Assembly (NCBI GenBank): GCA_934408705.1
Contig: CAKRVL010000002.1
Location: 1 to 64,000, forward strand
Length of the DNA: 64,000 nt
Reading direction: 5' to 3'
Origin: an uncultured Blautia sp.
GTDB taxonomy: Bacteria > Bacillota > Clostridia > Lachnospirales > Lachnospiraceae
Part shown: positions 1-64,000 of the stretch, in pieces
Position numbering within the stretch: the first letter of the stretch is position 1
Layout: each line of letters opens with the position of its first letter
The notes under the pieces: model-generated
Databases searched by the model: none
The model's input: the letters and a program-made list of their open reading frames with translations, nothing else
What the model was told of the DNA's origin: nothing
Translations under genes and position numbers: made by a program

Positions 1-177
1 GGTATGCCAAAGAACATTCGTCCTATCATGGATTCCGCATTAGTTGCTATGGCTATGATGCAGGGTCTTACATCCGCGATTGTTAACCCTAACGACCTTC
101 GTCTTATGGAGACAATCAAATCCTGTGACGTATTTAAGGGCAACACCCTGTATGCTGATTCCTATCTTGAACTGTAA
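1..177 (+). CDS. acsE: Methyltetrahydrofolate:corrinoid iron-sulfur protein methyltransferase, C-terminal end (partial)
   Basis: Only the last 58 codons are present; the frame is open from base 1 and stops with TAA at 175-177. The residues resemble the last helices of the DHPS-like TIM barrel of pterin-binding methyltransferases, including an A-I-V-N-P segment near residue 29. In acetogens this enzyme moves the methyl group of 5-methyl-THF to the cobalt of the corrinoid iron-sulfur protein. The assignment to AcsE rests partly on the next genes (corrinoid activator, DUF3786 protein, fhs, fchA, folD), which are the folate branch of the Wood-Ljungdahl pathway. A related corrinoid methyltransferase such as an MtgA-type enzyme cannot be excluded from this fragment. 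A terminator follows 40 bases after the stop. Confidence 0.7.
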   Translation, partial: GMPKNIRPIMDSALVAMAMMQGLTSAIVNPNDLRLMETIKSCDVFKGNTLYADSYLEL

Positions 178-217
178 TCAGACATTTCTGTGTTATAAAT
201 AGGGATGTGAGCGACAT

Positions 218-252
218 AAAGGGGCTGGGGCTTTGGCCTCAGTCCCTTTTTC
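218..252 (+). terminator. Rho-independent terminator after the methyltransferase gene
   Basis: A ten-base-pair stem (AAAGGGGCTG pairing with CAGTCCCTTT, one G-U pair) encloses a GC-rich loop and runs into a T tract. It sits between the methyltransferase stop and the RACo start, so RACo is probably reached by read-through or by a promoter not recognised here. Confidence 0.8.
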
Positions 253-309
253 TAACGAATAAGAATGTCTGTTTTGGCAGATATACCATATGAGAAAGGT
301 GAGTGCCGG

Positions 310-2253
310 ATGTTTAAGGTTACATTTTCTTTTGAAGATGGCAGTGTGGTAGAGCATTTTGCCAATGCGGGGGACAATTTACTAGAATTAGCGAGAGAGG
401 CCAACGTGGCCATAGACGCTCCATGCTCCGGAAATGCTTCTTGCGGAAAGTGCCGGGTGCAGTTAAAAAAAGGAGAACTGGATAGCAAGAAAACCTTGCA
501 TATCAGTGATGAGGAATATCAGAATGGGTGGCGTCTTGCCTGCGTAAGTAAGATTTGCGCAGATGTGACTGTGCTTGTACCTGATATTGCATCTGCATAC
601 AAGAGCAGAATGAAGGTTGCTGATCTCAGCTCAAAAGAGGAAATTGCCATTTTTGAAAATTCAAAAAGAGACGTAGAAATGACCGGTATTGAGCTCAGAA
701 ACAGTTTGGATGTAATCGAATTGGATATGGAAGAACCCAGTCTGGATGATACTATGCCGGATAATGAGCGCCTTACAAGAGCTTTAAAGAAATACATGAA
801 TCTGAAACAGGTAAGAATTCCTTACGCTGTATTAAGAAAATTACCGGATGTACTCCGGGAAAATCATTTTAAGGTAAAATGTGTGGTTCGTACTGCGCCA
901 AACGATCTTTTCGTATATGATATTTTCGGAAAGAACGAAGAAGTGGTAGTAGGCGGACTTGCAGTGGATATTGGTACCACAACTGTTTCTGCAGTGCTGA
1001 TCAACATGGAGACAGGAGAAATCCTTGCCAAGGCTTCTTCCGGAAATGGACAGATCCGTTTTGGAGCTGATGTTATCAACCGTATTATTGAACAACAGAA
1101 ACCAGGCGGCAGGAAGAAACTGCAAGATGCAGTAATTAAAGAGACAATCAATCCAATGATCGCACAGATGTGTAAAAGTGCAGGTATTCCAGCCAGCCAT
1201 ATTTACAGAATGTCTGTGGGAGCAAATACAACAATGAATCATCTGTTTGCCGGAATAAATGCGGATCCGGTTCGTATGGAACCATATATTCCTGCATTCT
1301 TCAAGACCAATTCCCTTTTTGCTTCCGATGTGGGAATTGCCATCAATAAAGATGCGCATATTATTATTGCGCCAAATATCGGAAGCTATGTAGGTGGTGA
1401 TATCACTGCCGGAACTTTAGTAAGTATGATCTGGAACAGGCCGGAGTTTTCTCTTTTTATTGACCTTGGTACCAACGGAGAGCTGGTATTTGGTAACTCT
1501 GACTTTATGATGAGCTGTGCATGCTCCGCAGGACCAGCTTTTGAGGGCGGTGATATCAGCTGTGGTATGCGTGCAACAGATGGCGCAATTGAAGCCTGTA
1601 CAATTGACAAAGAGACTATGGAGCCCATATATAAGGTGGTTGGTGAACCAGGTACTAAGCCAGTGGGACTTTGCGGTTCCGGAATCATTGATGTGATCAG
1701 TGAGCTTTTCATGTGTGGAATTATCAATCCCAAGGGAAAATTTGTCCGTGAGGGTGAGAGAATCCGTCACGATAAATATGGAATGGGAAGTTATGTGATC
1801 GCATTTGAGAACGAAGCGGGCTCTGTGAAAGATGTTGAGATCACAGAGGTTGATATTGATAATTTCATCCGTGCCAAAGGTGCAATCTTCTCAGCAATCA
1901 GAACTATGATAAACAGTCTTGATTTTGATGTGAGCATGATTGATGATGTTTATGTCGCCGGAGGTATCGGAAGTGGAATCAATATGAGGAATGCTGTCAA
2001 TATTGGAATGTTTCCGGATATTCCTCTGGAGAAATTCCATTATATCGGCAATTCTTCACTTACAGGCTCTTATCTGATGCTTCTTTCTACAGGGGCAGAG
2101 AAGAAGACTTATGAGCTTGCTGCAAACATGACATATATGGAGCTTTCTACAGTGCCAACTTATATGGACGAATTTGTTGGGGCATGTTTTATCCCTCATA
2201 CAGATACCGGAATGTTCCCGGATGTTATGAATGACTTACAGAACAGGAAGTAA
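310..2253 (+). CDS. Corrinoid activation/regeneration protein RACo (ASKHA ATPase with N-terminal [2Fe-2S] domain)
   Basis: Reactivates the corrinoid iron-sulfur protein by ATP-driven reduction of oxidised Co(II) to Co(I). The N-terminal 100 residues are a plant-type [2Fe-2S] ferredoxin domain with Cys ligands in CSGNASCGKC and a fourth Cys about 35 residues later. A linker follows, then an ASKHA-type ATPase core from about residue 215 (GLAVDIGTTTVS phosphate loop, later FIDLGTNGELV and YVAGGIGSG). The length of 647 residues fits the family. I start at the ATG at 310 because AAAGGTGAG lies 8 bases upstream; an in-frame ATG at 265 adds 15 residues with no good ribosome binding site. The next gene starts 4 bases after the stop, so the two are probably cotranscribed. 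Confidence 0.88.
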   Translation: MFKVTFSFEDGSVVEHFANAGDNLLELAREANVAIDAPCSGNASCGKCRVQLKKGELDSKKTLHISDEEYQNGWRLACVSKICADVTVLVPDIASAYKSRMKVADLSSKEEIAIFENSKRDVEMTGIELRNSLDVIELDMEEPSLDDTMPDNERLTRALKKYMNLKQVRIPYAVLRKLPDVLRENHFKVKCVVRTAPNDLFVYDIFGKNEEVVVGGLAVDIGTTTVSAVLINMETGEILAKASSGNGQIRFGADVINRIIEQQKPGGRKKLQDAVIKETINPMIAQMCKSAGIPASHIYRMSVGANTTMNHLFAGINADPVRMEPYIPAFFKTNSLFASDVGIAINKDAHIIIAPNIGSYVGGDITAGTLVSMIWNRPEFSLFIDLGTNGELVFGNSDFMMSCACSAGPAFEGGDISCGMRATDGAIEACTIDKETMEPIYKVVGEPGTKPVGLCGSGIIDVISELFMCGIINPKGKFVREGERIRHDKYGMGSYVIAFENEAGSVKDVEITEVDIDNFIRAKGAIFSAIRTMINSLDFDVSMIDDVYVAGGIGSGINMRNAVNIGMFPDIPLEKFHYIGNSSLTGSYLMLLSTGAEKKTYELAANMTYMELSTVPTYMDEFVGACFIPHTDTGMFPDVMNDLQNRK

Positions 2254-2257
2254 TAAA

Positions 2258-2926
2258 ATGCCATTTACAATTGATGACTTAAATTACGATAAAGACAGCA
2301 AAGAGAGAATGCCATGGGAGCATTATCTTGAGCTGTATGCAAAAGCTGATCCCCGGGAGATCGCAGCCAGACTTTCTATTCCATATGATGAGGAAACCAG
2401 GGATTTTACTCTTGCTTTTCTGGGATCCGACTATAAGATCTCATTCCCGGATTTTCAGGTAAAGCATATAGCAGATGAGAAAAAATGCTATCCTCTGGAG
2501 GATATGATCTATGCAAAGATCCTTACCATTCGTTTTCTGTTAAATGGTTCCAATTCTTCGGGAACCGGCAGGTTTAAGACTTACCGGGAGATGCCCTGGG
2601 GAGAGGTGTATCTGCGACAGTTTGACGGACGCTGTATCAAACGACTTGCTTTTACGTATGGAAACAGACTGAATGATTTCAGGCTTGTTATGGAGCATAT
2701 GAACTGTACTCCGGTAAAACATGGGGATGTTGCATATGAATTGTCTATTTATCCTGGATATCAGATTCAGATGATTCTGTGGGAGGGGGATGATGAATTT
2801 CCACCATCTTCCCAGATCCTGTTTTCCGATAATTTCCCGGTAACCTTTGCCGCGGAAGATATGGCGGTTATGGGAGATGTAATCATCGGTTCTTTAAAAG
2901 CTTTTCTGAAAGCTGCTAAAGAATAA
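2258..2926 (+). CDS. DUF3786 domain protein of acetogen C1 clusters
   Basis: A 222-residue soluble protein that matches, by recall, the DUF3786 family found in Wood-Ljungdahl gene clusters; its function is not established. It has no signal peptide, no transmembrane segment and no cysteine cluster. The recognisable core runs from about residue 70 (FPLED-type segment, seen as YPLEDMIYAKIL) through GRFKTYREMPWGEVY to an acidic WEGDDEFPPSSQILF motif and a final helix. The start at 2258 follows an AGGAAG site and lies 4 bases after the RACo stop; an earlier in-frame start overlaps RACo and is not needed. Tight linkage to RACo suggests a role in corrinoid protein handling, which is inference. Confidence 0.75.
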   Translation: MPFTIDDLNYDKDSKERMPWEHYLELYAKADPREIAARLSIPYDEETRDFTLAFLGSDYKISFPDFQVKHIADEKKCYPLEDMIYAKILTIRFLLNGSNSSGTGRFKTYREMPWGEVYLRQFDGRCIKRLAFTYGNRLNDFRLVMEHMNCTPVKHGDVAYELSIYPGYQIQMILWEGDDEFPPSSQILFSDNFPVTFAAEDMAVMGDVIIGSLKAFLKAAKE

Positions 2927-2978
2927 TAAGATTAAAGCAGGGACAGACCTGTTTTGATAAATGCAAAATAAGCGGAGG

Positions 2979-3002
2979 CGTCCTGCCGTTACGGCGGTGA
3001 CG
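2979..3002 (+). other. Stem-loop just upstream of the fhs ribosome binding site
   Basis: CGTCCTGCCG pairs with CGGCGGTGACG around a TTA loop, leaving roughly ten pairs with one mismatch. No T tract follows, so it is not a terminator. It lies 5 bases before AAGGAGG and may stabilise or insulate the fhs message. Confidence 0.5.
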
Positions 3003-3022
3003 TAAAAAGGAGGTAAGTTACA

Positions 3023-4708
3023 ATGGGATACAAGAGTGACATTGAAATTGCACAGGAATGTGAAATGCAGCCTATTACCCAGATTGCAGAGAAAGCCGGT
3101 ATTGATGACAAATATCTGGAGCAGTATGGAAAGTATAAGGCAAAAATCGACTACAATCTTTTAAAAGAGAGCGATAAAAAAGACGGAAAACTGATCCTTG
3201 TAACAGCAATCAACCCAACACCAGCAGGTGAGGGTAAAACAACTACAACTGTAGGTCTTGCTGATGGAATGCAGAAGCTTGGTAAGAGCGTTATGGTTGC
3301 ACTTCGTGAGCCATCTCTTGGACCGGTATTTGGTGTTAAGGGTGGTGCTGCAGGCGGCGGATATGCACAGGTTGTTCCGATGGAAGATATCAACCTTCAT
3401 TTTACAGGTGATTTCCATGCTATCGGAGCTGCAAACAATCTTCTTGCAGCAATGATCGATAATCACATTTTCCAGGGTAACGCATTGAACATTGATCCAC
3501 GTAAGATCACATGGAGAAGATGTGTGGATATGAATGACCGTCAGCTTCGTAACGTAATTGATGGTCTCGGCGGAAGAACAAATGGTATGCCACGTGAAGA
3601 TGGATACGATATTACCGTTGCATCTGAGATCATGGCAGTTCTCTGTCTTGCAAGTGATATCAAAGATCTTAAGGAAAGACTTTCCAGAATCATCATCGGC
3701 TATACATATGGCAAACCATCAGAGCAGAAACCGGTAACAGCTGGTGATCTTCATGCAGAGGGTGCTATGACAGCACTTCTTAAGGATGCTCTGAAACCAA
3801 ACCTTGTTCAGACACTTGAGCATGTACCGGCAATCGTTCATGGCGGACCATTTGCAAATATTGCTCATGGATGTAATTCTGTAACAGCTACCAAAATGGC
3901 TTTGAAGCTTGCTGATTATGCAATTACAGAGGCTGGATTCGGTGCTGACCTTGGTGCAGAGAAATTCCTTGATATCAAGTGTCGTATGGCAGACCTTCAC
4001 CCAAGCGCAGTTGTAATCGTTGCGACTGTTCGTGCCCTTAAATACAACGGTGGTGTTCCGAAGGCTGAGCTGAATAACGAGAATCTTGAGGCTCTTGAGA
4101 AAGGTCTTCCGAACCTTCTGAAACATGTGAATAATATTAAGAATGTATACAAGCTTCCATGTGTTGTTGCTATTAATGCATTCCCGACAGATACCAAGGC
4201 AGAGCTTGACCTTGTTGAAGCAAAATGTAAAGAGCTTGGTGTTAATGTTGCTCTTTCTGAAGTATGGGCAAAGGGCGGCGAAGGCGGCCTGAAGCTTGCA
4301 GAAGAAGTAATCCGTCTTTGCGAAGAGCCAAATGATTTCTCATACTCTTATGAGCTTGAGGGATCTATTGAAGATAAGCTGAACCAGATTGTTCAGAAAA
4401 TCTATGGTGGTAAGAGAGTTGTTCTTACAGCAAATGCTCAGAAACAGGCAAAACAGCTTGAGGATCTTGGATTTGGCAATTGTCCGATCTGTGTTGCAAA
4501 GACACAGTACAGCTTAACAGATAATCAGACTAAGCTTGGTGCTCCTACAGATTTCGAAGTAACAGTACGTAACCTGAAAATCTCCGCAGGTGCAGGCTTC
4601 ATTGTTGCTCTGACAGGTGAGATTATGACCATGCCAGGTCTTCCGAAGGTTCCGGCAGCAGAGAGAATCGATGTTGACGAGACAGGAAAGATTACAGGCC
4701 TGTTCTAA
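3023..4708 (+). CDS. fhs: Formate-tetrahydrofolate ligase
   Basis: Makes 10-formyl-THF from formate, THF and ATP, the first folate-bound step of the methyl branch of acetogenesis. The protein is 561 residues, the usual family length, with the P-loop-like [14 protein letters not shown] near residue 60-75 and the [19 protein letters not shown] signature near residue 92-112, both highly diagnostic. An AAGGAGG site sits 7 bases upstream of the ATG. The codon choice is strongly biased (GTT, GCA, AAC, CGT frequent), as expected for an abundant enzyme. fchA and folD follow in the same direction, giving three consecutive pathway steps. Confidence 0.97.
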
Positions 4709-4722
4709 TTAAATGGGCATAT

Positions 4723-4815
4723 CATATCGTCTGTGTACGATATGGTAATGACTGAACTCCAGACGGGGAAAACTCCGTCTGGATTCACGAATATCGCGGT
4801 TTATATGATATACCG
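4723..4815 (+). other. Three consecutive stem-loops in the fhs-fchA gap
   Basis: Hairpin 1 (4723-4744) is CATATCGT/ACGATATG, a perfect 8-bp stem. Hairpin 2 (4758-4783) is TCCAGACGG/CCGTCTGGA, a perfect 9-bp stem. Hairpin 3 (4797-4815) is CGGT-TAT against ATA-ACCG with one mismatch. None is followed by a T tract. They occupy most of the 138-base gap inside what looks like one operon, so mRNA processing or differential stability is more likely than termination. Confidence 0.6.
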
Positions 4816-4846
4816 TAATGAACAAGAACGATAAGGAGACAACAAA

Positions 4847-5476
4847 ATGGGATTTTCAACAAGTACATGCACAGAATTTGTAGAAGTTCTTGCTTCTAAA
4901 GCCCCGGTTCCAGGCGGCGGTGGAGCATCTGCACTGGTAGGTGCGGTAGGAACTGCTCTCGGCAACATGGTAGGAAGCCTTACTGTCGGTAAAAAGAAAT
5001 ATGCAGATGTTGAGGAAGAAATGTGGGAGCTGAAGGGCAAATGCGATCAGCTTCAGAAAGATTTTCTTCGTCTTATTGAGCGTGATGCAGAAGTGTTCGA
5101 GCCTCTTTCCAAAGCATATGGAATGCCGAAGGAAACAGAAGAAGAGAAAGCTGAGAAAGCAAGAGTTATGGCAATCGTTTTAAAGGATGCCTGCTCTGTA
5201 CCTATGGAGATCATGGAGAAATGCTGTGAGGCACTTGATCTGATAAAGGAGTTTGCTGCAAAAGGCTCCAAGCTTGCTATCAGTGATGCAGGTGTAGCTG
5301 CAACCTTCTGTAAAGCTGCATTAAAGGGTGCAAGCCTGAATGTTTATATCAACACAAAATCTATGGCAGACAGAGAATATGCAGAAGAGCTGAATGCAAA
5401 GGCAGACGCAATGCTTGAAAAATATTGCAAGCTTGCAGATGAAACATTTGACAGCGTGCTTGCTAGATTGAAATAA
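4847..5476 (+). CDS. fchA: Methenyl-THF cyclohydrolase / formiminotransferase-cyclodeaminase family protein
   Basis: A 209-residue helical protein of the FTCD C-terminal domain family. The APVPGGGGASALVGAVGTALGNMVGSL region (residues 19-45) is the family signature. In clostridial acetogens a stand-alone member provides methenyl-THF cyclohydrolase (FchA) next to fhs and folD, as here. True cyclodeaminase activity for histidine breakdown is less likely given the neighbours. The start follows AAGGAGA with 9 bases spacing. Confidence 0.88.
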   Translation: MGFSTSTCTEFVEVLASKAPVPGGGGASALVGAVGTALGNMVGSLTVGKKKYADVEEEMWELKGKCDQLQKDFLRLIERDAEVFEPLSKAYGMPKETEEEKAEKARVMAIVLKDACSVPMEIMEKCCEALDLIKEFAAKGSKLAISDAGVAATFCKAALKGASLNVYINTKSMADREYAEELNAKADAMLEKYCKLADETFDSVLARLK

Positions 5477-5509
5477 AATTCACTAGGTAATATAAGGAGA
5501 TCATTTAAA

Positions 5510-6364
5510 ATGGCTAAACAGTTATTAGGTAAGGAAGTAACTGCTGCATTAAACGAGCGTATTAAAGGTAATGTTGCAGCACTTCAGGAAAAAGGCGTTA
5601 ACCCAACACTTTGCATTATCCGCGTAGGTGAGAACCCAAGTGATATTTCCTATGAGAAAGGCGCAACAAAGCGTTGCGAGACTTTAGGAGTTGCCTGTGA
5701 GAAAATTCTTCTTCCTGAAGATGTAGCTCAGGAAGAGCTTCTTGCAGTAATTGACAAGGTAAACAAAGATGATCATATTCACGGCGTTCTCCTGTTCCGT
5801 CCGCTTCCGAAACACCTGGATCAGGCAGTAATCGAGAATGCACTTGCTCCTGAGAAAGACGTTGACTGTATGACAGATCTTTCCATGTCTGGTGTTTTTA
5901 CAGGCAAGAAGATTGGTTTCCCACCATGTACACCACAGGCATGTATGGAAATTCTGGATCATTATGGAATCGACTGCACAGGTAAGAAAGCTGTTGTGAT
6001 CGGAAGAAGTCTTGTTGTTGGTAAACCAGCTGCAATGATGCTTGTTAAGAAAAACGCAACTGTAACCATCTGCCATACAAGAACAGTTGATATGCCATCT
6101 GTAGCTCGTGAAGCAGACATCATCATCGTAGCAGCAGGCCGTGCAGGTGTTGTAGGCGCTGAATATGTTAAAGAAGGTCAGATCATTATTGATGTTGGAA
6201 TTAACGTAAATGCAGAAGGCAAGCTTTGTGGAGATGTTGATTACGCAGCAGTAGAGCCAATCGTAGATGCTATCACACCAGTTCCTGGCGGAGTTGGAAG
6301 TGTTACAACATCTGTTCTGGTAGGACATGTTGTTGAAGCAGCAATGCGTAAAGTAAATGCATAA
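5510..6364 (+). CDS. folD: Bifunctional methylene-THF dehydrogenase / methenyl-THF cyclohydrolase
   Basis: Interconverts 10-formyl-, 5,10-methenyl- and 5,10-methylene-THF with NAD(P). The 284-residue length and motifs are typical: the SYEKGATKRCETLG segment with the catalytic Lys near residue 50, the HGVLLFRPLPKHLD loop near residue 90, the Rossmann GRSLVVGKPAAMML near residue 167, and the C-terminal PVPGGVGSVTTSVL. It begins 33 bases after fchA with an AAGGAG site and is the last gene before a strong terminator. MetF/MetV, needed to reach methyl-THF, is not in the window. Confidence 0.96.
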   Translation: MAKQLLGKEVTAALNERIKGNVAALQEKGVNPTLCIIRVGENPSDISYEKGATKRCETLGVACEKILLPEDVAQEELLAVIDKVNKDDHIHGVLLFRPLPKHLDQAVIENALAPEKDVDCMTDLSMSGVFTGKKIGFPPCTPQACMEILDHYGIDCTGKKAVVIGRSLVVGKPAAMMLVKKNATVTICHTRTVDMPSVAREADIIIVAAGRAGVVGAEYVKEGQIIIDVGINVNAEGKLCGDVDYAAVEPIVDAITPVPGGVGSVTTSVLVGHVVEAAMRKVNA

Positions 6365-6439
6365 TTCCTGATCGGATTATAAATCAGATTATATATGAAA
6401 TGATGTACGAAAGTACATTATGTGTCCAAGCATAAAAGA

Positions 6440-6467
6440 AGCTCTCTGGGAAACCGGAGGGCTTTTT
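6440..6467 (+). terminator. Terminator closing the C1 operon
   Basis: AGCTCTCTGG pairs with CCGGAGGGCT around a GAAA tetraloop (10 bp, two G-U pairs) and is followed by TTTTT. A smaller perfect hairpin, ATGTAC-GAAA-GTACAT, lies at 6403-6418 between it and folD. Confidence 0.9.
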
Positions 6468-6501
6468 AGAAGCTAAAAAATATTTTGATACGGCAAAAAA
6501 A

Positions 6502-6530
6502 TTGCTTTTCTCTTAAAAATATTGTATCAT
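6502..6530 (+). promoter_or_regulatory. Sigma-A promoter of the MOSC-moaA pair
   Basis: TTGCTT at 6502-6507, a 17-base spacer, and TATCAT at 6525-6530, 32 bases before the MOSC start codon. It lies directly after the folD terminator. Confidence 0.6.
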
Positions 6531-6562
6531 AGGAAGTAACAGATATATGGAGGTCGTGAGAT

Positions 6563-6991
6563 ATGGGAAAAGTGATAGCTGTGAACATCAGTGAGAAACG
6601 AGGAACTCAGAAGGTCAATGTTCATACTGCGAAGCTGATCGAGAATTATGGGCTGGAGAAGGATGCCCACGCAGGGAACTGGCATCGCCAGGTCAGTCTT
6701 TTGTCCTATGAGAAAATAGAAGAATTCAAGGCAAAGGGAGCCCCCGTACAGGAAGGTGCTTTTGGAGAAAACCTCATTGTGCAGGGCTTTGATTTTAAGA
6801 CTCTGCCTGTTGGCACCAGGCTTAAATGCAACGATGTGATTTTGGAAATTACCCAGATTGGGAAGCAATGCCATAACGGATGTGAGATATTCCAGATTAT
6901 GGGGGAATGCATTATGCCAAAGGAAGGTGTGTTTGCCAGGGTACTCCACGGCGGCGTGATCTCTGAAGGAGATGAAATGGATTATGCTTGA
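6563..6991 (+). CDS. MOSC domain protein
   Basis: A 142-residue single-domain MOSC protein. MOSC domains bind or sort sulfur carried on cysteine for metal-sulfur cofactors such as the molybdenum cofactor. Visible family features are GLEKDAHAGNWHRQVSLLS (residues 31-49), the GAFGENLIVQG segment (67-77) and the conserved Cys-containing QCHNGCEI near residue 98. It overlaps moaA by 8 bases, and the two are translationally coupled, which supports a role in molybdopterin assembly or sulfuration. Stand-alone MOSC proteins are poorly characterised, so the exact job is open. Confidence 0.85.
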   Translation: MGKVIAVNISEKRGTQKVNVHTAKLIENYGLEKDAHAGNWHRQVSLLSYEKIEEFKAKGAPVQEGAFGENLIVQGFDFKTLPVGTRLKCNDVILEITQIGKQCHNGCEIFQIMGECIMPKEGVFARVLHGGVISEGDEMDYA

Positions 6992-7958
6992 TCAGTATGG
7001 AAGAAATATTGACTATATGCGTATTTCCCTTACAGACCGCTGTAATTTGCGGTGTATATATTGCATGCCCGAGGAAGGAATCTGTCAGATTCCACGTACG
7101 GAGCTCCTTGATCAGGAGGAGATTCTCAAGATCAGCAGGCTTGCCAGTGAACTTGGGATTTCCCGTATTAAGCTTACAGGCGGTGAACCATTGGTGCGCA
7201 GGATCTGTGTGCCCCTTGTAAAAGAATTAAAAGCGCTTCCGGGAATTAGGCAGGTGACACTGACTACCAATGGTATTCTACTGAAAGAGCAGCTGCCGGG
7301 GCTTATGGAAGCCGGTCTGGATGCACTGAATATCAGTCTGGATACCCTGAATCCAGAGAATTTCCAGAAGATTACCAGACATAATGAGCTGGACAGAACT
7401 CTCGAAGGGCTTGCGACAGCTTTATCTTACCAGTCCCTTAAGGTCAAGGTAAATTGTGTTCCCACTTTCCAGACAGATCAGGAGCTTTTACAGGTGGCAG
7501 CCCTTGCACGGGATAATCCTCTTCATGTGCGTTTTATTGAAATGATGCCCATCGGTCTTGGCAGGGAATTTACAGCGAGAGATGAAAAAAACGTAAAAGA
7601 TATTCTGAAAAAAGCCTATGGTCCTTTGACACCTGTATCAGAAATTCTTGGAAATGGCCCATGCCGTTACTATACTCTTGAAAAATTTTGCGGCAAAATA
7701 GGCTTTATCAGCGCCTTGTCCCATAAGTTTTGCCAGCAGTGTAACCGTGTGCGCCTTACTTCAACGGGATATCTGAAGGGATGTCTTCAGTTCCAAAATG
7801 GCGTGGATCTGAAGGTTCTTCTAAGGAATGGGGCATCTGATGAGATTTTGAAAAACGCTCTTCAAAAGGCTATTTTTGAAAAACCAGCAGGTCATAATTT
7901 TCAGGAAAAAAAGAACGGAAGAGAAGAATCCCATATTATGTCACAGATTGGCGGCTGA
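6984..7958 (+). CDS. moaA: GTP 3',8-cyclase MoaA (radical SAM, molybdenum cofactor)
   Basis: Radical SAM enzyme that converts GTP to 3',8-cyclo-GTP, the first step of molybdopterin synthesis. The N-terminal [4Fe-4S] motif is CNLRCIYC, followed by the SAM-binding TGGEP. The C-terminal cluster ligands are in KFCQQCNRVRLTSTGYLKGCL. The last residues are QIGG; the terminal double glycine is known to be needed for the cyclase reaction. I prefer the ATG at 6984 (protein start MLDQYGRNIDYMRIS, matching family N-termini); an ATG at 6972 adds four residues and abuts the AAGGAG site too closely. No other moa genes are nearby. Confidence 0.93.
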   Translation: MLDQYGRNIDYMRISLTDRCNLRCIYCMPEEGICQIPRTELLDQEEILKISRLASELGISRIKLTGGEPLVRRICVPLVKELKALPGIRQVTLTTNGILLKEQLPGLMEAGLDALNISLDTLNPENFQKITRHNELDRTLEGLATALSYQSLKVKVNCVPTFQTDQELLQVAALARDNPLHVRFIEMMPIGLGREFTARDEKNVKDILKKAYGPLTPVSEILGNGPCRYYTLEKFCGKIGFISALSHKFCQQCNRVRLTSTGYLKGCLQFQNGVDLKVLLRNGASDEILKNALQKAIFEKPAGHNFQEKKNGREESHIMSQIGG

Positions 7959-8110
7959 TAATAAATGAATTTTCAACAATACATGAAACCGGCTTTTTGG
8001 ATGTAGAAATATACATCTGACGATAGCAGGTTTTTGTCTGTCTAAACTCAGAAAGCAAAACACAAAATTATGCAAAAACATTGTTAATTAAAAGACTTTC
8101 AGTTAAAAGC

Positions 8111-8139
8111 TTGCCAAAATATACAAAAAATTATATAAT
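8111..8139 (+). promoter_or_regulatory. Sigma-A promoter of the hydCBA operon
   Basis: TTGCCA at 8111-8116, a 17-base spacer and a perfect TATAAT at 8134-8139. Transcription should start near 8146, giving a leader of about 108 bases. Confidence 0.75.
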
Positions 8140-8145
8140 TTTCAT

Positions 8146-8253
8146 ACAATAGTATCGAAGTTTATAAAAAAATAAGAAATGCCGGAGACCTTATGGTGAA
8201 ACATTCACAAAAGGGCCAGAGGTAGAACTGGCAAGTAAGGAGGATTAACAGTA
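8146..8253 (+). promoter_or_regulatory. Structured 5' leader of the hydrogenase operon
   Basis: The predicted leader contains GTGAA-ACA-TTCAC (8196-8208) and GCCAG-(8 nt)-CTGGC (8215-8232), the second ending 5 bases before the AAGGAGG site. I do not recognise a known riboswitch class. No intrinsic terminator is present, so any control would act on translation or stability. Confidence 0.4.
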
Positions 8254-8733
8254 ATGTTAGATCAGTCATGGTACAAAAAGACAGATGAGATTATTGAGCA
8301 TTATGAAAAATGTGCGGCCTCACTAATTCCCATCATGCAGGACATTCAGGCAGAATACCGGTATCTGCCTGCAGAGCTTCTGACTTACATAGCTGAAAAA
8401 ATTGGCGTTACAGAAGCGAAGGCATTTAGTGTTGCCACCTTCTATGAAAACTTTTCCTTTGAGCCTAAAGGAAAATATATCATTAAGGTGTGCGATGGTA
8501 CAGCCTGTCATGTTAGAAAGTCAATTCCGGTGAAGGAAGCTTTTATGAAAGAATTGGGATTGAGCAATAAGAAGCACACAACAGATGACATGATGTTTAC
8601 AGTAGAAACTGTTTCTTGCCTGGGTGCGTGTGGACTTGCTCCAACATGTATGGTAAACGATGAAGTACATGCAAAGATGACACCGGAGAAGGTAGTAGAA
8701 CTTATTAGCAGATTGCGAGGTGAGAATGGATGA
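8254..8733 (+). CDS. hydC: Electron-bifurcating hydrogenase gamma subunit (NuoE-like)
   Basis: A 159-residue thioredoxin-fold [2Fe-2S] protein of the NuoE/HydC family. The four ligands are in VCDGTACH (residues 83-90) and SCLGACGLAP (about 125-134). It transfers electrons between the flavin subunit and the hydrogenase subunit. The stop overlaps the start of hydB by 4 bases (ATGA), so the two are translationally coupled. The ATG is preceded by AAGGAGG with a 10-base spacing. With hydB and hydA it forms a trimeric HydABC of the type that couples H2, ferredoxin and NAD(H). Confidence 0.93.
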   Translation: MLDQSWYKKTDEIIEHYEKCAASLIPIMQDIQAEYRYLPAELLTYIAEKIGVTEAKAFSVATFYENFSFEPKGKYIIKVCDGTACHVRKSIPVKEAFMKELGLSNKKHTTDDMMFTVETVSCLGACGLAPTCMVNDEVHAKMTPEKVVELISRLRGENG

Positions 8734-10601
8734 GGATTAACAGTAAAGAAGAGCTGCTGAACAAGAGGGCAGAGATCGAACAAAGGATCCAGAGCTTTAC
8801 ATGCCGTGTTCTCGTCTGTTCCGGTACCGGATGTATGGCTTCCGGTGCACAGAAAATTTACGATGAAATGGTAAAGCTTTGTGAAGGCATTGATGGTGTA
8901 GCAATTGAGATGCAGAAGGATATCCCTCATGTAGGTGTTATTAAAACAGGATGTCAGGGCCTTTGTGAATTAGGACCTCTTATGAGAATTGAGCCTTATG
9001 GATATCAATATGTACATGTTCAGGTAGAAGACTGTCTGGAGATCGTAGAACGTACAGTCCGTCTTGGACAGCCCGTGGATCGTCTGTTTTACCGTAATGG
9101 CGATGAAATCTGTCCTAAACCTGAGGACATTCCTTTCCTTAATCGTCAGACACGAATCGTTCTTGAGAATTGTGGAAAGATTGACGCAGAATCTATCGAT
9201 GAATATATTGCTTCCGGAGGATTTTCAGCCCTTTCCAAGGCTATTACAAATATGACTCCACAGGATGTAATAGATGTGGTTACCAAGTCCGGTCTTCGTG
9301 GACGTGGTGGTGCCGGCTTCCCGGCTGGCAAGAAGTGGTCACAGGTGGCGAGACAGGCAGAGAAGACACGCTATGTAGTATGTAATGGTGATGAGGGTGA
9401 TCCAGGTGCATTTATGGATGGTTCTGTTATGGAAGGTGATCCATATAAGATGATTGAAGGTATGATCATTGCTGCATATGCAGTCGGTGCTGAGAATGGA
9501 TATATTTATGTACGTGCTGAGTATCCTCTTTCCGTAGCAAGACTTCGCCTGGCTATTTCACAGGCTGAGAAATATGGTTTCCTTGGAGATAACATTCTTA
9601 ACAGTGGTGTTAATTTCCACCTTCATATCAATCGTGGTGCAGGAGCGTTCGTATGCGGTGAGGGTTCTGCCCTGACTTCTTCCATTGAAGGAAACAGAGG
9701 TATGCCTCGTGTAAAACCGCCTCGTACTGTTGAGAAGGGCCTGTGGGGAAAGCCAACAGTATTAAATAACGTAGAGACTTATGCGAATGTACCGAAGATC
9801 ATTGTGGAGGGAGCTGACTGGTTCCGTACTATTGGAACAGAGGGAAGCCCGGGAACAAAGACCTTTTCATTGACAGGAGCAATTGAAAATACAGGCCTTA
9901 TTGAAGTTCCAATGGGAACCACACTCCGGGAGATCATTTATGACATAGGAGGTGGCCTGAAGAGTGGTGCTGCGTTTAAGGGCGTTCAGATCGGTGGACC
10001 ATCCGGTGGCTGTCTGATAGAAGATCAGCTTGATGCTCCCCTTGATTTTGATTCAGTAAAGAAATTAGATGCGATTATGGGCTCAGGTGGTCTTGTTGTT
10101 ATGGATGAGAATACCTGTATGGTAGAGGTTGCCCGTTTCTTTATGAGCTTTACACAGCGTGAGAGCTGTGGTAAATGTGTTCCTTGCCGTGAGGGTACCA
10201 AGCGTATGCTGGAAATTCTGGAGAAGATTGTAGGTGGAAATGGTGAGATGTCAGATCTTGATGAGCTGGAAGAACTGGCAACTATGGTTCAGAGCATGGC
10301 ACTTTGCGGACTTGGCAAGAGTGCACCTCTTCCTGTATTAAGCACCATGAAGCGTTTCCGTGAGGAGTACGAAGAGCATATTAAGGACAAAAAGTGTCGT
10401 GCAAAGGTCTGCACAGCACTCCGTCAGTTCCACATCAATCCGGAATTCTGTATCGGCTGTGGAAAATGTGCCAAGAACTGTCCTGCCGGAGCAATATCCG
10501 GTAAGATCAAATCACCTTATCATATTAATAATGATATATGTATCAAGTGTGGCAGCTGTAAAGACAACTGTAACTTTGATGCAATATATGTGGAAATGTA
10601 G
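8730..10601 (+). CDS. hydB: Electron-bifurcating hydrogenase beta subunit (NuoF-like, FMN and NAD binding)
   Basis: A 623-residue three-part subunit. Residues 20-110 are a second thioredoxin-like [2Fe-2S] domain (VCSGTGCM and GCQGLCELGPL). The central NuoF domain has the NAD/FMN glycine-rich GLRGRGGAGFPAGKKW (about 188-203) and NGDEGDPGAFMD, then a SLBB region and the [4Fe-4S] motif SCGKCVPCREG (about 480). The C-terminus carries two ferredoxin clusters, CIGCGKCAKNC and CIKCGSCKDNC. This arrangement is that of bifurcating HydB rather than plain complex I NuoF. hydA starts 14 bases later. Confidence 0.95.
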   Translation: MRINSKEELLNKRAEIEQRIQSFTCRVLVCSGTGCMASGAQKIYDEMVKLCEGIDGVAIEMQKDIPHVGVIKTGCQGLCELGPLMRIEPYGYQYVHVQVEDCLEIVERTVRLGQPVDRLFYRNGDEICPKPEDIPFLNRQTRIVLENCGKIDAESIDEYIASGGFSALSKAITNMTPQDVIDVVTKSGLRGRGGAGFPAGKKWSQVARQAEKTRYVVCNGDEGDPGAFMDGSVMEGDPYKMIEGMIIAAYAVGAENGYIYVRAEYPLSVARLRLAISQAEKYGFLGDNILNSGVNFHLHINRGAGAFVCGEGSALTSSIEGNRGMPRVKPPRTVEKGLWGKPTVLNNVETYANVPKIIVEGADWFRTIGTEGSPGTKTFSLTGAIENTGLIEVPMGTTLREIIYDIGGGLKSGAAFKGVQIGGPSGGCLIEDQLDAPLDFDSVKKLDAIMGSGGLVVMDENTCMVEVARFFMSFTQRESCGKCVPCREGTKRMLEILEKIVGGNGEMSDLDELEELATMVQSMALCGLGKSAPLPVLSTMKRFREEYEEHIKDKKCRAKVCTALRQFHINPEFCIGCGKCAKNCPAGAISGKIKSPYHINNDICIKCGSCKDNCNFDAIYVEM

Positions 10602-10615
10602 AGGGAGGACAGATT

Positions 10616-12304
10616 ATGGGTATAATGACAATTGACGGCAGAAAGGTCGAATTTACAGATGAGAAAAATGTCCTGACTGTGATTCGTAAGGCAGGCATTA
10701 ATATTCCTACCCTTTGTTATCACTCCGAGGTTTCTACATTTGGAGCCTGTCGTCTGTGTACGGTAGAGGATGACAGAGGAAGAACCTTCGCTTCCTGTTC
10801 TGAGGAGCCAAGGGATGGAATGGTAATATATACCAATTCAGGTAAAATTAAAAAATACAGAAAGCTGGTAGTGGAACTGCTTCTGGCAGCACATTGCCGC
10901 GACTGTACTACTTGTGTTAAAAGTGGAGAGTGCGTTCTTCAGGAACTGGCTCATCGTCTTGGAGTACATAATATTCGTTTTCAGAATACAAGAGAGCATT
11001 ATGAGATCGATGACAGTTCACCATCTCTGATCAGAGATCCTAATAAGTGTATCCTTTGCGGTGATTGTGTACGTGCATGTGAGGAGCTTCAGGGAATTGG
11101 TGCGTTGAACTTTGCATACCGTGGGACAGAGGCTATTGTAATTCCTGCATTCAATAAAAAAATTGCTGAAACCCAGTGTGTTAACTGCGGACAGTGCCGT
11201 GTATTCTGTCCTACAGGCGCTATTTCCATTAAGACACATATGGACGAAGTCTGGGAGGCTCTTGCAGATCCGGAGGTCCGTGTAGTTGCCCAGATCGCAC
11301 CTGCAGTCAGAGTTGCTGTCGGCGATCATTACAGTCTCACTAAGGGGCGTAGTGTAATGGGCAAAATTGTTAATGCACTTCATAGAATGGGCTTCGATGA
11401 GATTTATGATACTGCGTTCAGTGCGGATCTTACCATTATGGAAGAAACTGCTGAGTTTCTGAACAGAGTTGAAAAGGGAGAGAACCTTCCTCTTCTGACC
11501 TCCTGTTGTCCTGCATGGGTGAAATTTATCACAGATCAGTATAAGGAGTATATTCCTAATCTTTCTACATGCAGATCTCCACAGGGTATGATGTCTGCAG
11601 TTATTAAAGAATATTTCCGTGATCCTGAAAATGCCAAGGGCAAGAAGACGGTTATGGTTTCTATTATGCCATGTACTGCTAAAAAGGCAGAAGCAATCCG
11701 TCCTAACAGCTTTACTGAAGGCGTAAAGGATACAGATATTGTGATCACGACTACAGAGCTGATACGAATGATCGATAATTTTGGAATTGATTTTGCCCAG
11801 TTAGAGCCAGAGGCATGTGATATGCCATTTGGATTTGGTTCTGGCGGAGGAGTTATCTTTGGTGTGACTGGTGGTGTTACGGAGGCAGTTCTTCGCCGCT
11901 TAAGCCCGGATCATTCCAAAGAAACTATGCGTGAGATTTCAGAATGTGGTGTTCGCGGAGATGAGGGAATTAAGGAATTCACAGTTCCATATAAAGGCAT
12001 GGATATTAATGTATGTGTAACCAGTGGACTTGCCAATGCACGAACTGTTATGGAACGTGTTAAGAATGGTGAAGCGAATTATCATCTGATCGAGGTTATG
12101 GCATGCCGCCGCGGATGTATCATGGGTGGTGGACAGCCGGTACGTGCCGGCGTAAGGACCAAGGCGGCGAGAGCCAAGGGACTGTACAATGCTGACAGTA
12201 CCATGCTGATCAAGAAGTCTGATGAGAACCCAATGGTTCAGGAGCTTTACAATGGACTTCTTAAAGGCAAAGAACATAAGCTGTTGCATAATGAGTTTTA
12301 TTAA
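10616..12304 (+). CDS. hydA: [FeFe] hydrogenase catalytic subunit of HydABC
   Basis: A 562-residue iron-only hydrogenase. Domains in order are an N-terminal [2Fe-2S] ferredoxin fold (CYHSEVSTFGACRLC), a His-ligated [4Fe-4S] region (HCRDCTTCVKSGEC), two [4Fe-4S] clusters (CILCGDCVRAC, CVNCGQCRVFC), then the H-cluster domain. The H-cluster motifs are complete: TSCCPAW (L1), MPCTAKKAE (L2) and EVMACRRGCIMGGGQP (L3). It evolves or consumes H2 with electrons from NADH and reduced ferredoxin together. It lacks the extra C-terminal [2Fe-2S] domain of some longer homologues. The gene ends just before a stem-loop that doubles as the spoIVA translation control region. Confidence 0.96.
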   Translation: MGIMTIDGRKVEFTDEKNVLTVIRKAGINIPTLCYHSEVSTFGACRLCTVEDDRGRTFASCSEEPRDGMVIYTNSGKIKKYRKLVVELLLAAHCRDCTTCVKSGECVLQELAHRLGVHNIRFQNTREHYEIDDSSPSLIRDPNKCILCGDCVRACEELQGIGALNFAYRGTEAIVIPAFNKKIAETQCVNCGQCRVFCPTGAISIKTHMDEVWEALADPEVRVVAQIAPAVRVAVGDHYSLTKGRSVMGKIVNALHRMGFDEIYDTAFSADLTIMEETAEFLNRVEKGENLPLLTSCCPAWVKFITDQYKEYIPNLSTCRSPQGMMSAVIKEYFRDPENAKGKKTVMVSIMPCTAKKAEAIRPNSFTEGVKDTDIVITTTELIRMIDNFGIDFAQLEPEACDMPFGFGSGGGVIFGVTGGVTEAVLRRLSPDHSKETMREISECGVRGDEGIKEFTVPYKGMDINVCVTSGLANARTVMERVKNGEANYHLIEVMACRRGCIMGGGQPVRAGVRTKAARAKGLYNADSTMLIKKSDENPMVQELYNGLLKGKEHKLLHNEFY

Positions 12305-12317
12305 TTACTAACATAAT

Positions 12318-12404
12318 AAAAAGCCCGACTGCATAATATTTAGAGGAAGAATGTAAGCATTTATTATTTATGAACCTTTCAATTAATATGCAGGAGGGCT
12401 TTTT
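12318..12404 (+). promoter_or_regulatory. Terminator-like stem-loop holding the spoIVA ribosome binding site in its 3' arm
   Basis: The 5' arm AAAAAGCCC-GA-CTGCAT (12318-12334) pairs with ATGCAG-GA-GGGCTTTTT (12388-12404): 15 base pairs interrupted by one GA/GA internal loop. The 3' arm contains AGGAGGG (12392-12398), the only good spoIVA ribosome binding site, and its T run ends 2 bases before the ATG. The loop is 53 bases and AT-rich. In a hydA read-through transcript the site should be paired and the RNA possibly terminated. Confidence 0.7.
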
Positions 12405-12406
12405 GT

Positions 12407-13876
12407 ATGGAAAATTTTCAGATTTATCGTGACATACAGGCCAGAACCGGTGGCGATATATACATAGGTGTTGTAGGCCCTGTGCGCACAGGAAAATCTA
12501 CTTTCATCCGCAGGTTTATGGAGCTTGTGGCGTTGCCTGGGATGGAAGAAAAAACACAAAAAGAAGTGCGTGATCAGCTTCCCCTAAGTGGCTCTGGAAA
12601 AATGATCACAACGGTGGAACCAAAGTTTATTCCAAAAGAAGCTGTACAGGTTAATCTTGGGGAAGATATGAAGGTAAAGATCCGACTCATCGATTGTGTC
12701 GGTTTTGTTGTAAAAGACGCGGGAGGAAACATTGAAGACGGAAAAGAGCGCATGGTAAAAACTCCCTGGTTTTCCAAGGCAGTTCCCTTTCATGAAGCGG
12801 CAAAAGCAGGAACTGAAAAAGTTATCCAGGAACATTCTACAATTGGACTTGTGATAACCACAGATGGCAGCTTCGGAGAAATTCCAAGAGATAACTTTGT
12901 CCAGGCAGAAGAACAGACAATATCAGAGCTAAAAGAACAGGGAAAACCCTTTCTTATAGTGATAAATTCCCAGCTTCCACATAGAGAGGAAACCAAACAG
13001 CTTGTAAACGAGCTGCAGCAGAAATATCAGGTATCAGTTATAGCTGTGAATTGTGAACAACTGAAAAAAGAAGATGTAGCTCAGATTCTGGAGAAGCTCC
13101 TTTATGAATTTCCAGTTACACAACTACAATTTTTTGTCCCTAAATGGGTAGAAATGTTGTCTGTAGACAGTGAATTGAAATGTCAGATTCTTACTCAGAT
13201 AAAAGCCTGTATGAAAAAGCTTCTGCATATACGTGATATCACAAGAGAATCAGTAAAGCTGGAAGGTCCTTATGTGCAGGATACCCTTCTGGACCGTGTC
13301 TGTTTATCAGACGGAACAGTTCAGATACGAATACATGTGGATGATAAATATTACTATAAAATGTTAAGCGATATGAGTGGAATTCCTATGGAAAGTGAAT
13401 ATGAGCTGATCCATACTATAAAAGAGCTTGCTGCTATGAAGGAGAAATATGTGAAGGTAAAGGATGCTTTGGATGCAGTGAATGGAAGTGGTTATGGAGT
13501 TGTAGTGCCAGAGCTTTCCCAGATCCAGCTGGAGGAACCTGCTGTGATAAGACAGGGAAATAAATATGGCGTAAAGATTAAATCAAAGAGTCCATCTATT
13601 CATATGATCAAGGCAAATATTGAGACCGAGATTGCACCGATTGTAGGTACAGAGCAGCAGGCAAAGGATCTGATCACATACATAGGAGAAAGTGATTCCA
13701 GGGGTGAAAGTATCTGGGAGACAAACATATTTGGAAAATCTGTTGAACAGCTGGTACAGGACGGAATACGAAATAAGCTTGCAGCTATCAGCGAGGAAAG
13801 CCAGGTAAAGCTTCAGGATACCATGCAGAAAATTGTAAATGACAGTAAAGGTGGTCTTGTATGTATCATAATATAA
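12407..13876 (+). CDS. spoIVA: Stage IV sporulation protein A (spore coat morphogenetic ATPase)
   Basis: Cytoskeletal ATPase that polymerises on the forespore surface and anchors the coat. The 489-residue length is close to the 492 of Bacillus subtilis. The N-terminal Walker A is GPVRTGKSTFIRRFM (residues 25-39). The mid region carries the GTPase-like TTDGSFGEIPRDNF segment, and the C-terminus ends in the short hydrophobic GGLVCIII used for membrane attachment through SpoVM in the family. The ATG at 12407 fits both family N-termini and the AGGAGGG site 8 bases upstream. In Bacillus it is made in the mother cell under sigma-E; no clean sigma-E promoter was found here. Confidence 0.97.
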   Translation: MENFQIYRDIQARTGGDIYIGVVGPVRTGKSTFIRRFMELVALPGMEEKTQKEVRDQLPLSGSGKMITTVEPKFIPKEAVQVNLGEDMKVKIRLIDCVGFVVKDAGGNIEDGKERMVKTPWFSKAVPFHEAAKAGTEKVIQEHSTIGLVITTDGSFGEIPRDNFVQAEEQTISELKEQGKPFLIVINSQLPHREETKQLVNELQQKYQVSVIAVNCEQLKKEDVAQILEKLLYEFPVTQLQFFVPKWVEMLSVDSELKCQILTQIKACMKKLLHIRDITRESVKLEGPYVQDTLLDRVCLSDGTVQIRIHVDDKYYYKMLSDMSGIPMESEYELIHTIKELAAMKEKYVKVKDALDAVNGSGYGVVVPELSQIQLEEPAVIRQGNKYGVKIKSKSPSIHMIKANIETEIAPIVGTEQQAKDLITYIGESDSRGESIWETNIFGKSVEQLVQDGIRNKLAAISEESQVKLQDTMQKIVNDSKGGLVCIII

Positions 13877-13887
13877 GGGTTTTACAC

Positions 13888-13918
13888 AAAAAAAGGCAGT
13901 GTTGTTTCTGCCTTTTTT
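13888..13918. terminator. Bidirectional terminator between spoIVA and the small minus-strand gene
   Basis: AAAAAAGGCAG pairs with CTGCCTTTTTT around a 9-base loop. The A run on one side and T run on the other allow it to work on both strands, matching the convergent genes. Confidence 0.9.
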
Positions 13919-13952
13919 GTATGGGAAAATGTCAAATAGTATCAGCTGTTCA

Positions 13953-14114
13953 TCAATATCCGTGCTCTTTTTTCCAACGCTGCAGATATTCCAGCTGTTC
14001 CTGGTCTGAAAGATACTGAGAATAGGAATCGTTACCTGCAGCCAGACAGCAGAAGAGAATAAGAAGCTGTAAGGCAAAAAATAAAATCATAAGTAAAATA
14101 ATTGGGAACATCAT
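13953..14114 (-). CDS. Small membrane protein of 53 residues, function unknown
   Basis: Reading the minus strand from ATG-ATG at 14114 gives 53 residues: a hydrophobic helix of about 25 residues (PIILLMILFFALQLLILF then CCLAA), followed by a short polar tail rich in Gln, Glu and Lys (QYLSDQEQLEYLQRWKKEHGY). AAAGGAGGGTTT lies just upstream, an excellent ribosome binding site. It faces spoIVA across a bidirectional terminator. The shape, one N-terminal transmembrane helix plus a short cytoplasmic or intermembrane tail, resembles small sporulation membrane proteins, but I do not recognise a family. Confidence 0.65.
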   Translation of the reverse strand: MMFPIILLMILFFALQLLILFCCLAAGNDSYSQYLSDQEQLEYLQRWKKEHGY

Positions 14115-14228
14115 AAACCCTCCTTTTAAGCTTTATAAAAAAGTCTTTACGGAAAAGTTAAATTTATACATTCTACGCTCCAAAAGTGGAAATTTATACT
14201 CGATTTTGTTATAATATGGAAAACTGCT

Positions 14229-14259
14229 TTTACAATTAAATAAAGCAATGCGATATAAT
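14229..14259 (+). promoter_or_regulatory. Possible promoter of the secreted-protein cluster
   Basis: TTTACA at 14229-14234 and TATAAT at 14254-14259 with a 19-base spacer, 28 bases before the start codon. A second TATAAT at 14210-14215 has no good -35. Confidence 0.4.
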
Positions 14260-14287
14260 GAAGTATCAAGTGGAAGAGGAGAATTGT

Positions 14288-15313
14288 ATGAAGAAGAGAG
14301 GTCATCTGCTGGCTTTACTGATAACAGCTGTGCTTGTTATTGAGCCCGTACAGCTGATATATGCAGAGTCTGCAGTGGATAATCTGATAGGAGCTGTTTC
14401 CCAGGAAACCGGAGCCGAGATAAGAGATGAGAATGAAAGTGCTCAGCCCAAGCTGGAACCTGGCTGGGTACCCGTGGAGAAGGGATACCAGTGGAGGCAG
14501 GAGGATGGTAGTTTCCTTCAGCAATCTGGGTGGATTACGATCCAGGGTAAGAAATATTATCTTCAGAAAGGCGGTATTCGTTATTTTGGATGGCAGACCT
14601 TTAAGCAGAAGAAACGCTATTATTTATCTAACGGTGTCCTTGCCAGGAAACGATGGGTAAAGGATAATGGACATTTTTACTATATACGTAAGAATGGTAC
14701 GCCTGTACCAGCTGGCAGATGGTTGACAGTAAAAGGACGGAAATACTATATAGGCAAAAAGGGTTATCGTGTAACCGGTCTAAAGACTATCCGTAATAAG
14801 AAATATTATTTTAATCCCAAGGGTGTTTTGATCAGGAATAAAATGAGCTATAGGATTAAAGGCAAAGAGTACGAGATCAATTCAGATGGTGTTGCAATAA
14901 GGGTTTCTTCTCTGAAAGCAGAATGTATGCGTAAGGCGAAAAAGTTTGTTGAAAAGCATACCTCCCCTAATATGTCTAATAGTCAGAAGTTTAGAACCTG
15001 TTTTAACTATTTGATGGGATATACTGATTTTAAACCATGGATTAATCCTACAGATGCAGAGTTTAAGACTCAGACCTGGCCGTATCAGTCGGCAATCTAT
15101 ATGTTCGATAATAATCTTGCCGGAAGCTGTTATGGAGTTGCAAGTGCAGTAGCAGCATGTGCCAGGGTATTGGGCTATGAGCCTTACGTGATCGCCACTA
15201 CAGGAGACCATGGATTCGTAATGATCGACGGCTTATATTATGATAACATGGGACCACTGTTTGGTGCTTCTACACATTTCGCATATTCAGTGCGATCAAG
15301 GGTGAAGTTTTAA
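14288..15313 (+). CDS. Secreted protein with cell-wall-binding-type repeats and a C-terminal transglutaminase-like domain
   Basis: The first 28 residues are a signal peptide ending near YAES. From about residue 55 to 215 there are some seven copies of a 20-residue aromatic repeat of the glucan/choline-binding type (pattern W-x-x-x-x-G-K-K-Y-Y-x-x-x-x-G). The last 125 residues look like a transglutaminase/protease-like fold with a candidate triad: Cys in AGSCYGVASA, His in TGDHGFVMI, Asp in YYDNMG. I start at 14288, where AGAGGAG lies 6 bases upstream, rather than at 14258, which would place ten polar residues before the signal peptide. It is probably attached to wall polymers. The substrate is unknown. 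Two more such genes follow, then a dlt-like cassette. Confidence 0.75.
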   Translation: MKKRGHLLALLITAVLVIEPVQLIYAESAVDNLIGAVSQETGAEIRDENESAQPKLEPGWVPVEKGYQWRQEDGSFLQQSGWITIQGKKYYLQKGGIRYFGWQTFKQKKRYYLSNGVLARKRWVKDNGHFYYIRKNGTPVPAGRWLTVKGRKYYIGKKGYRVTGLKTIRNKKYYFNPKGVLIRNKMSYRIKGKEYEINSDGVAIRVSSLKAECMRKAKKFVEKHTSPNMSNSQKFRTCFNYLMGYTDFKPWINPTDAEFKTQTWPYQSAIYMFDNNLAGSCYGVASAVAACARVLGYEPYVIATTGDHGFVMIDGLYYDNMGPLFGASTHFAYSVRSRVKF

Positions 15314-15366
15314 GGCAGCCTGTCTGCTTTAAAAAAATATAATATTTATAAAAGGAGAATCAGGAA

Positions 15367-16005
15367 ATGAGAAAATGGAAAAAATTACTTCTTCCAGCCA
15401 TGTGTGCATTTATGCTCCAGATACCGGTAATTGCAAATGCCGAGTCTGTAGACAGTGGTAATAATGTGACATCTGCTGTTGAAACTCCAGTTGTTACTCC
15501 TACACCAGCACTTCCGGATGGTATCGTAAAGAAAGGCTCCAAGACTTATTTTTATAAGAATGGCGTGATGCAGAAGAATTGCTGGAGTCCAGACAAAAAG
15601 CAGTATTTTGGTAAGAATGGCGTTGCTTACGCTGCACCGAAGGTATCTGGCTGTAAGAAGAATGTTGTAGTAAAAAAGATTGGAAAGAAATACTACGGAT
15701 TTGACAGAAACGGCTTTAAAGTGAAAAAAGGTGTATATGCAGATGCCAAGGGTACTCCTTACTACTTTGACAAGAAGGGTGTCCGTGTTGCAAAGAAAAG
15801 TAACCAGCTGAAGGCGGCAAGCAAGTACATGGCAGATGGAGCAGTCCTTCGTAAGCTTCTTGGCAGGCCTTCCAAAACCAAAACACTTTCCAGCTGTATG
15901 ACAGGTATCAGTAAAGATCTTAAACTAACCTATGCTAACATTTTCGTACAGCTTGGAAAGAAGACAACTGGCGGCGAAATCGTATACGGCGTTCAGGCAC
16001 GATAA
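15367..16005 (+). CDS. Secreted protein with cell-wall-binding-type repeats
   Basis: 212 residues: signal peptide (about 1-26, ending ANAES), a short Thr/Pro linker (ETPVVTPTPALPDG), then about five Lys/Gly/Tyr-rich repeats of the glucan-binding type (for example GSKTYFYKNGVMQKN and GTPYYFDKKGVRVAKK). The last 60 residues hold no obvious enzyme domain; two Cys at GCKK and SSCM are present. AAAGGAG precedes the ATG. It lies 53 bases after the previous gene and 20 before the next, so the three are likely one transcript. Confidence 0.65.
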   Translation: MRKWKKLLLPAMCAFMLQIPVIANAESVDSGNNVTSAVETPVVTPTPALPDGIVKKGSKTYFYKNGVMQKNCWSPDKKQYFGKNGVAYAAPKVSGCKKNVVVKKIGKKYYGFDRNGFKVKKGVYADAKGTPYYFDKKGVRVAKKSNQLKAASKYMADGAVLRKLLGRPSKTKTLSSCMTGISKDLKLTYANIFVQLGKKTTGGEIVYGVQAR

Positions 16006-16025
16006 AATATCAGGAGAAGATAAGT

Positions 16026-16760
16026 ATGAGAAAGTTTACTAAAACAATGGCAGCAGTGCTGTCCCTTACTATGACACTTACAATGGTTACCCCTGTATTT
16101 GCAGAGGGCGAAACCAACACAACACCGGCGCAGACAACTGAGGTAGTTACCCCTACTCCAACTCCGGCTCAGCCTCCGAAGAATGGACTGTTTGTAAATG
16201 AGGGTAAAACCTATTGCTATAAGAACGGCAAGCTGGTTAAGAATAAATATGGCTATAAAGTCAAAAAGAATTATTACCGCATCGACAAAAAAGGTGTTGC
16301 TACTTTAGTATCCACAGCAGAGGGATTGGCTGGTGCACGTCTTGACAAGTGCGGCGGAAATCTTAAGAAAGCTTTCAAGTGGAGTTCCACCAAGATTAAA
16401 TACTGGGGCAGCGTAGGAAAGCCGAAAAAAGGTCAGAATCAGGTTGAATATTATGCAACCTACGGCTTTAAGAATGGTAAAGGTGACTGCTATGTTATGG
16501 CTGCAACATTCTGCATGATGGCGAAGGTAAAAGGGCTTAAAAATGTGAGATTCGTAAAAGGCTCCGTACCTCAGGCCAATGGAAAAAATGGTGCACACGC
16601 ATGGTGTGAGATTAAATCAGGAAAGACTGTATATGTATATGATCCGAACTTTGCATATTCCTTCCGCAATAATCCCAAAGCTCACAGCGGATACAAGTTT
16701 AAATATGGTACAAAGGGAACATACAAATATAATAAAAAGAAAACCAGAGTAAGCTTCTGA
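16026..16760 (+). CDS. Secreted transglutaminase-like protein with wall-binding-type repeat
   Basis: 244 residues with a signal peptide (cleavage near VFAEG), a Thr/Pro linker (TTEVVTPTPTPAQPP), two to three aromatic repeats (KTYCYKNGKLVKNKYGYKVKKNYYRIDKKG), then a transglutaminase-like domain. The candidate triad is Cys in GDCYVMAATFC, His in GAHAWCEI and Asp in VYDPNFAY, the usual order and spacing of bacterial transglutaminase-like proteins. Such domains may act as peptidases or cross-linkers; the activity is not predictable here. It shares the repeat and linker style of the two preceding genes. Confidence 0.75.
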   Translation: MRKFTKTMAAVLSLTMTLTMVTPVFAEGETNTTPAQTTEVVTPTPTPAQPPKNGLFVNEGKTYCYKNGKLVKNKYGYKVKKNYYRIDKKGVATLVSTAEGLAGARLDKCGGNLKKAFKWSSTKIKYWGSVGKPKKGQNQVEYYATYGFKNGKGDCYVMAATFCMMAKVKGLKNVRFVKGSVPQANGKNGAHAWCEIKSGKTVYVYDPNFAYSFRNNPKAHSGYKFKYGTKGTYKYNKKKTRVSF

Positions 16761-16815
16761 ATTAATTAATTTTATCTGATTACGGAAAAGAAGGACATAA
16801 GGAGAAATAATTATC

Positions 16816-17589
16816 ATGAAGAAAAAATTATTAATGGCTTTATTAGCAGGAACATTAGCTGTAGCAGCTCCGGTAAGCTGTTTTGCCGCTGAGGAGAGCA
16901 CAGAGAACTCAGATACAGCCGCAGGTGACGAAGCAGAGAAATCTGATGAAGCAGAGTCAGAAGACAAGGATGATTCTTCGAAGAAAACGGATGAGTTAAA
17001 AACTGTCGGAGAAAAGAAAGAGGGATGTATTACATTCAAATTAAAAAACTCTACCTCCAGGAAAATCACAGGACTTGCAATCAAGACTGCTGATGAGACA
17101 GAATTTCCTGAAAATATGATGGAAGCGGATGATTCTTTTGAATTAAAAGAAAAAAAGAGAATCTATTTTTCTTCTAAGGAAACAGAAGAGAATACAGAAG
17201 AGAATACAGACGAAACCGCAGAGGATAAAGCTCCTACATACGATATGCGTATTACCTTTGAGGATGGAACAACAGCAGATGTTCACGGAATCGTTCTGGA
17301 GGATCTTCGAACACTTACGATACGTGAGAAGGACGGAATCGTGTATGGTACTTATAAGCTGAAAAGCACAAAAGAAAAGAAGACTACCTACGATACTGAG
17401 AAAGCAATTGCAGATCAAGCTGCAGCAGATGCAGCAGCGGCACAGGCAGCAGCTTCTCAGCCAGCTGAATCTTATGACAGCAATGATTATTCCTACGACT
17501 ATAGTGGAGAAGATTACAGCGGTGGTGATGACTACAGTGGTGGTGACGATGGCGGAGATGGCTGTCTAGACGATGGACTTTTAAATTAA
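16816..17589 (+). CDS. Secreted acidic protein of unknown function
   Basis: 257 residues with a clear signal peptide (cleavage near CFAAE). An acidic linker follows (residues 25-65, rich in Glu, Asp and Ser), then a compact beta-rich region at about 70-185 with the segment CITFKLKNSTSRKITGLAIKT, then an Ala-rich helix, and a C-terminus dominated by Gly, Ser, Asp and Tyr (SGEDYSGGDDYSGGDDGG) ending CLDDGLLN. No wall-binding repeat is present. I do not recognise the family. Its position after three wall-bound proteins and before the dlt-like cassette suggests an envelope role. Confidence 0.6.
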   Translation: MKKKLLMALLAGTLAVAAPVSCFAAEESTENSDTAAGDEAEKSDEAESEDKDDSSKKTDELKTVGEKKEGCITFKLKNSTSRKITGLAIKTADETEFPENMMEADDSFELKEKKRIYFSSKETEENTEENTDETAEDKAPTYDMRITFEDGTTADVHGIVLEDLRTLTIREKDGIVYGTYKLKSTKEKKTTYDTEKAIADQAAADAAAAQAAASQPAESYDSNDYSYDYSGEDYSGGDDYSGGDDGGDGCLDDGLLN

Positions 17590-17604
17590 ACTTTCATATA
17601 GTGA

Positions 17605-17690
17605 TGTTGCCGGTAGGCGACGTATACGTTTAGAAACTATATACAGGACAGGGCTCTTGCACTGAGAAAAGCAGTGGGGAGCTCTTGTCC
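17605..17690 (+). promoter_or_regulatory. Hairpins in the leader of the dlt-like cassette
   Basis: A 6-bp hairpin GTTGCC-GGTA-GGCGAC (17605-17620) is followed by a long imperfect hairpin: GGACA (17646-17650) with TGTCC (17686-17690) and CACTG (17660-17664) with CAGTG (17672-17676), joined by a partly wobble-paired middle. It ends 6 bases before the AGGAG site of the first cassette gene. No T tract follows, so attenuation by termination is unlikely. Confidence 0.45.
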
Positions 17691-17706
17691 GATTTAGGAG
17701 AAAAAT

Positions 17707-19218
17707 ATGTCGTTAGTATCTAACCTGTTTTTACTTTTTGTGGTGGCAAGTGTATTGGTCTACTATATAGTGCCCCATAAATTTCAGTGGATCGTTCTTC
17801 TTATTTTCAGTTATATCTATTACATAGCAGGTGGTCCACGTTATGTTGTCTTCATTCTTTTTTCCACCCTTGTCACCTGGCTGATGGCTCTTCTTATCGA
17901 AAAAACAGAAGTAAAAGGAAATCATAAGAGTGCCAGGAAACTTCTGATTCTTGGTCTGATTCTTAATTTTGGTATGCTTGGAATCGTCAAGTACACCAAC
18001 TTTGCAGTAGAAAATATCAATGCATTGCTTCATTTGAATCTGAGAGGGATACAGCTATTGCTTCCCCTTGGAATTTCCTTTTATACATTCCAGTCCTCAG
18101 GCTATCTTCTTGATGTATACTGGAAAAGATGCAAGGCAGAGAGACAGCCACTGAAATATGCATTATTCGTATCTTTTTTTCCTCAGATTCTGCAGGGACC
18201 TATCGGCAGATATAGCCGTCTGGCAGATCAGCTTTATGCTGAACACAGGTTTGAGGGAAGTAATATAATCAGAGGTTTTGAGAGAATTCTCTGGGGCTTT
18301 TTTAAGAAAATGATCCTGGCAGACTGGGCCGCTGTTTTTGCAGATGCCATTTTTGAAGATCCGGCAAAGTATAACGGGGTGGCACTTCTTGGAGTTTTGT
18401 TTTATACGATCCAGCTTTACGCAGATTTCTCTGGAGGAATGGATGTTGTGATCGGTATTGCATCTATGTTTGGAATTGAATTGGATGAAAACTTTAAGCG
18501 CCCATTTTTTGCTGTATCTATCACGGATTTCTGGCATCGCTGGCATATCACTCTTGGAACTTGGATGAAGGATTATGTTTTTTATCCGGTGACATTATCC
18601 GGCTGGATGGGTAAATTTGGAAAATGGGGCAAAAAGGTGTTTGGCAAGAAAATTGGCCGCACCCTTCCTATTTGCGTGGCTAATCTGATCGTATTCTTTG
18701 TTGTAGGTGTATGGCATGGCGCTGCATGGAAATATATTGTATACGGTATGTATAATGGTATTATCATTGCTTTCAGCGGACTTATGGCAGAGAATTACCG
18801 TAAATGGAAAAAGAAGCTTCACATTTCCGGCAAGGAAACCTGGTATTATCTGTTCACTGTAATCCGTACTTTTGTATTGGTCGTGATTAGTATGTACTTT
18901 GACAGGGCAGACAGCGTTAGACAGGCATTTCATATGATGAAGCAGTCTGTCACACAATTTGCTCCTGCTCAGCTGCTTTTGATTCCGGCAGGTAAACAGG
19001 GGACTTCTTTTACTCCATATGCGCTTGTGATCATAGCTGTTGGCTGTGTGATATTATTTGTGATAAGTGTCCTTCAGGAACGTGGCGTGAAGATTCGGGA
19101 ATCTCTTGCCAGGCTTCCTCTTCCTGTTACAGTTGCCATTTATTTCTGCATGCTGGTATCCATAGGTTTGTTCGGTTCCACAGCAGTAGCGAGAGGTTTT
19201 ATTTATGCACAATTTTAA
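17707..19218 (+). CDS. MBOAT family membrane O-acyltransferase, DltB-like
   Basis: A 503-residue polytopic membrane protein of the MBOAT family. The conserved FWHRWHITLGTWMKDYV block is at 275-291 and the catalytic His is in GVWHGAAWKY (His337). DltB moves D-alanine from the DltC carrier protein across the membrane to teichoic acid; AlgI-type relatives O-acetylate polysaccharides. The DltA-like and carrier-protein genes in the same cassette favour a DltB-type role with an aminoacyl donor. It is the first of five overlapping genes. The next start codon lies 14 bases inside this gene. Confidence 0.85.
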   Translation: MSLVSNLFLLFVVASVLVYYIVPHKFQWIVLLIFSYIYYIAGGPRYVVFILFSTLVTWLMALLIEKTEVKGNHKSARKLLILGLILNFGMLGIVKYTNFAVENINALLHLNLRGIQLLLPLGISFYTFQSSGYLLDVYWKRCKAERQPLKYALFVSFFPQILQGPIGRYSRLADQLYAEHRFEGSNIIRGFERILWGFFKKMILADWAAVFADAIFEDPAKYNGVALLGVLFYTIQLYADFSGGMDVVIGIASMFGIELDENFKRPFFAVSITDFWHRWHITLGTWMKDYVFYPVTLSGWMGKFGKWGKKVFGKKIGRTLPICVANLIVFFVVGVWHGAAWKYIVYGMYNGIIIAFSGLMAENYRKWKKKLHISGKETWYYLFTVIRTFVLVVISMYFDRADSVRQAFHMMKQSVTQFAPAQLLLIPAGKQGTSFTPYALVIIAVGCVILFVISVLQERGVKIRESLARLPLPVTVAIYFCMLVSIGLFGSTAVARGFIYAQF

Positions 19219-20179
19219 GAAGATTATAAAAACAATAATAGTGGTTGCTGTGTGTGTGACGCTTCTTGCTGGATTGGATATGGCTCTTTATCCTTGTACC
19301 TTTATGAGAAATGACATTCATGCAGTGGTAAGTAACCAATATGATGACATTATTCTTGGAACATCCCATGGAATGACAGATATTGATCCGGCAGTGATGG
19401 AGGAAATCACAGGCAGAAGCGGTCATAATGTATGTGTAGGGGGAGAATATGGAATTGATGCCTATTATATTGCCAGACTGATTGCAGAGAAACAGAAGCC
19501 TGCAAGAATTATTTACGAAATAGATCCGGGATATTTTGTTTCTGAGAAAGAAGAGGGAAATAATTATCTTTTATTTTATCATGAGTTTCCATTTTCAAAA
19601 GCTAAGGTTGAATACTTCTGGAATTCTATTGCGAAATGCAATTTCCGTACTGTTTTGTTCCCCTGGTATGAGTATTCTCTTGGATATGAGCTTAGTAAGG
19701 TGAAAGAAACCTTCACTCAGAAATGGAATAAGGATTACGATATTGCCCATCTGAAAAGTGATACCCAGGAATACCACGAAAGCGGTCTTATTGAGAGATA
19801 TCCGGTGGATACTACCAAGCTGAAAATGAAGGATTTGAAGCTCTTTGAGGAGAAACTGGTAAACCCTCAGAATATGGAATATCTTGGACGGCTGATTGAT
19901 TTTTGCAAGGAAAATGATATCCAGTTTGTCGCAGTAACTACGCCGATTCCTATTAATACCTTACAGGCATATAGTGATAACTATAATGCTGCATGGAAAT
20001 ACTTTGGACAGTATTTTGATGAGCATGAAGTAACATACCTGAACTTTAATACCCAGTATTTTAAGGCATTTTCTCATGACCTTTCAGACTATACGGATTT
20101 TGATGGTCATATGAACGGAAATGCTGCAGAGGAGTATTCTAAGGTTCTGGCTAATATTCTGAAAGGAGAGGGTGTATGA
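19205..20179 (+). CDS. Membrane-anchored SGNH-fold protein, DltD-like position
   Basis: 324 residues with one N-terminal membrane anchor (about 7-27) and an extracytoplasmic SGNH-like domain. The nucleophile is probably Ser54 in DIILGTSHGMTDI, and the C-terminal catalytic pair is probably Asp300/His302 in TDFDGHMNGN. The pattern fits DltD and AlgJ/AlgX-like partners of MBOAT proteins, which take the acyl group on the outer face. It is not a close match to Bacillus DltD. The overlap with both neighbours (14 and 4 bases) argues for a stable MBOAT-SGNH unit. Confidence 0.75.
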   Translation: MHNFKKIIKTIIVVAVCVTLLAGLDMALYPCTFMRNDIHAVVSNQYDDIILGTSHGMTDIDPAVMEEITGRSGHNVCVGGEYGIDAYYIARLIAEKQKPARIIYEIDPGYFVSEKEEGNNYLLFYHEFPFSKAKVEYFWNSIAKCNFRTVLFPWYEYSLGYELSKVKETFTQKWNKDYDIAHLKSDTQEYHESGLIERYPVDTTKLKMKDLKLFEEKLVNPQNMEYLGRLIDFCKENDIQFVAVTTPIPINTLQAYSDNYNAAWKYFGQYFDEHEVTYLNFNTQYFKAFSHDLSDYTDFDGHMNGNAAEEYSKVLANILKGEGV

Positions 20180-21693
20180 TAACAAGTATTTTGGAATATC
20201 TTGAAAGTTCTGCTTCCAGATATCCGGACAAAACAGCATTTGCAGATCTTGACGCTGCATGTACATTTGAGGAATTACGCCTCCGGGCAAGAAGAGTGGG
20301 AACTGCCCTTGCAGAACATTTTGCTCCGAGAAATCCGGTGCCGGTTTTTATGGAAAAAAGTGTGGATACCATAGGTGTGTTTATGGGGGCTGTTTATGCT
20401 GGATGTTTCTATGTGCTCCTTGATACTAAGCAGCCGGCTGCAAGAATTTCGCAGATTCTGGATATTCTTGACAGTAATGTGATTGTTACTTCCAGTAAGT
20501 ATCAGAAGGATTTGGAAAAACTGGAATTCAAGGGAACAATTCTTCTTACTGAGGAACTGGAAAAAACACCAGAAGACAGTTTTATTCTGAAGAGTATTCG
20601 AGATCAGGCATTAGATACAGATCCGCTTTACGGCATTTTTACATCGGGATCCACAGGAGTTCCCAAGGGTGTTGTTGTGGGGCATCGTTCTGTAATTGAT
20701 TTTATTGACTGCTTTACAGAGCTGTTTCATATTACAGGCGAAGATGTAATGGGAAATCAGGCACCATGGGACTTTGATGTTTCTGTAAAGGATATTTATT
20801 CAGGCCTGAAAACCGGGGCGACTGTGCAGATCATTCCCAAACAGTATTTCTCTATTCCTAAGAATCTTCTTGATTTTCTGGTTGAGAGAGAGGTTACCAC
20901 GATTGTATGGGCTGTATCTGCTATGTGCATTATCAGTACCTTGAATGGTTTTACCTATAAGGTGCCGGACAAGATTAAGAAGGTTTTGTTCTCTGGAGAG
21001 GTTATGCCTATTAAGCATCTTAATATCTGGAGAAAATATCTTCCAGATACTATGTTTGTAAATATTTATGGCCCTACAGAGATTACCTGTAATTGTACAT
21101 ATTATATTGTTGACAGAGACTTTGAACCGGGAGATGTACTTCCAATGGGAAAAGCCTTTCCTAACGAAAAGGTATTTCTTCTGGATGAAGAGAATCATCT
21201 GGTTACAGAAAAGGGGATAAACGGTGAGATTTGTGTGGCAGGTAGTGCGCTTGCACTTGGCTATTACAGGAATCCAGAACAGACGAAGAAGGCATTTGTC
21301 CAGAATCCTCTGAATGACAGATATCTGGAGCCCATTTACCGTACAGGAGACCTTGCTTTCTATAATGAAAATGGGGAACTTTGCTTCGCTACACGTAAGG
21401 ACTTCCAGATCAAGCATATGGGACATAGAATTGAGCTTGGTGAGATTGAGACAGCAATGGATAAGGTTCCTGAGATTCGCAGAAGTCTGTGTATTTACGA
21501 TCAGGCAAAAAATAAAATCGTTGCTTTTTATGAGGGTGATATCGAACGTAAGCAGCTGTCACGTTCCCTTGTGAAATATGTACCAAACTTTATGGTGCCG
21601 AATGTATTTGTCCAAGTGGATACCATGCCTCTTACAAAGAATGGTAAGATTGACAGGAAAGAGCTGACAGCCAGATATCAGGAGGGAAGATAA
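20176..21693 (+). CDS. Amino acid adenylation enzyme, DltA-like
   Basis: A 505-residue stand-alone adenylation domain that should activate an amino acid with ATP and load it on the carrier protein encoded two genes downstream. Core motifs are intact: FTSGSTGVPKG (155-165), the amino-group-binding Asp in PWDFDVSVKDIY (Asp201), IYGPTE (297-302), YRTGDL (388-393) and the C-terminal catalytic Lys in LTKNGKIDR (Lys491). The NQAPWDFDVSV segment is closest to DltA (NQAPFSFDLSV in the Bacillus enzyme, from memory). Whether it selects D-Ala is uncertain: the pocket region WAVSAMCIISTLNGF differs from DltA. The ATGA overlap couples it to the upstream gene. Confidence 0.85.
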   Translation: MITSILEYLESSASRYPDKTAFADLDAACTFEELRLRARRVGTALAEHFAPRNPVPVFMEKSVDTIGVFMGAVYAGCFYVLLDTKQPAARISQILDILDSNVIVTSSKYQKDLEKLEFKGTILLTEELEKTPEDSFILKSIRDQALDTDPLYGIFTSGSTGVPKGVVVGHRSVIDFIDCFTELFHITGEDVMGNQAPWDFDVSVKDIYSGLKTGATVQIIPKQYFSIPKNLLDFLVEREVTTIVWAVSAMCIISTLNGFTYKVPDKIKKVLFSGEVMPIKHLNIWRKYLPDTMFVNIYGPTEITCNCTYYIVDRDFEPGDVLPMGKAFPNEKVFLLDEENHLVTEKGINGEICVAGSALALGYYRNPEQTKKAFVQNPLNDRYLEPIYRTGDLAFYNENGELCFATRKDFQIKHMGHRIELGEIETAMDKVPEIRRSLCIYDQAKNKIVAFYEGDIERKQLSRSLVKYVPNFMVPNVFVQVDTMPLTKNGKIDRKELTARYQEGR

Positions 21694-22914
21694 ATGGCGG
21701 ATTATAATTTTTTGCAGAAATTTATTGAAGATAAGAATCCTACGCCTTCCTATGTATTTGATCTGGATGCTTTGGCTGTACATGTAAATAAGATTAAGGA
21801 GCTGCTTACAGGAAAAGCAAGAGTCTGCTATGCCATGAAGGCCAATCCTTTTCTTACAAGACCAATGATGAAGCATGTGGATTTTTTCGAAGTATGCTCT
21901 CCTGGAGAATTTCGCATTTGTGAGCGTGTCTCTGTTCCAATGGAGAAAATCGTGCTTTCAGGTGTATATAAAAATCCTTCTGACATCCGATATGTACTTG
22001 AAACATATGCTGGAAAGGGCGTATATACAGTTGAGTCTCTGGAGCATCTGAAGCATTTGCAGAGGATCGCAGGAGAATTGGGGCAGACTATTGATGTGCT
22101 GATCCGTGTGACCAGTGGTAATCAGTTTGGTGTGGATGAAGAAGATATTCGCAAGATTATTTCCAGGAGACAGGAGTATACTGCACTTCACATTCTGGGA
22201 CTTCAGTTCTATTCAGGTACTCAGAAGAAAAATCTTTCCCAGATGGAAAAGGAGCTTCAGAGTCTGGATGCCTTTCTGGGAGAACTTAAGAAGGATTATG
22301 GGTATCAGGCAGAGGAGCTTGAGTACGGACCGGGATTGTTTGCATCTTATTTTGTGAAGGATAAGGAAGAGTCTGTTGAGGAACTTCTGGGTGGATTTGG
22401 AAGGCTTCTGGATAATCTTACCTTTGGGGGAAATGTAATACTGGAGATGGGGCGGTATCTTACCTATCTGTGTGGTTATTATATTACTTCTATCGTGGAT
22501 ATGAAGGTGAATCATGGTCAGAATTATGCTATTGTGGATGGTGGTATTAATCATCTGAATTATTATGGCCAGGCAATGGCTATGAAGCTGCCTCATTGCA
22601 CACAGACTGATAATACGGGAAATATACGTACAGAGGGTGATGAGGAACAGTGGAATTTATGCGGTTCTCTTTGTACTGTAAGTGATGTGATCGTAAAGCT
22701 TTTTCCATTGAAAAAACCACAGATTAGTGATATGCTCATATTTGAACGTGTAGGTGCATATTCCGTGACAGAGGGAATTTATTTATTTTTAAGCAGACCG
22801 ATGCCAAGAATTTATTTCTGGCATAAGGGAAGTCTTACTTTGGTTCGGGAGGCATTGCACACAGATGAATTTAATTCGGAAAGAGAGGAAATGAAAAATG
22901 GACAAATTAATTGA
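21694..22914 (+). CDS. Fold-type III PLP decarboxylase (Orn/DAP/Arg decarboxylase family) within the dlt-like cassette
   Basis: 406 residues with an alanine-racemase-like barrel and C-terminal sheet domain. The PLP lysine is Lys49 in YAMKANP. Other family motifs are present but altered: GLQFYSGTQ (170-177; diaminopimelate decarboxylases usually have His where Gln171 and Tyr173 stand), EMGR (251-254, usually EPGR), CGSLCTVSDV (323-332, matching the GPLCESGD catalytic Cys region) and SRPMP (367-371). It starts with no gap after the adenylation gene and overlaps the carrier gene by 17 bases. BtrK of butirosin synthesis, a relative, decarboxylates glutamate while bound to a carrier protein; a similar role is inferred here. 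A free-substrate diaminopimelate or ornithine decarboxylase is less likely. Confidence 0.82.
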   Translation: MADYNFLQKFIEDKNPTPSYVFDLDALAVHVNKIKELLTGKARVCYAMKANPFLTRPMMKHVDFFEVCSPGEFRICERVSVPMEKIVLSGVYKNPSDIRYVLETYAGKGVYTVESLEHLKHLQRIAGELGQTIDVLIRVTSGNQFGVDEEDIRKIISRRQEYTALHILGLQFYSGTQKKNLSQMEKELQSLDAFLGELKKDYGYQAEELEYGPGLFASYFVKDKEESVEELLGGFGRLLDNLTFGGNVILEMGRYLTYLCGYYITSIVDMKVNHGQNYAIVDGGINHLNYYGQAMAMKLPHCTQTDNTGNIRTEGDEEQWNLCGSLCTVSDVIVKLFPLKKPQISDMLIFERVGAYSVTEGIYLFLSRPMPRIYFWHKGSLTLVREALHTDEFNSEREEMKNGQIN

Positions 22915-23122
22915 AATTCTTGAGGAGATCCAGCCAGATGCGGATTATGAAACCTGTGAGACACTGATCGATGATGGATTTCTTGATTCCTTCGCAATTT
23001 TATCTATTGTCAGCGAGCTTCAGGACGAGTTTGACATCACTATTACACCGGCCGATATCGTACCGGAGAACTTTAACTCAGCAGCAGCTCTTTGGGAGAT
23101 GGTTTGTCGCCTGAAAGGTTGA
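22898..23122 (+). CDS. Acyl/aminoacyl carrier protein, DltC-like
   Basis: A 74-residue carrier protein. The phosphopantetheine serine is Ser31 in DDGFLDSFAIL, and the surrounding pattern (LIDDGFLDS, ELQDEFDI) is like DltC and other small carrier proteins. It is acidic and helical. Last gene of the cassette, followed by a strong terminator, it is the obvious thioester carrier shared by the adenylation enzyme, the decarboxylase and the MBOAT protein. Confidence 0.9.
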   Translation: MDKLIEILEEIQPDADYETCETLIDDGFLDSFAILSIVSELQDEFDITITPADIVPENFNSAAALWEMVCRLKG

Positions 23123-23134
23123 TTGTCGGAAGGG

Positions 23135-23179
23135 AAAAATCCCCCACCGGAATATTGGTTTCCGGCAGGGGATTTTTTT
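23135..23179. terminator. Terminator of the dlt-like cassette (also serves the convergent permease)
   Basis: AAAATCCCC-(2)-CCGGAA pairs with TTCCGG-(2)-GGGGATTTT, followed by more T. The A run on the 5' side allows termination of the minus-strand permease gene, whose stop is at 23192. Confidence 0.92.
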
Positions 23180-23191
23180 GTTTGTATTGTA

Positions 23192-24568
23192 TTACAGGAA
23201 AATATATTTCAAAATAAAGATAACTGCCAACGCATACATAAGCGGGCTGATCTTTTTGTCTTTTGCTTTTCCAGTGCAGACGTTAATGATAACATAGGAG
23301 ATAACGCCAAGTGCGATACCTTCAGAAATGCTGTACAGGAACGGCATGGCAATGATTGCGATAAATGCTGGAATTGCTTCTGTAAGGTCGTCAAAGTCAA
23401 TCTTGGTAACAGAAGTCAGCATAAGGAATCCAACCACGATCAGAGCCGGAGCTGTAGCGAAGGACGGAATTGCCAGGAAAATCGGGGAGAGGAACAGGGA
23501 CAGTGCAAACAAAGCTGCGGAAACCAGTGAAGTAAGACCGGTACGTCCACCCTCTGCAACACCAGAAGCACTCTCAACGAATGTGGTAACTGTAGAAGTA
23601 CCGCACATAGCACCTACAGTAGTACCAACTGCGTCAGAAAGAAGAGCTCCTTTGATTTTCGGAAGCTTGCCATCTTTATCAAGCATATCAGCCTTTGAAG
23701 CAACACCGATAAGAGTTCCCAGAGTATCAAACATGTCTACAAATAAGAATGCAAACATAATGACGATAAAATCAAGTGAAAATACTCCTGCAAAATCCAT
23801 CTTCATGAAAGTAGGAGCCATGCTCGGTACGGAAATTCCGTTGGAGAAATCTGGAAGAAGACTAAAGAAGCCTGCATCCGGGTTAGGAACATAAAGTCCT
23901 ACAAGCTGGCAGAGAATGCCAAGTGCCCATGTAATAAGGATTCCCCAGAGAATACCTCCTTTTACATTCTTAACAAGAAGAATACCTGTAACCAGAACAC
24001 CGATAAGAGCCAGAAGAACAGTGATTCCAACATAGTTAAAGGAACCATCGGACATGGAACTCTTAAAGGAGAACATGCTTACCAGAGTGGAATCATTGTT
24101 TACAACGATTTTTGCATTCTGCAAACCGATGAATGCGATGAAAAGTCCGATTCCAACAGAAACTGCATGTTTCAGTGTCATAGGAATGGAATTGAAGATT
24201 GCTTCACGCACATTGGTAAGAGAAAGCAGGATGAAGATAATACCCTCAACAAATACTGCAACCAGTGCCTGTTCCCAGGAATATCCCATACCCAGAACTA
24301 CAGTGTATGCAAAGTATGCATTCAGTCCCATTCCAGGTGCAAGAACAAATGGGTAATTAGATAATAACGCCATAAGGCAGGTTGCAATGAAGGATGAAAG
24401 GGCAGTAGCTGTAAATACTGCGCCTCGATCCATTCCGGCTGCGGAAAGGATGTTGGGGTTGACAGCGAGGATGTAGGCCATGGTCATGAATGTGGTAATA
24501 CCAGCCATGACTTCCGTCTTCACGTCAGTGCGGTTTTCCTTCAGGTGAAATAGTTTTTCAAGGTTCAT
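23192..24568 (-). CDS. NCS2/AzgA-type purine permease (guanine/hypoxanthine)
   Basis: A 458-residue membrane transporter with about 12-14 hydrophobic segments. It starts MNLEKLFHLKENRTDVKTEVMAG and has the AzgA/PbuG-type FMTMAYILAVNP near residue 31. It probably imports guanine, hypoxanthine or adenine by proton symport. GAAGGGGG lies upstream of the ATG. The CLC gene ends 42 bases upstream on the same strand, so the two may share a transcript. No purine riboswitch is visible in the short gap. Confidence 0.88.
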   Translation of the reverse strand: MNLEKLFHLKENRTDVKTEVMAGITTFMTMAYILAVNPNILSAAGMDRGAVFTATALSSFIATCLMALLSNYPFVLAPGMGLNAYFAYTVVLGMGYSWEQALVAVFVEGIIFILLSLTNVREAIFNSIPMTLKHAVSVGIGLFIAFIGLQNAKIVVNNDSTLVSMFSFKSSMSDGSFNYVGITVLLALIGVLVTGILLVKNVKGGILWGILITWALGILCQLVGLYVPNPDAGFFSLLPDFSNGISVPSMAPTFMKMDFAGVFSLDFIVIMFAFLFVDMFDTLGTLIGVASKADMLDKDGKLPKIKGALLSDAVGTTVGAMCGTSTVTTFVESASGVAEGGRTGLTSLVSAALFALSLFLSPIFLAIPSFATAPALIVVGFLMLTSVTKIDFDDLTEAIPAFIAIIAMPFLYSISEGIALGVISYVIINVCTGKAKDKKISPLMYALAVIFILKYIFL

Positions 24569-24610
24569 AATTGTACCCCCTTCTTTTTTACGGCACTTGT
24601 GTGCCGGATT

Positions 24611-25897
24611 TTACATTTTTGTCTGCTTATTAATGTATTTCGCCTTATATTTAGAATATACAATGGTCTGATCCTTATATAATCCATAATATCCTGAAGC
24701 TGCATAACTGATTGACACAGCAATAAGATAAAAGGAAACACCCTTAAAGCCGAACATCTCAAATGCAATCAGGATGGAAGTGATGGGGCAGTTGGTAACA
24801 CCACAGAACACAGCTGCCATTCCGCAGGCAGCACAAAGTGATGGAGAAAGTCCTACAAGCTGTCCGGCCATACATCCAAAGGTTGCACCTACGCAGAAGG
24901 AAGGTACAATCTCTCCTCCACGGAAACCGGCACGCATAGTAAGCGCAGTAAGTATCATTTTCCAGAAGAAAGCCATGTAATCGGTTTCTCCTGACTCCAC
25001 TGCCTTCTCAATCAGTTCAGCACCGGCACCCATATAGTCATTAGTCCTAAGAAGCAGTGTGATTACGATTACAAGTGCAGAGCCAACGATAACCCGGATA
25101 TATTTATTCGGAAAATATTTGCTATACAACCGACCTGTTTCATTTAAAATCATACAAAAAATAATACTGACTATTGTACAGCCAAGAGCCACAACTCCCA
25201 TTTTTAATCCGGTTTCCAGAGAAAACGCGGGAATATTTACAACATGAAAAGCCTCCGGTGTTATACCCATACCAGCTGCAAACTGTGAAGCAATTAAAGA
25301 TGCTATCATACATGGCATCAATGCTGTATAGTACATAACGCCTACGCTGACCACCTCCATAGAGAAAACAGCTGCAGCCATAGGTGTACCAAAAAGTGCA
25401 GAGAAAGCAGCACTCATACCGCACATAACGATCACATGGCGGTCTTCTTCATCAAGGTGAATCCATCTGCCAAGAAGATTGGCAATGCTTCCTCCCAGCT
25501 GGATAGCGGCACCCTCACGCCCTGCAGAGCCTCCTGTAAGGTGGGTCAGTGCTGTGGAAATAAAGATCAGCGGACCGGAACGCCACGGCACATCATCCTT
25601 GGAACGGACTGTGGAGAGCACCTGGTTAGTACCACCATCATCCTTACCAAACTTTTCATATAAAAATACAATCAGAAGACCAGATATCGGAAGTAAGAAA
25701 AATATCCACTGATTCGCCTTGCGATAACTGGTTACTGCTTTAAGCACAAAGGAAAACAGGGTACTGAAGGCTCCTGCAATACAACCTACTATAATTGCCA
25801 GAAGCAGCCATTTAACCAGGTTCCCCATATCACGCCTGATGGCTCTGGAATAATAATGCAGCTTATCTTCCTGAGCCTGATTATTTTCTTTTTCCAT
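24611..25897 (-). CDS. CLC family anion channel/transporter, possibly a fluoride-type CLC
   Basis: A 428-residue CLC protein with the gating-glutamate motif GSAGREGAAIQLGGSIAN (about 117-134) and ACGMAAVFCGVTNCPITSILIAFE near the C-terminus. The usual first anion-binding motif GSGIP is replaced by GGTNQV (about 87-92), a change seen, as I recall, in the fluoride-specific CLC-F branch. No fluoride riboswitch is visible upstream, so chloride or fluoride remains open. The protein has no CBS domains. A divergent subtilisin gene shares the 175-base upstream region. Confidence 0.82.
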   Translation of the reverse strand: MEKENNQAQEDKLHYYSRAIRRDMGNLVKWLLLAIIVGCIAGAFSTLFSFVLKAVTSYRKANQWIFFLLPISGLLIVFLYEKFGKDDGGTNQVLSTVRSKDDVPWRSGPLIFISTALTHLTGGSAGREGAAIQLGGSIANLLGRWIHLDEEDRHVIVMCGMSAAFSALFGTPMAAAVFSMEVVSVGVMYYTALMPCMIASLIASQFAAGMGITPEAFHVVNIPAFSLETGLKMGVVALGCTIVSIIFCMILNETGRLYSKYFPNKYIRVIVGSALVIVITLLLRTNDYMGAGAELIEKAVESGETDYMAFFWKMILTALTMRAGFRGGEIVPSFCVGATFGCMAGQLVGLSPSLCAACGMAAVFCGVTNCPITSILIAFEMFGFKGVSFYLIAVSISYAASGYYGLYKDQTIVYSKYKAKYINKQTKM

Positions 25898-25930
25898 AAC
25901 TCTCTTTCGTCCCCTCGTATGTAGTTGTGA

Positions 25931-25948
25931 TAATGTATTTACATTATA
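25931..25948 (-). promoter_or_regulatory. -10 element with overlapping inverted repeat upstream of the CLC gene
   Basis: On the minus strand a perfect TATAAT (plus-strand 25943-25948) is overlapped by the inverted repeat TAATGTA-TT-TACATTA (25931-25946). A repressor bound there would cover the transcription start. The best -35 (TTGTCG) is 20 bases away, so the promoter would need help or is weak. Confidence 0.45.
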
Positions 25949-26019
25949 CTATATGTTGCTAAAAAAAGCGACAAAAATTTTTGAGAATTTCAAAAATTGT
26001 CTATAATTTTAAAGCAGAT

Positions 26020-26048
26020 TTGAAAATAAAAACATAATTTATTATAAG
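26020..26048 (+). promoter_or_regulatory. Sigma-A promoter of the subtilisin-like gene
   Basis: TTGAAA at 26020-26025, a 17-base spacer and TATAAG at 26043-26048, 25 bases before the ATG. Confidence 0.6.
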
Positions 26049-26072
26049 CTTCTATTTAATTGATCGGGGAAA

Positions 26073-26921
26073 ATGATGGAAAAATCTTTTTTTACCGGGA
26101 AGGGAATTGGCGTTTGCATTCTGGATACCGGGATTTATGAGCATATAGATTTTGCTGGCAGAATTTGGGCTTTTTATGATTTTCTGGATTTCAAAAGACG
26201 TCCTTATGACGATAATGGACATGGTACTCATGTTGCGGGGCTTGTAGCCGGAGACGGTACAGCATCTATTGGAAAATACAGAGGTGCTGCGCCTGGCTGT
26301 GGTATTATTGCTTTGAAGGTATTGGATCGTTATGGGAACGGCAGCCAGGAGGATGTAATTCGTGCGCTTAGATGGATCCGGGAATACAGACAGCAATACA
26401 AGATACGTGTAGTGAATATTTCAGTTGGCACTACCTGTAATACCAGAAGAGCTCATATGAGACTGGTGGAAAGTGTGGAGCAGCTTTGGGATGAGGGGAT
26501 GGTGATCGTTACAGCTGCCGGGAATCAGGGGCCTAGACCAGGGAGTATAACAGCTCCGGGAAGCAGCAAAAAGGTGATCACAGTTGGCTCCAGTGACCTG
26601 CTTGAAGGCCGGAGTGCTATTTCGGGGCGCGGTCCTACGGCAGAATGTGTATGTAAACCGGATATTGTTGCGCCGGGGAACAGAATCATGTCCTGTGTGC
26701 CCGGTAAGCCTTATTCTTACGGTATAAAGAGCGGTACCTCCATGTCAACACCTCTGGTAACAGGAGCTATAGCCTGCGCTCTGGAAAAAGATCCAACACT
26801 TACTAATATGGATATCAAAACAATGCTGATGAACAGTGCAGATGATATAGGACTTCCAAGGAACATACAGGGCTGGGGCAGATTTAACCGCTGCCGTTTT
26901 TTGGACGCAGTCACTTCATGA
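26073..26921 (+). CDS. S8 family serine peptidase (subtilisin-like, probably intracellular)
   Basis: 282 residues containing a complete subtilase catalytic domain: Asp in GVCILDTGIYEH (about residue 17), His in DDNGHGTHVAGLVAG (about 53) and Ser in SGTSMSTPLVTG (about 224), with the oxyanion Asn in TAAGNQGP. There is no signal peptide or propeptide domain, which points to a cytoplasmic protease or one secreted by another route. The ribosome binding site (CGGGGA) is weak and two ATGs are adjacent. No partner gene is evident. Confidence 0.9.
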   Translation: MMEKSFFTGKGIGVCILDTGIYEHIDFAGRIWAFYDFLDFKRRPYDDNGHGTHVAGLVAGDGTASIGKYRGAAPGCGIIALKVLDRYGNGSQEDVIRALRWIREYRQQYKIRVVNISVGTTCNTRRAHMRLVESVEQLWDEGMVIVTAAGNQGPRPGSITAPGSSKKVITVGSSDLLEGRSAISGRGPTAECVCKPDIVAPGNRIMSCVPGKPYSYGIKSGTSMSTPLVTGAIACALEKDPTLTNMDIKTMLMNSADDIGLPRNIQGWGRFNRCRFLDAVTS

Positions 26922-26988
26922 GAGAGATGGATTATAAATAAACAGGAAATCTCTGATAAAGAATTATCACTTTACAGCACAAAAGCAC

Positions 26989-27017
26989 TTGACGGAAGCA
27001 CTTTAATTGAGTAAAAT
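26989..27017 (+). promoter_or_regulatory. Sigma-A promoter of the citrate synthase-isocitrate dehydrogenase pair
   Basis: TTGACG at 26989-26994, a 17-base spacer and TAAAAT at 27012-27017, 38 bases before the start codon. Confidence 0.7.
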
Positions 27018-27055
27018 GAACTGCAAGAGTTTCAAACAATGAGGAGGAAATATTT

Positions 27056-28447
27056 ATGGAAAACAGACGCGTTTCAATGAACCGCCACACAAATCTGCTT
27101 CAGTTAGAGGAGCATATGTACCCACTTGTGGATGTTACTACTCCAAATGTATTCCGAAATCTTTTTCCATATTCTGAAGTACCGAAGATCGCATTTAACG
27201 ACAGAGTCGTTCCACATCATATGCCAGATGATATCTGGATCACAGATACTACATTCCGTGACGGACAGCAGTCAAGAGCGCCCTACAGCACAGAGCAGAT
27301 CGTAAGAATCTACGATTATCTCCATAAGCTTGGTGGTCCGGAGGGAAGAATCCGTGCTTCTGAATTTTTCCTTTATAGCAAGAAGGATCGTGATGCTGTT
27401 GAGAAATGTATGGAGAGAGGGTATGAATTTCCAGAAGTAACCAGCTGGATTCGTGCTAATAAGAAGGACTTTCAGCTTGTTCGTGATATGGGTATGAGAG
27501 AAACCGGTATCCTGGTCAGCTGTTCTGATTATCACATCTTTTATAAGATGAAAATGACACGTAAGCAGGCAATGGAGCATTATCTCAGCATTGTAAAGGA
27601 GTGCCTTGAAATTGGTGTTTCTGTCCGTTGTCATCTGGAAGACATTACAAGAGCAGATATATATGGATATGTTATTCCATTCTGTCTGGAGCTGATGAAG
27701 CTGCGTCAGCAGTATGGTATTCCTGTTAAGGTACGCTGCTGTGATACTATGGGCTACGGTGTCAACTATCCGGGTGCCGTGATCCCACGTTCTGTACCTG
27801 GTATTATTTATGGTATTATGGTTCACGCAGGTGTTCCTTCTGAGCTGATTGAGTGGCATGGTCATAACGACTTCTATAAGGCTGTCAGTAACTCCACCAC
27901 AGCATGGCTTTATGGTGCATGTGGTGTCAATACATCTCTGTTTGGCATTGGAGAACGTACTGGAAATACTCCGCTTGAGGCCATGGTATTTGAGTATGCA
28001 CAGCTTCGGGGTAATCTTGGCGGAATGGACACTACAGTGATCACAGAGCTGGCAGAGTATTATGAGAAGGAAATCGGTTACCATATTCCGGAGAGAACTC
28101 CGTTTGTTGGAAAGAATTTCAACGTAACAAGAGCCGGTATCCATGCAGACGGACTTCTTAAAAATGAAGAAATCTACAATGTATTTGATACTGAGAAATT
28201 CCTTAACCGTCCGGTTGAGGTTGCAGTTTCCAATACCTCCGGAGCTGCAGGAATCGCACACTGGATCGACAGCCATTATCGTCTGAAGGGTGATAACAAG
28301 GTGGATAAGAACAGTGAACTTGTTAAAATGATAAAAGCATGGGTGGATCAGCAGTATGAGGATGGACGTGTCACTGTTCTTTCTGATGTAGAACTTGAGA
28401 ATGTAGTGGAGGAGTCTTGCCAGAGACTTCAAATTACGTTAAAATGA
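27056..28447 (+). CDS. Isopropylmalate/homocitrate synthase family protein, probable Re-citrate synthase
   Basis: A 463-residue member of the HMGL-like/DRE-TIM metallolyase family. Metal and substrate motifs are visible: WITDTTFRDGQQSR (about 61-74), the HLEDITRADIYGYV segment (about 194-207) and WHGHNDFYKAVSNS (about 265-278). Clostridial Re-type citrate synthases are homologues of about this length in this family, condensing acetyl-CoA and oxaloacetate with opposite stereochemistry to GltA. The next gene is NADP isocitrate dehydrogenase, which supports citrate synthase over isopropylmalate or homocitrate synthase. Aconitase is not adjacent. The C-terminal LeuA regulatory domain is absent. 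Confidence 0.78.
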   Translation: MENRRVSMNRHTNLLQLEEHMYPLVDVTTPNVFRNLFPYSEVPKIAFNDRVVPHHMPDDIWITDTTFRDGQQSRAPYSTEQIVRIYDYLHKLGGPEGRIRASEFFLYSKKDRDAVEKCMERGYEFPEVTSWIRANKKDFQLVRDMGMRETGILVSCSDYHIFYKMKMTRKQAMEHYLSIVKECLEIGVSVRCHLEDITRADIYGYVIPFCLELMKLRQQYGIPVKVRCCDTMGYGVNYPGAVIPRSVPGIIYGIMVHAGVPSELIEWHGHNDFYKAVSNSTTAWLYGACGVNTSLFGIGERTGNTPLEAMVFEYAQLRGNLGGMDTTVITELAEYYEKEIGYHIPERTPFVGKNFNVTRAGIHADGLLKNEEIYNVFDTEKFLNRPVEVAVSNTSGAAGIAHWIDSHYRLKGDNKVDKNSELVKMIKAWVDQQYEDGRVTVLSDVELENVVEESCQRLQITLK

Positions 28448-28535
28448 TAACAGCAGGATTGTAAGAGCAGCATAGCTGCGGAACAGTCTATAGCATTCAG
28501 AAAACATTACACAAATTATATACTAGGAGGAAATA

Positions 28536-29741
28536 ATGGGTAAAATTCAAATGCAGACCCCTCTTGTAGAGATGGACGGGGATGAGATGACTAGAATTCT
28601 GTGGCAGATGATCAAGGATGAGCTTCTTTTTCCTTTTATAGATCTGAAGACAGAATACTATGACCTTGGACTGGAATACAGAAATGAGACAGATGACCAG
28701 GTGACTATTGATGCAGCGGAAGCTACCAAGAAATATGGTGTTGCAGTAAAATGCGCTACTATCACACCTAATAAGGCCAGAATGTCTGAGTATGATCTGA
28801 AGAAAATGTACAAGAGTCCTAATGGAACCATCCGTGCCATTCTGGACGGAACCGTTTTCCGCGCCCCAATTGTGGTAAAGGGAATTGAGCCATGTGTGAA
28901 GAATTGGAAGAAGCCGATTACAATTGCCCGTCATGCATATGGCGATGTATATAAGAATACAGAGATGTACATCGATAAGCCCGGTGATGCCATGCTGGTA
29001 TTTAAAGGTGAAGACGGAGAAGAGAGAACAGAGCTGATTCACCATTTTGATACTCCTGGTGTGATCCAGGGAGTTCATAACCTTGATAAATCTATCACAA
29101 GCTTTGCAAGATGTTGCTTTAACTATGCATTAGATACAAAGCAGGATCTGTGGTTTGGCGGTAAAGACACAATTTCCAAAACTTATGATGGTAAATTTAA
29201 AGAGATTTTCCATGATATTTATGAAGCAGAGTTTAAGGAGAAGTTTGAAGTAGCAGGAATCACCTTCTTCTACAGTCTGATTGATGACATAGTAGCGCGT
29301 GTAATGAAGGCAGAGGGTGGATTTATCTGGGGCTGTAAGAACTATGACGGTGATGTTATGAGTGACATGATCTCATCTGCCTTTGGTTCTCTTGCTATGA
29401 TGACCTCCGTTCTGGTTTCTCCTGATGGATATTATGAATATGAAGCTGCACATGGCACTGTACAGAGACATTATTATCGTCATCTGAAGGGAGAGGAGAC
29501 CTCTACCAACTCTGTAGCGACTATCTTCGCGTGGACAGGCGCTTTGAGAAAACGCGGAGAGCTGGATAATAATAAAGAGCTTTCAGAATTTGCAGATAAG
29601 TTGGAGAAAGCTACACTTTCCACCATTGAAAGTGGTAAGATGACAAAGGATCTTGCGCTGATCACTTCTTTGAAGGATGTTCAGGTGCTGAACAGCCGCG
29701 ATTTCATTTTGGCAATCAGAGAAAAGCTTGAGACAATGTAA
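28536..29741 (+). CDS. icd: NADP-dependent isocitrate dehydrogenase
   Basis: A 401-residue enzyme of the homodimeric, eukaryote-like NADP-IDH group: it begins [19 protein letters not shown], has the [18 protein letters not shown] substrate segment (about 90-107) and the Asp metal ligands in [10 protein letters not shown]. It converts isocitrate to 2-oxoglutarate with NADPH production. It lies 88 bases after the citrate synthase gene, with a small GCAGC-ATA-GCTGC hairpin in the gap, and ends at a strong terminator. Together the two genes form the oxidative, glutamate-forming arm of an incomplete TCA cycle. Confidence 0.95.
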
Positions 29742-29788
29742 GATAAGAGGATGCTTGTAATCCGCGTCGCTGATTACCAGATCAGTTA

Positions 29789-29834
29789 AAAACAGGAACG
29801 ATTCCGAAGATTATTCGGAATTCGTTCCTGTTTT
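29789..29834. terminator. Strong bidirectional terminator between icd and the ABC-F gene
   Basis: AAAACAGGAACGA-TTCCGAA pairs with TTCGGAA-T-TCGTTCCTGTTTT (20 bp with one bulged T), loop GATTA. The A and T runs suit both convergent genes. Confidence 0.93.
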
Positions 29835-29874
29835 GATATTCATGAATTATGAAATTTATTAAGGATGAAATTTA

Positions 29875-31788
29875 CTATGCAAGTTCTTCCCATTTCTCAT
29901 AAAGCCCTTCCAGCTCTTCTGCAATCGCAGCCTTCTCGCGGCTAAGCTTTGTACATTCTGCTACATTAGTGCAGATATCAGGTAAAACCATAGTATCATC
30001 AATTTCTTTATCTCTTGTTTCAAGCTCCTCAATCCGTGCTTCCACTTTTTTTAGCTCATTTTCACGCTTTCTCTTTTGCGCTTGTTCCTCTTTTTGCTGC
30101 TGCCAGGTCAGCTTGGTCTCGGAAACAGCTTCTTTTACCTCGACGTCATTAGCTTCTTGGACAGGAGCGTAAATCTGAGTCATCTGATCCTTCTTTTCTA
30201 GGTAATAATCGTAATCGCCAATATAATTAACAATGGCTTGATTAGTCAGATCCATAATTCGTGTAGCAGTCTGGTTAATAAAATAACGGTCATGAGAAAC
30301 ATAAAGAACAGTACCTGTGTAGCTATTCAGTGCTTCCTCCAGTATTTCCTTGGAGGCAATATCCAGATGGTTGGTAGGCTCATCAAGGATCAGGAAGTTC
30401 GCCTCTGACAGCATCAGCTTTGCCAGGGAAACACGTCCACGTTCTCCACCGGAAAGAGAGGAAATCAGCTTGAATACATCATCTCCTGTAAAAAGAAAAG
30501 CAGCCAGCATATTGCGGATTTCTGTTTCTGTCAGGGTAGGATAGGTGTCAGAGATTTCCTGGAAAATAGTTTTCTCCATATGAAGAACATGATGTTCCTG
30601 ATCGTAATATCCAATCTGAACCTTAGCGCCCAGGGCAAAACGTCCGGCATCAGCTTCTACAATTCCATTGAGGATCTTCAGAATGGTGGTCTTTCCTGTA
30701 CCATTATTTCCAATCAAGGCAACACGCTCACCACGTTTGATCTCGAAATTAATATCTGTAAATAAAGTCTGTCCCGGGAAGGCTTTGGAAAGACCTTCTA
30801 CAGTGAGGACATCATTTCCACTGACAAAACGAGGCTCCAGAGAAATACGCATCTGATTGTCGATTTCCATAGGCTTTTCAATACGCTGAATCTTATCCAG
30901 CATTTTTACACGGCTTTCAGCTCGTTTGATAGATTTCTCTCTGTTGAAAGAGCGAAGCTTGGTGATAACAGCCTCCTGGTGCTTAATTTCTCTTTGCTGG
31001 TTAAGATATGCCTTATACTGGGCATCACGAAGCTGAGCCTTCTTCAGGGCGTAAGCAGAATAGTTGCCTTCGTACATTCTCATCTGGGCTGCTTCGATCT
31101 CTACGATCTTGGTAACTACCTTATCCAGAAAATAACGGTCATGTGAAACAATAAATACAGCCCCAGGATAATTAAGAAGATAAGTCTCCAGCCAGGCAAT
31201 GCTCTCCATATCCAGATGGTTGGTAGGCTCATCCAGAAGAAGAATGTCAGGCTTGGAAATCAGAAGCTTGCCAAGTGCAACACGAGTCTTCTGACCTCCT
31301 GAAAGATTCTCAATCTGTTTATTATAATCATCCTCTTCAAAGCCAAGCCCCTTCAGTACACCTACGATCTCACTTTTGTAAGCATATCCGTTCTCCAGCT
31401 CAAACTGATGAGTTAGCCGTGTATAACTGTTCATAAGGCCTTCAAGCTTATCGCCTGCTACATATTTCATTTCCTGCTCAAGTGAGCGGATTTTATCTTC
31501 CATGTCAAGAATGTATTGCTTGGTAGTCATCAATTCTTCATAAATAGTGTGATGACCATGAATATCCTGATACTGGGCAAGATAGCCGATTTTCTTATCC
31601 TTGGCAATCACTACCTGACCGGAATCCGCAGAGACTTCCTGCATTATAATGCGAAGAAGAGTGGTTTTTCCCGCTCCGTTATTGCCGATGAGGGCAGCCT
31701 TTTCCCGTTCTTCTATGTGAAAAGAAGCATCCTGCAGAATCACTTTTTCACCAAAAGACTTGCAGATGCTCTGACATGATAAAATCAT
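29875..31788 (-). CDS. ABC-F family ATPase, YdiF-like ribosome-associated protein
   Basis: 637 residues with two ABC domains and no membrane segments. First domain: GNNGAGKTTLLRI, LSGGQKTRVALG, LLLDEPTNHLD. Second: GNNGTGKTTILKI, LSGGERGRVSLAK, LILDEPTNHLD. A charged linker lies between, and a C-terminal coiled coil of about 80 residues (KEEQAQKRKRENELKKVEAR) ends the protein. ABC-F proteins bind the ribosomal E site; some give antibiotic resistance, but the YdiF type is housekeeping. In Bacillus subtilis ydiF is close to rex, and here the two are divergent neighbours. AAGGAGGAAATT precedes the ATG. Confidence 0.92.
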   Translation of the reverse strand: MILSCQSICKSFGEKVILQDASFHIEEREKAALIGNNGAGKTTLLRIIMQEVSADSGQVVIAKDKKIGYLAQYQDIHGHHTIYEELMTTKQYILDMEDKIRSLEQEMKYVAGDKLEGLMNSYTRLTHQFELENGYAYKSEIVGVLKGLGFEEDDYNKQIENLSGGQKTRVALGKLLISKPDILLLDEPTNHLDMESIAWLETYLLNYPGAVFIVSHDRYFLDKVVTKIVEIEAAQMRMYEGNYSAYALKKAQLRDAQYKAYLNQQREIKHQEAVITKLRSFNREKSIKRAESRVKMLDKIQRIEKPMEIDNQMRISLEPRFVSGNDVLTVEGLSKAFPGQTLFTDINFEIKRGERVALIGNNGTGKTTILKILNGIVEADAGRFALGAKVQIGYYDQEHHVLHMEKTIFQEISDTYPTLTETEIRNMLAAFLFTGDDVFKLISSLSGGERGRVSLAKLMLSEANFLILDEPTNHLDIASKEILEEALNSYTGTVLYVSHDRYFINQTATRIMDLTNQAIVNYIGDYDYYLEKKDQMTQIYAPVQEANDVEVKEAVSETKLTWQQQKEEQAQKRKRENELKKVEARIEELETRDKEIDDTMVLPDICTNVAECTKLSREKAAIAEELEGLYEKWEELA

Positions 31789-32046
31789 AATTTCCTCCTT
31801 AAAATGGCAGCTTCGTGATCGCTAAGCCGGAACTGCCCAAATGACGACAGCCTTTGCATTGACCTGTCTAAGAAAATATTATACTTGAAAAATTATTTTT
31901 TTGAAAGAATAATTGTCAAATTACAAAAAATTATGTAAAGATTTGTAATTTCTGCACAAGTTTAATTGACAAGAAAATAACATTTAGGTATAATTGTCAT
32001 AGTGTTACGCGGAAAGAACAGGCAGCGAAACAAGGAGGGGAACATT
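31789..32046. other. Divergent regulatory region between the ABC-F gene and rex
   Basis: 258 bases. It contains the consensus rex promoter, a minus-strand TATAAT (plus-strand 31878-31883) for the ABC-F gene with a poor -35, and an inverted repeat TTACA-N8-TGTAA at 31921-31938 upstream of the rex -35. The first 60 bases near the ABC-F start hold nothing recognisable. Confidence 0.5.
31966..31994 (+). promoter_or_regulatory. Consensus sigma-A promoter of rex
   Basis: TTGACA at 31966-31971, exactly 17 bases, TATAAT at 31989-31994: both hexamers are perfect. Transcription should start near 32001, 46 bases before the TTG start codon. Confidence 0.88.
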
Positions 32047-32694
32047 TTGGATGCGAAAGAAATCTCAAAGGCAGTGATTAAGAGACTGCCAAGGTATTAT
32101 CGCTATCTGGGGGAATTGATGGAAGAGAAGGTAGAGCGTATTTCTTCCAATGACCTGAGTAAGAAAATGCATGTAACTGCGTCACAGATCCGTCAGGATT
32201 TGAACAATTTCGGCGGCTTTGGACAGCAGGGTTACGGATATAACGTAGAGTATCTTTATACAGAGATTGGTAAGATATTGGGACTGGATACGATTCATCC
32301 CATGATCATTCTGGGTGCCGGTAATCTTGGTCAGGCACTTGCTAACTATGGAGACTTCGAGAAGAGAGGCTTCCGTCTAGTGGGAATTTTTGATGTAAAT
32401 CCAGTTCTGGAGGGAATTTCTGTTCGCGGGATTGAGATCAAGATGATCAGTGATCTTCCGGAATTCATCAGAGAGAATCAGGTGGAGATTGCAATTCTTA
32501 CTCTGCCTAAGAATAAGGCCAAGGAGATGGCCAAGGTTCTTATTGACAATGGAATTAAAGCAATCTGGAATTTTGCACATACAGATCTTGATGCTCCGGA
32601 GGATGTAATCGTAGAGAATGTCCATCTGTCAGAGAGCCTTATGGCACTGTCTTATAACTTAAGCCAGTATCGTAATGAGCATAAAGATAAATAA
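32047..32694 (+). CDS. rex: Redox-sensing transcriptional repressor Rex
   Basis: A 215-residue regulator that senses the NADH/NAD+ ratio. The N-terminal winged helix has KAVIKRLPRYYRYL and the recognition segment VTASQIRQDLNNFGGFG; the Rossmann domain has the GAGNLGQALANY NAD-binding turn. The start is the TTG at 32047 behind AAGGAGGGG; the in-frame GTG at 32002 would add 15 residues and lies upstream of that site. Rex commonly controls hydrogenase, nfn and fermentation genes in clostridia, several of which are in this window, but I found only half sites for it. Confidence 0.94.
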   Translation: MDAKEISKAVIKRLPRYYRYLGELMEEKVERISSNDLSKKMHVTASQIRQDLNNFGGFGQQGYGYNVEYLYTEIGKILGLDTIHPMIILGAGNLGQALANYGDFEKRGFRLVGIFDVNPVLEGISVRGIEIKMISDLPEFIRENQVEIAILTLPKNKAKEMAKVLIDNGIKAIWNFAHTDLDAPEDVIVENVHLSESLMALSYNLSQYRNEHKDK

Positions 32695-32715
32695 AGATAA
32701 TGAAGGTCAAAGAGG

Positions 32716-32765
32716 ACTGCTGCTTGTCTCGCTGAAAGATTTACAGGAGACCGGGCGGCAGTTTT
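32716..32765 (+). terminator. Probable terminator after rex
   Basis: ACTGCTGC and TGTCTC pair with GAGAC and GCGGCAGT around a 15-base loop, with a small internal mismatch, and TTTT follows. The T tract is short. Confidence 0.55.
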
Positions 32766-32814
32766 GCATATAGAAGGATACCATTTGGTATTCTCATTAA
32801 GGAGTCAGTTTGTT

Positions 32815-34356
32815 ATGAAGAAAGTTGTGACCTGTAATCAGATGAAGCTTCTTGACCATGACACTATTCATAATATGAATGTACCCTCTCTATTGCTGAT
32901 GGAGAGGGCGGCACTTGCTACAGCAGATGAAATTAAGAAGTACCTTACGAACACTGGTTCCGGGGATTTCAGAAAAGAAAAAATACTTACAGTCTGCGGT
33001 TCCGGTAATAATGGTGGTGATGGCATTGCCATTGCAAGGCTTCTTTATCTGGCTGGAATCCATTCTGAGATCTTTCTTGCGGGAAATCCGGATAGAATGA
33101 CACAGGAAACCAGGCATCAGTGGGAAATTGCCATGAACTATGGGGTGCCCACGACGAATAACCCGGTATGGGATGAATATACTGTTATAGTAGACGGGAT
33201 TTTCGGCATAGGATTATCCAGGGAAATCACCGGGAACTATAAAGAGGTGATTGACAGAATGAACCAGTGTCCTGCCTACAAGGTGGCTGTAGATATTCCG
33301 TCAGGTATTCACGGAGATACCGGAGAGGTTCTTGGAACTGCTTTTTTGGCAGACCTGACAGTGACTTTTGCTTACAGGAAAAGGGGACTTTGTTTTTATC
33401 CGGGAAGAGCATATGCAGGGGAAATCCTGGTGGCGGACATAGGGATTTATGACCGGGACAAAGATGGCAGTGAACTTGCAAAGAAGGCTGCATGGCATAT
33501 AGAAAAAGCAGATGTGAAGAAACTTCCGGAAAGACCTGCCTGGGGAAACAAAGGAACCTTTGGAAAAGTCCTTTTGGTCGCAGGATCCAGAGGAATGTGC
33601 GGGGCAGCTTATTTAAGTGCCAGTGCAGCCCTTCATGGAGGCGCCGGCATGGTGAAAATCCAGACAGTTGAAGAGAACCGGGAGCCTCTTCAGAGCCTTC
33701 TTCCGGAAGCTATGGTTACCTGCCTGTTTGATGAAGAAGACAACAGGAATAACTTGGACTGGTGTGATGTTCTAATCATTGGGCCAGGGCTTGGCACGGA
33801 TGATAGTGGGAAAGAACGAATGCGCTGGTTCCTGGAAAATGGGACAAAAGCCGGAAAACCTGTTATACTGGATGCAGATGGATTGAATCTTTTAACCAGA
33901 CATCCTCAGTGGATGGAGTTTGTTAATGAACAAACTGTTCTGACACCCCACATGGGGGAAATGAGCCGCCTGACGGGAATAGAGATTCCAGAGCTGAAGC
34001 GTGATCCTGCTGTTCATGCCTGTGAGCTTGCCAGAAGAAGTGGCAGTGTCTGTGTTCTGAAGGATGCCTGTACAGTAGTGGCAGATTGTGAAGAAAATCT
34101 GTATTTTAATCTTTCCGGTAATTGCGGAATGGCTGTAGCGGGAAGCGGTGATGTGCTTTCTGGAATCATGGGAGCTGTGCTCTGTATGTATTTAAGCAGT
34201 GAAGAAAAGCCGGCTTTTTCTTATAAAGCAGCATTGGCGGTATATATTCACGGACTTTGTGGTGATCTTGCCCGCGAGAGAAAAGGAACTCGTGGAATGA
34301 CGGCAGTGGATATGATAGATGCTCTTCCGGAGATATTGAAGCTGGCAGAGAAATAA
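32815..34356 (+). CDS. nnr: Bifunctional NAD(P)HX epimerase / ADP-dependent NAD(P)HX dehydratase
   Basis: Repairs hydrated NADH and NADPH. It is a 513-residue fusion. The N-terminal YjeF epimerase domain (1-215) has CGSGNNGGDGIAIARLL near residue 60. The C-terminal ribokinase-like dehydratase domain (235-513) has PVILDADGLNLL, LTPHMGEMSRLTG and GSGDVLSGIMGAVL. I start at the ATG at 32815 behind AAGGAG rather than at an upstream in-frame codon lacking such a site. alr follows 33 bases later. Confidence 0.93.
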   Translation: MKKVVTCNQMKLLDHDTIHNMNVPSLLLMERAALATADEIKKYLTNTGSGDFRKEKILTVCGSGNNGGDGIAIARLLYLAGIHSEIFLAGNPDRMTQETRHQWEIAMNYGVPTTNNPVWDEYTVIVDGIFGIGLSREITGNYKEVIDRMNQCPAYKVAVDIPSGIHGDTGEVLGTAFLADLTVTFAYRKRGLCFYPGRAYAGEILVADIGIYDRDKDGSELAKKAAWHIEKADVKKLPERPAWGNKGTFGKVLLVAGSRGMCGAAYLSASAALHGGAGMVKIQTVEENREPLQSLLPEAMVTCLFDEEDNRNNLDWCDVLIIGPGLGTDDSGKERMRWFLENGTKAGKPVILDADGLNLLTRHPQWMEFVNEQTVLTPHMGEMSRLTGIEIPELKRDPAVHACELARRSGSVCVLKDACTVVADCEENLYFNLSGNCGMAVAGSGDVLSGIMGAVLCMYLSSEEKPAFSYKAALAVYIHGLCGDLARERKGTRGMTAVDMIDALPEILKLAEK

Positions 34357-34389
34357 AGCATATTAAAGAAAATAATCGAGGAAAATATT

Positions 34390-35556
34390 ATGGAAAAATA
34401 CAGTAGAATCAAGGCTTTGATTTCCCTTGATGCTATCCGGTATAATTTTGAACAGATGAAGAAGAACATAAAAGAGGGAACGAAGATTGTAGCTGTGATC
34501 AAGGCTGATGCATATGGACATGGCGCTGTGCCTATTGCCAGAATGCTGGAGAGCTTTGATTACGTCTGGGGCTTTGCTACGGCTACAGCTCAGGAGGCGT
34601 TGCAGCTTCGGAGAGCCGGAATCACAAGGCCGGTTCTGATTCTGGGACTTGTGTTCGAGGAATATTATACGGAGCTTGCCGAAAATGAAGTGCGGATGGC
34701 AGTCTGTGATTATGAGACTGCATGGAAATTTAATAAAGCTTCAGAAAAGGCAGGTAAAAAGGGTTTGATCCATCTGGCGGTTGATACTGGTATGACCAGA
34801 ATTGGCTTTAAGGACAACGAGAAGAGCCTGGAGGATATTCATAAGATTGAGTCACTTCCAAATGTGGAAATCGAAGGCTTGTTTACTCATTTTGCAAGAG
34901 CTGACGAATATGACCGCACACCTGCAATGGTACAGCTGAAGCGTTATCTTGATTTTGCCCAGCTTCTAGAAAAGGAGGGGATACATATTCCTTTGCATCA
35001 TTGCTCTAACAGTGCCGGAATCATCCGTGTGCCGGAGGCAAATCTAAATCTTGTCCGGGCGGGAATCACAATTTATGGGATTTACCCGTCAGAAGAAGTG
35101 GAAAAGGATATTGTAAAGCTGCAGCCGGTTATGTCACTGAAAAGCCATGTTTCTTATGTGAAAGACGTAGAGCCTGGAACCCAGGTCAGCTATGGAGGGA
35201 CATATACTACAGAGCGCATTACAAGAATTGCTACCATACCGGTTGGATATGCAGACGGATATCCCAGAATGCTTTCCAACAAAGGCTGGGTGCTGATTCA
35301 TGGAAAGAAAGCACCTATCTGCGGCAGAGTGTGCATGGACCAGTTTATGGTAGATGTGACAGAGCTTCCTCAGGTGAAGGCTGGGGACGAGGTGACATTA
35401 CTTGGAGAAGATGGGGATGAGTTTATCAGTGCTGATATGCTGGGAGATTTGTCAGGCCGTTTTTCCTATGAGCTTGTATGCGATATCAACAAGCGTGTGC
35501 CCAGGATTTATATAAAAGATGGAAAAGAGTGCGGTGAATTAAGCTATTTTGACTAA
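34390..35556 (+). CDS. alr: Alanine racemase
   Basis: PLP enzyme that makes D-alanine for peptidoglycan. 388 residues with the PLP lysine in VIKADAYGHGA (about residue 38), the second catalytic Tyr in VSYGGTYTTER (about 265) and VGYADGYPRML. It is the ordinary housekeeping enzyme; D-alanine could also feed the dlt-like cassette if its adenylation enzyme accepts D-Ala. GAGGAAAA precedes the ATG. A mazF-like gene follows. Confidence 0.96.
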   Translation: MEKYSRIKALISLDAIRYNFEQMKKNIKEGTKIVAVIKADAYGHGAVPIARMLESFDYVWGFATATAQEALQLRRAGITRPVLILGLVFEEYYTELAENEVRMAVCDYETAWKFNKASEKAGKKGLIHLAVDTGMTRIGFKDNEKSLEDIHKIESLPNVEIEGLFTHFARADEYDRTPAMVQLKRYLDFAQLLEKEGIHIPLHHCSNSAGIIRVPEANLNLVRAGITIYGIYPSEEVEKDIVKLQPVMSLKSHVSYVKDVEPGTQVSYGGTYTTERITRIATIPVGYADGYPRMLSNKGWVLIHGKKAPICGRVCMDQFMVDVTELPQVKAGDEVTLLGEDGDEFISADMLGDLSGRFSYELVCDINKRVPRIYIKDGKECGELSYFD

Positions 35557-35654
35557 CCGCTTTTAAGAATACCACACATGTATACACATGAAAAAAGTTG
35601 GAAATACTTATTTTCAGAAGTGAAAAAGTTAAAGTAAAACGGAGTGTGAATTGT

Positions 35655-36005
35655 GTGGTAATTAAAAGAGGGGATATTTTTTACGCGGATCTCAGACCTG
35701 TTGTGGGAAGTGAGCAGGGAGGCATCCGTCCGGTACTTATTATTCAGAATGATGTAGGTAACAGACATAGTCCCACTGTGATCTGCGCTGCTATTACATC
35801 CAAAATGAACAAGGCGAAGCTGCCTACCCATATTGAAATCGATGCATCGGCTTACGGGATCGAAAAGGATTCTGTGATTCTGCTGGAACAGCTTCGTACC
35901 ATTGACAAGAGAAGACTAAAAGACAAGGTGTGCCATCTGGATGGTCCTATGCTTGACAGAGTAAACCATGCTCTTGAAATCAGCCTGGAGCTTACATTCT
36001 CTTGA
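35655..36005 (+). CDS. MazF/NdoA-type mRNA endoribonuclease toxin
   Basis: 116 residues, the same length as Bacillus NdoA (EndoA) and very similar to it: [22 protein letters not shown] (residues 2-23), [24 protein letters not shown] and [17 protein letters not shown]. It cleaves single-stranded mRNA. I choose the GTG at 35655 because CGGAG lies 10 bases upstream and the product then matches family N-termini; an in-frame ATG at 35598 adds 19 atypical residues. In Bacillus alr, the antitoxin gene and ndoA are consecutive; here no antitoxin gene fits in the 98 bases between alr and this gene. Confidence 0.9.
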
Positions 36006-36132
36006 CGAAAAGAAACTTTAATGATATACTTATTAAGTTTCAGTGGCATTTACAGCCGCATTTATTGCAGTTTTGCTGCTGTGGCAATGTTTGACAGCAG
36101 CTCGTTTCTTAGGAGGAACAAAGGTTTAATAT

Positions 36133-37488
36133 ATGGAAGCTGACAGTAGTATGCCCCTTGTGGGCGTCGTTATTTTAGTATTGCTTTTGTGGCTGAATGG
36201 TATCTTTTACGGGTTTTCAGCTGCAGTACACAATCTGAGCGGAAGTGAAGTGCAGAAGCGCGCAGAGGAAGGAGATAAGAAAGCTATTTATCTGCTTTCA
36301 CTGATGGATAATCCTGCGTTTTATGCTAACGCAATTCCGCTGATCGTTATGGCTTCCGGAGTCTGCTTCGGAGCATTTATCGTTCCATGGGCTACCGAGA
36401 CCTTTCATCCTTACATAAAGCATTTGGCAGCATTGATACTGGTGCTTGCGCTGGTGATCATTCTGCTTGCATCTCTTGGTATTCTTACATTCAGGAGAAT
36501 CGGAACCTATCACCCGGAGAAATATGCATACCGGTATATGAGGGTAGTGGGATTTTTTACCAGATTTTTATATCCCTTTACTATGTGTGTTACCTTTATT
36601 GCCAAACTGGCTGCAAGACCCTTTGGTGTTGCTTTCAACCAGGAAGGGGATCCGGTGACAGAGGAAGAGATCATTTCTATCGTAGACGAAGCTCATGAGC
36701 AGGGTGTCATCGAGGAAAATGAAGCAGAGATGATCCAGAACATTATGGAGTTCAATGATACAGAAGCCAAGGACATTATGACTCACCGTAAGAATGTGAT
36801 CGCATTTGACGAAGAGGATAATCTTCAGACTATTGTAGATACCATGTTGGAGGAGGGTAATTCCCGTTATCCGGTGTACAGGGAAACCATTGATAATATA
36901 GTTGGAATTATCCACTATAAAGATGCTTTGAAGTTTCTTACCAGGAATTCCTGGGCTAAGTTCAAAGCTCTTAAGGATCTTCCGGGACTGATAAGAGAGG
37001 CTTCTTATATTCCTGAGACAAGAGGAATCAGTGATCTTTTTAAGTCTATGCAGATGAAGAAAATCCATATGGCAGTTGTTGTAGATGAATATGGACAGAC
37101 TTCAGGAATTGTATCTATGGAGGATATTCTGGAGGAAATCGTTGGTGACATTCTGGATGAGTATGATGAGGATGAGAGCACCTTCCGTACACAGAAGGAT
37201 AACAGTGTGATCATTGATGCACTGGCATATCTGGAGGATGTATCGGAGGAACTTGGACTGGATTTCGGTAAAGTGGAATTTGAGACCTTGAACGGTTATC
37301 TGACCAGTCTTCTGGGACATATTCCTACAGAAGATGATCTGGATAAAGAAATTGTTGTAAACGGCTACCGCTTCAGAATTCTTTCCCTGGGAAATAAAAC
37401 CATTGGAAAGGTACGGGCCGAAAAGATAAAAAAAGAACCTAAAGGAGAGGATAAGAAATGTCAGGACATTCAAAATTCGCAAACATAA
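36133..37488 (+). CDS. Hemolysin C / CNNM-type membrane protein with CBS pair and CorC_HlyC domain
   Basis: 451 residues: an N-terminal membrane domain with three to four helices (about 8-145), a CBS pair (about 205-340, with [14 protein letters not shown] and [26 protein letters not shown]) and a C-terminal CorC_HlyC domain. Proteins of this type are linked to Mg2+ or Co2+ efflux; the hemolysin label is historical. The AGGAGG site lies 15 bases before the ATG, a long spacing, with AAAGG closer. The end overlaps yebC by 31 bases. Confidence 0.85.
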
Positions 37489-38186
37489 AGCATAAGAAAG
37501 AAAAAAATGACGCTAAAAAAGGAAAAATCTTTACCATCATCGGACGTGAGATCGTAATGGCAGTTAAAGCAGGCGGTCCGGATCCGAATAACAATGGTAA
37601 GCTTCGTGACGTTATTGCGAAAGCAAAAGCAAATAACATGCCAAACGATACTATCGAGCGTGGTATTAAAAAAGCAGCAGGTGCTGATTCCGCAGATAGC
37701 TATGAGAAGGCTGTATACGAAGGATATGGCCCGAATGGTGTTGCTATTATTGTTGAGACTCTGACTGACAATAAGAATCGTACTGCCAGCAATGTAAGAA
37801 ATGCATTTACAAAGGGTAATGGAAGCATTGGAACCCAGGGCTGCGTATCCTATATGTTCGATCAGAAGGGCCAGATCATCATTGATAAAGAAGAATGTGA
37901 TATGGACGCAGATGAGCTTATGATGACTGCTCTTGATGCCGGTGCTGAGGATTTCAACGAAGAAGAAGACAGCTTTGAGGTTCTTACTGCTCCTGATGAT
38001 TTCAGTGCAGTACGTGAAGCTCTTGAGGCAGCAGGCGTTCCTCTTCTCGAGGCACAGGTTGCAATGATCCCACAGACAACAGTAGAGCTTACAGATGAGA
38101 AGTCTCTCAGAGATATCCAGAAAATCCTTGACCTTCTGGATGACGATGATGATGTAACAGATGTATGGCATAACTGGGATGAATAA
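37458..38186 (+). CDS. yebC: YebC/PmpR family protein
   Basis: 242 residues with the family start [23 protein letters not shown] and the conserved [15 protein letters not shown] segment (about 93-107). YebC-like proteins were long called transcriptional regulators; more recent work links some to translation of proline-rich stretches. It begins inside the upstream gene behind AAAGGAGAGG. A stem-loop that also controls the next gene follows. Confidence 0.95.
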
Positions 38187-38212
38187 GTCCCTTTCAGTCT
38201 GAGACTGATTGA

Positions 38213-38272
38213 GAATAATTTTATAAGATTTGCGGATAATACCTCCATACGATTATGTGTGGAGGTATTTTT
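38213..38272 (+). promoter_or_regulatory. Terminator-like hairpin with the tepA ribosome binding site, and a sigma-G-like promoter running into it
   Basis: The hairpin 38238-38269 has 13 pairs: AATACCTCCA-TAC with GTG-TGGAGGTATT, loop of 6. A T5 run (38268-38272) touches the start codon. GGAGG of the next gene is inside the 3' arm. Upstream, GAATA (38213-38217), a 17-base spacer and GATAATA (38235-38241) fit the sigma-G pattern (GHATR, CATWHTA) in 11 of 12 positions. A start about 7 bases after the -10 would fall near 38248, at the end of the 5' arm. Confidence 0.6.
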
Positions 38273-38992
38273 ATGCAGAAAATACAGAATGCAGACAAAG
38301 AAAATATACAAGAAGATCTGGAAAAAGAAGAGAAACAGAACCGGCAGATTTGTGAAATGGGTCAGGTCACGTTAAATGAAAACCCTGATAAATATAAAGT
38401 TGAACTTCTGACTATTATCGGCGAAGTTGAAGGACATGATTCAGCTCCGTCTAACAGTAAGACTACAAAATATGAGCATGTTCTGCCAAAGCTTGCTATG
38501 ATCGAGGACGATGAATCAGTAGATGGACTTCTCATACTTTTAAATACAGTGGGTGGCGATGTGGAGGCAGGTCTTGCCATAGCAGAAATGATAGCCTCTC
38601 TAAGTGTTCCTACCGTATCCCTTGTGCTTGGCGGTGGTCATTCCATCGGAGTGCCAATGGCAGTTTCGGCAGACTATTCATTTGTGGTACCCAGTGCCAC
38701 CATGGTAATCCATCCGGTGCGTACAAGCGGTATGTTTATTGGTGTAGCACAGTCCTATCGAAATATGGAAAAAATACAGGACAGGATCACAGCTTTTATT
38801 TCCAATCATTCTCATACATCCCAGAAAAGACTGGAAGAGCTGATGCTGGACACCACTCAGCTGGTAAAGGATGTGGGAACTATGCTGGAGGGCCCGGAGG
38901 CTGTAAAAGAAGGTCTGATCGATGAAGTTGGAGGGATGAAAGAAGCACTTGGAAAATTATATCAACTGATCGGCAAAGAAAAGAGAAAATAA
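38273..38992 (+). CDS. ClpP-fold serine peptidase, TepA/YmfB family
   Basis: 239 residues of the ClpP/crotonase-like S14 family. The nucleophile is probably Ser in GGGHSIGVPMA and the His in VIHPVRTSGMF; LLILLNTVGGDVEAGLAIAEMI gives the strand-helix before the oxyanion loop. The Bacillus homologue YmfB/TepA is a ClpP-like protease acting on small acid-soluble proteins in spore outgrowth. I start at 38273 behind GGAGG (7 bases); an in-frame ATG at 38255 lies in the hairpin loop upstream of that site. Confidence 0.86.
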   Translation: MQKIQNADKENIQEDLEKEEKQNRQICEMGQVTLNENPDKYKVELLTIIGEVEGHDSAPSNSKTTKYEHVLPKLAMIEDDESVDGLLILLNTVGGDVEAGLAIAEMIASLSVPTVSLVLGGGHSIGVPMAVSADYSFVVPSATMVIHPVRTSGMFIGVAQSYRNMEKIQDRITAFISNHSHTSQKRLEELMLDTTQLVKDVGTMLEGPEAVKEGLIDEVGGMKEALGKLYQLIGKEKRK

Positions 38993-39041
38993 ATAATCTC
39001 TCATTTTTATAAAAAATATAAGAAAAACTGTAGAATTTTAT

Positions 39042-39110
39042 TTTACTAACCCACTTTTTTGTGCTATAGTGTTAGAGGATATGATAAGCGCTTAATGGCG
39101 CTTGTTAAAT
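39042..39110 (+). promoter_or_regulatory. Promoter and operator-like repeats upstream of nfnA
   Basis: TTTACT at 39042-39047, a 17-base spacer and TATAGT at 39065-39070. Downstream, the inverted repeat AAGCGC-TTAATG-GCGCTT spans 39086-39103, and TTGTTAAAT (39102-39110) is half of a Rex-type operator. The repeat lies in the transcribed leader. Confidence 0.5.
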
Positions 39111-39131
39111 ATAGTACTTCAGGAGGGAACT

Positions 39132-40019
39132 ATGTATAAGATACTCAACCAAGAGAAACTTTCTGCAAATGTTTTTCTTATGGATGTGGAAGCTCCTCGT
39201 GTGGCTAAGCACTGTCTGCCTGGCCAGTTCGTTATCGTTAAGATGGACGAAGTAGGAGAGAGAATTCCGCTTACAATCTGTGATTATGATGCAGAGAAAG
39301 GTACTGTAACAATCGTTTTCCAGCCGGCTGGTGCTTCTACAACCAGAATGGCTGAGCTGAAAGCCGGCGATTATTTCGAAGATTTCGTTGGACCGCTGGG
39401 ACAGCCGTCTGAGCTTTGCAATGAGGATATTGAAGAGCTTAAGAAGAAAAAAATTGTTTTCGTAGCAGGTGGTGTTGGTACAGCTCCTGTATATCCTCAG
39501 GTGAAATGGCTTCATGAACACGGTATTACAGCTGATGCTATCGTTGGTGCCAAGACAAAGGATCTCCTTATCCTTGAGGACAAGATGAACGAGGTATGTA
39601 ATCTGTATGTAACTACAGATGATGGTTCTTATGTGCGCAAGGGTATGGGTACAGATGTACTTCGTGACCTTGTACAGAATCAGGGGAAAGAGTATGACCT
39701 TTGCGTTGCAATCGGACCGATGATCATGATGAAATTTGTCTGCCTGTTAACAAAAGAACTGAATATTCCTACAGTTGTCAGCATGAACCCGATCATGGTA
39801 GATGGAACTGGTATGTGTGGTGCCTGTCGTCTGATGGTTGGCGGCGAAGTGAAATTTGCATGCGTTGACGGACCGGAATTTGATGGACACAAAGTTGATT
39901 TCGATCTTGCCATGAAGAGACAGCAGATGTACAAAACCGAAGAGGGACGTGCTCTTCTGAAGCTTCAGGAAGGCGATACCCATCACGGCGGATGTGGACA
40001 TTGTGGAGGTGACAAATAA
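39132..40019 (+). CDS. nfnA: NfnAB small subunit: NADH-dependent ferredoxin:NADP+ oxidoreductase, FAD/NAD-binding subunit
   Basis: 295 residues similar to dihydroorotate dehydrogenase electron-transfer subunits and NfnA. It has a flavodoxin-reductase-like FAD domain (PLTICDYD), a NAD domain with VFVAGGVGTAPVYPQ (about 116-130) and a [2Fe-2S] site using Cys in GMCGACRLMVGG and a later Cys in VKFACVDGP. The His/Gly/Cys-rich end (HHGGCGHCGG) may hold extra metal. NfnAB bifurcates electrons from NADPH to ferredoxin and NAD+. The ATG at 39132 follows AGGAGGG; the stop overlaps the nfnB start by one base. Confidence 0.9.
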   Translation: MYKILNQEKLSANVFLMDVEAPRVAKHCLPGQFVIVKMDEVGERIPLTICDYDAEKGTVTIVFQPAGASTTRMAELKAGDYFEDFVGPLGQPSELCNEDIEELKKKKIVFVAGGVGTAPVYPQVKWLHEHGITADAIVGAKTKDLLILEDKMNEVCNLYVTTDDGSYVRKGMGTDVLRDLVQNQGKEYDLCVAIGPMIMMKFVCLLTKELNIPTVVSMNPIMVDGTGMCGACRLMVGGEVKFACVDGPEFDGHKVDFDLAMKRQQMYKTEEGRALLKLQEGDTHHGGCGHCGGDK

Positions 40020-41416
40020 TGGCAGATGTATTAAAGAAAGTACCAGTCAGAGAGCAGGCTCCGGAAGTACGTGCTACTAACTTTGAAGAGGTTTGCCTTG
40101 GTTACAATAAAGAAGAAGCAGTTGAAGAAGCTAATCGCTGCCTTGGCTGTAAGAAAGCTAAATGTGTGGAGGGCTGCCCTGTTTCCATTAATATTCCTGG
40201 TTTTGTCCATGAAGTAAAAGAAGGGAACTTTGAGAAAGCTTATCAGATCATCAGTGAATCCAGTGCTCTTCCAGCAGTTTGCGGACGTGTATGTCCTCAG
40301 GAGACACAGTGTGAGGGTAAATGTATCCGCGGTATGAAAGGTGAGGCAGTTTCCATTGGTAAGCTGGAGCGCTTCGTTGCAGACTGGGCTAAAGAGAATG
40401 GTATCAAACCTGCTCCGGCAGCACAGAAGAACGGACATAAGGTTGCAGTTATCGGTTCTGGTCCTTCCGGACTTACCTGTGCAGGAGATCTTGCAAAAAT
40501 GGGCTACGATGTAACTATTTTTGAGGCTCTTCATAAGGCTGGTGGAGTTCTTGTTTATGGTATTCCTGAGTTCCGTCTTCCGAAGGATAAAGTAGTTGCT
40601 GCTGAGGTTGAGAATGTTAAATCTCTTGGAGTCAAAATCGAGACTAATGTTATCATTGGTAAATCTGTAACAATCGACGAGCTTCTTAAGGATGAGGGCT
40701 TTGAGGCTGTATTTATCGGATCTGGTGCTGGTCTTCCGATGTTTATGGGAATCCCGGGTGAGCAGGCTAATGGCGTATTCTCCGCTAACGAGTATCTGAC
40801 ACGTAATAACCTTATGAAAGCATTCCGCGAGGATTATGATACTCCAATCGCACATGGTAAGAAGGTTGCCGTTGTTGGTGGCGGTAATGTTGCTATGGAT
40901 GCTGCAAGAACTGCACTTCGTCTTGGCGCAGAGGTACATATCATTTATCGTCGTTCTGAGGCAGAGCTTCCTGCACGTAAAGAGGAAGTTCATCACGCTA
41001 AGGAAGAGGGCGTACAGTTTGATCTTCTTTGCAACCCTGTTGAAATCCTTACAGATGACAAGGACTGGGTAACTGGTATCAAATGTATCCGTATGGAGCT
41101 TGGAGAGCCGGATGCTTCCGGAAGAAGACGTCCTGTTGAGATTCCTGGTTCAGAGTTTACCATTGATGTTGATACTGTTATCATGTCTCTTGGTACAAGC
41201 CCGAACCCGCTGATTTCTTCTACAACTATCGGTCTTGATATTAATAAGAGAAAATGTATCATTGCAGACGAAGAGTTCGGTAAAACATCCAAAGAAGGTG
41301 TTTATGCAGGTGGAGATGCCGTAACAGGCGCTGCAACTGTTATCCTTGCTATGGGAGCTGGTAAAGCTGGTGCCCGTGGTATTGATGAGTACATTAAGAG
41401 CAAATATGCAAAATAA
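40019..41416 (+). CDS. nfnB: NfnAB large subunit (GltB small-subunit-like flavoprotein)
   Basis: 465 residues, homologous to the small subunit of glutamate synthase. N-terminal [4Fe-4S] ligands are in CLGCKKAKCVEGCP and CGRVCPQETQCEGKC. The FAD dinucleotide motif is VIGSGPSGLTCAG (about 144-156) and the NADPH motif VVGGGNVAMDAAR (about 287-299). The pairing with nfnA one base upstream marks it as NfnB rather than a glutamate synthase subunit; no large gltB is present. Together they balance NADPH, NADH and ferredoxin with the hydrogenase encoded 28 kb away. Confidence 0.93.
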   Translation: MADVLKKVPVREQAPEVRATNFEEVCLGYNKEEAVEEANRCLGCKKAKCVEGCPVSINIPGFVHEVKEGNFEKAYQIISESSALPAVCGRVCPQETQCEGKCIRGMKGEAVSIGKLERFVADWAKENGIKPAPAAQKNGHKVAVIGSGPSGLTCAGDLAKMGYDVTIFEALHKAGGVLVYGIPEFRLPKDKVVAAEVENVKSLGVKIETNVIIGKSVTIDELLKDEGFEAVFIGSGAGLPMFMGIPGEQANGVFSANEYLTRNNLMKAFREDYDTPIAHGKKVAVVGGGNVAMDAARTALRLGAEVHIIYRRSEAELPARKEEVHHAKEEGVQFDLLCNPVEILTDDKDWVTGIKCIRMELGEPDASGRRRPVEIPGSEFTIDVDTVIMSLGTSPNPLISSTTIGLDINKRKCIIADEEFGKTSKEGVYAGGDAVTGAATVILAMGAGKAGARGIDEYIKSKYAK

Positions 41417-41452
41417 TAAGCTTTTTTACTGAGAAGTAAATAAGATTCAGCA

Positions 41453-41493
41453 GCCCGTCTGATTTTCCCTTTCGGAATATCAGGCGGGTTTTT
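41453..41493 (+). terminator. Terminator of the nfnAB operon
   Basis: CCCGTCTGAT pairs with ATCAGGCGGG (10 bp, one G-U), with an inner TCC/GGA, then TTTTT. Confidence 0.9.
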
Positions 41494-41563
41494 CCTTTGG
41501 GGTGGTGCGGATCAGGGAATAATATATAAGATCAGCAAAGCAAAACAGTAGTTCGATTTAAAG

Positions 41564-41592
41564 TTGTATCTTCGGCATAGTTGTGATATAAT
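41564..41592 (+). promoter_or_regulatory. Sigma-A promoter of uppP-ftsK
   Basis: TTGTAT at 41564-41569, a 17-base spacer and TATAAT at 41587-41592, about 60 bases before the uppP start. Confidence 0.72.
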
Positions 41593-41651
41593 TGGACTGC
41601 TTGGTGGGCTCGCATAGTCTGCCTTAACCTAAAGAAAAGGAATTATTTATT

Positions 41652-42527
41652 ATGTCATTTTTACAGGCGATTTTATTGGGAATTGTTCAGGGAATCACAG
41701 AGTTTCTTCCTGTGAGCAGTTTTGGACATCTGGCTGCAATAGAGAATGCAATGGGGATTACCAGGAATACAGCGGTGTTATTCGAGGTACTTCTCCATGT
41801 GGGAACTCTTGTGGCTGTTTTCTTTGCATTTAAAGAGGAACTTCTCAGAATCGGAGAGGAGCTTCTGGGTATGCTCATGGATATGATTGGGAATATTAAT
41901 ATCTATTTCCATAATCGAAGGACTGGAGATAATCTTCATTACGCCAAGGTGGTACATGGTACTTATCGTAAATTTACTGCAGTTATGGCAGTGTCGTTTA
42001 TTCCCACAGCTATGCTGGGATATATCTGCAGGAGACTGGTGACAAGGGCTGCAATCTCGCCCCTTCTTCCAGGTGCATGCATACTTGTAACAGGTGTATT
42101 TCTTCTTGTAACTGATTTCAGCAATATCGGTGGAATCAAGACACCAAAGGATGTTACCTACGATAATGCAATGTGGATCGGTATTTGCCAGGGAATTTCT
42201 GTATTTCCCGGAATTTCAAGATGTGGAATGACTATCTGTGCAGGTCTGTTATGTGGTTTTAGCAGAAAGTTTGCAGTGAAATATTCTTATCTGATCAGTA
42301 TTCCGGCAGTTCTGGGCTCTCTTTTTCTTGAGCTTGGGCAGTTTACCACACCGAAGATGACTGTATCTTTGGGCTTTACATATGTGCTTGGCATGATCGT
42401 ATCAGGCGTGGTAGGCTATTTTATGATCCGTAACCTGCTTCGGATCTTACAGCATGCGAAGCTGCGCTACTTCGCATTTTACTGTTTTGTGGCGGGAGCC
42501 ATAGCGCTCATTAGTAATTTTGCCTGA
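41652..42527 (+). CDS. uppP: Undecaprenyl-diphosphate phosphatase
   Basis: Membrane enzyme of the BacA/UppP family that recycles the undecaprenyl carrier of cell wall synthesis and can raise bacitracin tolerance. 291 residues with about eight helices. Signatures are GIVQGITEFLPVSSFGHL (residues 9-26) and FPGISRCGMTICAG (about 188-201), where the second Ser of the usual PGxSRSG is Cys. The translocase gene begins 18 bases after the stop. Confidence 0.93.
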   Translation: MSFLQAILLGIVQGITEFLPVSSFGHLAAIENAMGITRNTAVLFEVLLHVGTLVAVFFAFKEELLRIGEELLGMLMDMIGNINIYFHNRRTGDNLHYAKVVHGTYRKFTAVMAVSFIPTAMLGYICRRLVTRAAISPLLPGACILVTGVFLLVTDFSNIGGIKTPKDVTYDNAMWIGICQGISVFPGISRCGMTICAGLLCGFSRKFAVKYSYLISIPAVLGSLFLELGQFTTPKMTVSLGFTYVLGMIVSGVVGYFMIRNLLRILQHAKLRYFAFYCFVAGAIALISNFA

Positions 42528-42545
42528 CGAAGGGGGAGCTTTTAA

Positions 42546-45404
42546 ATGGCAGCGTCTAATACGCAGAAGAAATCAACAACGAAAGGTCGTACCTCCGGGA
42601 AGAAAAAGACCTCCGGGCGTACTCAGTCTAAGAAAAAAACAACAGGAAAGCAGTCCATTTCCAGCGGTTTTCAGACAGAAATTGTGCTTCTGGTGCTGAT
42701 GGCAGCGGCCATAATCCTGATGGTTAGCTGTATAGGACTTGGGGGAAGTGTAGGTGGAAGCATAAGCAAGGTCCTTATGGGATTGATGGGACTGATGGCC
42801 TACATTTTTCCTATTGTACTTTTTATCATGGCAGCATTTCTGATCTCCAATAAGGGAAATGTGCTTGCCTATAAGAAAACAGCAGCTGCTGCAGTCTTAT
42901 TTTTTGTGCTTTGTGGTGTTGCACAGCTTTTTACAGAAGGGTTTCAGGAGCGTACTACACTTGCGGAATATTATAGGATCAGCTCTGAGTATCGTACAGG
43001 TGGTGGTGCTATAGGTGGAGCTATTTGTATTTCTACAATTTCTGCCTTTGGAGCTATAGGTGCTTATGTGATCATAGTTCTTGTGATCCTGGTTTGCCTG
43101 ATCCTGATCACCCAGCATTCTTTTCTGGGCTTTTTATATAAAATTTATGATCAGATCCTGGAGACTGTGAAGGGGCAGAAGGCTCTTTACCAAGAAGGTG
43201 CGCCAGAGCGCAAGCTTAAGAAGGAACTGAAGGCCAGACAGCGCCAGATAGCAGCTCAGGAGCGGCGGGAGAAGAGAATGCAGGAGCTGGAAGAGGCACT
43301 GGCAGCTGAGGGCTTTGAAACAGAGAATAAAGAGGAAGCACCAGCTGTTTTAGTGAAGAAATCAGGGAAAAAGCGTCAGAAAAAGGCATCAATGAAAGAT
43401 TTGTCTTCTGAGGGATTTCTCGCCGGAACTGATCTGTCTGGGAACAGAAGCACAGGAGAAACAAGCGAGCAGGAATTTCCATTGAACCCTGAGAATGCTG
43501 TGAATCCTGAGATGCTGGCATCCGCAGAAGAGAATGAGTCCGCTGTGGATGAAGAAAAAATCAGCGGGATTTCCGGAGAGGATGATCTGGCAGTAGACGG
43601 AAGAGATTTCCATGAGGATACCCAGCTGCAGTTTGCCATTCACCGCTCTGAACCGGTACAGTCTGAAGTGGCACAAGCTGAATGGGCTGAACCTGAAACG
43701 TCAGGTTTTGAAATGGAAGAACCCGAATCAGTACAGCCTTATACAGATAAAAAGGTTAGTGATAACCAACATGCGGCTGTGGAAGAGGATAACAGTTATG
43801 ATGGTGTAGACTTTAAAGAGGCAATGGCAACTACTGCCATGCAGCCTGCCAAGAATCCGAAATCCTCTAAGCAGGAGATTGCTAATGGAATTGTAAATAT
43901 CCAGCATGAGATCAATACCCAGGAAGCGGCAGTGAAAAAGGAATATCAATATCCGCCCGTGAATCTTCTGAAGCGGGGAAATGGGAAATCTCAGGGAGAC
44001 TCTGATTCTCATCTTCGAAAGACAGCTCAGAAATTACAGGAAATTCTGTATAATTTCGGAGTAAATGCCAAGGTTACAAATGTCAGCTGCGGACCTACAG
44101 TTACCAGATATGAGCTTCAGCCGGAAATGGGCGTGAAGGTAAGTAAGATAGTGGGGCTTTCTGATGACATCAAATTAAATCTTGCAGCGCCGGATATTCG
44201 TATTGAAGCGCCTATTCCAGGCAAAGCAGCTGTGGGAATTGAGGTTCCGAATAAAGAGAACAGTCCGGTTATGCTCCGCGATCTGATCCAGTCGCCGGAA
44301 TTTATGAATGCCAAGTCCAAGCTTGCATTTGCCGCAGGTAAGGATATTGAAGGTAAGACAGTTGTGGCAGATATTGCAAAAATGCCTCATCTTCTTATTG
44401 CAGGTTCTACTGGTTCCGGTAAATCGGTTTGTATTAACACACTTATTATCAGCATCTTATATAAAGCCAAGCCTGATGAGGTGAAGCTGATCATGATCGA
44501 TCCTAAGGTGGTAGAGCTTAGCGTTTACAACGGAATTCCGCATTTGTTTATTCCTGTGGTCACAGATCCTAAGAAAGCTGCCGGAGCACTGAACTGGGCT
44601 GTAAATGAGATGAGTAACCGTTATAATACCTTTGCAGAATATGGTGTGCGTAATCTTGATGAGTTTAACCGCAAGATCGAGAAGATGAAATTTCCGGAGG
44701 GAGAGCAGCGTCCTGAAAAAATGTGTCAGATCGTCATCATTGTTGATGAGCTTGCAGACCTTATGATGGTCGCACCTGGAGATGTGGAGGATGCTATCTG
44801 CCGCCTGGCACAGCTGGCCCGTGCAGCAGGCATTCACCTGGTTATCGCAACCCAGAGACCGTCTGTTAACGTTATTACAGGCCTTATTAAGGCAAACATG
44901 CCGTCGCGAATTGCATTTGCAGTAACATCCGGCGTGGACTCCAGAACTATTCTTGATATGAATGGCGCAGAGAAGCTGCTTGGTAAAGGTGATATGCTGT
45001 TTTACCCACAGGGATACCAGAAACCTGCCAGACTGCAGGGAGCATTTGTATCAGATGATGAGGTAAGCAATATTGTAGATTTCCTTGCAGATAAGAACCC
45101 ACGGACTGATTATGATAATAAGATAGAACAGCAGATGAATAACGCAGTTCTTACTACCGGAGGAAGCTCTGGCCAGGATGAGAGAGATGTTTATTTCCAA
45201 CAGGCCGGTAAATTTATTATTGAAAAAGAGAAGGCTTCTATCGGTATGCTTCAGAGAATGTATAAGATTGGTTTTAATAGGGCTGCCAGAATTATGGATC
45301 AGCTGTGCGATGCCGGCGTAGTAGGTCCGGAAGAAGGAACTAAGCCCCGTAAGGTGCTTATGTCAATGGATGAATTCCAGACCTATGTGGAGGAGCATCT
45401 GTAA
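42546..45404 (+). CDS. FtsK/SpoIIIE DNA translocase
   Basis: 952 residues. The N-terminus is Lys/Thr-rich, followed by four membrane helices (about 40-200). A long variable acidic linker (about 220-480) follows, then the motor: Walker A AGSTGSGKSVCINTL (about 620), Walker B IVIIVDELADLMM, ATQRPSVNVITG, and a winged-helix gamma domain (IGMLQRMYKIGFNRAARIMDQL). It pumps chromosome DNA through division or sporulation septa. With only one such gene visible I cannot say whether it is the vegetative FtsK or the sporulation SpoIIIE; the size fits either. GGGGGAG precedes the ATG. Confidence 0.94.
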   Translation: MAASNTQKKSTTKGRTSGKKKTSGRTQSKKKTTGKQSISSGFQTEIVLLVLMAAAIILMVSCIGLGGSVGGSISKVLMGLMGLMAYIFPIVLFIMAAFLISNKGNVLAYKKTAAAAVLFFVLCGVAQLFTEGFQERTTLAEYYRISSEYRTGGGAIGGAICISTISAFGAIGAYVIIVLVILVCLILITQHSFLGFLYKIYDQILETVKGQKALYQEGAPERKLKKELKARQRQIAAQERREKRMQELEEALAAEGFETENKEEAPAVLVKKSGKKRQKKASMKDLSSEGFLAGTDLSGNRSTGETSEQEFPLNPENAVNPEMLASAEENESAVDEEKISGISGEDDLAVDGRDFHEDTQLQFAIHRSEPVQSEVAQAEWAEPETSGFEMEEPESVQPYTDKKVSDNQHAAVEEDNSYDGVDFKEAMATTAMQPAKNPKSSKQEIANGIVNIQHEINTQEAAVKKEYQYPPVNLLKRGNGKSQGDSDSHLRKTAQKLQEILYNFGVNAKVTNVSCGPTVTRYELQPEMGVKVSKIVGLSDDIKLNLAAPDIRIEAPIPGKAAVGIEVPNKENSPVMLRDLIQSPEFMNAKSKLAFAAGKDIEGKTVVADIAKMPHLLIAGSTGSGKSVCINTLIISILYKAKPDEVKLIMIDPKVVELSVYNGIPHLFIPVVTDPKKAAGALNWAVNEMSNRYNTFAEYGVRNLDEFNRKIEKMKFPEGEQRPEKMCQIVIIVDELADLMMVAPGDVEDAICRLAQLARAAGIHLVIATQRPSVNVITGLIKANMPSRIAFAVTSGVDSRTILDMNGAEKLLGKGDMLFYPQGYQKPARLQGAFVSDDEVSNIVDFLADKNPRTDYDNKIEQQMNNAVLTTGGSSGQDERDVYFQQAGKFIIEKEKASIGMLQRMYKIGFNRAARIMDQLCDAGVVGPEEGTKPRKVLMSMDEFQTYVEEHL

Positions 45405-45472
45405 GGACAGACAGTAACATAAGAACTTTTTTGATAATAACATTTTAATACAATATGAAGGAGATAATAAAA

Positions 45473-45775
45473 ATGGTAAAACATATGGTAATGTGGTCAT
45501 TTAAAAGTGAGATTCCTAATGAAAAGAAACCAGAATTGAAAGCACAGATCAAAGAACACTTAGAGGGACTTGTAGGCGTTGTTCCAGGTCTTCTGAAGGC
45601 TGAGGTTGTAACTGAACTTCTCCCTTCCAGTACCCGTGATTTATGTCTGATCACCGAGCTTGAAAATGCAGAGGCATTGGCTGCCTATGCTGTAAATCCT
45701 GATCATGTCCATGTTGCAGACACATACGTAAGACCAAATGTGTGCGATCGCGTAGCTATGGATTTTGAGATGTAA
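45473..45775 (+). CDS. Dabb domain (stress-responsive alpha/beta barrel) protein
   Basis: A 100-residue ferredoxin-like dimeric alpha/beta barrel protein. It begins MVKHMVMWSFKSE, the usual Dabb start with the central His, and contains LVGVVPGLLKAEV and PDHVHVADTYVRP. Function of the bacterial single-domain proteins is not settled. The ATG at 45473 follows AAGGAGAT by 7 bases; an in-frame ATG at 45455 overlaps that site. rlmH follows 18 bases later. Confidence 0.85.
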   Translation: MVKHMVMWSFKSEIPNEKKPELKAQIKEHLEGLVGVVPGLLKAEVVTELLPSSTRDLCLITELENAEALAAYAVNPDHVHVADTYVRPNVCDRVAMDFEM

Positions 45776-45793
45776 TGGAGTCAAGAATACTAA

Positions 45794-46273
45794 ATGGAAA
45801 TTCGTATTATCACAGTTGGTAAAATAAAAGAAAAGTATTTAAATGATGGAATAGCAGAGTATTCCAAGCGTCTTGGACGTTATTGTAAGTTGAATTTTAT
45901 CCAGGTTCCAGATGAGAAGACTCCGGATAAAGCTTCTGATGCGCTGAACCGTCAGATTAAGGAAACTGAAGGAAACAGGCTACTTAGCCATATCCGCGAT
46001 ACAGATTACGTGATTGCACTTGCTATAGAGGGCAAAATGTTGGATTCAGTGGAACTGTCTGATATGATTGCCAGACTAGGAGTCCAGGGAAAGAGTAGTA
46101 TCGCCTTTGTGATCGGAGGATCACTTGGGCTTTCAGATGCTGTCCTGAAACGGGCAGATTACAAGCTCAGCTTTTCTAAGATGACCTTCCCTCATCAGCT
46201 TATGCAGATGATTTTGCTGGAACAGATTTACAGGGGATATCGAATCATGAATCATGAGCCATATCATAAGTGA
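45794..46273 (+). CDS. rlmH: 23S rRNA (pseudouridine-1915-N3) methyltransferase RlmH
   Basis: A 159-residue SPOUT methyltransferase. It starts with [14 protein letters not shown] and has the SAM-binding knot [24 protein letters not shown] and the C-terminal [30 protein letters not shown]. It modifies the ribosomal decoding-bridge helix 69. GGAG lies 15 bases upstream. Length and motifs are those of the family. Confidence 0.96.
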
Positions 46274-46327
46274 TACCAAGGGTGCTTTTCCCCTTAACTC
46301 GAACAAAACAGACATGTGAGGAATGAA

Positions 46328-47269
46328 ATGAAAGACTATATGGCACCTATGGAGGGTGTGACAAACTTTGTATACCGCCGGGCTTATCATCGATTTTATC
46401 ATCCCATGGATAAATATTTCACCCCGTTTATTTCTGCCAAGCCGAAGAAGAACCTGAGCTTCCAGGAAATTTGCGAGGTGTCACCGGAGCGGAATGAGGG
46501 AATGTACGTGGTTCCCCAGATCCTGACCTGCAATGCAGATGATTTTATCCGTACTGCCCAGCTTTTGAAAGATGATTACGGACATCAGGAAGTGAACCTG
46601 AATCTTGGTTGTCCTTCTGGAACAGTTACAGCTAAGGGAAAGGGTGCCGGATTTCTGGCAGAGCCCCAGAAACTGGATCAGTTCCTGAGTCAGATTTTTA
46701 CGAAACTTGATATGAAAATTTCCATAAAGACCAGAATTGGAACTCACTATGAAGAAGACTGGGAGTATCTGCTGGACATTTATGAGAAATATCCCATTCA
46801 CGAACTGATCATCCACCCAAGAATTCAGACAGATATGTATCGCGGAGTGCCGCGGCTTGGAGCTTATGAGAAGGCTGTAAACCGCCTGAAAATGCCCCTT
46901 TGCTATAATGGCAATCTGTTCTCTATAGCTGATTATAAACGGATTACAGAGCATTTTCCAGACGCTTGCTGCTTCATGTATGGAAGAGGGCTGATCACAA
47001 ACCCAGGTCTGGTAACTGAAATACGGGAAGGCATTCGTCCGGATAAAAAGACATTAAGAGAATTCCATGACTGTCTTTTCGACGAGTATCGGGAACTTCT
47101 TTCCGGCGAGCGGAATGTGCTGTTCCGTATGAAAGAGTTATGGAGCTATATGGCAGTTAATTTTACAAACTACGAGAAATACGCCAAAAAGATCAAGAAA
47201 TCCCAGCATCTGCCAGAGTATTTGTCTGTAGTATCCAACCTGTTTGCAGAGCAGGATTTGGTAGATTAA
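46328..47269 (+). CDS. tRNA-dihydrouridine synthase
   Basis: A 313-residue FMN enzyme that reduces uridines in tRNA D loops. It begins MAPMEGVTNFVYRRAY after a short lead, with the catalytic Cys in NLNLGCPSGTVTAKGKGAGFL and the FMN-binding GNLFSIADYKRI and MYGRGLITNPGL segments. It belongs to the DusC-like short group by its wording, though the exact specificity cannot be assigned. The ATG at 46328 follows GAGG; a GTG at 46316 is less likely. Confidence 0.92.
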   Translation: MKDYMAPMEGVTNFVYRRAYHRFYHPMDKYFTPFISAKPKKNLSFQEICEVSPERNEGMYVVPQILTCNADDFIRTAQLLKDDYGHQEVNLNLGCPSGTVTAKGKGAGFLAEPQKLDQFLSQIFTKLDMKISIKTRIGTHYEEDWEYLLDIYEKYPIHELIIHPRIQTDMYRGVPRLGAYEKAVNRLKMPLCYNGNLFSIADYKRITEHFPDACCFMYGRGLITNPGLVTEIREGIRPDKKTLREFHDCLFDEYRELLSGERNVLFRMKELWSYMAVNFTNYEKYAKKIKKSQHLPEYLSVVSNLFAEQDLVD

Positions 47270-47285
47270 TTGAAAGAGGAATAAC

Positions 47286-47825
47286 ATGTTAGATATAAGT
47301 CGTTTTGAAGAATTTATCTCTCAGTATCCTATTTACGAATATCGTCTTCTGGATACTGCTGAAATAGAAGTGCAGGAGCGTGTGCGCACCATCTGCAAAC
47401 AGGAGTGCGAGCGCTATGGTACCACCTGGGCCTGTCCTCCGGCTGTAGGCAGTCTGGAAGAATGTGGAAAGCGGATACACAGTTTCCCAAACGGAATTCT
47501 TTTCTCCAGTGTGGCAGAAGTTTCTGATCTGATGAACATGGAAGAAATGCTTGCCACCAGAGATGCTCATGAGGAGCTGACTACAGAAGTAGCCGGATTT
47601 CTGAAAAAAGAGGGCTTCGAGACACTCACCCTGTCCACGGAATCCTGCAATCTCTGCGAACACTGTGCCTATTTAGAAGGAAAACCCTGTCGTTTTCCAG
47701 AGAAAATGCATCCCTGCCTGGAGAGTCACGGCGTTGTGGTCAATGAGCTGGTAGAGCGCCATTCCATGGAATACAATCTTGGCGGAAACACCATCCTGTG
47801 GTTTTCTCTGGTACTTTTTCGCTGA
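47286..47825 (+). CDS. DUF2284 domain cysteine-rich metal-binding protein
   Basis: A 179-residue protein with two Cys groups: CKQECERYGTTWACPPAVG (about 38-56) and CNLCEHCAYLEGKPC (about 121-135), followed by HPCLESHGVVV. This is the pattern of DUF2284 proteins, thought to bind a metal or iron-sulfur cluster; no function is established. It starts 16 bases after the dus gene behind AAAGAGGAA and is probably cotranscribed with it. Confidence 0.82.
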   Translation: MLDISRFEEFISQYPIYEYRLLDTAEIEVQERVRTICKQECERYGTTWACPPAVGSLEECGKRIHSFPNGILFSSVAEVSDLMNMEEMLATRDAHEELTTEVAGFLKKEGFETLTLSTESCNLCEHCAYLEGKPCRFPEKMHPCLESHGVVVNELVERHSMEYNLGGNTILWFSLVLFR

Positions 47826-47912
47826 TAAAAAGGAAAATCATTGGCTCAAAAGATCATGGCTGCAAGAAGCAAAGGCAAAACCTGAATATTATAGATGAAT
47901 AATAAAGAATGA

Positions 47913-47962
47913 AAAGAAAACTTTCCGCATAAGTTAGAAATAAAGGCCGGGAGGTTTTCTTT
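47913..47962 (+). promoter_or_regulatory. Hairpin that encloses the yqfC ribosome binding site
   Basis: AAAGAAAACTTTCCG (47913-47927) pairs with CGGGAGGTTTTCTTT (47948-47962): 15 pairs, two of them G-U, with a 20-base loop. GGGAGG, the yqfC ribosome binding site, is fully paired and the stem ends at the base before the ATG. A CATAAGTT box at 47928-47935 in the loop, with GAATGAA 14 bases upstream, weakly resembles a mother-cell sporulation promoter. Confidence 0.65.
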
Positions 47963-48229
47963 ATGTCTGTATCAGAGCGTATTTTTACAGCGATGGAACT
48001 TCCAGGTGACCTGACCTGTAAAGCCCCTATCATTACGATAATAGGTCCTGCGCAGGTGCTGATTGAAAATTATAAAAATATCCTGTCGTACAAAAGCGAT
48101 CAGTTGATTGTAATCACCTGCCAGGGGCGTGTGATTCTTCGGGGTAAAAATCTGGAAATAGCCCGTTACACTGCCCTGGAAATGGAAGTAAAGGGGAAAA
48201 TTACGGCAGTGCTGCTAGAACATTTTTGA
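47963..48229 (+). CDS. yqfC: Sporulation protein YqfC (YabP/YqfC family)
   Basis: 88 residues, the usual family size, beginning MSVSERIFTAMELPGDLTCKAPIITIIG and containing the VLIENYKNILSYKSDQLIVIT core. Function is not known in detail; in Bacillus it is expressed in the mother cell together with yqfD. The order yqfC, yqfD, phoH, ybeY is conserved with Bacillus. Its translation start lies directly behind a stable hairpin. Confidence 0.9.
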   Translation: MSVSERIFTAMELPGDLTCKAPIITIIGPAQVLIENYKNILSYKSDQLIVITCQGRVILRGKNLEIARYTALEMEVKGKITAVLLEHF

Positions 48230-48290
48230 AAATCATTCCCAGATTTCCAAAAACAGTGTCAAATCAGATATTAATGGAGGCGTAATCGGA

Positions 48291-49475
48291 ATGAATGGTC
48301 CCGAAAAGATGCTTCATGGATTTTTAAAAATCAGTGTATCCGGAAATCAGCTGGAACGCTTCTTAAATCTTTGCCACGCCAGAACAATCCCCTTAGAAAA
48401 AATATGTTATCAATCAGAAAATAGAATCACTGCGCACATCTCCATAATGGATTTCCTACGCCTTACCCCAATACATAGAAAAACCTTAGTCCACATTCAC
48501 ATCCTGGAAAAAAGAGGCCTTCCCTTCTTGCTATACAAAAGCAGAAAACGCAAATGCTTTATCACAGGCATTCTTCTTTGCTTCTCCCTGTTATTCTGGC
48601 TCTCCGGTCACATCTGGAATATTCATATCGATGGAAATGTGAAAAATTCAACTCCGCAGCTTCTGGAATTCCTGGATCAGCAGGGAATCATTCATGGAAT
48701 CAGCCGGAATAAAGTAAACTGCGCCCAGATTGCAGCTCTTCTCAGACAAAACTATCCCGATATTACCTTCGTCTCTGCCAGAGTCCGGGGAACATGTCTT
48801 CTTCTGACTATCCAGGAAGAAGCGCTTACGGAAGACCTTCAGAAAACTCAATTCCCATGTGATCTGGTATCAAACCTGGATGGTGAAATTGTGAATATGG
48901 TTATAAGAAATGGTACTCCTCAGGTAAAAACAGGAGATATTTGCAAACAAAATGATATTCTTGTGTCAGGTGAAGTGCAAATAATGAATGACAGTCAGGA
49001 GCTTGTACGCACAGAATATGTTGCTGCTGACGCAGACATCTATGTACGCCACCAGATTGCATACTATCAGGAAATTCCTCTTGCCTGCAAGAAAAAAGTT
49101 CAAACAGGCAATTCAAAAACCAGCTGGTACCTCCATGTAGGAAACCTGATTCTGGGAGCAGACACAAAAGAAGAGCTTCAGTATCTTACTTCCGTAGAAG
49201 AAATCCCCTGGAAACTAACAGAAAACTATGTCCTTCCTATTTCTCTTGGAAAGATTACCAGGACACCATACGAAATCCAGAACGCAGTTTATACGAAGAA
49301 AGAAGCAGAAGAAAAACTGGTTACACAGTTAAAACTATATGAAAAAAATCTACTGGAAAAAGGAGCCCAAATTGAAGCCTGCAGCCTGTCTACAACAATG
49401 GAAGAAACTGGATGTGTTATGAAAGGAAGCTTAACTCTGGTAGAAAAGTGTGGGATCAAAAGACCGCTGCAATAA
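48291..49475 (+). CDS. yqfD: Sporulation protein YqfD
   Basis: 394 residues with one membrane helix (about 83-103, CFITGILLCFSLLFWLSGHIW) after a cytoplasmic N-terminal part, then a POTRA-like extracytoplasmic region (IHIDGNVKNSTPQLLEFL) and a C-terminal domain. It matches YqfD of endospore formers, a mother-cell membrane protein of unclear role. Codon use differs from its neighbours: more ATC, CTC, CCC and AAA, giving a C- and A-rich sense strand. It follows yqfC after 61 bases with GGAGG upstream. Confidence 0.9.
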   Translation: MNGPEKMLHGFLKISVSGNQLERFLNLCHARTIPLEKICYQSENRITAHISIMDFLRLTPIHRKTLVHIHILEKRGLPFLLYKSRKRKCFITGILLCFSLLFWLSGHIWNIHIDGNVKNSTPQLLEFLDQQGIIHGISRNKVNCAQIAALLRQNYPDITFVSARVRGTCLLLTIQEEALTEDLQKTQFPCDLVSNLDGEIVNMVIRNGTPQVKTGDICKQNDILVSGEVQIMNDSQELVRTEYVAADADIYVRHQIAYYQEIPLACKKKVQTGNSKTSWYLHVGNLILGADTKEELQYLTSVEEIPWKLTENYVLPISLGKITRTPYEIQNAVYTKKEAEEKLVTQLKLYEKNLLEKGAQIEACSLSTTMEETGCVMKGSLTLVEKCGIKRPLQ

Positions 49476-49478
49476 AAG

Positions 49479-49537
49479 TTGAAATTTTGTATACTTTTTA
49501 TATAAAAGTTGAAAAACTATCTTTAGAGTGGTATACT
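49479..49537 (+). promoter_or_regulatory. Tandem sigma-A promoters of phoH
   Basis: P1: TTGAAA 49479-49484, 16 bases, TATAAA 49501-49506. P2: TTGAAA 49509-49514, 17 bases, TATACT 49532-49537. The two are partly duplicated: AAAAGTTGAAA occurs at 49475-49485 and 49505-49515, GTATACTTTT at 49490-49499 and 49531-49540. Confidence 0.68.
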
Positions 49538-49580
49538 TTTACCTGGATACTTTTGAAGAGATACAAGGAGGAGCAGTTTT

Positions 49581-50600
49581 TTGAAATCCGCGAATATAGA
49601 GATTGACTCATTAGATATTTTACAGGAGCTTTTTGGAATCAACGATAAGCTGATCAAGGTGATTGAGAATCGTCTGGGCGTATCCATTACCCAGAGAAAT
49701 TCCTGGATTACCGTAAGCGGGACCAACGACGGCAGGATCCATTCAGCTGTGAAGATTATTGAAGCTATGCAGGAGGCTCTTGGAAAACAGCAGCAGCTTT
49801 CCGTGGATATGATACATCGTTTTCTGGATGAGACAGAGGATGAGGATGAAACAGAGGAGAATATTGCAGACAGTACCCGCAGAGTACTTGGAGATGCAGT
49901 AACTCTTAACTATAAGAATATTCCTATTCGTACCAAAACTATCGGGCAGAAGAACTACATTAATGCCTTGAAGAATAACACCGTTACCATCTGTATTGGT
50001 CCTGCCGGTACAGGTAAGACATATCTGGCAGTTGCCTATGCCGCAGAACTGTACAGGAATGATGAGATTGAGAGAATCATTCTCAGCCGCCCGGCTATTG
50101 AGGCAGGGGAGAAGCTTGGTTTCCTACCGGGAGATTTACAGGAGAAGGTTGATCCCTATCTGAAGCCGCTTTACGATGCGCTAAATGATGTGTTCGGGCC
50201 GGATCAGGCTGCGAAGCTAAGAGAACGGGGAATCATTGAGGTTGCACCTCTTGCATATATGAGAGGCCGTACCTTGAATAACAGTATGATCATCATTGAC
50301 GAGAGCCAGAATGCCACACTGCCTATTCTGAAGATGGCACTTACCCGTATTGGAGCAGGCTCTAAGATGATACTTACCGGCGATGTAACGCAGATAGACC
50401 TTTCTAAGGAGACGGATTCCGGACTTCAGAAATGTGCTTCTATTTTAAAGAATGTAGATGATATTGCCACTATTTCTCTTACGAACCGGGATGTTGTCCG
50501 CTGTAAGATCGTTAAGGATATTGTTAAGGCTTTTGAGAAAGAGGAAGCGAAGGCACAGGAGAAGAGTCAGAAGCGGGCAGCTCGCCGGACAAGCCGGTGA
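49581..50600 (+). CDS. phoH: PhoH family ATPase (PhoH-like, YqfE-type)
   Basis: A 339-residue protein with an N-terminal KH-like region (about 15-70) and a P-loop ATPase domain: CIGPAGTGKTYLAV (about 134-147), SRPAIEAGEKLGFLPGDLQEKVDPYL, MIIIDESQNATLPILKMAL and LTGDVTQIDL. The family is linked to RNA metabolism and phosphate stress, without a firm activity. The start is TTG at 49581 behind AGGAGGAG (8 bases); no ATG is in a suitable place. The next conserved gene of the Bacillus order, yqfF, is missing and ybeY follows. Confidence 0.93.
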   Translation: MKSANIEIDSLDILQELFGINDKLIKVIENRLGVSITQRNSWITVSGTNDGRIHSAVKIIEAMQEALGKQQQLSVDMIHRFLDETEDEDETEENIADSTRRVLGDAVTLNYKNIPIRTKTIGQKNYINALKNNTVTICIGPAGTGKTYLAVAYAAELYRNDEIERIILSRPAIEAGEKLGFLPGDLQEKVDPYLKPLYDALNDVFGPDQAAKLRERGIIEVAPLAYMRGRTLNNSMIIIDESQNATLPILKMALTRIGAGSKMILTGDVTQIDLSKETDSGLQKCASILKNVDDIATISLTNRDVVRCKIVKDIVKAFEKEEAKAQEKSQKRAARRTSR

Positions 50601-50689
50601 CATGGATGACAATTCCAATTGAAACCCAGAAAAAATGTGAATTTTACAGAATAATTCAAATAAAATAGTAAAATTAAACAAATGGTATC

Positions 50690-50709
50690 GCCTGTTTGAG
50701 AAATCAGGC
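50690..50709 (+). other. Hairpin upstream of ybeY
   Basis: GCCTG-TTT pairs with AAA-T-CAGGC (one bulged T) in the 134-base phoH-ybeY gap. No T tract follows. The rest of the gap is AT-rich and shows no clear promoter. Confidence 0.4.
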
Positions 50710-50734
50710 TGATGTCATACAGGAGGAATGAGTT

Positions 50735-51232
50735 TTGGTAACAATAGAATATGAATGCGAGACAGATTTTGACATGGGACTTGACTGTCCGGCTCTTGCA
50801 AAGATGGTTGCAGAGAAGGTGCTTGACATGGAGAAATGTCCATGGGATGCACAGGTAAATCTGGTTCTCACAGATAATGAAGAGATTAAAAGGGTAAATA
50901 CAGAATTCCGTGGCATTGAGAGAGCTACCGATGTACTTTCTTTTCCAATGCTGCCTTTTGAGACACCGGCAGATTATTCTGTAGCAGAGGATGATGAGTC
51001 TTGCTTTGATCTTGACAGTGGCGAACTGCTTTTGGGAGACATTATGATCTCTGCGGAGCGCGCCGCAGCCCAGGCAGAGGAGTACGGACATAGTGTAAAA
51101 AGAGAATTCTGTTTCCTGGTGGCACATAGTATGCTGCACCTTCTGGGATACGATCATATGACACCGGAAGAAGCTTCTGACATGGAAGCGCGTCAGGCGA
51201 AAGCGCTGGATGAGCTTGGAATCACCCGCTAG
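50735..51232 (+). CDS. ybeY: Endoribonuclease YbeY (16S rRNA maturation)
   Basis: 165 residues. The zinc site is in HSMLHLLGYDHMTPEEASDME (about 130-150), matching HGxLHLxGYDH with Ser replacing the Gly after the first His. Further upstream is VNTEFRGIERATDVLSFPM, the family signature. YbeY takes part in 16S rRNA 3'-end processing and ribosome quality control. The start is TTG at 50735, 8 bases after AGGAGG; a nearby ATG at 50728 is out of frame. Confidence 0.94.
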   Translation: MVTIEYECETDFDMGLDCPALAKMVAEKVLDMEKCPWDAQVNLVLTDNEEIKRVNTEFRGIERATDVLSFPMLPFETPADYSVAEDDESCFDLDSGELLLGDIMISAERAAAQAEEYGHSVKREFCFLVAHSMLHLLGYDHMTPEEASDMEARQAKALDELGITR

Positions 51233-51247
51233 GTAGTTAATAACCCA

Positions 51248-51298
51248 CTAACTGAATCCATGCATATCCTGTTCAGTTAGAAGGTTAAATATATGCAT
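51248..51298 (+). promoter_or_regulatory. Possible pseudoknot directly before the DUF3048 gene ribosome binding site
   Basis: Two interleaved inverted repeats: CTAACTGAA (51248-51256) with TTCAGTTAG (51272-51280), and ATGCATAT (51260-51267) with ATATGCAT (51291-51298). The order A-B-A'-B' allows an H-type pseudoknot (loops of 3, 4 and 10 bases) or two mutually exclusive hairpins. The second stem ends 2 bases before AGGAGGAG at 51301. Confidence 0.45.
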
Positions 51299-51313
51299 TA
51301 AGGAGGAGAAGAC

Positions 51314-52327
51314 ATGAAGAAAAAATTATTTAAACTTCTCACAGGAATGTTGCTTTCCTGCACACTTGCAGGATCCACAGTAGCGGTACAGGCTGAGGAA
51401 GCCCCGGAGAATACCGTGAAGAGTTACCTTACCGGAGAGGATGTATCTGCCAGTATCGGCCGCAGACGTCCTATCGCAGTAATGCTTGGTAATGATACCA
51501 ATGGTGCTCCTCAGAGCGGAACTGAGAACGCAGGAGTGATCTATGAGGCACCGGTTGAGGGAAGTATTACCCGTCTTATGGCTATTATCGAGGACTATGA
51601 CAATATTCCCAGAATCGGATCTGTAAGAAGCTGCCGCGATTACTTCCTGTTTTATGCTAATGAGTACGATGCAATCTATTCTCATTACGGACAGGCTGTG
51701 TACGCACTTCAGTATCTGGATCAGCATCTGATCGATAATCTGAACGGACTTACAATGGGAAATGCTTACTATCGTAGCACAGACCGTGTGGCACCGCATA
51801 ATGCCTACACTGATTTTTCCCATCTTCAGGCAGGAATCCAGAGCCAGGGCTACAGCCAGGATTACAAAGAGGATTACACAGGTCATTTCCAGTTCGCACC
51901 GGAAGGAACTGAGACCACATTGGATAGAGGCGTTTCTGCAAATGTTGTAAAGCTTGACAATTTCGCTTACAATCATCCATGGTTTGAGTACAATGCTGAG
52001 ACTAAGGAATACAGCCGATTCCAGTATAATGCACCTCACATTGACCAGAATACCGGTAACCAGCTGACCTGTGAAAATATTATTTTACAGTATTCTAACT
52101 ATGTTCCATATGATCCTAATGGTTATCTGAACGTAGATACCCAGTCTGGTGGTGAAGGACTTTATATTACCAGAGGTAAGGCAATTGATATTCACTGGAC
52201 GAAGGATTCACAGTGGGGAATTACCCATTATTATGATTCCAATAATGAGGAAATCCAGTTAAATCCTGGAAAAACCTGGATTGCGATCGTTTTAAACGAT
52301 ACTGTTGATTCTGTATCTTTACAGTAA
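51314..52327 (+). CDS. DUF3048 domain protein, YerB-like, exported
   Basis: 337 residues with a signal peptide (about 1-27, ending VAVQAEE; no lipobox Cys, unlike Bacillus YerB). Domain signature: RRPIAVMLGNDTNGAPQSG and IYEAPVEGSITRLMAI (about 50-95), then SVRSCRDYFLFYANEYDAIYSHYGQ. Function is unknown; proteins of this family are extracytoplasmic. It has its own region of RNA structure upstream and a strong terminator downstream, so it may be regulated alone. Confidence 0.87.
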   Translation: MKKKLFKLLTGMLLSCTLAGSTVAVQAEEAPENTVKSYLTGEDVSASIGRRRPIAVMLGNDTNGAPQSGTENAGVIYEAPVEGSITRLMAIIEDYDNIPRIGSVRSCRDYFLFYANEYDAIYSHYGQAVYALQYLDQHLIDNLNGLTMGNAYYRSTDRVAPHNAYTDFSHLQAGIQSQGYSQDYKEDYTGHFQFAPEGTETTLDRGVSANVVKLDNFAYNHPWFEYNAETKEYSRFQYNAPHIDQNTGNQLTCENIILQYSNYVPYDPNGYLNVDTQSGGEGLYITRGKAIDIHWTKDSQWGITHYYDSNNEEIQLNPGKTWIAIVLNDTVDSVSLQ

Positions 52328-52350
52328 TCGAACAAAAGAATAAAGGTGGG

Positions 52351-52385
52351 AAGGGGACGCTGAATAATCAGACGTTCCCTTTTTT
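52351..52385 (+). terminator. Terminator after the DUF3048 gene
   Basis: AAGGGGACG-CTGA pairs with TCAG-A-CGTTCCCTT around an ATAA loop (one bulged A, one G-U), followed by TTTTT. Confidence 0.9.
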
Positions 52386-52441
52386 ACTCTTGTTAAAATG
52401 TGAAATTTTTTTGAAATTATAAAAGTGTTTTTCTGAAACCG

Positions 52442-52470
52442 TGGACGAATGGAAAAAAATGATGTAAGAT
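52442..52470 (+). promoter_or_regulatory. Probable promoter of the proline operon
   Basis: TGGACG at 52442-52447, a 17-base spacer and TAAGAT at 52465-52470, 38 bases before the proB start. Confidence 0.5.
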
Positions 52471-52507
52471 AGAAAACTGAAATATAATAACGGAGTTGAA
52501 AGACAAA

Positions 52508-53365
52508 ATGAACTATCGGGAAAGACTGAAAGATAAAAAACGTATTGTAATCAAGATAGGAAGTTCTTCACTTACTCATTCACAGACAGGTAAGCTGAAT
52601 CTCAGGAAACTGGAAATACTGGTAAGGGAGCTGGGAGACCTTCGCAATCAGGGAAAGGATGTAGTTCTGGTATCTTCCGGTGCTATTGCAGTTGGTGCAG
52701 CGGCTCTTGGATTTAAAGAGAAGCCTCAGTTGTCTCGTGAGAAGCAGGCCTGCGCAGCAGTCGGTCAGGCCAGACTGATGATGATCTATCAGAAGCTTTT
52801 TGGGGAATATAACCAGATGGCAGGTCAGATCCTGATGACTAAGAATACCATGGTAAACAATGCCAACCGTAAGAACGCAGAGAACACCTTTAATGAACTA
52901 TTATCCATGGGTGTGATTCCGATTGTTAACGAGAACGATTCTATTTCTACTTATGAGCTGCAGTCATTGGAGAAATTCGGGGACAATGATACCCTTTCAG
53001 CAGTAGTAGCTGCCTTGATTGGTGCAGATCTTTTGATCCTTATGTCAGACATTGATGGACTTTTTTCAGATGATCCAAACACCAATCCGGAGGCAAGATT
53101 TATTGATACAGTGGAGACTTTGGATGAGGAGCTTCTTGATATGGGGAAGGGTTCCACAGGCAGCAAGGTAGGAACCGGCGGAATGGCTACCAAGCTTACC
53201 GCAGCCAGAATTGCCACAGCAGCGGGTACAGATATGGTAATTGCCAATGGCGGAGATTTTCATAATATTCACCGCATCGTTGAAGGAGATGCCTGCGGTA
53301 CATTATTTGTAGGAAAAAAAGAGGAAGAATTTTTCCTTATAGATTATATAGAAAAATTGTTGTAA
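52508..53365 (+). CDS. proB: Glutamate 5-kinase
   Basis: Phosphorylates glutamate in the first step of proline synthesis. 285 residues holding only the amino acid kinase domain: IVIKIGSSSLTH at the start, VLVSSGAIAVGAAALG, and DNDTLSAVVAALIGADLLILMSDIDGLF. The C-terminal PUA domain of the 367-residue enterobacterial enzyme is absent. I start at the ATG at 52508 after CGGAG (12 bases), since the in-frame TTG at 52496 abuts that site. DUF896, cyclo-ligase and proA genes follow closely. Confidence 0.95.
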   Translation: MNYRERLKDKKRIVIKIGSSSLTHSQTGKLNLRKLEILVRELGDLRNQGKDVVLVSSGAIAVGAAALGFKEKPQLSREKQACAAVGQARLMMIYQKLFGEYNQMAGQILMTKNTMVNNANRKNAENTFNELLSMGVIPIVNENDSISTYELQSLEKFGDNDTLSAVVAALIGADLLILMSDIDGLFSDDPNTNPEARFIDTVETLDEELLDMGKGSTGSKVGTGGMATKLTAARIATAAGTDMVIANGGDFHNIHRIVEGDACGTLFVGKKEEEFFLIDYIEKLL

Positions 53366-53405
53366 AAAAGTATAGATTACACAGAAAGAATATAGGAGGA
53401 GTATT

Positions 53406-53627
53406 ATGGACAGTACAAAAATCGACAGAATCAACACACTTCATCATAAAGCACAGAGTGTAGGACTTACAGAGGAAGAAAAGATAGAGCAGGCAGAGCT
53501 TCGTAAGGAGTACATTGCGACGATTAAGATGAATCTTCGAAACCAGCTTGATAATATAGATGTGAAGGAAGCTGATGGCACGATCGTGAATCTTGGAGAA
53601 AAATATGGAAGAAAAGAAACTCATTAG
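53406..53627 (+). CDS. DUF896 family small protein (YnzC-like)
   Basis: 73 residues, helical and highly charged, with KIDRINTLHHKAQSVGLTEEEKIEQAELRKEYI (residues 5-37) as the family signature. Members are small cytoplasmic proteins of unknown function. AGGAGGAG precedes the ATG. Its 3' end overlaps the cyclo-ligase gene by 23 bases. Confidence 0.9.
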   Translation: MDSTKIDRINTLHHKAQSVGLTEEEKIEQAELRKEYIATIKMNLRNQLDNIDVKEADGTIVNLGEKYGRKETH

Positions 53628-54168
53628 GAAGCAGATATTCGCAGCCAGAAAGCAGTGCAGTGACCAGCAGATTGATTTGTGGAGTCGTCAGGTGACAGAG
53701 TATGTGACCAGACTTCCAGAATTTGTTGCTGCAGACAGGATTATGGCATATGCAGATTACAACCATGAGGTGATCACCAGATATATTATTGAGGAAGCAT
53801 GGAAGGCTGGAAAAGAAGTAGCTGTTCCTAAGGTAGTGGGAAAGGATATGGTTTTTTACCGCCTTACCAGTTTTTCCCAGCTGGAGCCTGGTTACTTCGG
53901 GATTCCGGAGCCGGTAGAAGGGGAAATCGTAGACTGGGATGATGCCCTTATGGTAATGCCAGGAGTGGCCTTCGATGAGCAGAATAACAGGGTTGGTTAT
54001 GGCGGTGGCTTCTATGATCGTTTTCTGGAGAAGCATCCGGGAATTTTCAGACTGGCTGTGGCCTTTGACTTCCAGATACTTGACAGTGTACCTACAGAAC
54101 CTACGGACATTTGTCCTCAGATTATTGTGACACAGACAAAGGTTATTACTGAAGGGAGGACGAAATAG
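53605..54168 (+). CDS. 5-formyltetrahydrofolate cyclo-ligase
   Basis: Converts 5-formyl-THF to 5,10-methenyl-THF with ATP, rescuing a dead-end folate. 187 residues with an N-terminal basic helix ([16 protein letters not shown]), [10 protein letters not shown] and the diagnostic [24 protein letters not shown] (about 118-141). The start at 53605 follows GGAG by 6 bases; an in-frame TTG at 53593 is less likely. Its place between proline genes has no clear metabolic reason, but it complements the C1 genes at the start of the window. Confidence 0.93.
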
Positions 54169-54170
54169 AC

Positions 54171-55421
54171 ATGAATAAAATGCTGGAAAATCTTGGAAAA
54201 AATGCCAAAGAGGCTGAAATAGTTCTTCGTAATCTGGATACAGCTAAGAAGAATCAGGTATTGGAGGCTGTAGCAGACAGCCTTGTTGCAAATGCCGGAC
54301 AGCTTCTTGAGGCCAATGCTATTGATGTGGAAAATGGCAGACAGAATCAGATGCCAGATGGACTTGTAGACCGATTGATGCTCACAGAGCCCAGAATTCA
54401 GGCTATGGCAGAAGGAATCAGACAGGTGGCAGCTTTGGAGGATCCCATCGGAGAAGTGCTCGGAATGAAAAAGCGCCCTAACGGACTCCTTATTGGACAG
54501 AAGAGAGTACCTCTGGGAGTTATCGGAATCATCTATGAAGCAAGACCTAATGTAACTGCAGATGCTTTTGCTCTCTGCTTTAAGACTGGTAATGCTGTGA
54601 TTCTGAAGGGCGGCAGTGATGCTATTCATTCTAATACTGCTATTGTAGACTGCATCCGAAGAACTCTGACAGAGAACGGGGTTACCAGTGAAGCCATTTC
54701 GCTTATAGCAGATACTTCCCGTGAGACTGCCGGAGAGTTTATGAAGATGAATGAGTATGTGGATGTTCTGATTCCAAGAGGTGGCAGAGGTCTGATCAAG
54801 GCTGTGGTAAATAACAGTACCATTCCTGTTATCGAGACTGGTACAGGAAATTGCCATATTTATGTAGATGAGAGCGCTGACCTTCAGATGGCGGCAGACA
54901 TTGTAATGAATGCCAAGACACAGAGAGTTGGTGTTTGTAATGCCTGTGAATCCCTTCTGGTTCATGAGAAAGTGAAGGATGCATTCCTTCCGGTGCTGGC
55001 AGAGCGCCTTCGCACGAAGAATGTGGAGATGCGTGCAGATGAAGCGGCGAAAGCTTTGATTCCGGATGCAGTGACAGCTACTGATGAGGACTGGGGAACA
55101 GAGTACCTGGATTACATTCTCTCTATAAAAGTAGTCAAATCCGTGGATGAAGCGATCAGCCATATCAACCGTTATAATACCGGTCATTCTGAAGCAATTA
55201 TTACTAATGATTATAATAATTCCCAGAAGTTTTTGGATGAAGTAGATGCAGCAGCCGTTTATGTGAATGCTTCTACACGTTTTACAGATGGATTTGAGTT
55301 TGGTTTTGGAGCGGAAATCGGTATCAGTACCCAGAAGCTTCATGCCCGCGGACCGATGGGACTTTTGGCACTTACTTCCACAAAATATATTATTTTTGGC
55401 AGCGGTCAGATTCGCTCATAG
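54171..55421 (+). CDS. proA: Glutamate-5-semialdehyde dehydrogenase
   Basis: NADPH-dependent reduction of glutamyl phosphate in proline synthesis. 416 residues, standard length. The catalytic Cys is in [14 protein letters not shown] (about 255), with [19 protein letters not shown] (about 120-138) and the C-terminal [22 protein letters not shown]. It starts 2 bases after the cyclo-ligase stop, behind GGAGGA. It is the last gene of the operon; no clear terminator was found before the next promoter. Confidence 0.96.
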
Positions 55422-55423
55422 GT

Positions 55424-55452
55424 TTGATTTTTGAATTAAGTTGTGCTATACT
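55424..55452 (+). promoter_or_regulatory. Sigma-A promoter of the large surface protein gene
   Basis: TTGATT at 55424-55429, a 17-base spacer and TATACT at 55447-55452, giving a leader of about 50 bases. Confidence 0.65.
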
Positions 55453-55509
55453 TGACTTCGATGTTAATACTTAATACGGGGGACTCGTTTATAAGGAGGA
55501 CTTTTTAAA

Positions 55510-57780
55510 ATGAAAAGAAAGCAACTTTTGGCATTGATTATGGCAGGAACCCTTGCTGCCGGAATGTCTCCGGTGACAATGGCATTTGCTGAAGCAGACA
55601 CTCAGGCCATGACAATAGATGATACAGCAGCTGTTGCCGCAGAGACAGAAGAGGGCGCGCCTGCAGCAGAACCGGTACAGGATACTCTGGATACCACACA
55701 GGAAGCTCCAGCAGAAGAGCCGGCACAGGAAACTGTTGATACTCCGGCGGCAGAGCCTACACAGGCTGTTGATACTCCGGCGGCAGAGCCCACACAGGCT
55801 GTAGACACTCCAGCAGCGGAGCCCACACAGGCAGCTGATGAGACAGTTGACGATGGATTTAGCAGTGGTGAGACTGATGCGATGACAGTAGCGGAAGAAG
55901 AAGCAGCACCTGCAGAGACAGCCGGACAGATAGTTGTGAAGGCTGCGGACGGCACAGAAACATCATACGCTACATTAGCGGATGCTGTGGCTGCAGCACC
56001 GGTTAATATTGGTAAGGATGGTGAAGTTACACAGATTCTTGTAACTGGAACTATTGAACTGAGTGAAACCGTTTTAATTGATCAGAATAAGAATATTTCC
56101 ATTGCTGCTGCAGCTGAAGGAACAACTATTAAGCGTAAGGCTGGCTTCTTAGGAGATATGTTTAAGATAAGCGGGGAAGAGACTTCTTTCCAGTTTGGAA
56201 CGGGTAAAAATGGTGACACTATCTTGAATCTTACGGTAACCGGAGCACTGGAACAGGGCGATTCTACAGGATCTATTGTTTCATTGGAGGGCGGTTATTT
56301 TGGTATGTCTGATGGTGTAACACTGACTGGTAACAGAACCAGCGCACCGGGATCTGCAATCTGTAATTCAAATGGAAGCATTGGATTGGCAGGCGGTACC
56401 ATTACAGGTAATTTATCCGAGGGTATTGTAAATACTACTACTGAGCTTACTGGTGGAGCAATTTACAGTTTGGGTGAAATTCGTGTTTCAGGAGCTGTTA
56501 TCGTAAAGGATAATAAAGATGATGGTCTTAATGATAACAGTATTGTTCTGGGTGGTGATAATGCATATATTGCCGCAATTGGTGCCCTTGCAGAGACAGC
56601 AGATCTACAAGTCAGAAGAAGTGATGCGGCAGCAGGAAAAATAATTGTAAAGGTTGGTACTGATAGTACAGGCACAGCCCTTACTACTATGGAGAATATT
56701 CTGGCACATGTCCACTACCTGGATGCAAACGAATATAAGATTAGCAATCAGACAGGTGCTTTGGAGCTTGTTACTGCTCCTGTAAGTACTATGGAACTGG
56801 TTGGAGATTCTATCTCCTGGAATAATGGATATGATCATACTGTAGATTTGGTTTTCCATACAAATGACGCCGGAATCGGTGGAAAATACTATGTAACATG
56901 GGTAAAGAAATCAGATGCGACTCCTGGTTTTGAGGCTGTTAAAAGTAATCCTAAAAGCTCTGGAAGTATAGCTAGTTCTGCAACTGTGCAGTTAACAGAT
57001 GTAGCTTATGATACGGCTATTAAGGTAGTTGTGTATGCGGAGGATGCCAAGGGACTTACGGCTGTAGCTCCACTTGTTTTAACCTTAAAAGCAAAATCAA
57101 GTACACCAACAGAAGCTCCTGTATCTACTACACCAACTCCAACTACACGTGCTACGATCAATCCTTCTGTAAGCGAGAGTACCGTAACAGGTTTGGAGAA
57201 AGCATTGGCATTTTATCCGAAGAAGATGTATAACTTCCAGGTAACTGGTGCAGGAACAGATAATAAAGAGCCAATCAAGGGGGATACCAAGTGGATACCA
57301 TATGGCTGGAGTATGTCTGCCAAGAATATTGACACAGGATATCAGAAGAGCTGGTCTATTGGAAATGTAAATGGTATCAAGCAGGCGAAGACATTTAAAA
57401 TGTATGTATTTTTCCAGAAGTACATTTATAATGGTTCTGAGTGGGAAGCTACTGGTGTGAAGGAAGCTCTTGCAACAGAGTTCAAATCCAAAGCTATCGA
57501 CTTCTCATTAACACCAACCGGTTCTATTACCCCAACTGCAACAGACGGTTCCGGTGGTGGCGGCGGTTACGATTATGATGGTTCAGGAAGTGGTGACGGC
57601 TCAGACAGCAGTGATGATCCAGAGGATCATGATGGAACAGATAGTGACACAGGTTCTTCTTCTGCAACAAATGCAAGAACAGCTGATAATTCTCCAATTG
57701 CTACCATGATGATGCTGGCAAGTCTTTCTCTAATTGCCGGTGGTTACGTAATTGTTAGAAAGAGAAAAAAAGAAATTTAA
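55510..57780 (+). CDS. Large exported surface protein with C-terminal membrane anchor
   Basis: 756 residues. A signal peptide (1-27, ending AFAEA) leads into an Ala/Pro/Glu-rich stalk with an 11-residue repeat (DTPAAEPTQAV) in three tandem copies. Residues about 140-390 look beta-helix-like (many Gly, Thr and Asn turns such as LTGNRTSAPGSAICN), followed by a domain of about 100 residues with Ig-like spacing. After a Thr/Pro linker (TEAPVSTTPTPTTR) come a further domain, a Gly/Ser/Asp region and the tail NARTADNSPIATMMMLASLSLIAGGYVIVRKRKKE. The tail has the shape of a sortase signal (helix plus basic end), but no LPXTG box; ARTAD is in its place. Ligand unknown; probably an adhesin. Confidence 0.72.
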   Translation: MKRKQLLALIMAGTLAAGMSPVTMAFAEADTQAMTIDDTAAVAAETEEGAPAAEPVQDTLDTTQEAPAEEPAQETVDTPAAEPTQAVDTPAAEPTQAVDTPAAEPTQAADETVDDGFSSGETDAMTVAEEEAAPAETAGQIVVKAADGTETSYATLADAVAAAPVNIGKDGEVTQILVTGTIELSETVLIDQNKNISIAAAAEGTTIKRKAGFLGDMFKISGEETSFQFGTGKNGDTILNLTVTGALEQGDSTGSIVSLEGGYFGMSDGVTLTGNRTSAPGSAICNSNGSIGLAGGTITGNLSEGIVNTTTELTGGAIYSLGEIRVSGAVIVKDNKDDGLNDNSIVLGGDNAYIAAIGALAETADLQVRRSDAAAGKIIVKVGTDSTGTALTTMENILAHVHYLDANEYKISNQTGALELVTAPVSTMELVGDSISWNNGYDHTVDLVFHTNDAGIGGKYYVTWVKKSDATPGFEAVKSNPKSSGSIASSATVQLTDVAYDTAIKVVVYAEDAKGLTAVAPLVLTLKAKSSTPTEAPVSTTPTPTTRATINPSVSESTVTGLEKALAFYPKKMYNFQVTGAGTDNKEPIKGDTKWIPYGWSMSAKNIDTGYQKSWSIGNVNGIKQAKTFKMYVFFQKYIYNGSEWEATGVKEALATEFKSKAIDFSLTPTGSITPTATDGSGGGGGYDYDGSGSGDGSDSSDDPEDHDGTDSDTGSSSATNARTADNSPIATMMMLASLSLIAGGYVIVRKRKKEI
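55735..55833 (+). repeat. 33-base tandem repeat, three copies, coding
   Basis: Units at 55735-55767, 55768-55800 and 55801-55833. The first two differ by about one base, the third by several synonymous changes plus the last codon. Each encodes an 11-residue VDTPAAEPTQA unit. The near identity of copies 1 and 2 suggests recent slippage expansion. Confidence 0.9.
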
Positions 57781-57797
57781 GAATGAGATTTTTACAT

Positions 57798-57824
57798 AAG
57801 GCAGGTCTTAGGATCTGCCTTTTT
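57798..57824 (+). terminator. Terminator after the surface protein gene
   Basis: AAGGCAGGTC pairs with GATCTGCCTT around a TTAG loop (10 bp, one G-U), followed by TTTTT. Confidence 0.9.
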
Positions 57825-57911
57825 GCATATAATATTACTGGCAGCGGGGGACAGGCTGGTACTTGAAATGCAATACTGCCTGAGTTTTTCCTTCGCTGCA
57901 GGAGGTTAGAT

Positions 57912-58823
57912 ATGCAAGCAGAAAATACATTATTAAACAAAAAAGAACCTTCATATGAGAATATATATTATTCTTTATGGGAAATGGCAGGACGATACAG
58001 CAGTTTTTGTCAGTTCCGGGTGATTGGCAGCAGTCACGATGACAGAATGATCCCAATGCTGGAAATTGGTACGGGCTCCCAGCTGATTTTTTGTATATCC
58101 GGAATAGATGGAACCCAGACTCTTTTGCCGGGAATTTTATTGGAAATGGCAGGAGAATACAGCAGGGCCTATGAATGTGGATGGAAACTGGATGATTTCT
58201 ATGAAGTGAGAAAGCTCCTGGATAAAACCAGAATTTGTATGATTCCACTGGTTAACCCAGATGGATATGAAATAAACCTGAATGGTTTTAATTCCATTCG
58301 AAATCCTATTTACAGGCAAATGCTTCGTATGCAGAGCATTCCATCGAAGGATTTTGGTTATAATTCAAGAGGAATGGATATTGCACATAATTTTCCAACT
58401 GTTCATTATATTCGTTCACGTATGGGCGAGGAACCTGCTAGTGAGAATGAAACAAAAGCTTTAATCCGTATCTGTCAGGAATATGGTGGAAGAGGACTTC
58501 TGACGTTTGGGCAGTCTGGAAGGGAGATTATTTATTATCCCAGCCAGCAAGCAGGAAGCTTCCAAAAATCATACCGGCTGGCCAGGCACATGCAGAAGTC
58601 ATCATCATATCGTCTGGAAAAGGACCAGATGCCAGAAACAGCTAGACAGAAATTTAAAGGAATGGGAACACTGGAGCAGTATTATACTCAGACAAAAAAG
58701 CAGCCGGCTTTTCGCATTAAGGTACCTGCTCTGGGTGAAAATATAGGAAATGAGGATAAAAAAGCGGTATACAAAGATGTGCATTTGCTTCCTCTTGAAT
58801 ATATTTTTTCGTTAAATAATTAA
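57912..58823 (+). CDS. M14 carboxypeptidase-like protein lacking zinc and catalytic residues
   Basis: 303 residues with the M14 fold pattern: IGSSHDDRMIPMLEIG (about 39-52), LVNPDGYE (113-120), NSRGMDIAHNFP (151-162) and EPASENETKAL (174-184). The zinc motif HxxE should be at 66-69 but reads D-G-T-Q. The third zinc His, expected in the LLTFGQSGREIIYY segment, is Gly200. The catalytic Glu before the end is Lys270 in AFRIKV, and the substrate-binding N-R pair is A-H at 158-159. No signal peptide. It is therefore probably inactive as a metallopeptidase and may bind peptides or peptidoglycan. AGGAGG lies 9 bases upstream. Confidence 0.75.
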   Translation: MQAENTLLNKKEPSYENIYYSLWEMAGRYSSFCQFRVIGSSHDDRMIPMLEIGTGSQLIFCISGIDGTQTLLPGILLEMAGEYSRAYECGWKLDDFYEVRKLLDKTRICMIPLVNPDGYEINLNGFNSIRNPIYRQMLRMQSIPSKDFGYNSRGMDIAHNFPTVHYIRSRMGEEPASENETKALIRICQEYGGRGLLTFGQSGREIIYYPSQQAGSFQKSYRLARHMQKSSSYRLEKDQMPETARQKFKGMGTLEQYYTQTKKQPAFRIKVPALGENIGNEDKKAVYKDVHLLPLEYIFSLNN

Positions 58824-58825
58824 AA

Positions 58826-58853
58826 AGAGACATCTGTAGCCACAGACATCTCT
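58826..58853 (-). terminator. Terminator of the MATE gene (minus strand)
   Basis: AGAGA-CA-TCTGT pairs with ACAGA-CA-TCTCT around AGCC (10 pairs, one CA/CA internal loop). On the minus strand TTTTTA follows, so it ends the convergent MATE transcript. Confidence 0.7.
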
Positions 58854-58865
58854 GATAAAATAGGT

Positions 58866-60242
58866 TTATTTGACAGAACTTGTATTAGAAATTTCCGGCT
58901 TCTCATATTTTCTCCGGATATCCTTCATAACAAAGAGATAGGATATACCAGTGAAGACAGCAGCTGCAATCCAGGCTGCCGGATCGCAGAAGCATGCAAG
59001 CGCATAGCTTTTTACTGCCATGGAAATAAGGGCAACTACAAGTCTGGCCAGCAGCTCTGAAACACCGCCCATCATAGGCAGAAATCCATATCCACAACCC
59101 TGCATGGTGTTTCGGAACACGAAAATACTGCTAAGTGGAATATAAAAAATTGCACTCATGTAAATATAAGTTTTTGCCCAAGGGAGCATACTGCCCATAT
59201 CCACATCACCGGTGAAGAAAAGTCCCAGCGCAGGCTTAAGTAACAGACATACAATTGCGGCAGCCACAAGTGCATAGACAACCGAAGCCTCCAGAGAAGC
59301 CTTTACACCCTGACGGATACGTTTAATATCGCCCTTGCCGAAGTTTTGTCCGCTGTAGGTTGCCATGGTCTGTCCCATAGCCATCATTCCCTGAGTTACT
59401 AGATTCTGCACCTTACTTGCTGCTGTGAAAGAAGCTACAGCAGCAGAACCGAACAGATTGATAGCTGACTGCATGATCATAGTTCCAGAGGCGGTGATAG
59501 CGAACTGCAGTGCCATAGGAATTCCCATGGCAAGCTGATAACGGCTCTCTTTGCCATGAAGCTTCCAATGGCGTCTCTCTGGTGCAAGAGAAGGCATGCG
59601 GATGTAAATATAGATCAGACATAAAATCGCTGAGATTCCCTGGGAAAAAATAGTAGCGTATCCGGCTCCGGCAACTCCCATCTGGAAGCGAATGATCAGC
59701 ACAAGATCCAGAATTACATTCAGAGCTGCGGATAACACAAGAAATACAAGGGGAATCCGACTGTTTCCTACTGCACGGAGATATGAGGAAAGCAGATTAT
59801 AAAAAATTGTGGCACCAAGCCCTGCGCTAATGATCATAATATAAGTGTAGGCATCCTGAAAAATATTCTCCGGTGTGTTCATGATCTTTAACAGGGTGTG
59901 CATACTTAACATGCTTAAAGCACTGAGTATAATGGTAAAAATAATAGAAAGAAGGATTCCATTTGCCACGCTGGACTTGATTCCATCTTTATCCTTCGCA
60001 CCAAAACGCTGGGAGGTAAGAACTGAGAATCCGGCTGTGATTCCTTGGGAAAATCCAACTATGAGGAACATAATGGTTCCGGTCGATCCTACTGCGGCAA
60101 GAGCATCTGAGCCCACATAACGTCCTACAATAATGGTATCCGCCATATTATATAACTGCTGGAAAATATTACCAATTATAAGCGGAAGCATAAATTTCAA
60201 GATCACCGGCAAGGGCCGGCCCTTTGTCATGTCTTTTTCCAT
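58866..60242 (-). CDS. MATE family multidrug/cation exporter
   Basis: A 458-residue membrane protein with about 12 helices. It starts MEKDMTKGRPLPVILKFMLPLIIGNIFQQLYNMADTIIVGRYVG, the typical start of Firmicute MATE proteins, with two repeated halves. It exports drugs or metabolites using Na+ or H+; the substrate cannot be predicted. I place the start at 60242 behind GAGGGG rather than at 60281, which adds 13 residues not typical of the family. Confidence 0.92.
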   Translation of the reverse strand: MEKDMTKGRPLPVILKFMLPLIIGNIFQQLYNMADTIIVGRYVGSDALAAVGSTGTIMFLIVGFSQGITAGFSVLTSQRFGAKDKDGIKSSVANGILLSIIFTIILSALSMLSMHTLLKIMNTPENIFQDAYTYIMIISAGLGATIFYNLLSSYLRAVGNSRIPLVFLVLSAALNVILDLVLIIRFQMGVAGAGYATIFSQGISAILCLIYIYIRMPSLAPERRHWKLHGKESRYQLAMGIPMALQFAITASGTMIMQSAINLFGSAAVASFTAASKVQNLVTQGMMAMGQTMATYSGQNFGKGDIKRIRQGVKASLEASVVYALVAAAIVCLLLKPALGLFFTGDVDMGSMLPWAKTYIYMSAIFYIPLSSIFVFRNTMQGCGYGFLPMMGGVSELLARLVVALISMAVKSYALACFCDPAAWIAAAVFTGISYLFVMKDIRRKYEKPEISNTSSVK

Positions 60243-60426
60243 AAAAATCCCCTCTTCCAAAAGCATACTAAAACAATACATAATAACTTCTTACAATAAT
60301 ATATATTATTATAGAAGCGAAAATTATTTTATCACACTGATGGCACTCTGTCACCATGATATTTTTCGAAAATTCTGCCATTTATTTTAGAAATTATTTG
60401 GGAATATTGACAGTTTTCATCGCTAT

Positions 60427-60487
60427 AAAATATTCCGTCACGAAATATTTTCTTCTACTTGCTATTTATGAATGCAAATGTTAGAAT
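60427..60487 (+). promoter_or_regulatory. Promoter and inverted repeat upstream of the microcompartment genes
   Basis: TTGCTA at 60459-60464, a 17-base spacer and TAGAAT at 60482-60487 form a plausible promoter. Just upstream, AAAATATT-N9-AATATTTT (60427-60451) is a perfect 8-bp inverted repeat placed as an activator or repressor site. The remaining bases from 60243 are AT-rich with a weak minus-strand TATAAT for the MATE gene. Confidence 0.5.
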
Positions 60488-60535
60488 TAAAGACAAAGTA
60501 TGAAGATAACATTTCGAAAGAGAGGCATTATATAA

Positions 60536-60901
60536 ATGGCAAATGATAATGGAGAGCAGATCAGAATTGTGCAGGAGACCGTTGCGGGTAAGGAAATCAC
60601 CTTTGCCCATGTGATGGGAGGTCCTGCACCGATCATATACCAGAAGCTGGGATTGAATCCTCAGTTAGATTACCGTTCTTCAGCTATTGGAATTATGAAC
60701 ATGACACCGCCGGAATCCGCTGTTATCGCATCTGATATTGCAGTGAAGAGCGGTAACGTGTATCTTGGATTTGCAGACCGATTCACCGGTACTCTGATCA
60801 TTACTGGTGAAATTTCAGATGTTATGTCTGCTATGACAGAGATTGTGGATTATTTCCGTGATTCTCTGGGATATGTAGTCTGCAATATTACGAAACGATA
60901 G
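60536..60901 (+). CDS. Bacterial microcompartment shell protein, EutS/PduU-like
   Basis: A 121-residue BMC-domain protein of the circularly permuted EutS/PduU type. Diagnostic segments are IGIMNMTPPESAVIASDIAVKSGNVYLGFADRFTGTLIITGEIS (about 51-94) and the final YVVCNITKR. Hexamers of this type form shell facets with a beta-barrel plug. It is 12 bases upstream of a paralogue and near an EutP-like gene, but no ethanolamine, propanediol or glycyl-radical enzyme gene is in the window. Confidence 0.9.
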   Translation: MANDNGEQIRIVQETVAGKEITFAHVMGGPAPIIYQKLGLNPQLDYRSSAIGIMNMTPPESAVIASDIAVKSGNVYLGFADRFTGTLIITGEISDVMSAMTEIVDYFRDSLGYVVCNITKR

Positions 60902-60912
60902 GAAGTAGGAGC

Positions 60913-61341
60913 ATGGAGCGAATAACTAAGGAAGAACTGTTGGAAATGCTGTTCCACGATGATTATGAACATCTGAAGGGGAAGAGACTTCGTATGACAC
61001 GTATACGTGTTCCAGGTAAGGAGGTCTGTCTGGCTCATGTACTCAGTCCTTCCCAGACCTGTATTTATGAGAATCTCGGTTTGCATATCGGCGTCCATGA
61101 GGGAGAGGATCATACAGGAGAATCCATCGGATTGATTCGTTTTACCCCATGGGAGGCTGTTGTAGTAGCAGCAGATGTTGCCATGAAGAGTGCAGATGTA
61201 CAGATTGGATTTATGGATCGTTTCTGCGGTTCCCTGATTCTTACTGGCGGGTTATCCCAGGTGCAGACTGCTGTAGAAGAAGTAGTACGCTTTTTTGATC
61301 AGGAGCTTGGTTTTAAAGTTTGTCAGGTAAATAAGAGCTGA
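60913..61341 (+). CDS. Second EutS/PduU-like microcompartment shell protein with N-terminal extension
   Basis: A 142-residue paralogue of the previous protein: IGLIRFTPWEAVVVAADVAMKSADVQIGFMDRFCGSLILTGGLS aligns throughout, ending CQVNKS. It carries about 25 extra N-terminal residues (MERITKEELLEMLFHDDYEHLKG), acidic and helical, which might act as an interaction or encapsulation tag. It also has a charged insertion (HEGEDHTGE) near the barrel. Probably forms mixed or separate hexamers with its neighbour. Confidence 0.87.
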   Translation: MERITKEELLEMLFHDDYEHLKGKRLRMTRIRVPGKEVCLAHVLSPSQTCIYENLGLHIGVHEGEDHTGESIGLIRFTPWEAVVVAADVAMKSADVQIGFMDRFCGSLILTGGLSQVQTAVEEVVRFFDQELGFKVCQVNKS

Positions 61342-61416
61342 TCCAGGTCAGAGACAGAACGGCTTTATGACAGAGACACTTTTTAATATACCAGAAAATG
61401 GGGGAACTACAGTTAA

Positions 61417-61947
61417 ATGAAGAAGATGTTTTTAATGGGAAGAAGCGAAGCCGGGAAGACCTCACTGACGCAGGTACTTAAGGGCGAGGAGCTTCATTAC
61501 ATAAAGACACAGTATACTAATTCCAATGAGGATACGATTGATTCTCCAGGCGAATATGCTGAATCAAAGCGTTTCAGCGTGGGACTTGCCTGCTTTTCCT
61601 TTGAAGCAGATGTGGTAGCTATTGTACAGGCGGCTGATGAGCCTTTTAATCTGTTTGGAGCAAGCTGCCGCTCTTTTATCCTGCGTCCGCTGATCGGGAT
61701 CATCACTAAGATTGATTCTCCGTATGCTAATATTCCTATGGTTAAGCAGTGGCTGACTAACGCAGGCTGTGAGCGTATTTTTATGGTAAATAACGTAACC
61801 AGAGAGGGAATTGATGAACTGATGGAGTATCTGGCGGAGGATATTCCCAGACTTACTCTGGAGCAGGCGAAATTCAAGCAGGATCTGGGATTAAATGAAT
61901 GGGATCCGCTTCCGGAGGGTGTGACTTATCCGGATGAGATTTCCTGA
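61417..61947 (+). CDS. EutP/PduV family GTPase-like protein
   Basis: A 176-residue small P-loop protein: MGRSEAGKTSLTQ (about 7-19), the NSNEDTIDSPGEY segment typical of EutP/PduV (about 36-48) and GIITKID for guanine recognition (T-K-x-D). EutP is reported as an acetate kinase in one system, and PduV as a shell-associated protein. It lies 75 bases after the second shell gene in the same direction, with GGGGGAA upstream, and completes a three-gene microcompartment locus. Confidence 0.88.
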   Translation: MKKMFLMGRSEAGKTSLTQVLKGEELHYIKTQYTNSNEDTIDSPGEYAESKRFSVGLACFSFEADVVAIVQAADEPFNLFGASCRSFILRPLIGIITKIDSPYANIPMVKQWLTNAGCERIFMVNNVTREGIDELMEYLAEDIPRLTLEQAKFKQDLGLNEWDPLPEGVTYPDEIS

Positions 61948-61966
61948 TATTGAAACAAATATATTG

Positions 61967-62007
61967 AATTGCCATGCTTGTCATAGAAAAACGTGGCAAT
62001 TTGTTTT
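61967..62007 (+). terminator. Terminator of the microcompartment operon
   Basis: AATTGCCATG pairs with CGTGGCAATT (10 bp, one G-U) around a 15-base loop, followed by TGTTTT. Confidence 0.82.
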
Positions 62008-62033
62008 ATACAGTTGGATTTTTAGATACATGC

Positions 62034-62912
62034 TTAATTATGCTTTCGGTATTCCCGGGGACTGCAGCCTTTGATTTTTGTAAATACCTTGGAATAATAA
62101 TTGGAATCTTCAAATCCTACAACTCTTGCCACATCACTGATTGCTTCGCCGGTTTTTAAATATTCCAGACTTCGTTCAATACGATATTCCTGTAAAAACG
62201 AGAAAAGTGTTGTATTCATATGGCGTTTAAACAATCGTGTGCACTCGCTTTCACAAAGATGGATATGCCCGGAAATATCTTTTAAAGTAATTCTGTTTTT
62301 ATAATTTTCTTCAATATATGACAGGATCTTTTTTATTCTGTCAAACTCAAGTGAATTTTCCCTGGAAGCCTGGGGCTCATATGTAATGTGTTCCAGAAGA
62401 AGCCGCCACATGGACTGCAGATAAATAATAATGTCCAGTTCATAAAACTCCGGCTTTTCCCTGTCAAGAGTGATAACACGGAAAAGATAGTCACGAAACT
62501 GTCTGTGCCACGGTTCACTCTGATCGATACAGATGGCAGGAAGCAGGGAGTCCTGAATAACCGGCTCGACGTATTTGCTGTTAATGGTGCTCTGAAAAAA
62601 ACCATAAATCAGGCGGGAATCGAAGGTCACAGGAATATAAGAACAGTCTTTCTGATTCTCCATAGTGCCGGAATGCAGCACACCGGAATTGTTAAATACA
62701 ATATCTCCTTCTTTTAAATGATAGACAAGATTGTTAACCTTATAACACATAGTGCCTTTTTGTACATAGGTAATTTCTATCTCAGGATGCCAGTGCCACA
62801 TAAAAGAGCCGGATTCATATTCAGATAGCTTCTGGTAGCTGACTAAAAAAGGAAACTGTTCATTACCATGCTGCTTTAATTCTTTCTGAAACTGGTTTGT
62901 GATGATCTGCAT
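62034..62912 (-). CDS. AraC family transcriptional regulator with cupin sensor domain
   Basis: 292 residues. The N-terminal half is a cupin-like sensing domain (FMWHWHPEIEITYVQKG and KEGDIVFNNSGVLHS). The C-terminal 100 residues carry two helix-turn-helix motifs: ITLKDISGHIHLCESECTRLFKRHM and AISDVARVVGFEDSNYYSKVFTKIKGCSPREYRKHN. It probably activates sugar genes in response to a small ligand. It is divergent from the galactokinase gene and convergent with the microcompartment operon; either could be a target. A direct repeat fitting its binding mode lies between it and the kinase gene. AGGAGGAACG precedes the ATG. Confidence 0.9.
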   Translation of the reverse strand: MQIITNQFQKELKQHGNEQFPFLVSYQKLSEYESGSFMWHWHPEIEITYVQKGTMCYKVNNLVYHLKEGDIVFNNSGVLHSGTMENQKDCSYIPVTFDSRLIYGFFQSTINSKYVEPVIQDSLLPAICIDQSEPWHRQFRDYLFRVITLDREKPEFYELDIIIYLQSMWRLLLEHITYEPQASRENSLEFDRIKKILSYIEENYKNRITLKDISGHIHLCESECTRLFKRHMNTTLFSFLQEYRIERSLEYLKTGEAISDVARVVGFEDSNYYSKVFTKIKGCSPREYRKHN

Positions 62913-62932
62913 GTCGTTCCTCCTAAAATGCT

Positions 62933-62990
62933 TATCAGTAAAAACGCATAAATTTACCTATATTATACATCTATCAGAGACAAAAACGCA
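62933..62990. promoter_or_regulatory. Direct repeats in the araC-galK divergent region, possible AraC sites
   Basis: TATCAG followed shortly by AAAAACGCA occurs twice: 62933-62938 with 62940-62948, and 62972-62977 with 62982-62990. The copies are about 40 bases apart in the same orientation, close to four helical turns. A minus-strand TATAAT (plus-strand 62962-62967) for the regulator gene lies between them. Confidence 0.5.
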
Positions 62991-63084
62991 ATATATTACT
63001 TATTTTTCGCAAGTTAATTAAGGTAATCTTTATAAGAAGTGTTACAATAAAAATAACAATATAAAAAAACAGGAGAGCAGAACC

Positions 63085-64000
63085 ATGAATTTACCAGAAA
63101 AAGTAAACTTTGAGAAAATCTATGGAGAGAGTACCAAATGTGTAGCGCGTTTCCAGAAGCTTGCAGATAAATTTGCTGAAATCTACAAGCATGATCATGC
63201 AGATTTCTTTACCTCTCCGGGAAGAACTGAAATCATTGGAAATCATGTAGATCACAATGGTGGTAAGGTAATTGCTGGAAGCATTAATCTGGATACCATC
63301 GGCGCTGCAGCACCAAACGGAACTAATGTGATCCATATCACAAGCGAGGGCTACAGAGATGAGATCGTAGTTGACCTTGACAAACTCAGCAAAGAGAATT
63401 ATTCCAAGGGAACATTTGCACTTCTTGCCGGAATGATGGAAGGTGCCAGAAAGAACGGATTTAAAGCAGCCGGCTTCGACGCATATGTAAGCACCAATGT
63501 AATCGCAGCAGCAGGTGTCAGCTCCTCTGCATCATTTGAAATGCTTATCTGCGTAATTATCGACTATTTCTTCAATGAAAGCAAGATGACCTACACAGAT
63601 TATGCAAAGATTGGTCAGTATGCTGAGAACGTTTACTGGGATAAAGCTTCCGGAATGATGGATCAGATGGCTTGTGCTGTAGGCGGTCCTGTTCTCTTTG
63701 ATTTTGCAGACAGAAATGACCTGAAATATAGCAAGCTTGACTTCTCCTTCGGAAAATTCGGACACAGACTGGTAATTGTTAATACAGGTAAAGGTCATGC
63801 CGATCTTAGTGAGGAATATTCTGAGATTCCGGGAGAGATGAAGGCAGCAGCCAAAGTGCTTGGTGTAGAGCTTCTTCATGAGACTAATCTTGAAGCGCTT
63901 CTTGCACATATAAACGAGATTGAAGATGACAGAGCTATTCTCCGTGCTATTCATTTCTTCGAAGAGACCTCCCGCGTAGAGCGTGCAGCAGATGCTATCG
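63085..64000 (+). CDS. galK: Galactokinase (GHMP kinase), 5' part, runs off the window
   Basis: The frame opens at ATG 63085 behind AGGAG and stays open to the last base (305 codons visible). GHMP motifs are present: SPGRTEIIGNHVDHNGG (about residues 41-57), the sugar-recognition region of galactokinases, and AAAGVSSSASFEML (about 136-149), the ATP-binding loop. The wording GRTEIIGNHVDHNGG is that of the Lachnospiraceae-type galactokinase family. The third GHMP motif lies beyond the window. It would phosphorylate galactose; a related sugar kinase is possible. Likely controlled by the divergent AraC protein. Confidence 0.85.
   Translation, partial: MNLPEKVNFEKIYGESTKCVARFQKLADKFAEIYKHDHADFFTSPGRTEIIGNHVDHNGGKVIAGSINLDTIGAAAPNGTNVIHITSEGYRDEIVVDLDKLSKENYSKGTFALLAGMMEGARKNGFKAAGFDAYVSTNVIAAAGVSSSASFEMLICVIIDYFFNESKMTYTDYAKIGQYAENVYWDKASGMMDQMACAVGGPVLFDFADRNDLKYSKLDFSFGKFGHRLVIVNTGKGHADLSEEYSEIPGEMKAAAKVLGVELLHETNLEALLAHINEIEDDRAILRAIHFFEETSRVERAADAI

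Follow-up and report, generated by a model that had tools for sequence, protein, structure and literature searches.

A Dlt-like five-gene cassette with a built-in PLP decarboxylase that probably adds a decarboxylated amino acid to the cell surface

D-alanylation is the textbook route by which Gram-positive bacteria lower their surface charge and resist cationic peptides, and a related logic of carrier-bound amino acids is found in antibiotic biosynthesis. In the butirosin pathway, BtrK acts on glutamyl-BtrI, and BtrJ is, to our knowledge, not an adenylation-domain enzyme. VinO of the vicenistatin pathway is a PLP decarboxylase acting on a carrier-bound amino acid, as described in an excerpt of PMC11284099. 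According to an excerpt of PMC12148441, PatA/PatB-type systems use an acyl-CoA donor and lack a carrier protein; the C-terminal acyl-shuttle motif FXYXXF is taken from the same source. Exosortase-A-linked loci combine a ligase, a PLP decarboxylase and a carrier (TIGR03098/TIGR03099), with the ligase adjoining the decarboxylase in nine of ten high-scoring ligase loci. The tenth (L266) has another code and no decarboxylase in the fetched stretch; L256 scored 588 of 592.35 bits, whereas L257 and L258, at 264 and 240 bits and with no decarboxylase found alongside, fell too far short of the cut-off to be kept.

The window analysed here, a stretch of 64,000 nucleotides from an uncultured Blautia sp., carries at 17707..23122 on the plus strand the genes of an MBOAT, a DltD-fold SGNH protein, a DltA-like adenylation enzyme, a fold-type III PLP decarboxylase and a carrier protein. 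The features are as follows.

17590..17706, plus strand: leader with two hairpins, 5' of the operon (fold -41.1 kcal/mol, z -5.1)
17707..19218, plus strand: MBOAT acyltransferase, DltB-like, 503 aa (PF03062, E 1.6e-20)
19204..19206, plus strand: Tyr500 of the MBOAT C-terminal hexapeptide FIYAQF, counterpart of the DltX/PatA acyl-shuttle tyrosine
19205..20179, plus strand: DltD-fold SGNH protein, 324 aa, with an N-terminal helix (alignment, AlphaFold2 model, fold match)
20176..21693, plus strand: DltA-like adenylation enzyme, 505 aa (PF00501)
20788..20790, plus strand: Lys205 (GrsA 239), proposed binder of the substrate's second carboxylate (Lys throughout the L001-L047 set, in 46 of 46 adenylation enzymes)
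21694..22914, plus strand: fold-type III PLP decarboxylase, 406 aa, with Lys49, Cys327, Thr328 and Arg254 (Pfam)
22898..23122, plus strand: acyl/aminoacyl carrier protein, 74 aa, with Ser31 of DGFLDSF as phosphopantetheine site (PF00550, E 1.5e-4)
23128..23182, plus strand: terminator hairpin with a T run (fold -26.8 kcal/mol, z -3.9; absent from the pattern-scan list)

The five genes overlap or abut with zero intergenic gap, and ORF coordinates and sequence bear out the original observation of such a set closed by a terminator hairpin. Its Dlt-like architecture is also supported, with an adenylation enzyme, a carrier, an MBOAT and a DltD-fold protein all present. The gene order differs from dltABCD, and the cassette, which shares the acyl-Tyr shuttle logic of DltABCD(X), departs from it by its built-in decarboxylase and by the fusion of the shuttle Tyr to the MBOAT. 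The MBOAT matches DltB in the PDB (6bug, E 4.2e-25) and scores 180.7 bits against TIGR04091 (DltB), missing the cut-off of 375. Both features of a fused MBOAT-SGNH shuttle are found, namely the C-terminal FXYXXF on the MBOAT tail (FIYAQF) and the His of VWHG (His337, assigned by motif position). The third place of the hexapeptide is Tyr in 35 of the 36 MBOATs found, and the strict FXYXXF occurs in 16 of these; L045 is frameshifted. DltX had been noted as not visible; its function is probably covered by the MBOAT, whose C-terminus carries the acyl-shuttle Tyr motif. Such a hexapeptide is common to PatA/PatB and other MBOAT-SGNH O-acyltransferases, whereas the cassette, unlike PatA/PatB-type systems, encodes a carrier. 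The SGNH protein has no match in Pfam or NCBIfam, and its Ser54 and His302 are invariant among 21 aligned sequences. Structure prediction was confined to this protein, and DltD gives the top fold matches of its AlphaFold2 model; the predicted export pair emerges, in sequence and predicted fold, as an MBOAT with a DltD-like partner. The PDB matches of the carrier are carrier proteins, D-alanyl carrier proteins among them, and its 32.8 bits against NF003464 (DltC) miss the cut-off of 68.

The adenylation enzyme scores 300.3 bits against TIGR01734, below the cut-off of 559.85. Its pocket residues D201, V202, K205 and S273 correspond to GrsA 235, 236, 239 and 301, and K491 to GrsA 517, with position 278 of the mapping set by eye. 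The code DVKMLSICN contrasts with DLMALCTVA and DLFVICTGA in two canonical Lachnospiraceae DltA, and the pocket, with DVK..S.CN instead of DL[MF]..CT.A, is not a D-Ala pocket. The adenylation tree excluded matches below 350 aa. A VinN-type pocket is defined in an excerpt of PMC11253843 by a beta13-beta14 loop one residue shorter and by the basic K330/R331. In the window enzyme this loop has no gap relative to DltA and Cys-Asn occupies 330/331, so loop length speaks against a simple VinN-type pocket, VinN being compared through that published description. Positions 236/301, bulkier in VinN-type enzymes, are Val/Ser here and Phe/Ser in VinN, and the engineered TycA beta-Phe enzyme has Val at 236 (excerpt of PMC11253843). 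Ser301 is also found in eight of the nine exosortase-A ligases with an adjoining decarboxylase, which differ by the pocket DY[NS]WTSMRSK and a loop one residue shorter; the window misses both exosortase-A profiles (TIGR03098, 181.3 of 592.35 bits; TIGR03099, 163.4 of 478.45 bits).

The decarboxylase, of fold-type III like other enzymes of its class, reaches 157.4 bits against lysA, where the cut-off is 297.9. In a PDB profile search, the best matches are 6knh, presumably SbnH, and BtrK (2j66), with LysA next. It shares with LysA the fold family, the PLP lysine and Arg254 of E-x-G-R. However, the Cys-Glu of LysA is Cys-Thr/Ser in the window (CTVSD) and in 45 of 45 complete relatives (the incomplete L041 and L045 were omitted from the 47), and the His of M. 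jannaschii LysA is Tyr/Phe. Nine of ten genome LysA rows entered these counts, the L251 row (wrong frame) having been dropped; the tree included 4 of 33 distant proteobacterial proteins, and no branching was drawn from it. Fold type, PLP lysine, Thr in place of the LysA Glu (by comparison with BtrK) and an adjoining carrier and ligase make up the features of a carrier-bound decarboxylase, all of them present. The proposed kinship with BtrK is upheld by the missing LysA glutamate and the closer profile matches; of the active-site positions called unusual, Tyr173 is shared with BtrK. Among 26 genomes hand-picked from the 47 loci for the LysA, DltA and PF04464 counts, 25 have a separate LysA-like gene (six above 297.9 bits, 19 at 266.6-287.1 bits), the exception being G018, whose single lysA match is the decarboxylase of the cassette. 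The motif and the separate gene argue strongly against a LysA for lysine synthesis. The cassette is predicted to resemble VinN/VinL/VinO and BtrI/BtrJ/BtrK, in which a PLP enzyme decarboxylates an amino acid on a stand-alone carrier; the known product goes into an antibiotic, whereas that of the cassette would go to a surface polymer.

Relatives of the decarboxylase have an adenylation gene immediately adjoining in 45 of 47 loci, in agreement with its assignment to a loading module. The MBOAT/DltD-like pair lies beside the decarboxylase in 35 of the 47, and 34 of these loci have the adenylation gene as well. Across 299 Lachnospiraceae genomes, the decarboxylase occurs in 56 and related adenylation genes in 123, while DltA above the curated cut-off occurs in 8. 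Judged from sequence, the five-gene system is widespread in gut bacteria. Searches of the open-licence literature gave no description of the cassette and no biochemistry for any member, subscription papers lying mostly outside the search.

The pocket code and the tailoring gene are associated. Over 146 loci, a decarboxylase stands next to the adenylation gene only when Ser301 is combined with a basic position 239 (55 of 70 loci versus 0 of 76); the marker was picked after inspection of the table, and the counts are not independent because the loci share descent. Lys239 alone is ruled out as a marker, since DAK-type pockets possess it, yet a neighbouring decarboxylase is found in 0 of 38. No decarboxylase is adjacent in 14 of 65 DVK..S.[CG]N loci. 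Removal of L131 (contig end), L162 (broken adenylation gene) and L226 (decarboxylase upstream) left 11 clean loci, four with a formyltransferase and seven with the carrier immediately 3' (L191 has GN, not CN), and the decarboxylase (E <= 1e-60) is absent from 9 of their 11 genomes. At the level of sequence, the adenylation pocket is retained with or without the decarboxylase. That this pocket is also present where a tailoring gene is lacking, or where a formyltransferase takes its place, points to loading before tailoring.

With its own decarboxylase and an altered substrate pocket, the cassette probably decorates the cell surface not with D-alanine but with another amino acid in decarboxylated form. 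We consider it moderately probable that this is a Dlt-like surface aminoacylation with on-carrier tailoring, in which an acidic amino acid is decarboxylated and exported as a cationic ester, and we infer its substrate, the order of its first two steps, its chemistry and its acceptor as follows. The adenylation enzyme would activate an Asp- or Glu-like amino acid, with Lys205 holding the second carboxylate, and pass it to the Ser31-phosphopantetheine of the carrier. The PLP decarboxylase, like BtrK and VinO, would then decarboxylate the carrier-bound amino acid at its free alpha-carboxylate, so that the remaining group would have one net positive charge; this group is most likely beta-alanyl (from beta-aspartyl), or else gamma-aminobutyryl (from gamma-glutamyl). 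The MBOAT would transfer the group across the membrane to its own C-terminal Tyr, replacing DltX, and the DltD-fold protein would take it up on Ser54 and hand it to a hydroxyl group on an extracellular polymer.

A different order of events, with decarboxylation of a free dicarboxylic amino acid as the first step and loading of its product by the adenylation enzyme as the second, appears unlikely. It has a documented precedent in IdnL3, which makes 3-aminobutyrate for IdnL1 (excerpt of PMC11284099), and gene adjacency fits it equally well, but the pocket code is unchanged in loci and genomes without the decarboxylase, and Lys205 would be odd if the product has no second carboxylate. The fusion of decarboxylase and carrier in one ORF of L032, seen in a single metagenome assembly (genome G018), also speaks against it.

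Less probable again is loading through the alpha-carboxylate, of D-/L-Asp/Glu or of meso-diaminopimelate via its L-centre. With the loop unshortened and the basic residue at 239 rather than 330/331, such activation would be compatible with the pocket, and alpha-decarboxylation on the carrier would then be impossible. The PLP enzyme would perform another on-carrier reaction, such as aspartyl beta-decarboxylation to alanyl, racemisation, or decarboxylation of diaminopimelate at the far D-centre to lysyl. This agrees with the retained Asp235, the DltA-like loop length, the LysA-type ancestry of the decarboxylase and a Lys239 shared with the surfactin A1 code DAKDLGVV, for which the Glu/Asp assignment is itself a prediction (excerpt of PMC10548584). 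It is opposed by the Thr/Ser at the LysA glutamate and by Val236, Ser301 and Leu/Ile322, which suggest that diaminopimelate would not fit into the pocket. Moreover, IAR-type adenylation enzymes have no Asp235 and are still paired with the same decarboxylase family in four of five loci.

It is very improbable that the cassette makes a small molecule for secretion, or an N-acyl sugar in the cytoplasm, rather than a surface ester; in six relatives the adenylation, decarboxylase and carrier genes do belong to a sugar cluster that includes a hexapeptide-repeat transferase and shows no MBOAT over the fetched stretch, but the MBOAT/DltD-like pair is alongside in the window and most relatives (the 35 loci above). 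The reading as a standard Dlt operon whose LysA paralogue serves lysine synthesis deserves the least credence, and a canonical dlt operon is rejected: each gene resembles DltA, B, C or D and the decarboxylase has its sub-threshold lysA match, the sole one in G018, but the DltA, DltB, DltC and lysA cut-offs are all missed, the pocket differs from that of DltA, and 25 of the 26 host genomes have a separate LysA-like gene.

If these cassettes do attach decarboxylated amino acids, a group that is dominant among gut bacteria would have a surface chemistry of its own, which host immunity and antimicrobial peptides would face daily; the rule of Ser301 with a basic 239 offers a direct handle for testing it. 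More tentatively, the cassette could belong to a combinatorial platform in gut Firmicutes, in which one carrier/MBOAT/DltD export chassis serves swappable pockets and on-carrier tailoring. Starting from one and the same acidic amino acid on the carrier, the outcome would be a neutral zwitterion without tailoring, a cationic beta-alanyl or GABA ester with the decarboxylase (the form in the window) and an anionic N-formyl group with the formyltransferase. The bacterium might in this way tune its surface charge through the choice of tailoring enzyme.

For the leader at 17590..17706, Rfam gave nothing at the gathering cut-off and one weak match at chance level, and none of the fetched loci of relatives has a similar leader; a conserved regulatory RNA is unsupported on both counts. 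Members of one response-regulator family are encoded no more than 4.5 kb away from 9 of the 47 cassettes, and the one scanned member is OmpR-type. TagB/F-type polymerases (PF04464, E <= 1e-20) occur in only 11 of the 26 genomes, and teichoic acid is therefore no general acceptor. Immediately upstream of the cassette in one locus (L015) are two genes for poly(glycerophosphate) polymerases.

The five-gene cassette of the window is a real and widespread variant of Dlt-type surface acylation, and such a variant with a decarboxylase is apparently undescribed so far, since no prior description of the cassette was found in the open-licence literature. The canonical Dlt operon was rejected as its identity, as the scores against the DltA, DltB, and DltC models (300.3, 180.7, and 32.8 bits) all fall below the respective cut-offs of 559.85, 375, and 68. 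The decarboxylase reaches 157.4 bits with the lysA model (cut-off 297.9) and 163.4 bits with the exosortase-linked decarboxylase model (cut-off 478.45), and 181.3 bits were obtained with the exosortase-linked ligase model (cut-off 592.35). The original prediction that an amino acid is loaded on the carrier, decarboxylated there, and exported by the MBOAT/SGNH pair onto a wall polymer holds in outline, with the substrate and the order of steps as putative elements.

GTDB contigs were scanned with the decarboxylase profile and the best 80 loci were taken. The first 47 (L001–L047) hold relatives of the decarboxylase with 35–65% identity, originating from 37 Clostridia, 3 Erysipelotrichia, 2 Coriobacteriia, 1 other Actinomycetota, 1 Spirochaetota, and 3 unassigned records. 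The others (L048–L080) are distant proteins, mostly from Proteobacteria, and none of the other cassette genes was found beside these profile matches. The adenylation and decarboxylase genes directly adjoin in 45 of the 47 loci, and the adenylation–decarboxylase–carrier–MBOAT–SGNH order is found in 26. The order of the window, MBOAT–SGNH–adenylation–decarboxylase–carrier, occurs in five (L001, L010, L015, L036, and L045, the last with frameshifts) and, without a separate carrier ORF, in three (carrier not found in L014 and L044, fused in L032). The MBOAT is absent from the fetched stretch of 12 loci, of which L035, L040, and L041 end at contig ends soon past the decarboxylase, and the adenylation gene is missing in L030. 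In L037, the carrier and one further gene separate the adenylation gene from the decarboxylase gene; this gene (L037:6658-7692, + strand) encodes a 345-residue protein without a Pfam match and lies between the adenylation gene and the carrier, with the decarboxylase past the carrier. The MBOAT tail, adenylation, and decarboxylase genes of L045, from [Ruminococcus] faecis JCM 15917, are in broken frames, reflecting either a decaying copy or sequencing errors. Family-wide counts were made on an even sample of 299 genomes of Lachnospiraceae, the family of genome G004: the decarboxylase was detected in 56 (E <= 1e-60), an adenylation relative in 123 (E <= 1e-90), and a DltA over the cut-off in only 8.

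Searching the decarboxylase family profile against the PDB gave 130.7 bits for 6knh, 122.3 for BtrK, and 107.9 for LysA. Where LysA has its Cys-Glu motif, the window and all 45 complete relatives have Cys-Thr or Cys-Ser, and BtrK and 6knh share this Cys-Thr/Ser class. Cys-Glu is kept in all nine usable LysA copies from the relatives' genomes and in M. jannaschii LysA. Tyr173, originally regarded as unusual, does differ from the His of M. jannaschii LysA, but BtrK has Tyr as well. A separate LysA-like gene is present in 25 of the 26 relatives' genomes searched, six scoring over the cut-off of 297.9 bits and 19 at 266.6–287.1 bits. The exception, G018, is the source of L032, where decarboxylase and carrier form a single 466-residue ORF (one case, in a metagenome assembly), a fusion that ties the two physically. 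Another open frame (L197:5140-8499, - strand) fuses a decarboxylase with a surface protein that has Ig-like and transglutaminase domains and is possibly an assembly or deletion junction.

The pocket of the window adenylation enzyme reads, in GrsA numbering, D235 V236 K239 M278 L299 S301 I322 C330 N331 K517, unlike two canonical DltA pockets from Lachnospiraceae (DLMALCTVA and DLFVICTGA). The L001–L047 set contains 46 adenylation enzymes, and DVK, Ser301, and Cys330-Asn331 are constant throughout these. The substrate likely bears a second carboxylate by analogy, because the surfactin A1 code DAKDLGVV, which PMC10548584 assigns to Glu/Asp by prediction, has this Lys239 in third place. The Lachnospiraceae sample gave 146 adenylation matches (L097–L242), and pocket and neighbours were then read for every one. 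A decarboxylase follows the DVK..S.[CG]N adenylation genes in 51 of 65 loci (the DIK of L179 counted in), accompanies the IAR type in 4 of 5, and occurs with other pocket types in 0 of 76; by residues, Ser301 with a basic 239 goes with a decarboxylase in 55/70 and all else in 0/76 (n = 146), although these counts are not independent, DVK and IAR types being neighbouring clades. Several further pocket types were seen in Lachnospiraceae (L127–L242, L085, L086), many adjoining carrier, MBOAT, and SGNH genes: the DAK type (38 loci, mostly DAKLAGLGM, none with a decarboxylase neighbour), the SM type (10 loci, without Asp235, perhaps using hydroxy acids), the DNL type (7 loci; L085, which is of this type, has a formyltransferase), and the IAR type (5 loci, in four of which the decarboxylase sits past the carrier).

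Alpha-decarboxylation on the carrier requires loading through the side-chain carboxylate. PMC11253843 describes such loading by VinN, whose residues 236 and 301 are bulkier (Phe, Ser), whose beta13–beta14 loop is shorter by one residue, and whose residues 330/331 are basic. The exosortase-linked ligases beside a decarboxylase resemble VinN in this pocket picture, eight of nine reading DY[NS]WTSMRSK and that of L259 DASWATMRSK, all with the one-residue gap. Since these loci (L255, L256, L259–L265) mostly carry the VinN-type signature (Tyr236, Ser301, Arg330, loop shorter by one), the amino acid predicted for the exosortase-linked system is acidic and beta-linked, Asp for example. A VinN-type pocket was rejected for the window enzyme, in which Val236 and Ser301 are present but the loop is full-length and the basic residue is at 239. 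Judged from sequence, the window pocket would either perform the same task as VinN by other means or bind an alpha-linked acid. The IAR type has lost Asp235 yet retains a related decarboxylase, which speaks for a substrate with its amine far from the activated carboxylate. The leading putative conversions are those of beta-aspartyl to beta-alanyl and of gamma-glutamyl to GABA.

Two orders of events are described in PMC11284099: the decarboxylase makes the substrate ahead of loading in IdnL3-IdnL1, and loading of the amino acid precedes its tailoring on the carrier in VinN-VinO. Fourteen DVK-type loci lack a decarboxylase neighbour, of which 11 are clean. The carrier lies directly past the adenylation gene in seven of the 11, and a formyltransferase takes the place of the decarboxylase in four (L130, L138, L148, L159); these formyltransferases match one another and show 31–36% identity to the PF00551 protein of L085. 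No decarboxylase was found at E <= 1e-60 in nine of the 11 genomes, the exceptions being G106 and G107. Because the DVK-type pocket is unchanged with or without the decarboxylase, loading before on-carrier tailoring, as in VinN-VinO, is easier to understand and would fit better than substrate preparation as in IdnL3-IdnL1.

According to PMC12148441, the acyl group in Dlt is carried on the Tyr of the FXYXXF motif of DltX; in the other MBOAT-SGNH systems treated there, this motif is at the MBOAT's own C-terminus, and acyl-CoA is used with no carrier. The window MBOAT ends in FIYAQF. Of 36 MBOATs, 35 have a C-terminal hexapeptide whose third residue is Tyr and whose last is Phe (once Tyr, in L025), the 36th (L045) being frameshifted and outside this count; 16 of the 35 tails are strict FXYXXF, and the first Phe is replaced in 19. 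The function of dltX, earlier noted as not visible, is therefore probably not missing, as the shuttle Tyr motif resides on the MBOAT tail. With this tail, the cassette joins a carrier-bound donor, common to Dlt, to a shuttle fused to the MBOAT, as in PatA.

In L015, the cassette is immediately preceded by two poly(glycerophosphate) polymerase genes and one acyltransferase-3 gene. PF04464 polymerases were detected in 11 of 26 genomes (E <= 1e-20), and the acceptor thus probably varies from host to host. In six loci (L016, L017, L023, L024, L026, L028), the adenylation–decarboxylase–carrier genes lie inside a conserved sugar/exopolysaccharide cluster that also encodes a DegT aminotransferase, a glycosyltransferase, and, upstream of the loading genes, a hexapeptide-repeat transferase; four of the six additionally have an epimerase and an EpsG polymerase. 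No MBOAT is present in the fetched stretch of these six, in which a cytoplasmic amino sugar may receive the same activated group, giving a possible N-aminoacyl sugar. This arrangement points to the decarboxylase as a component of the loading part rather than of the export part. A response-regulator family occurs within 4.5 kb of 9 of the 47 cassettes, a kinase family near 8, and a second kinase family near 3; the one member scanned from each is an OmpR-type regulator or a histidine kinase, respectively. The window leader (17590-17706) contains two hairpins with a strong fold (z -5.1), with no Rfam match at the gathering cut-off; no similar leader was found in any of the fetched loci, L001 included. 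Upstream of it (14258-17589), four secreted-looking proteins are encoded in a row, three with aromatic cell-wall-binding-like repeats and one acidic, as judged by eye.
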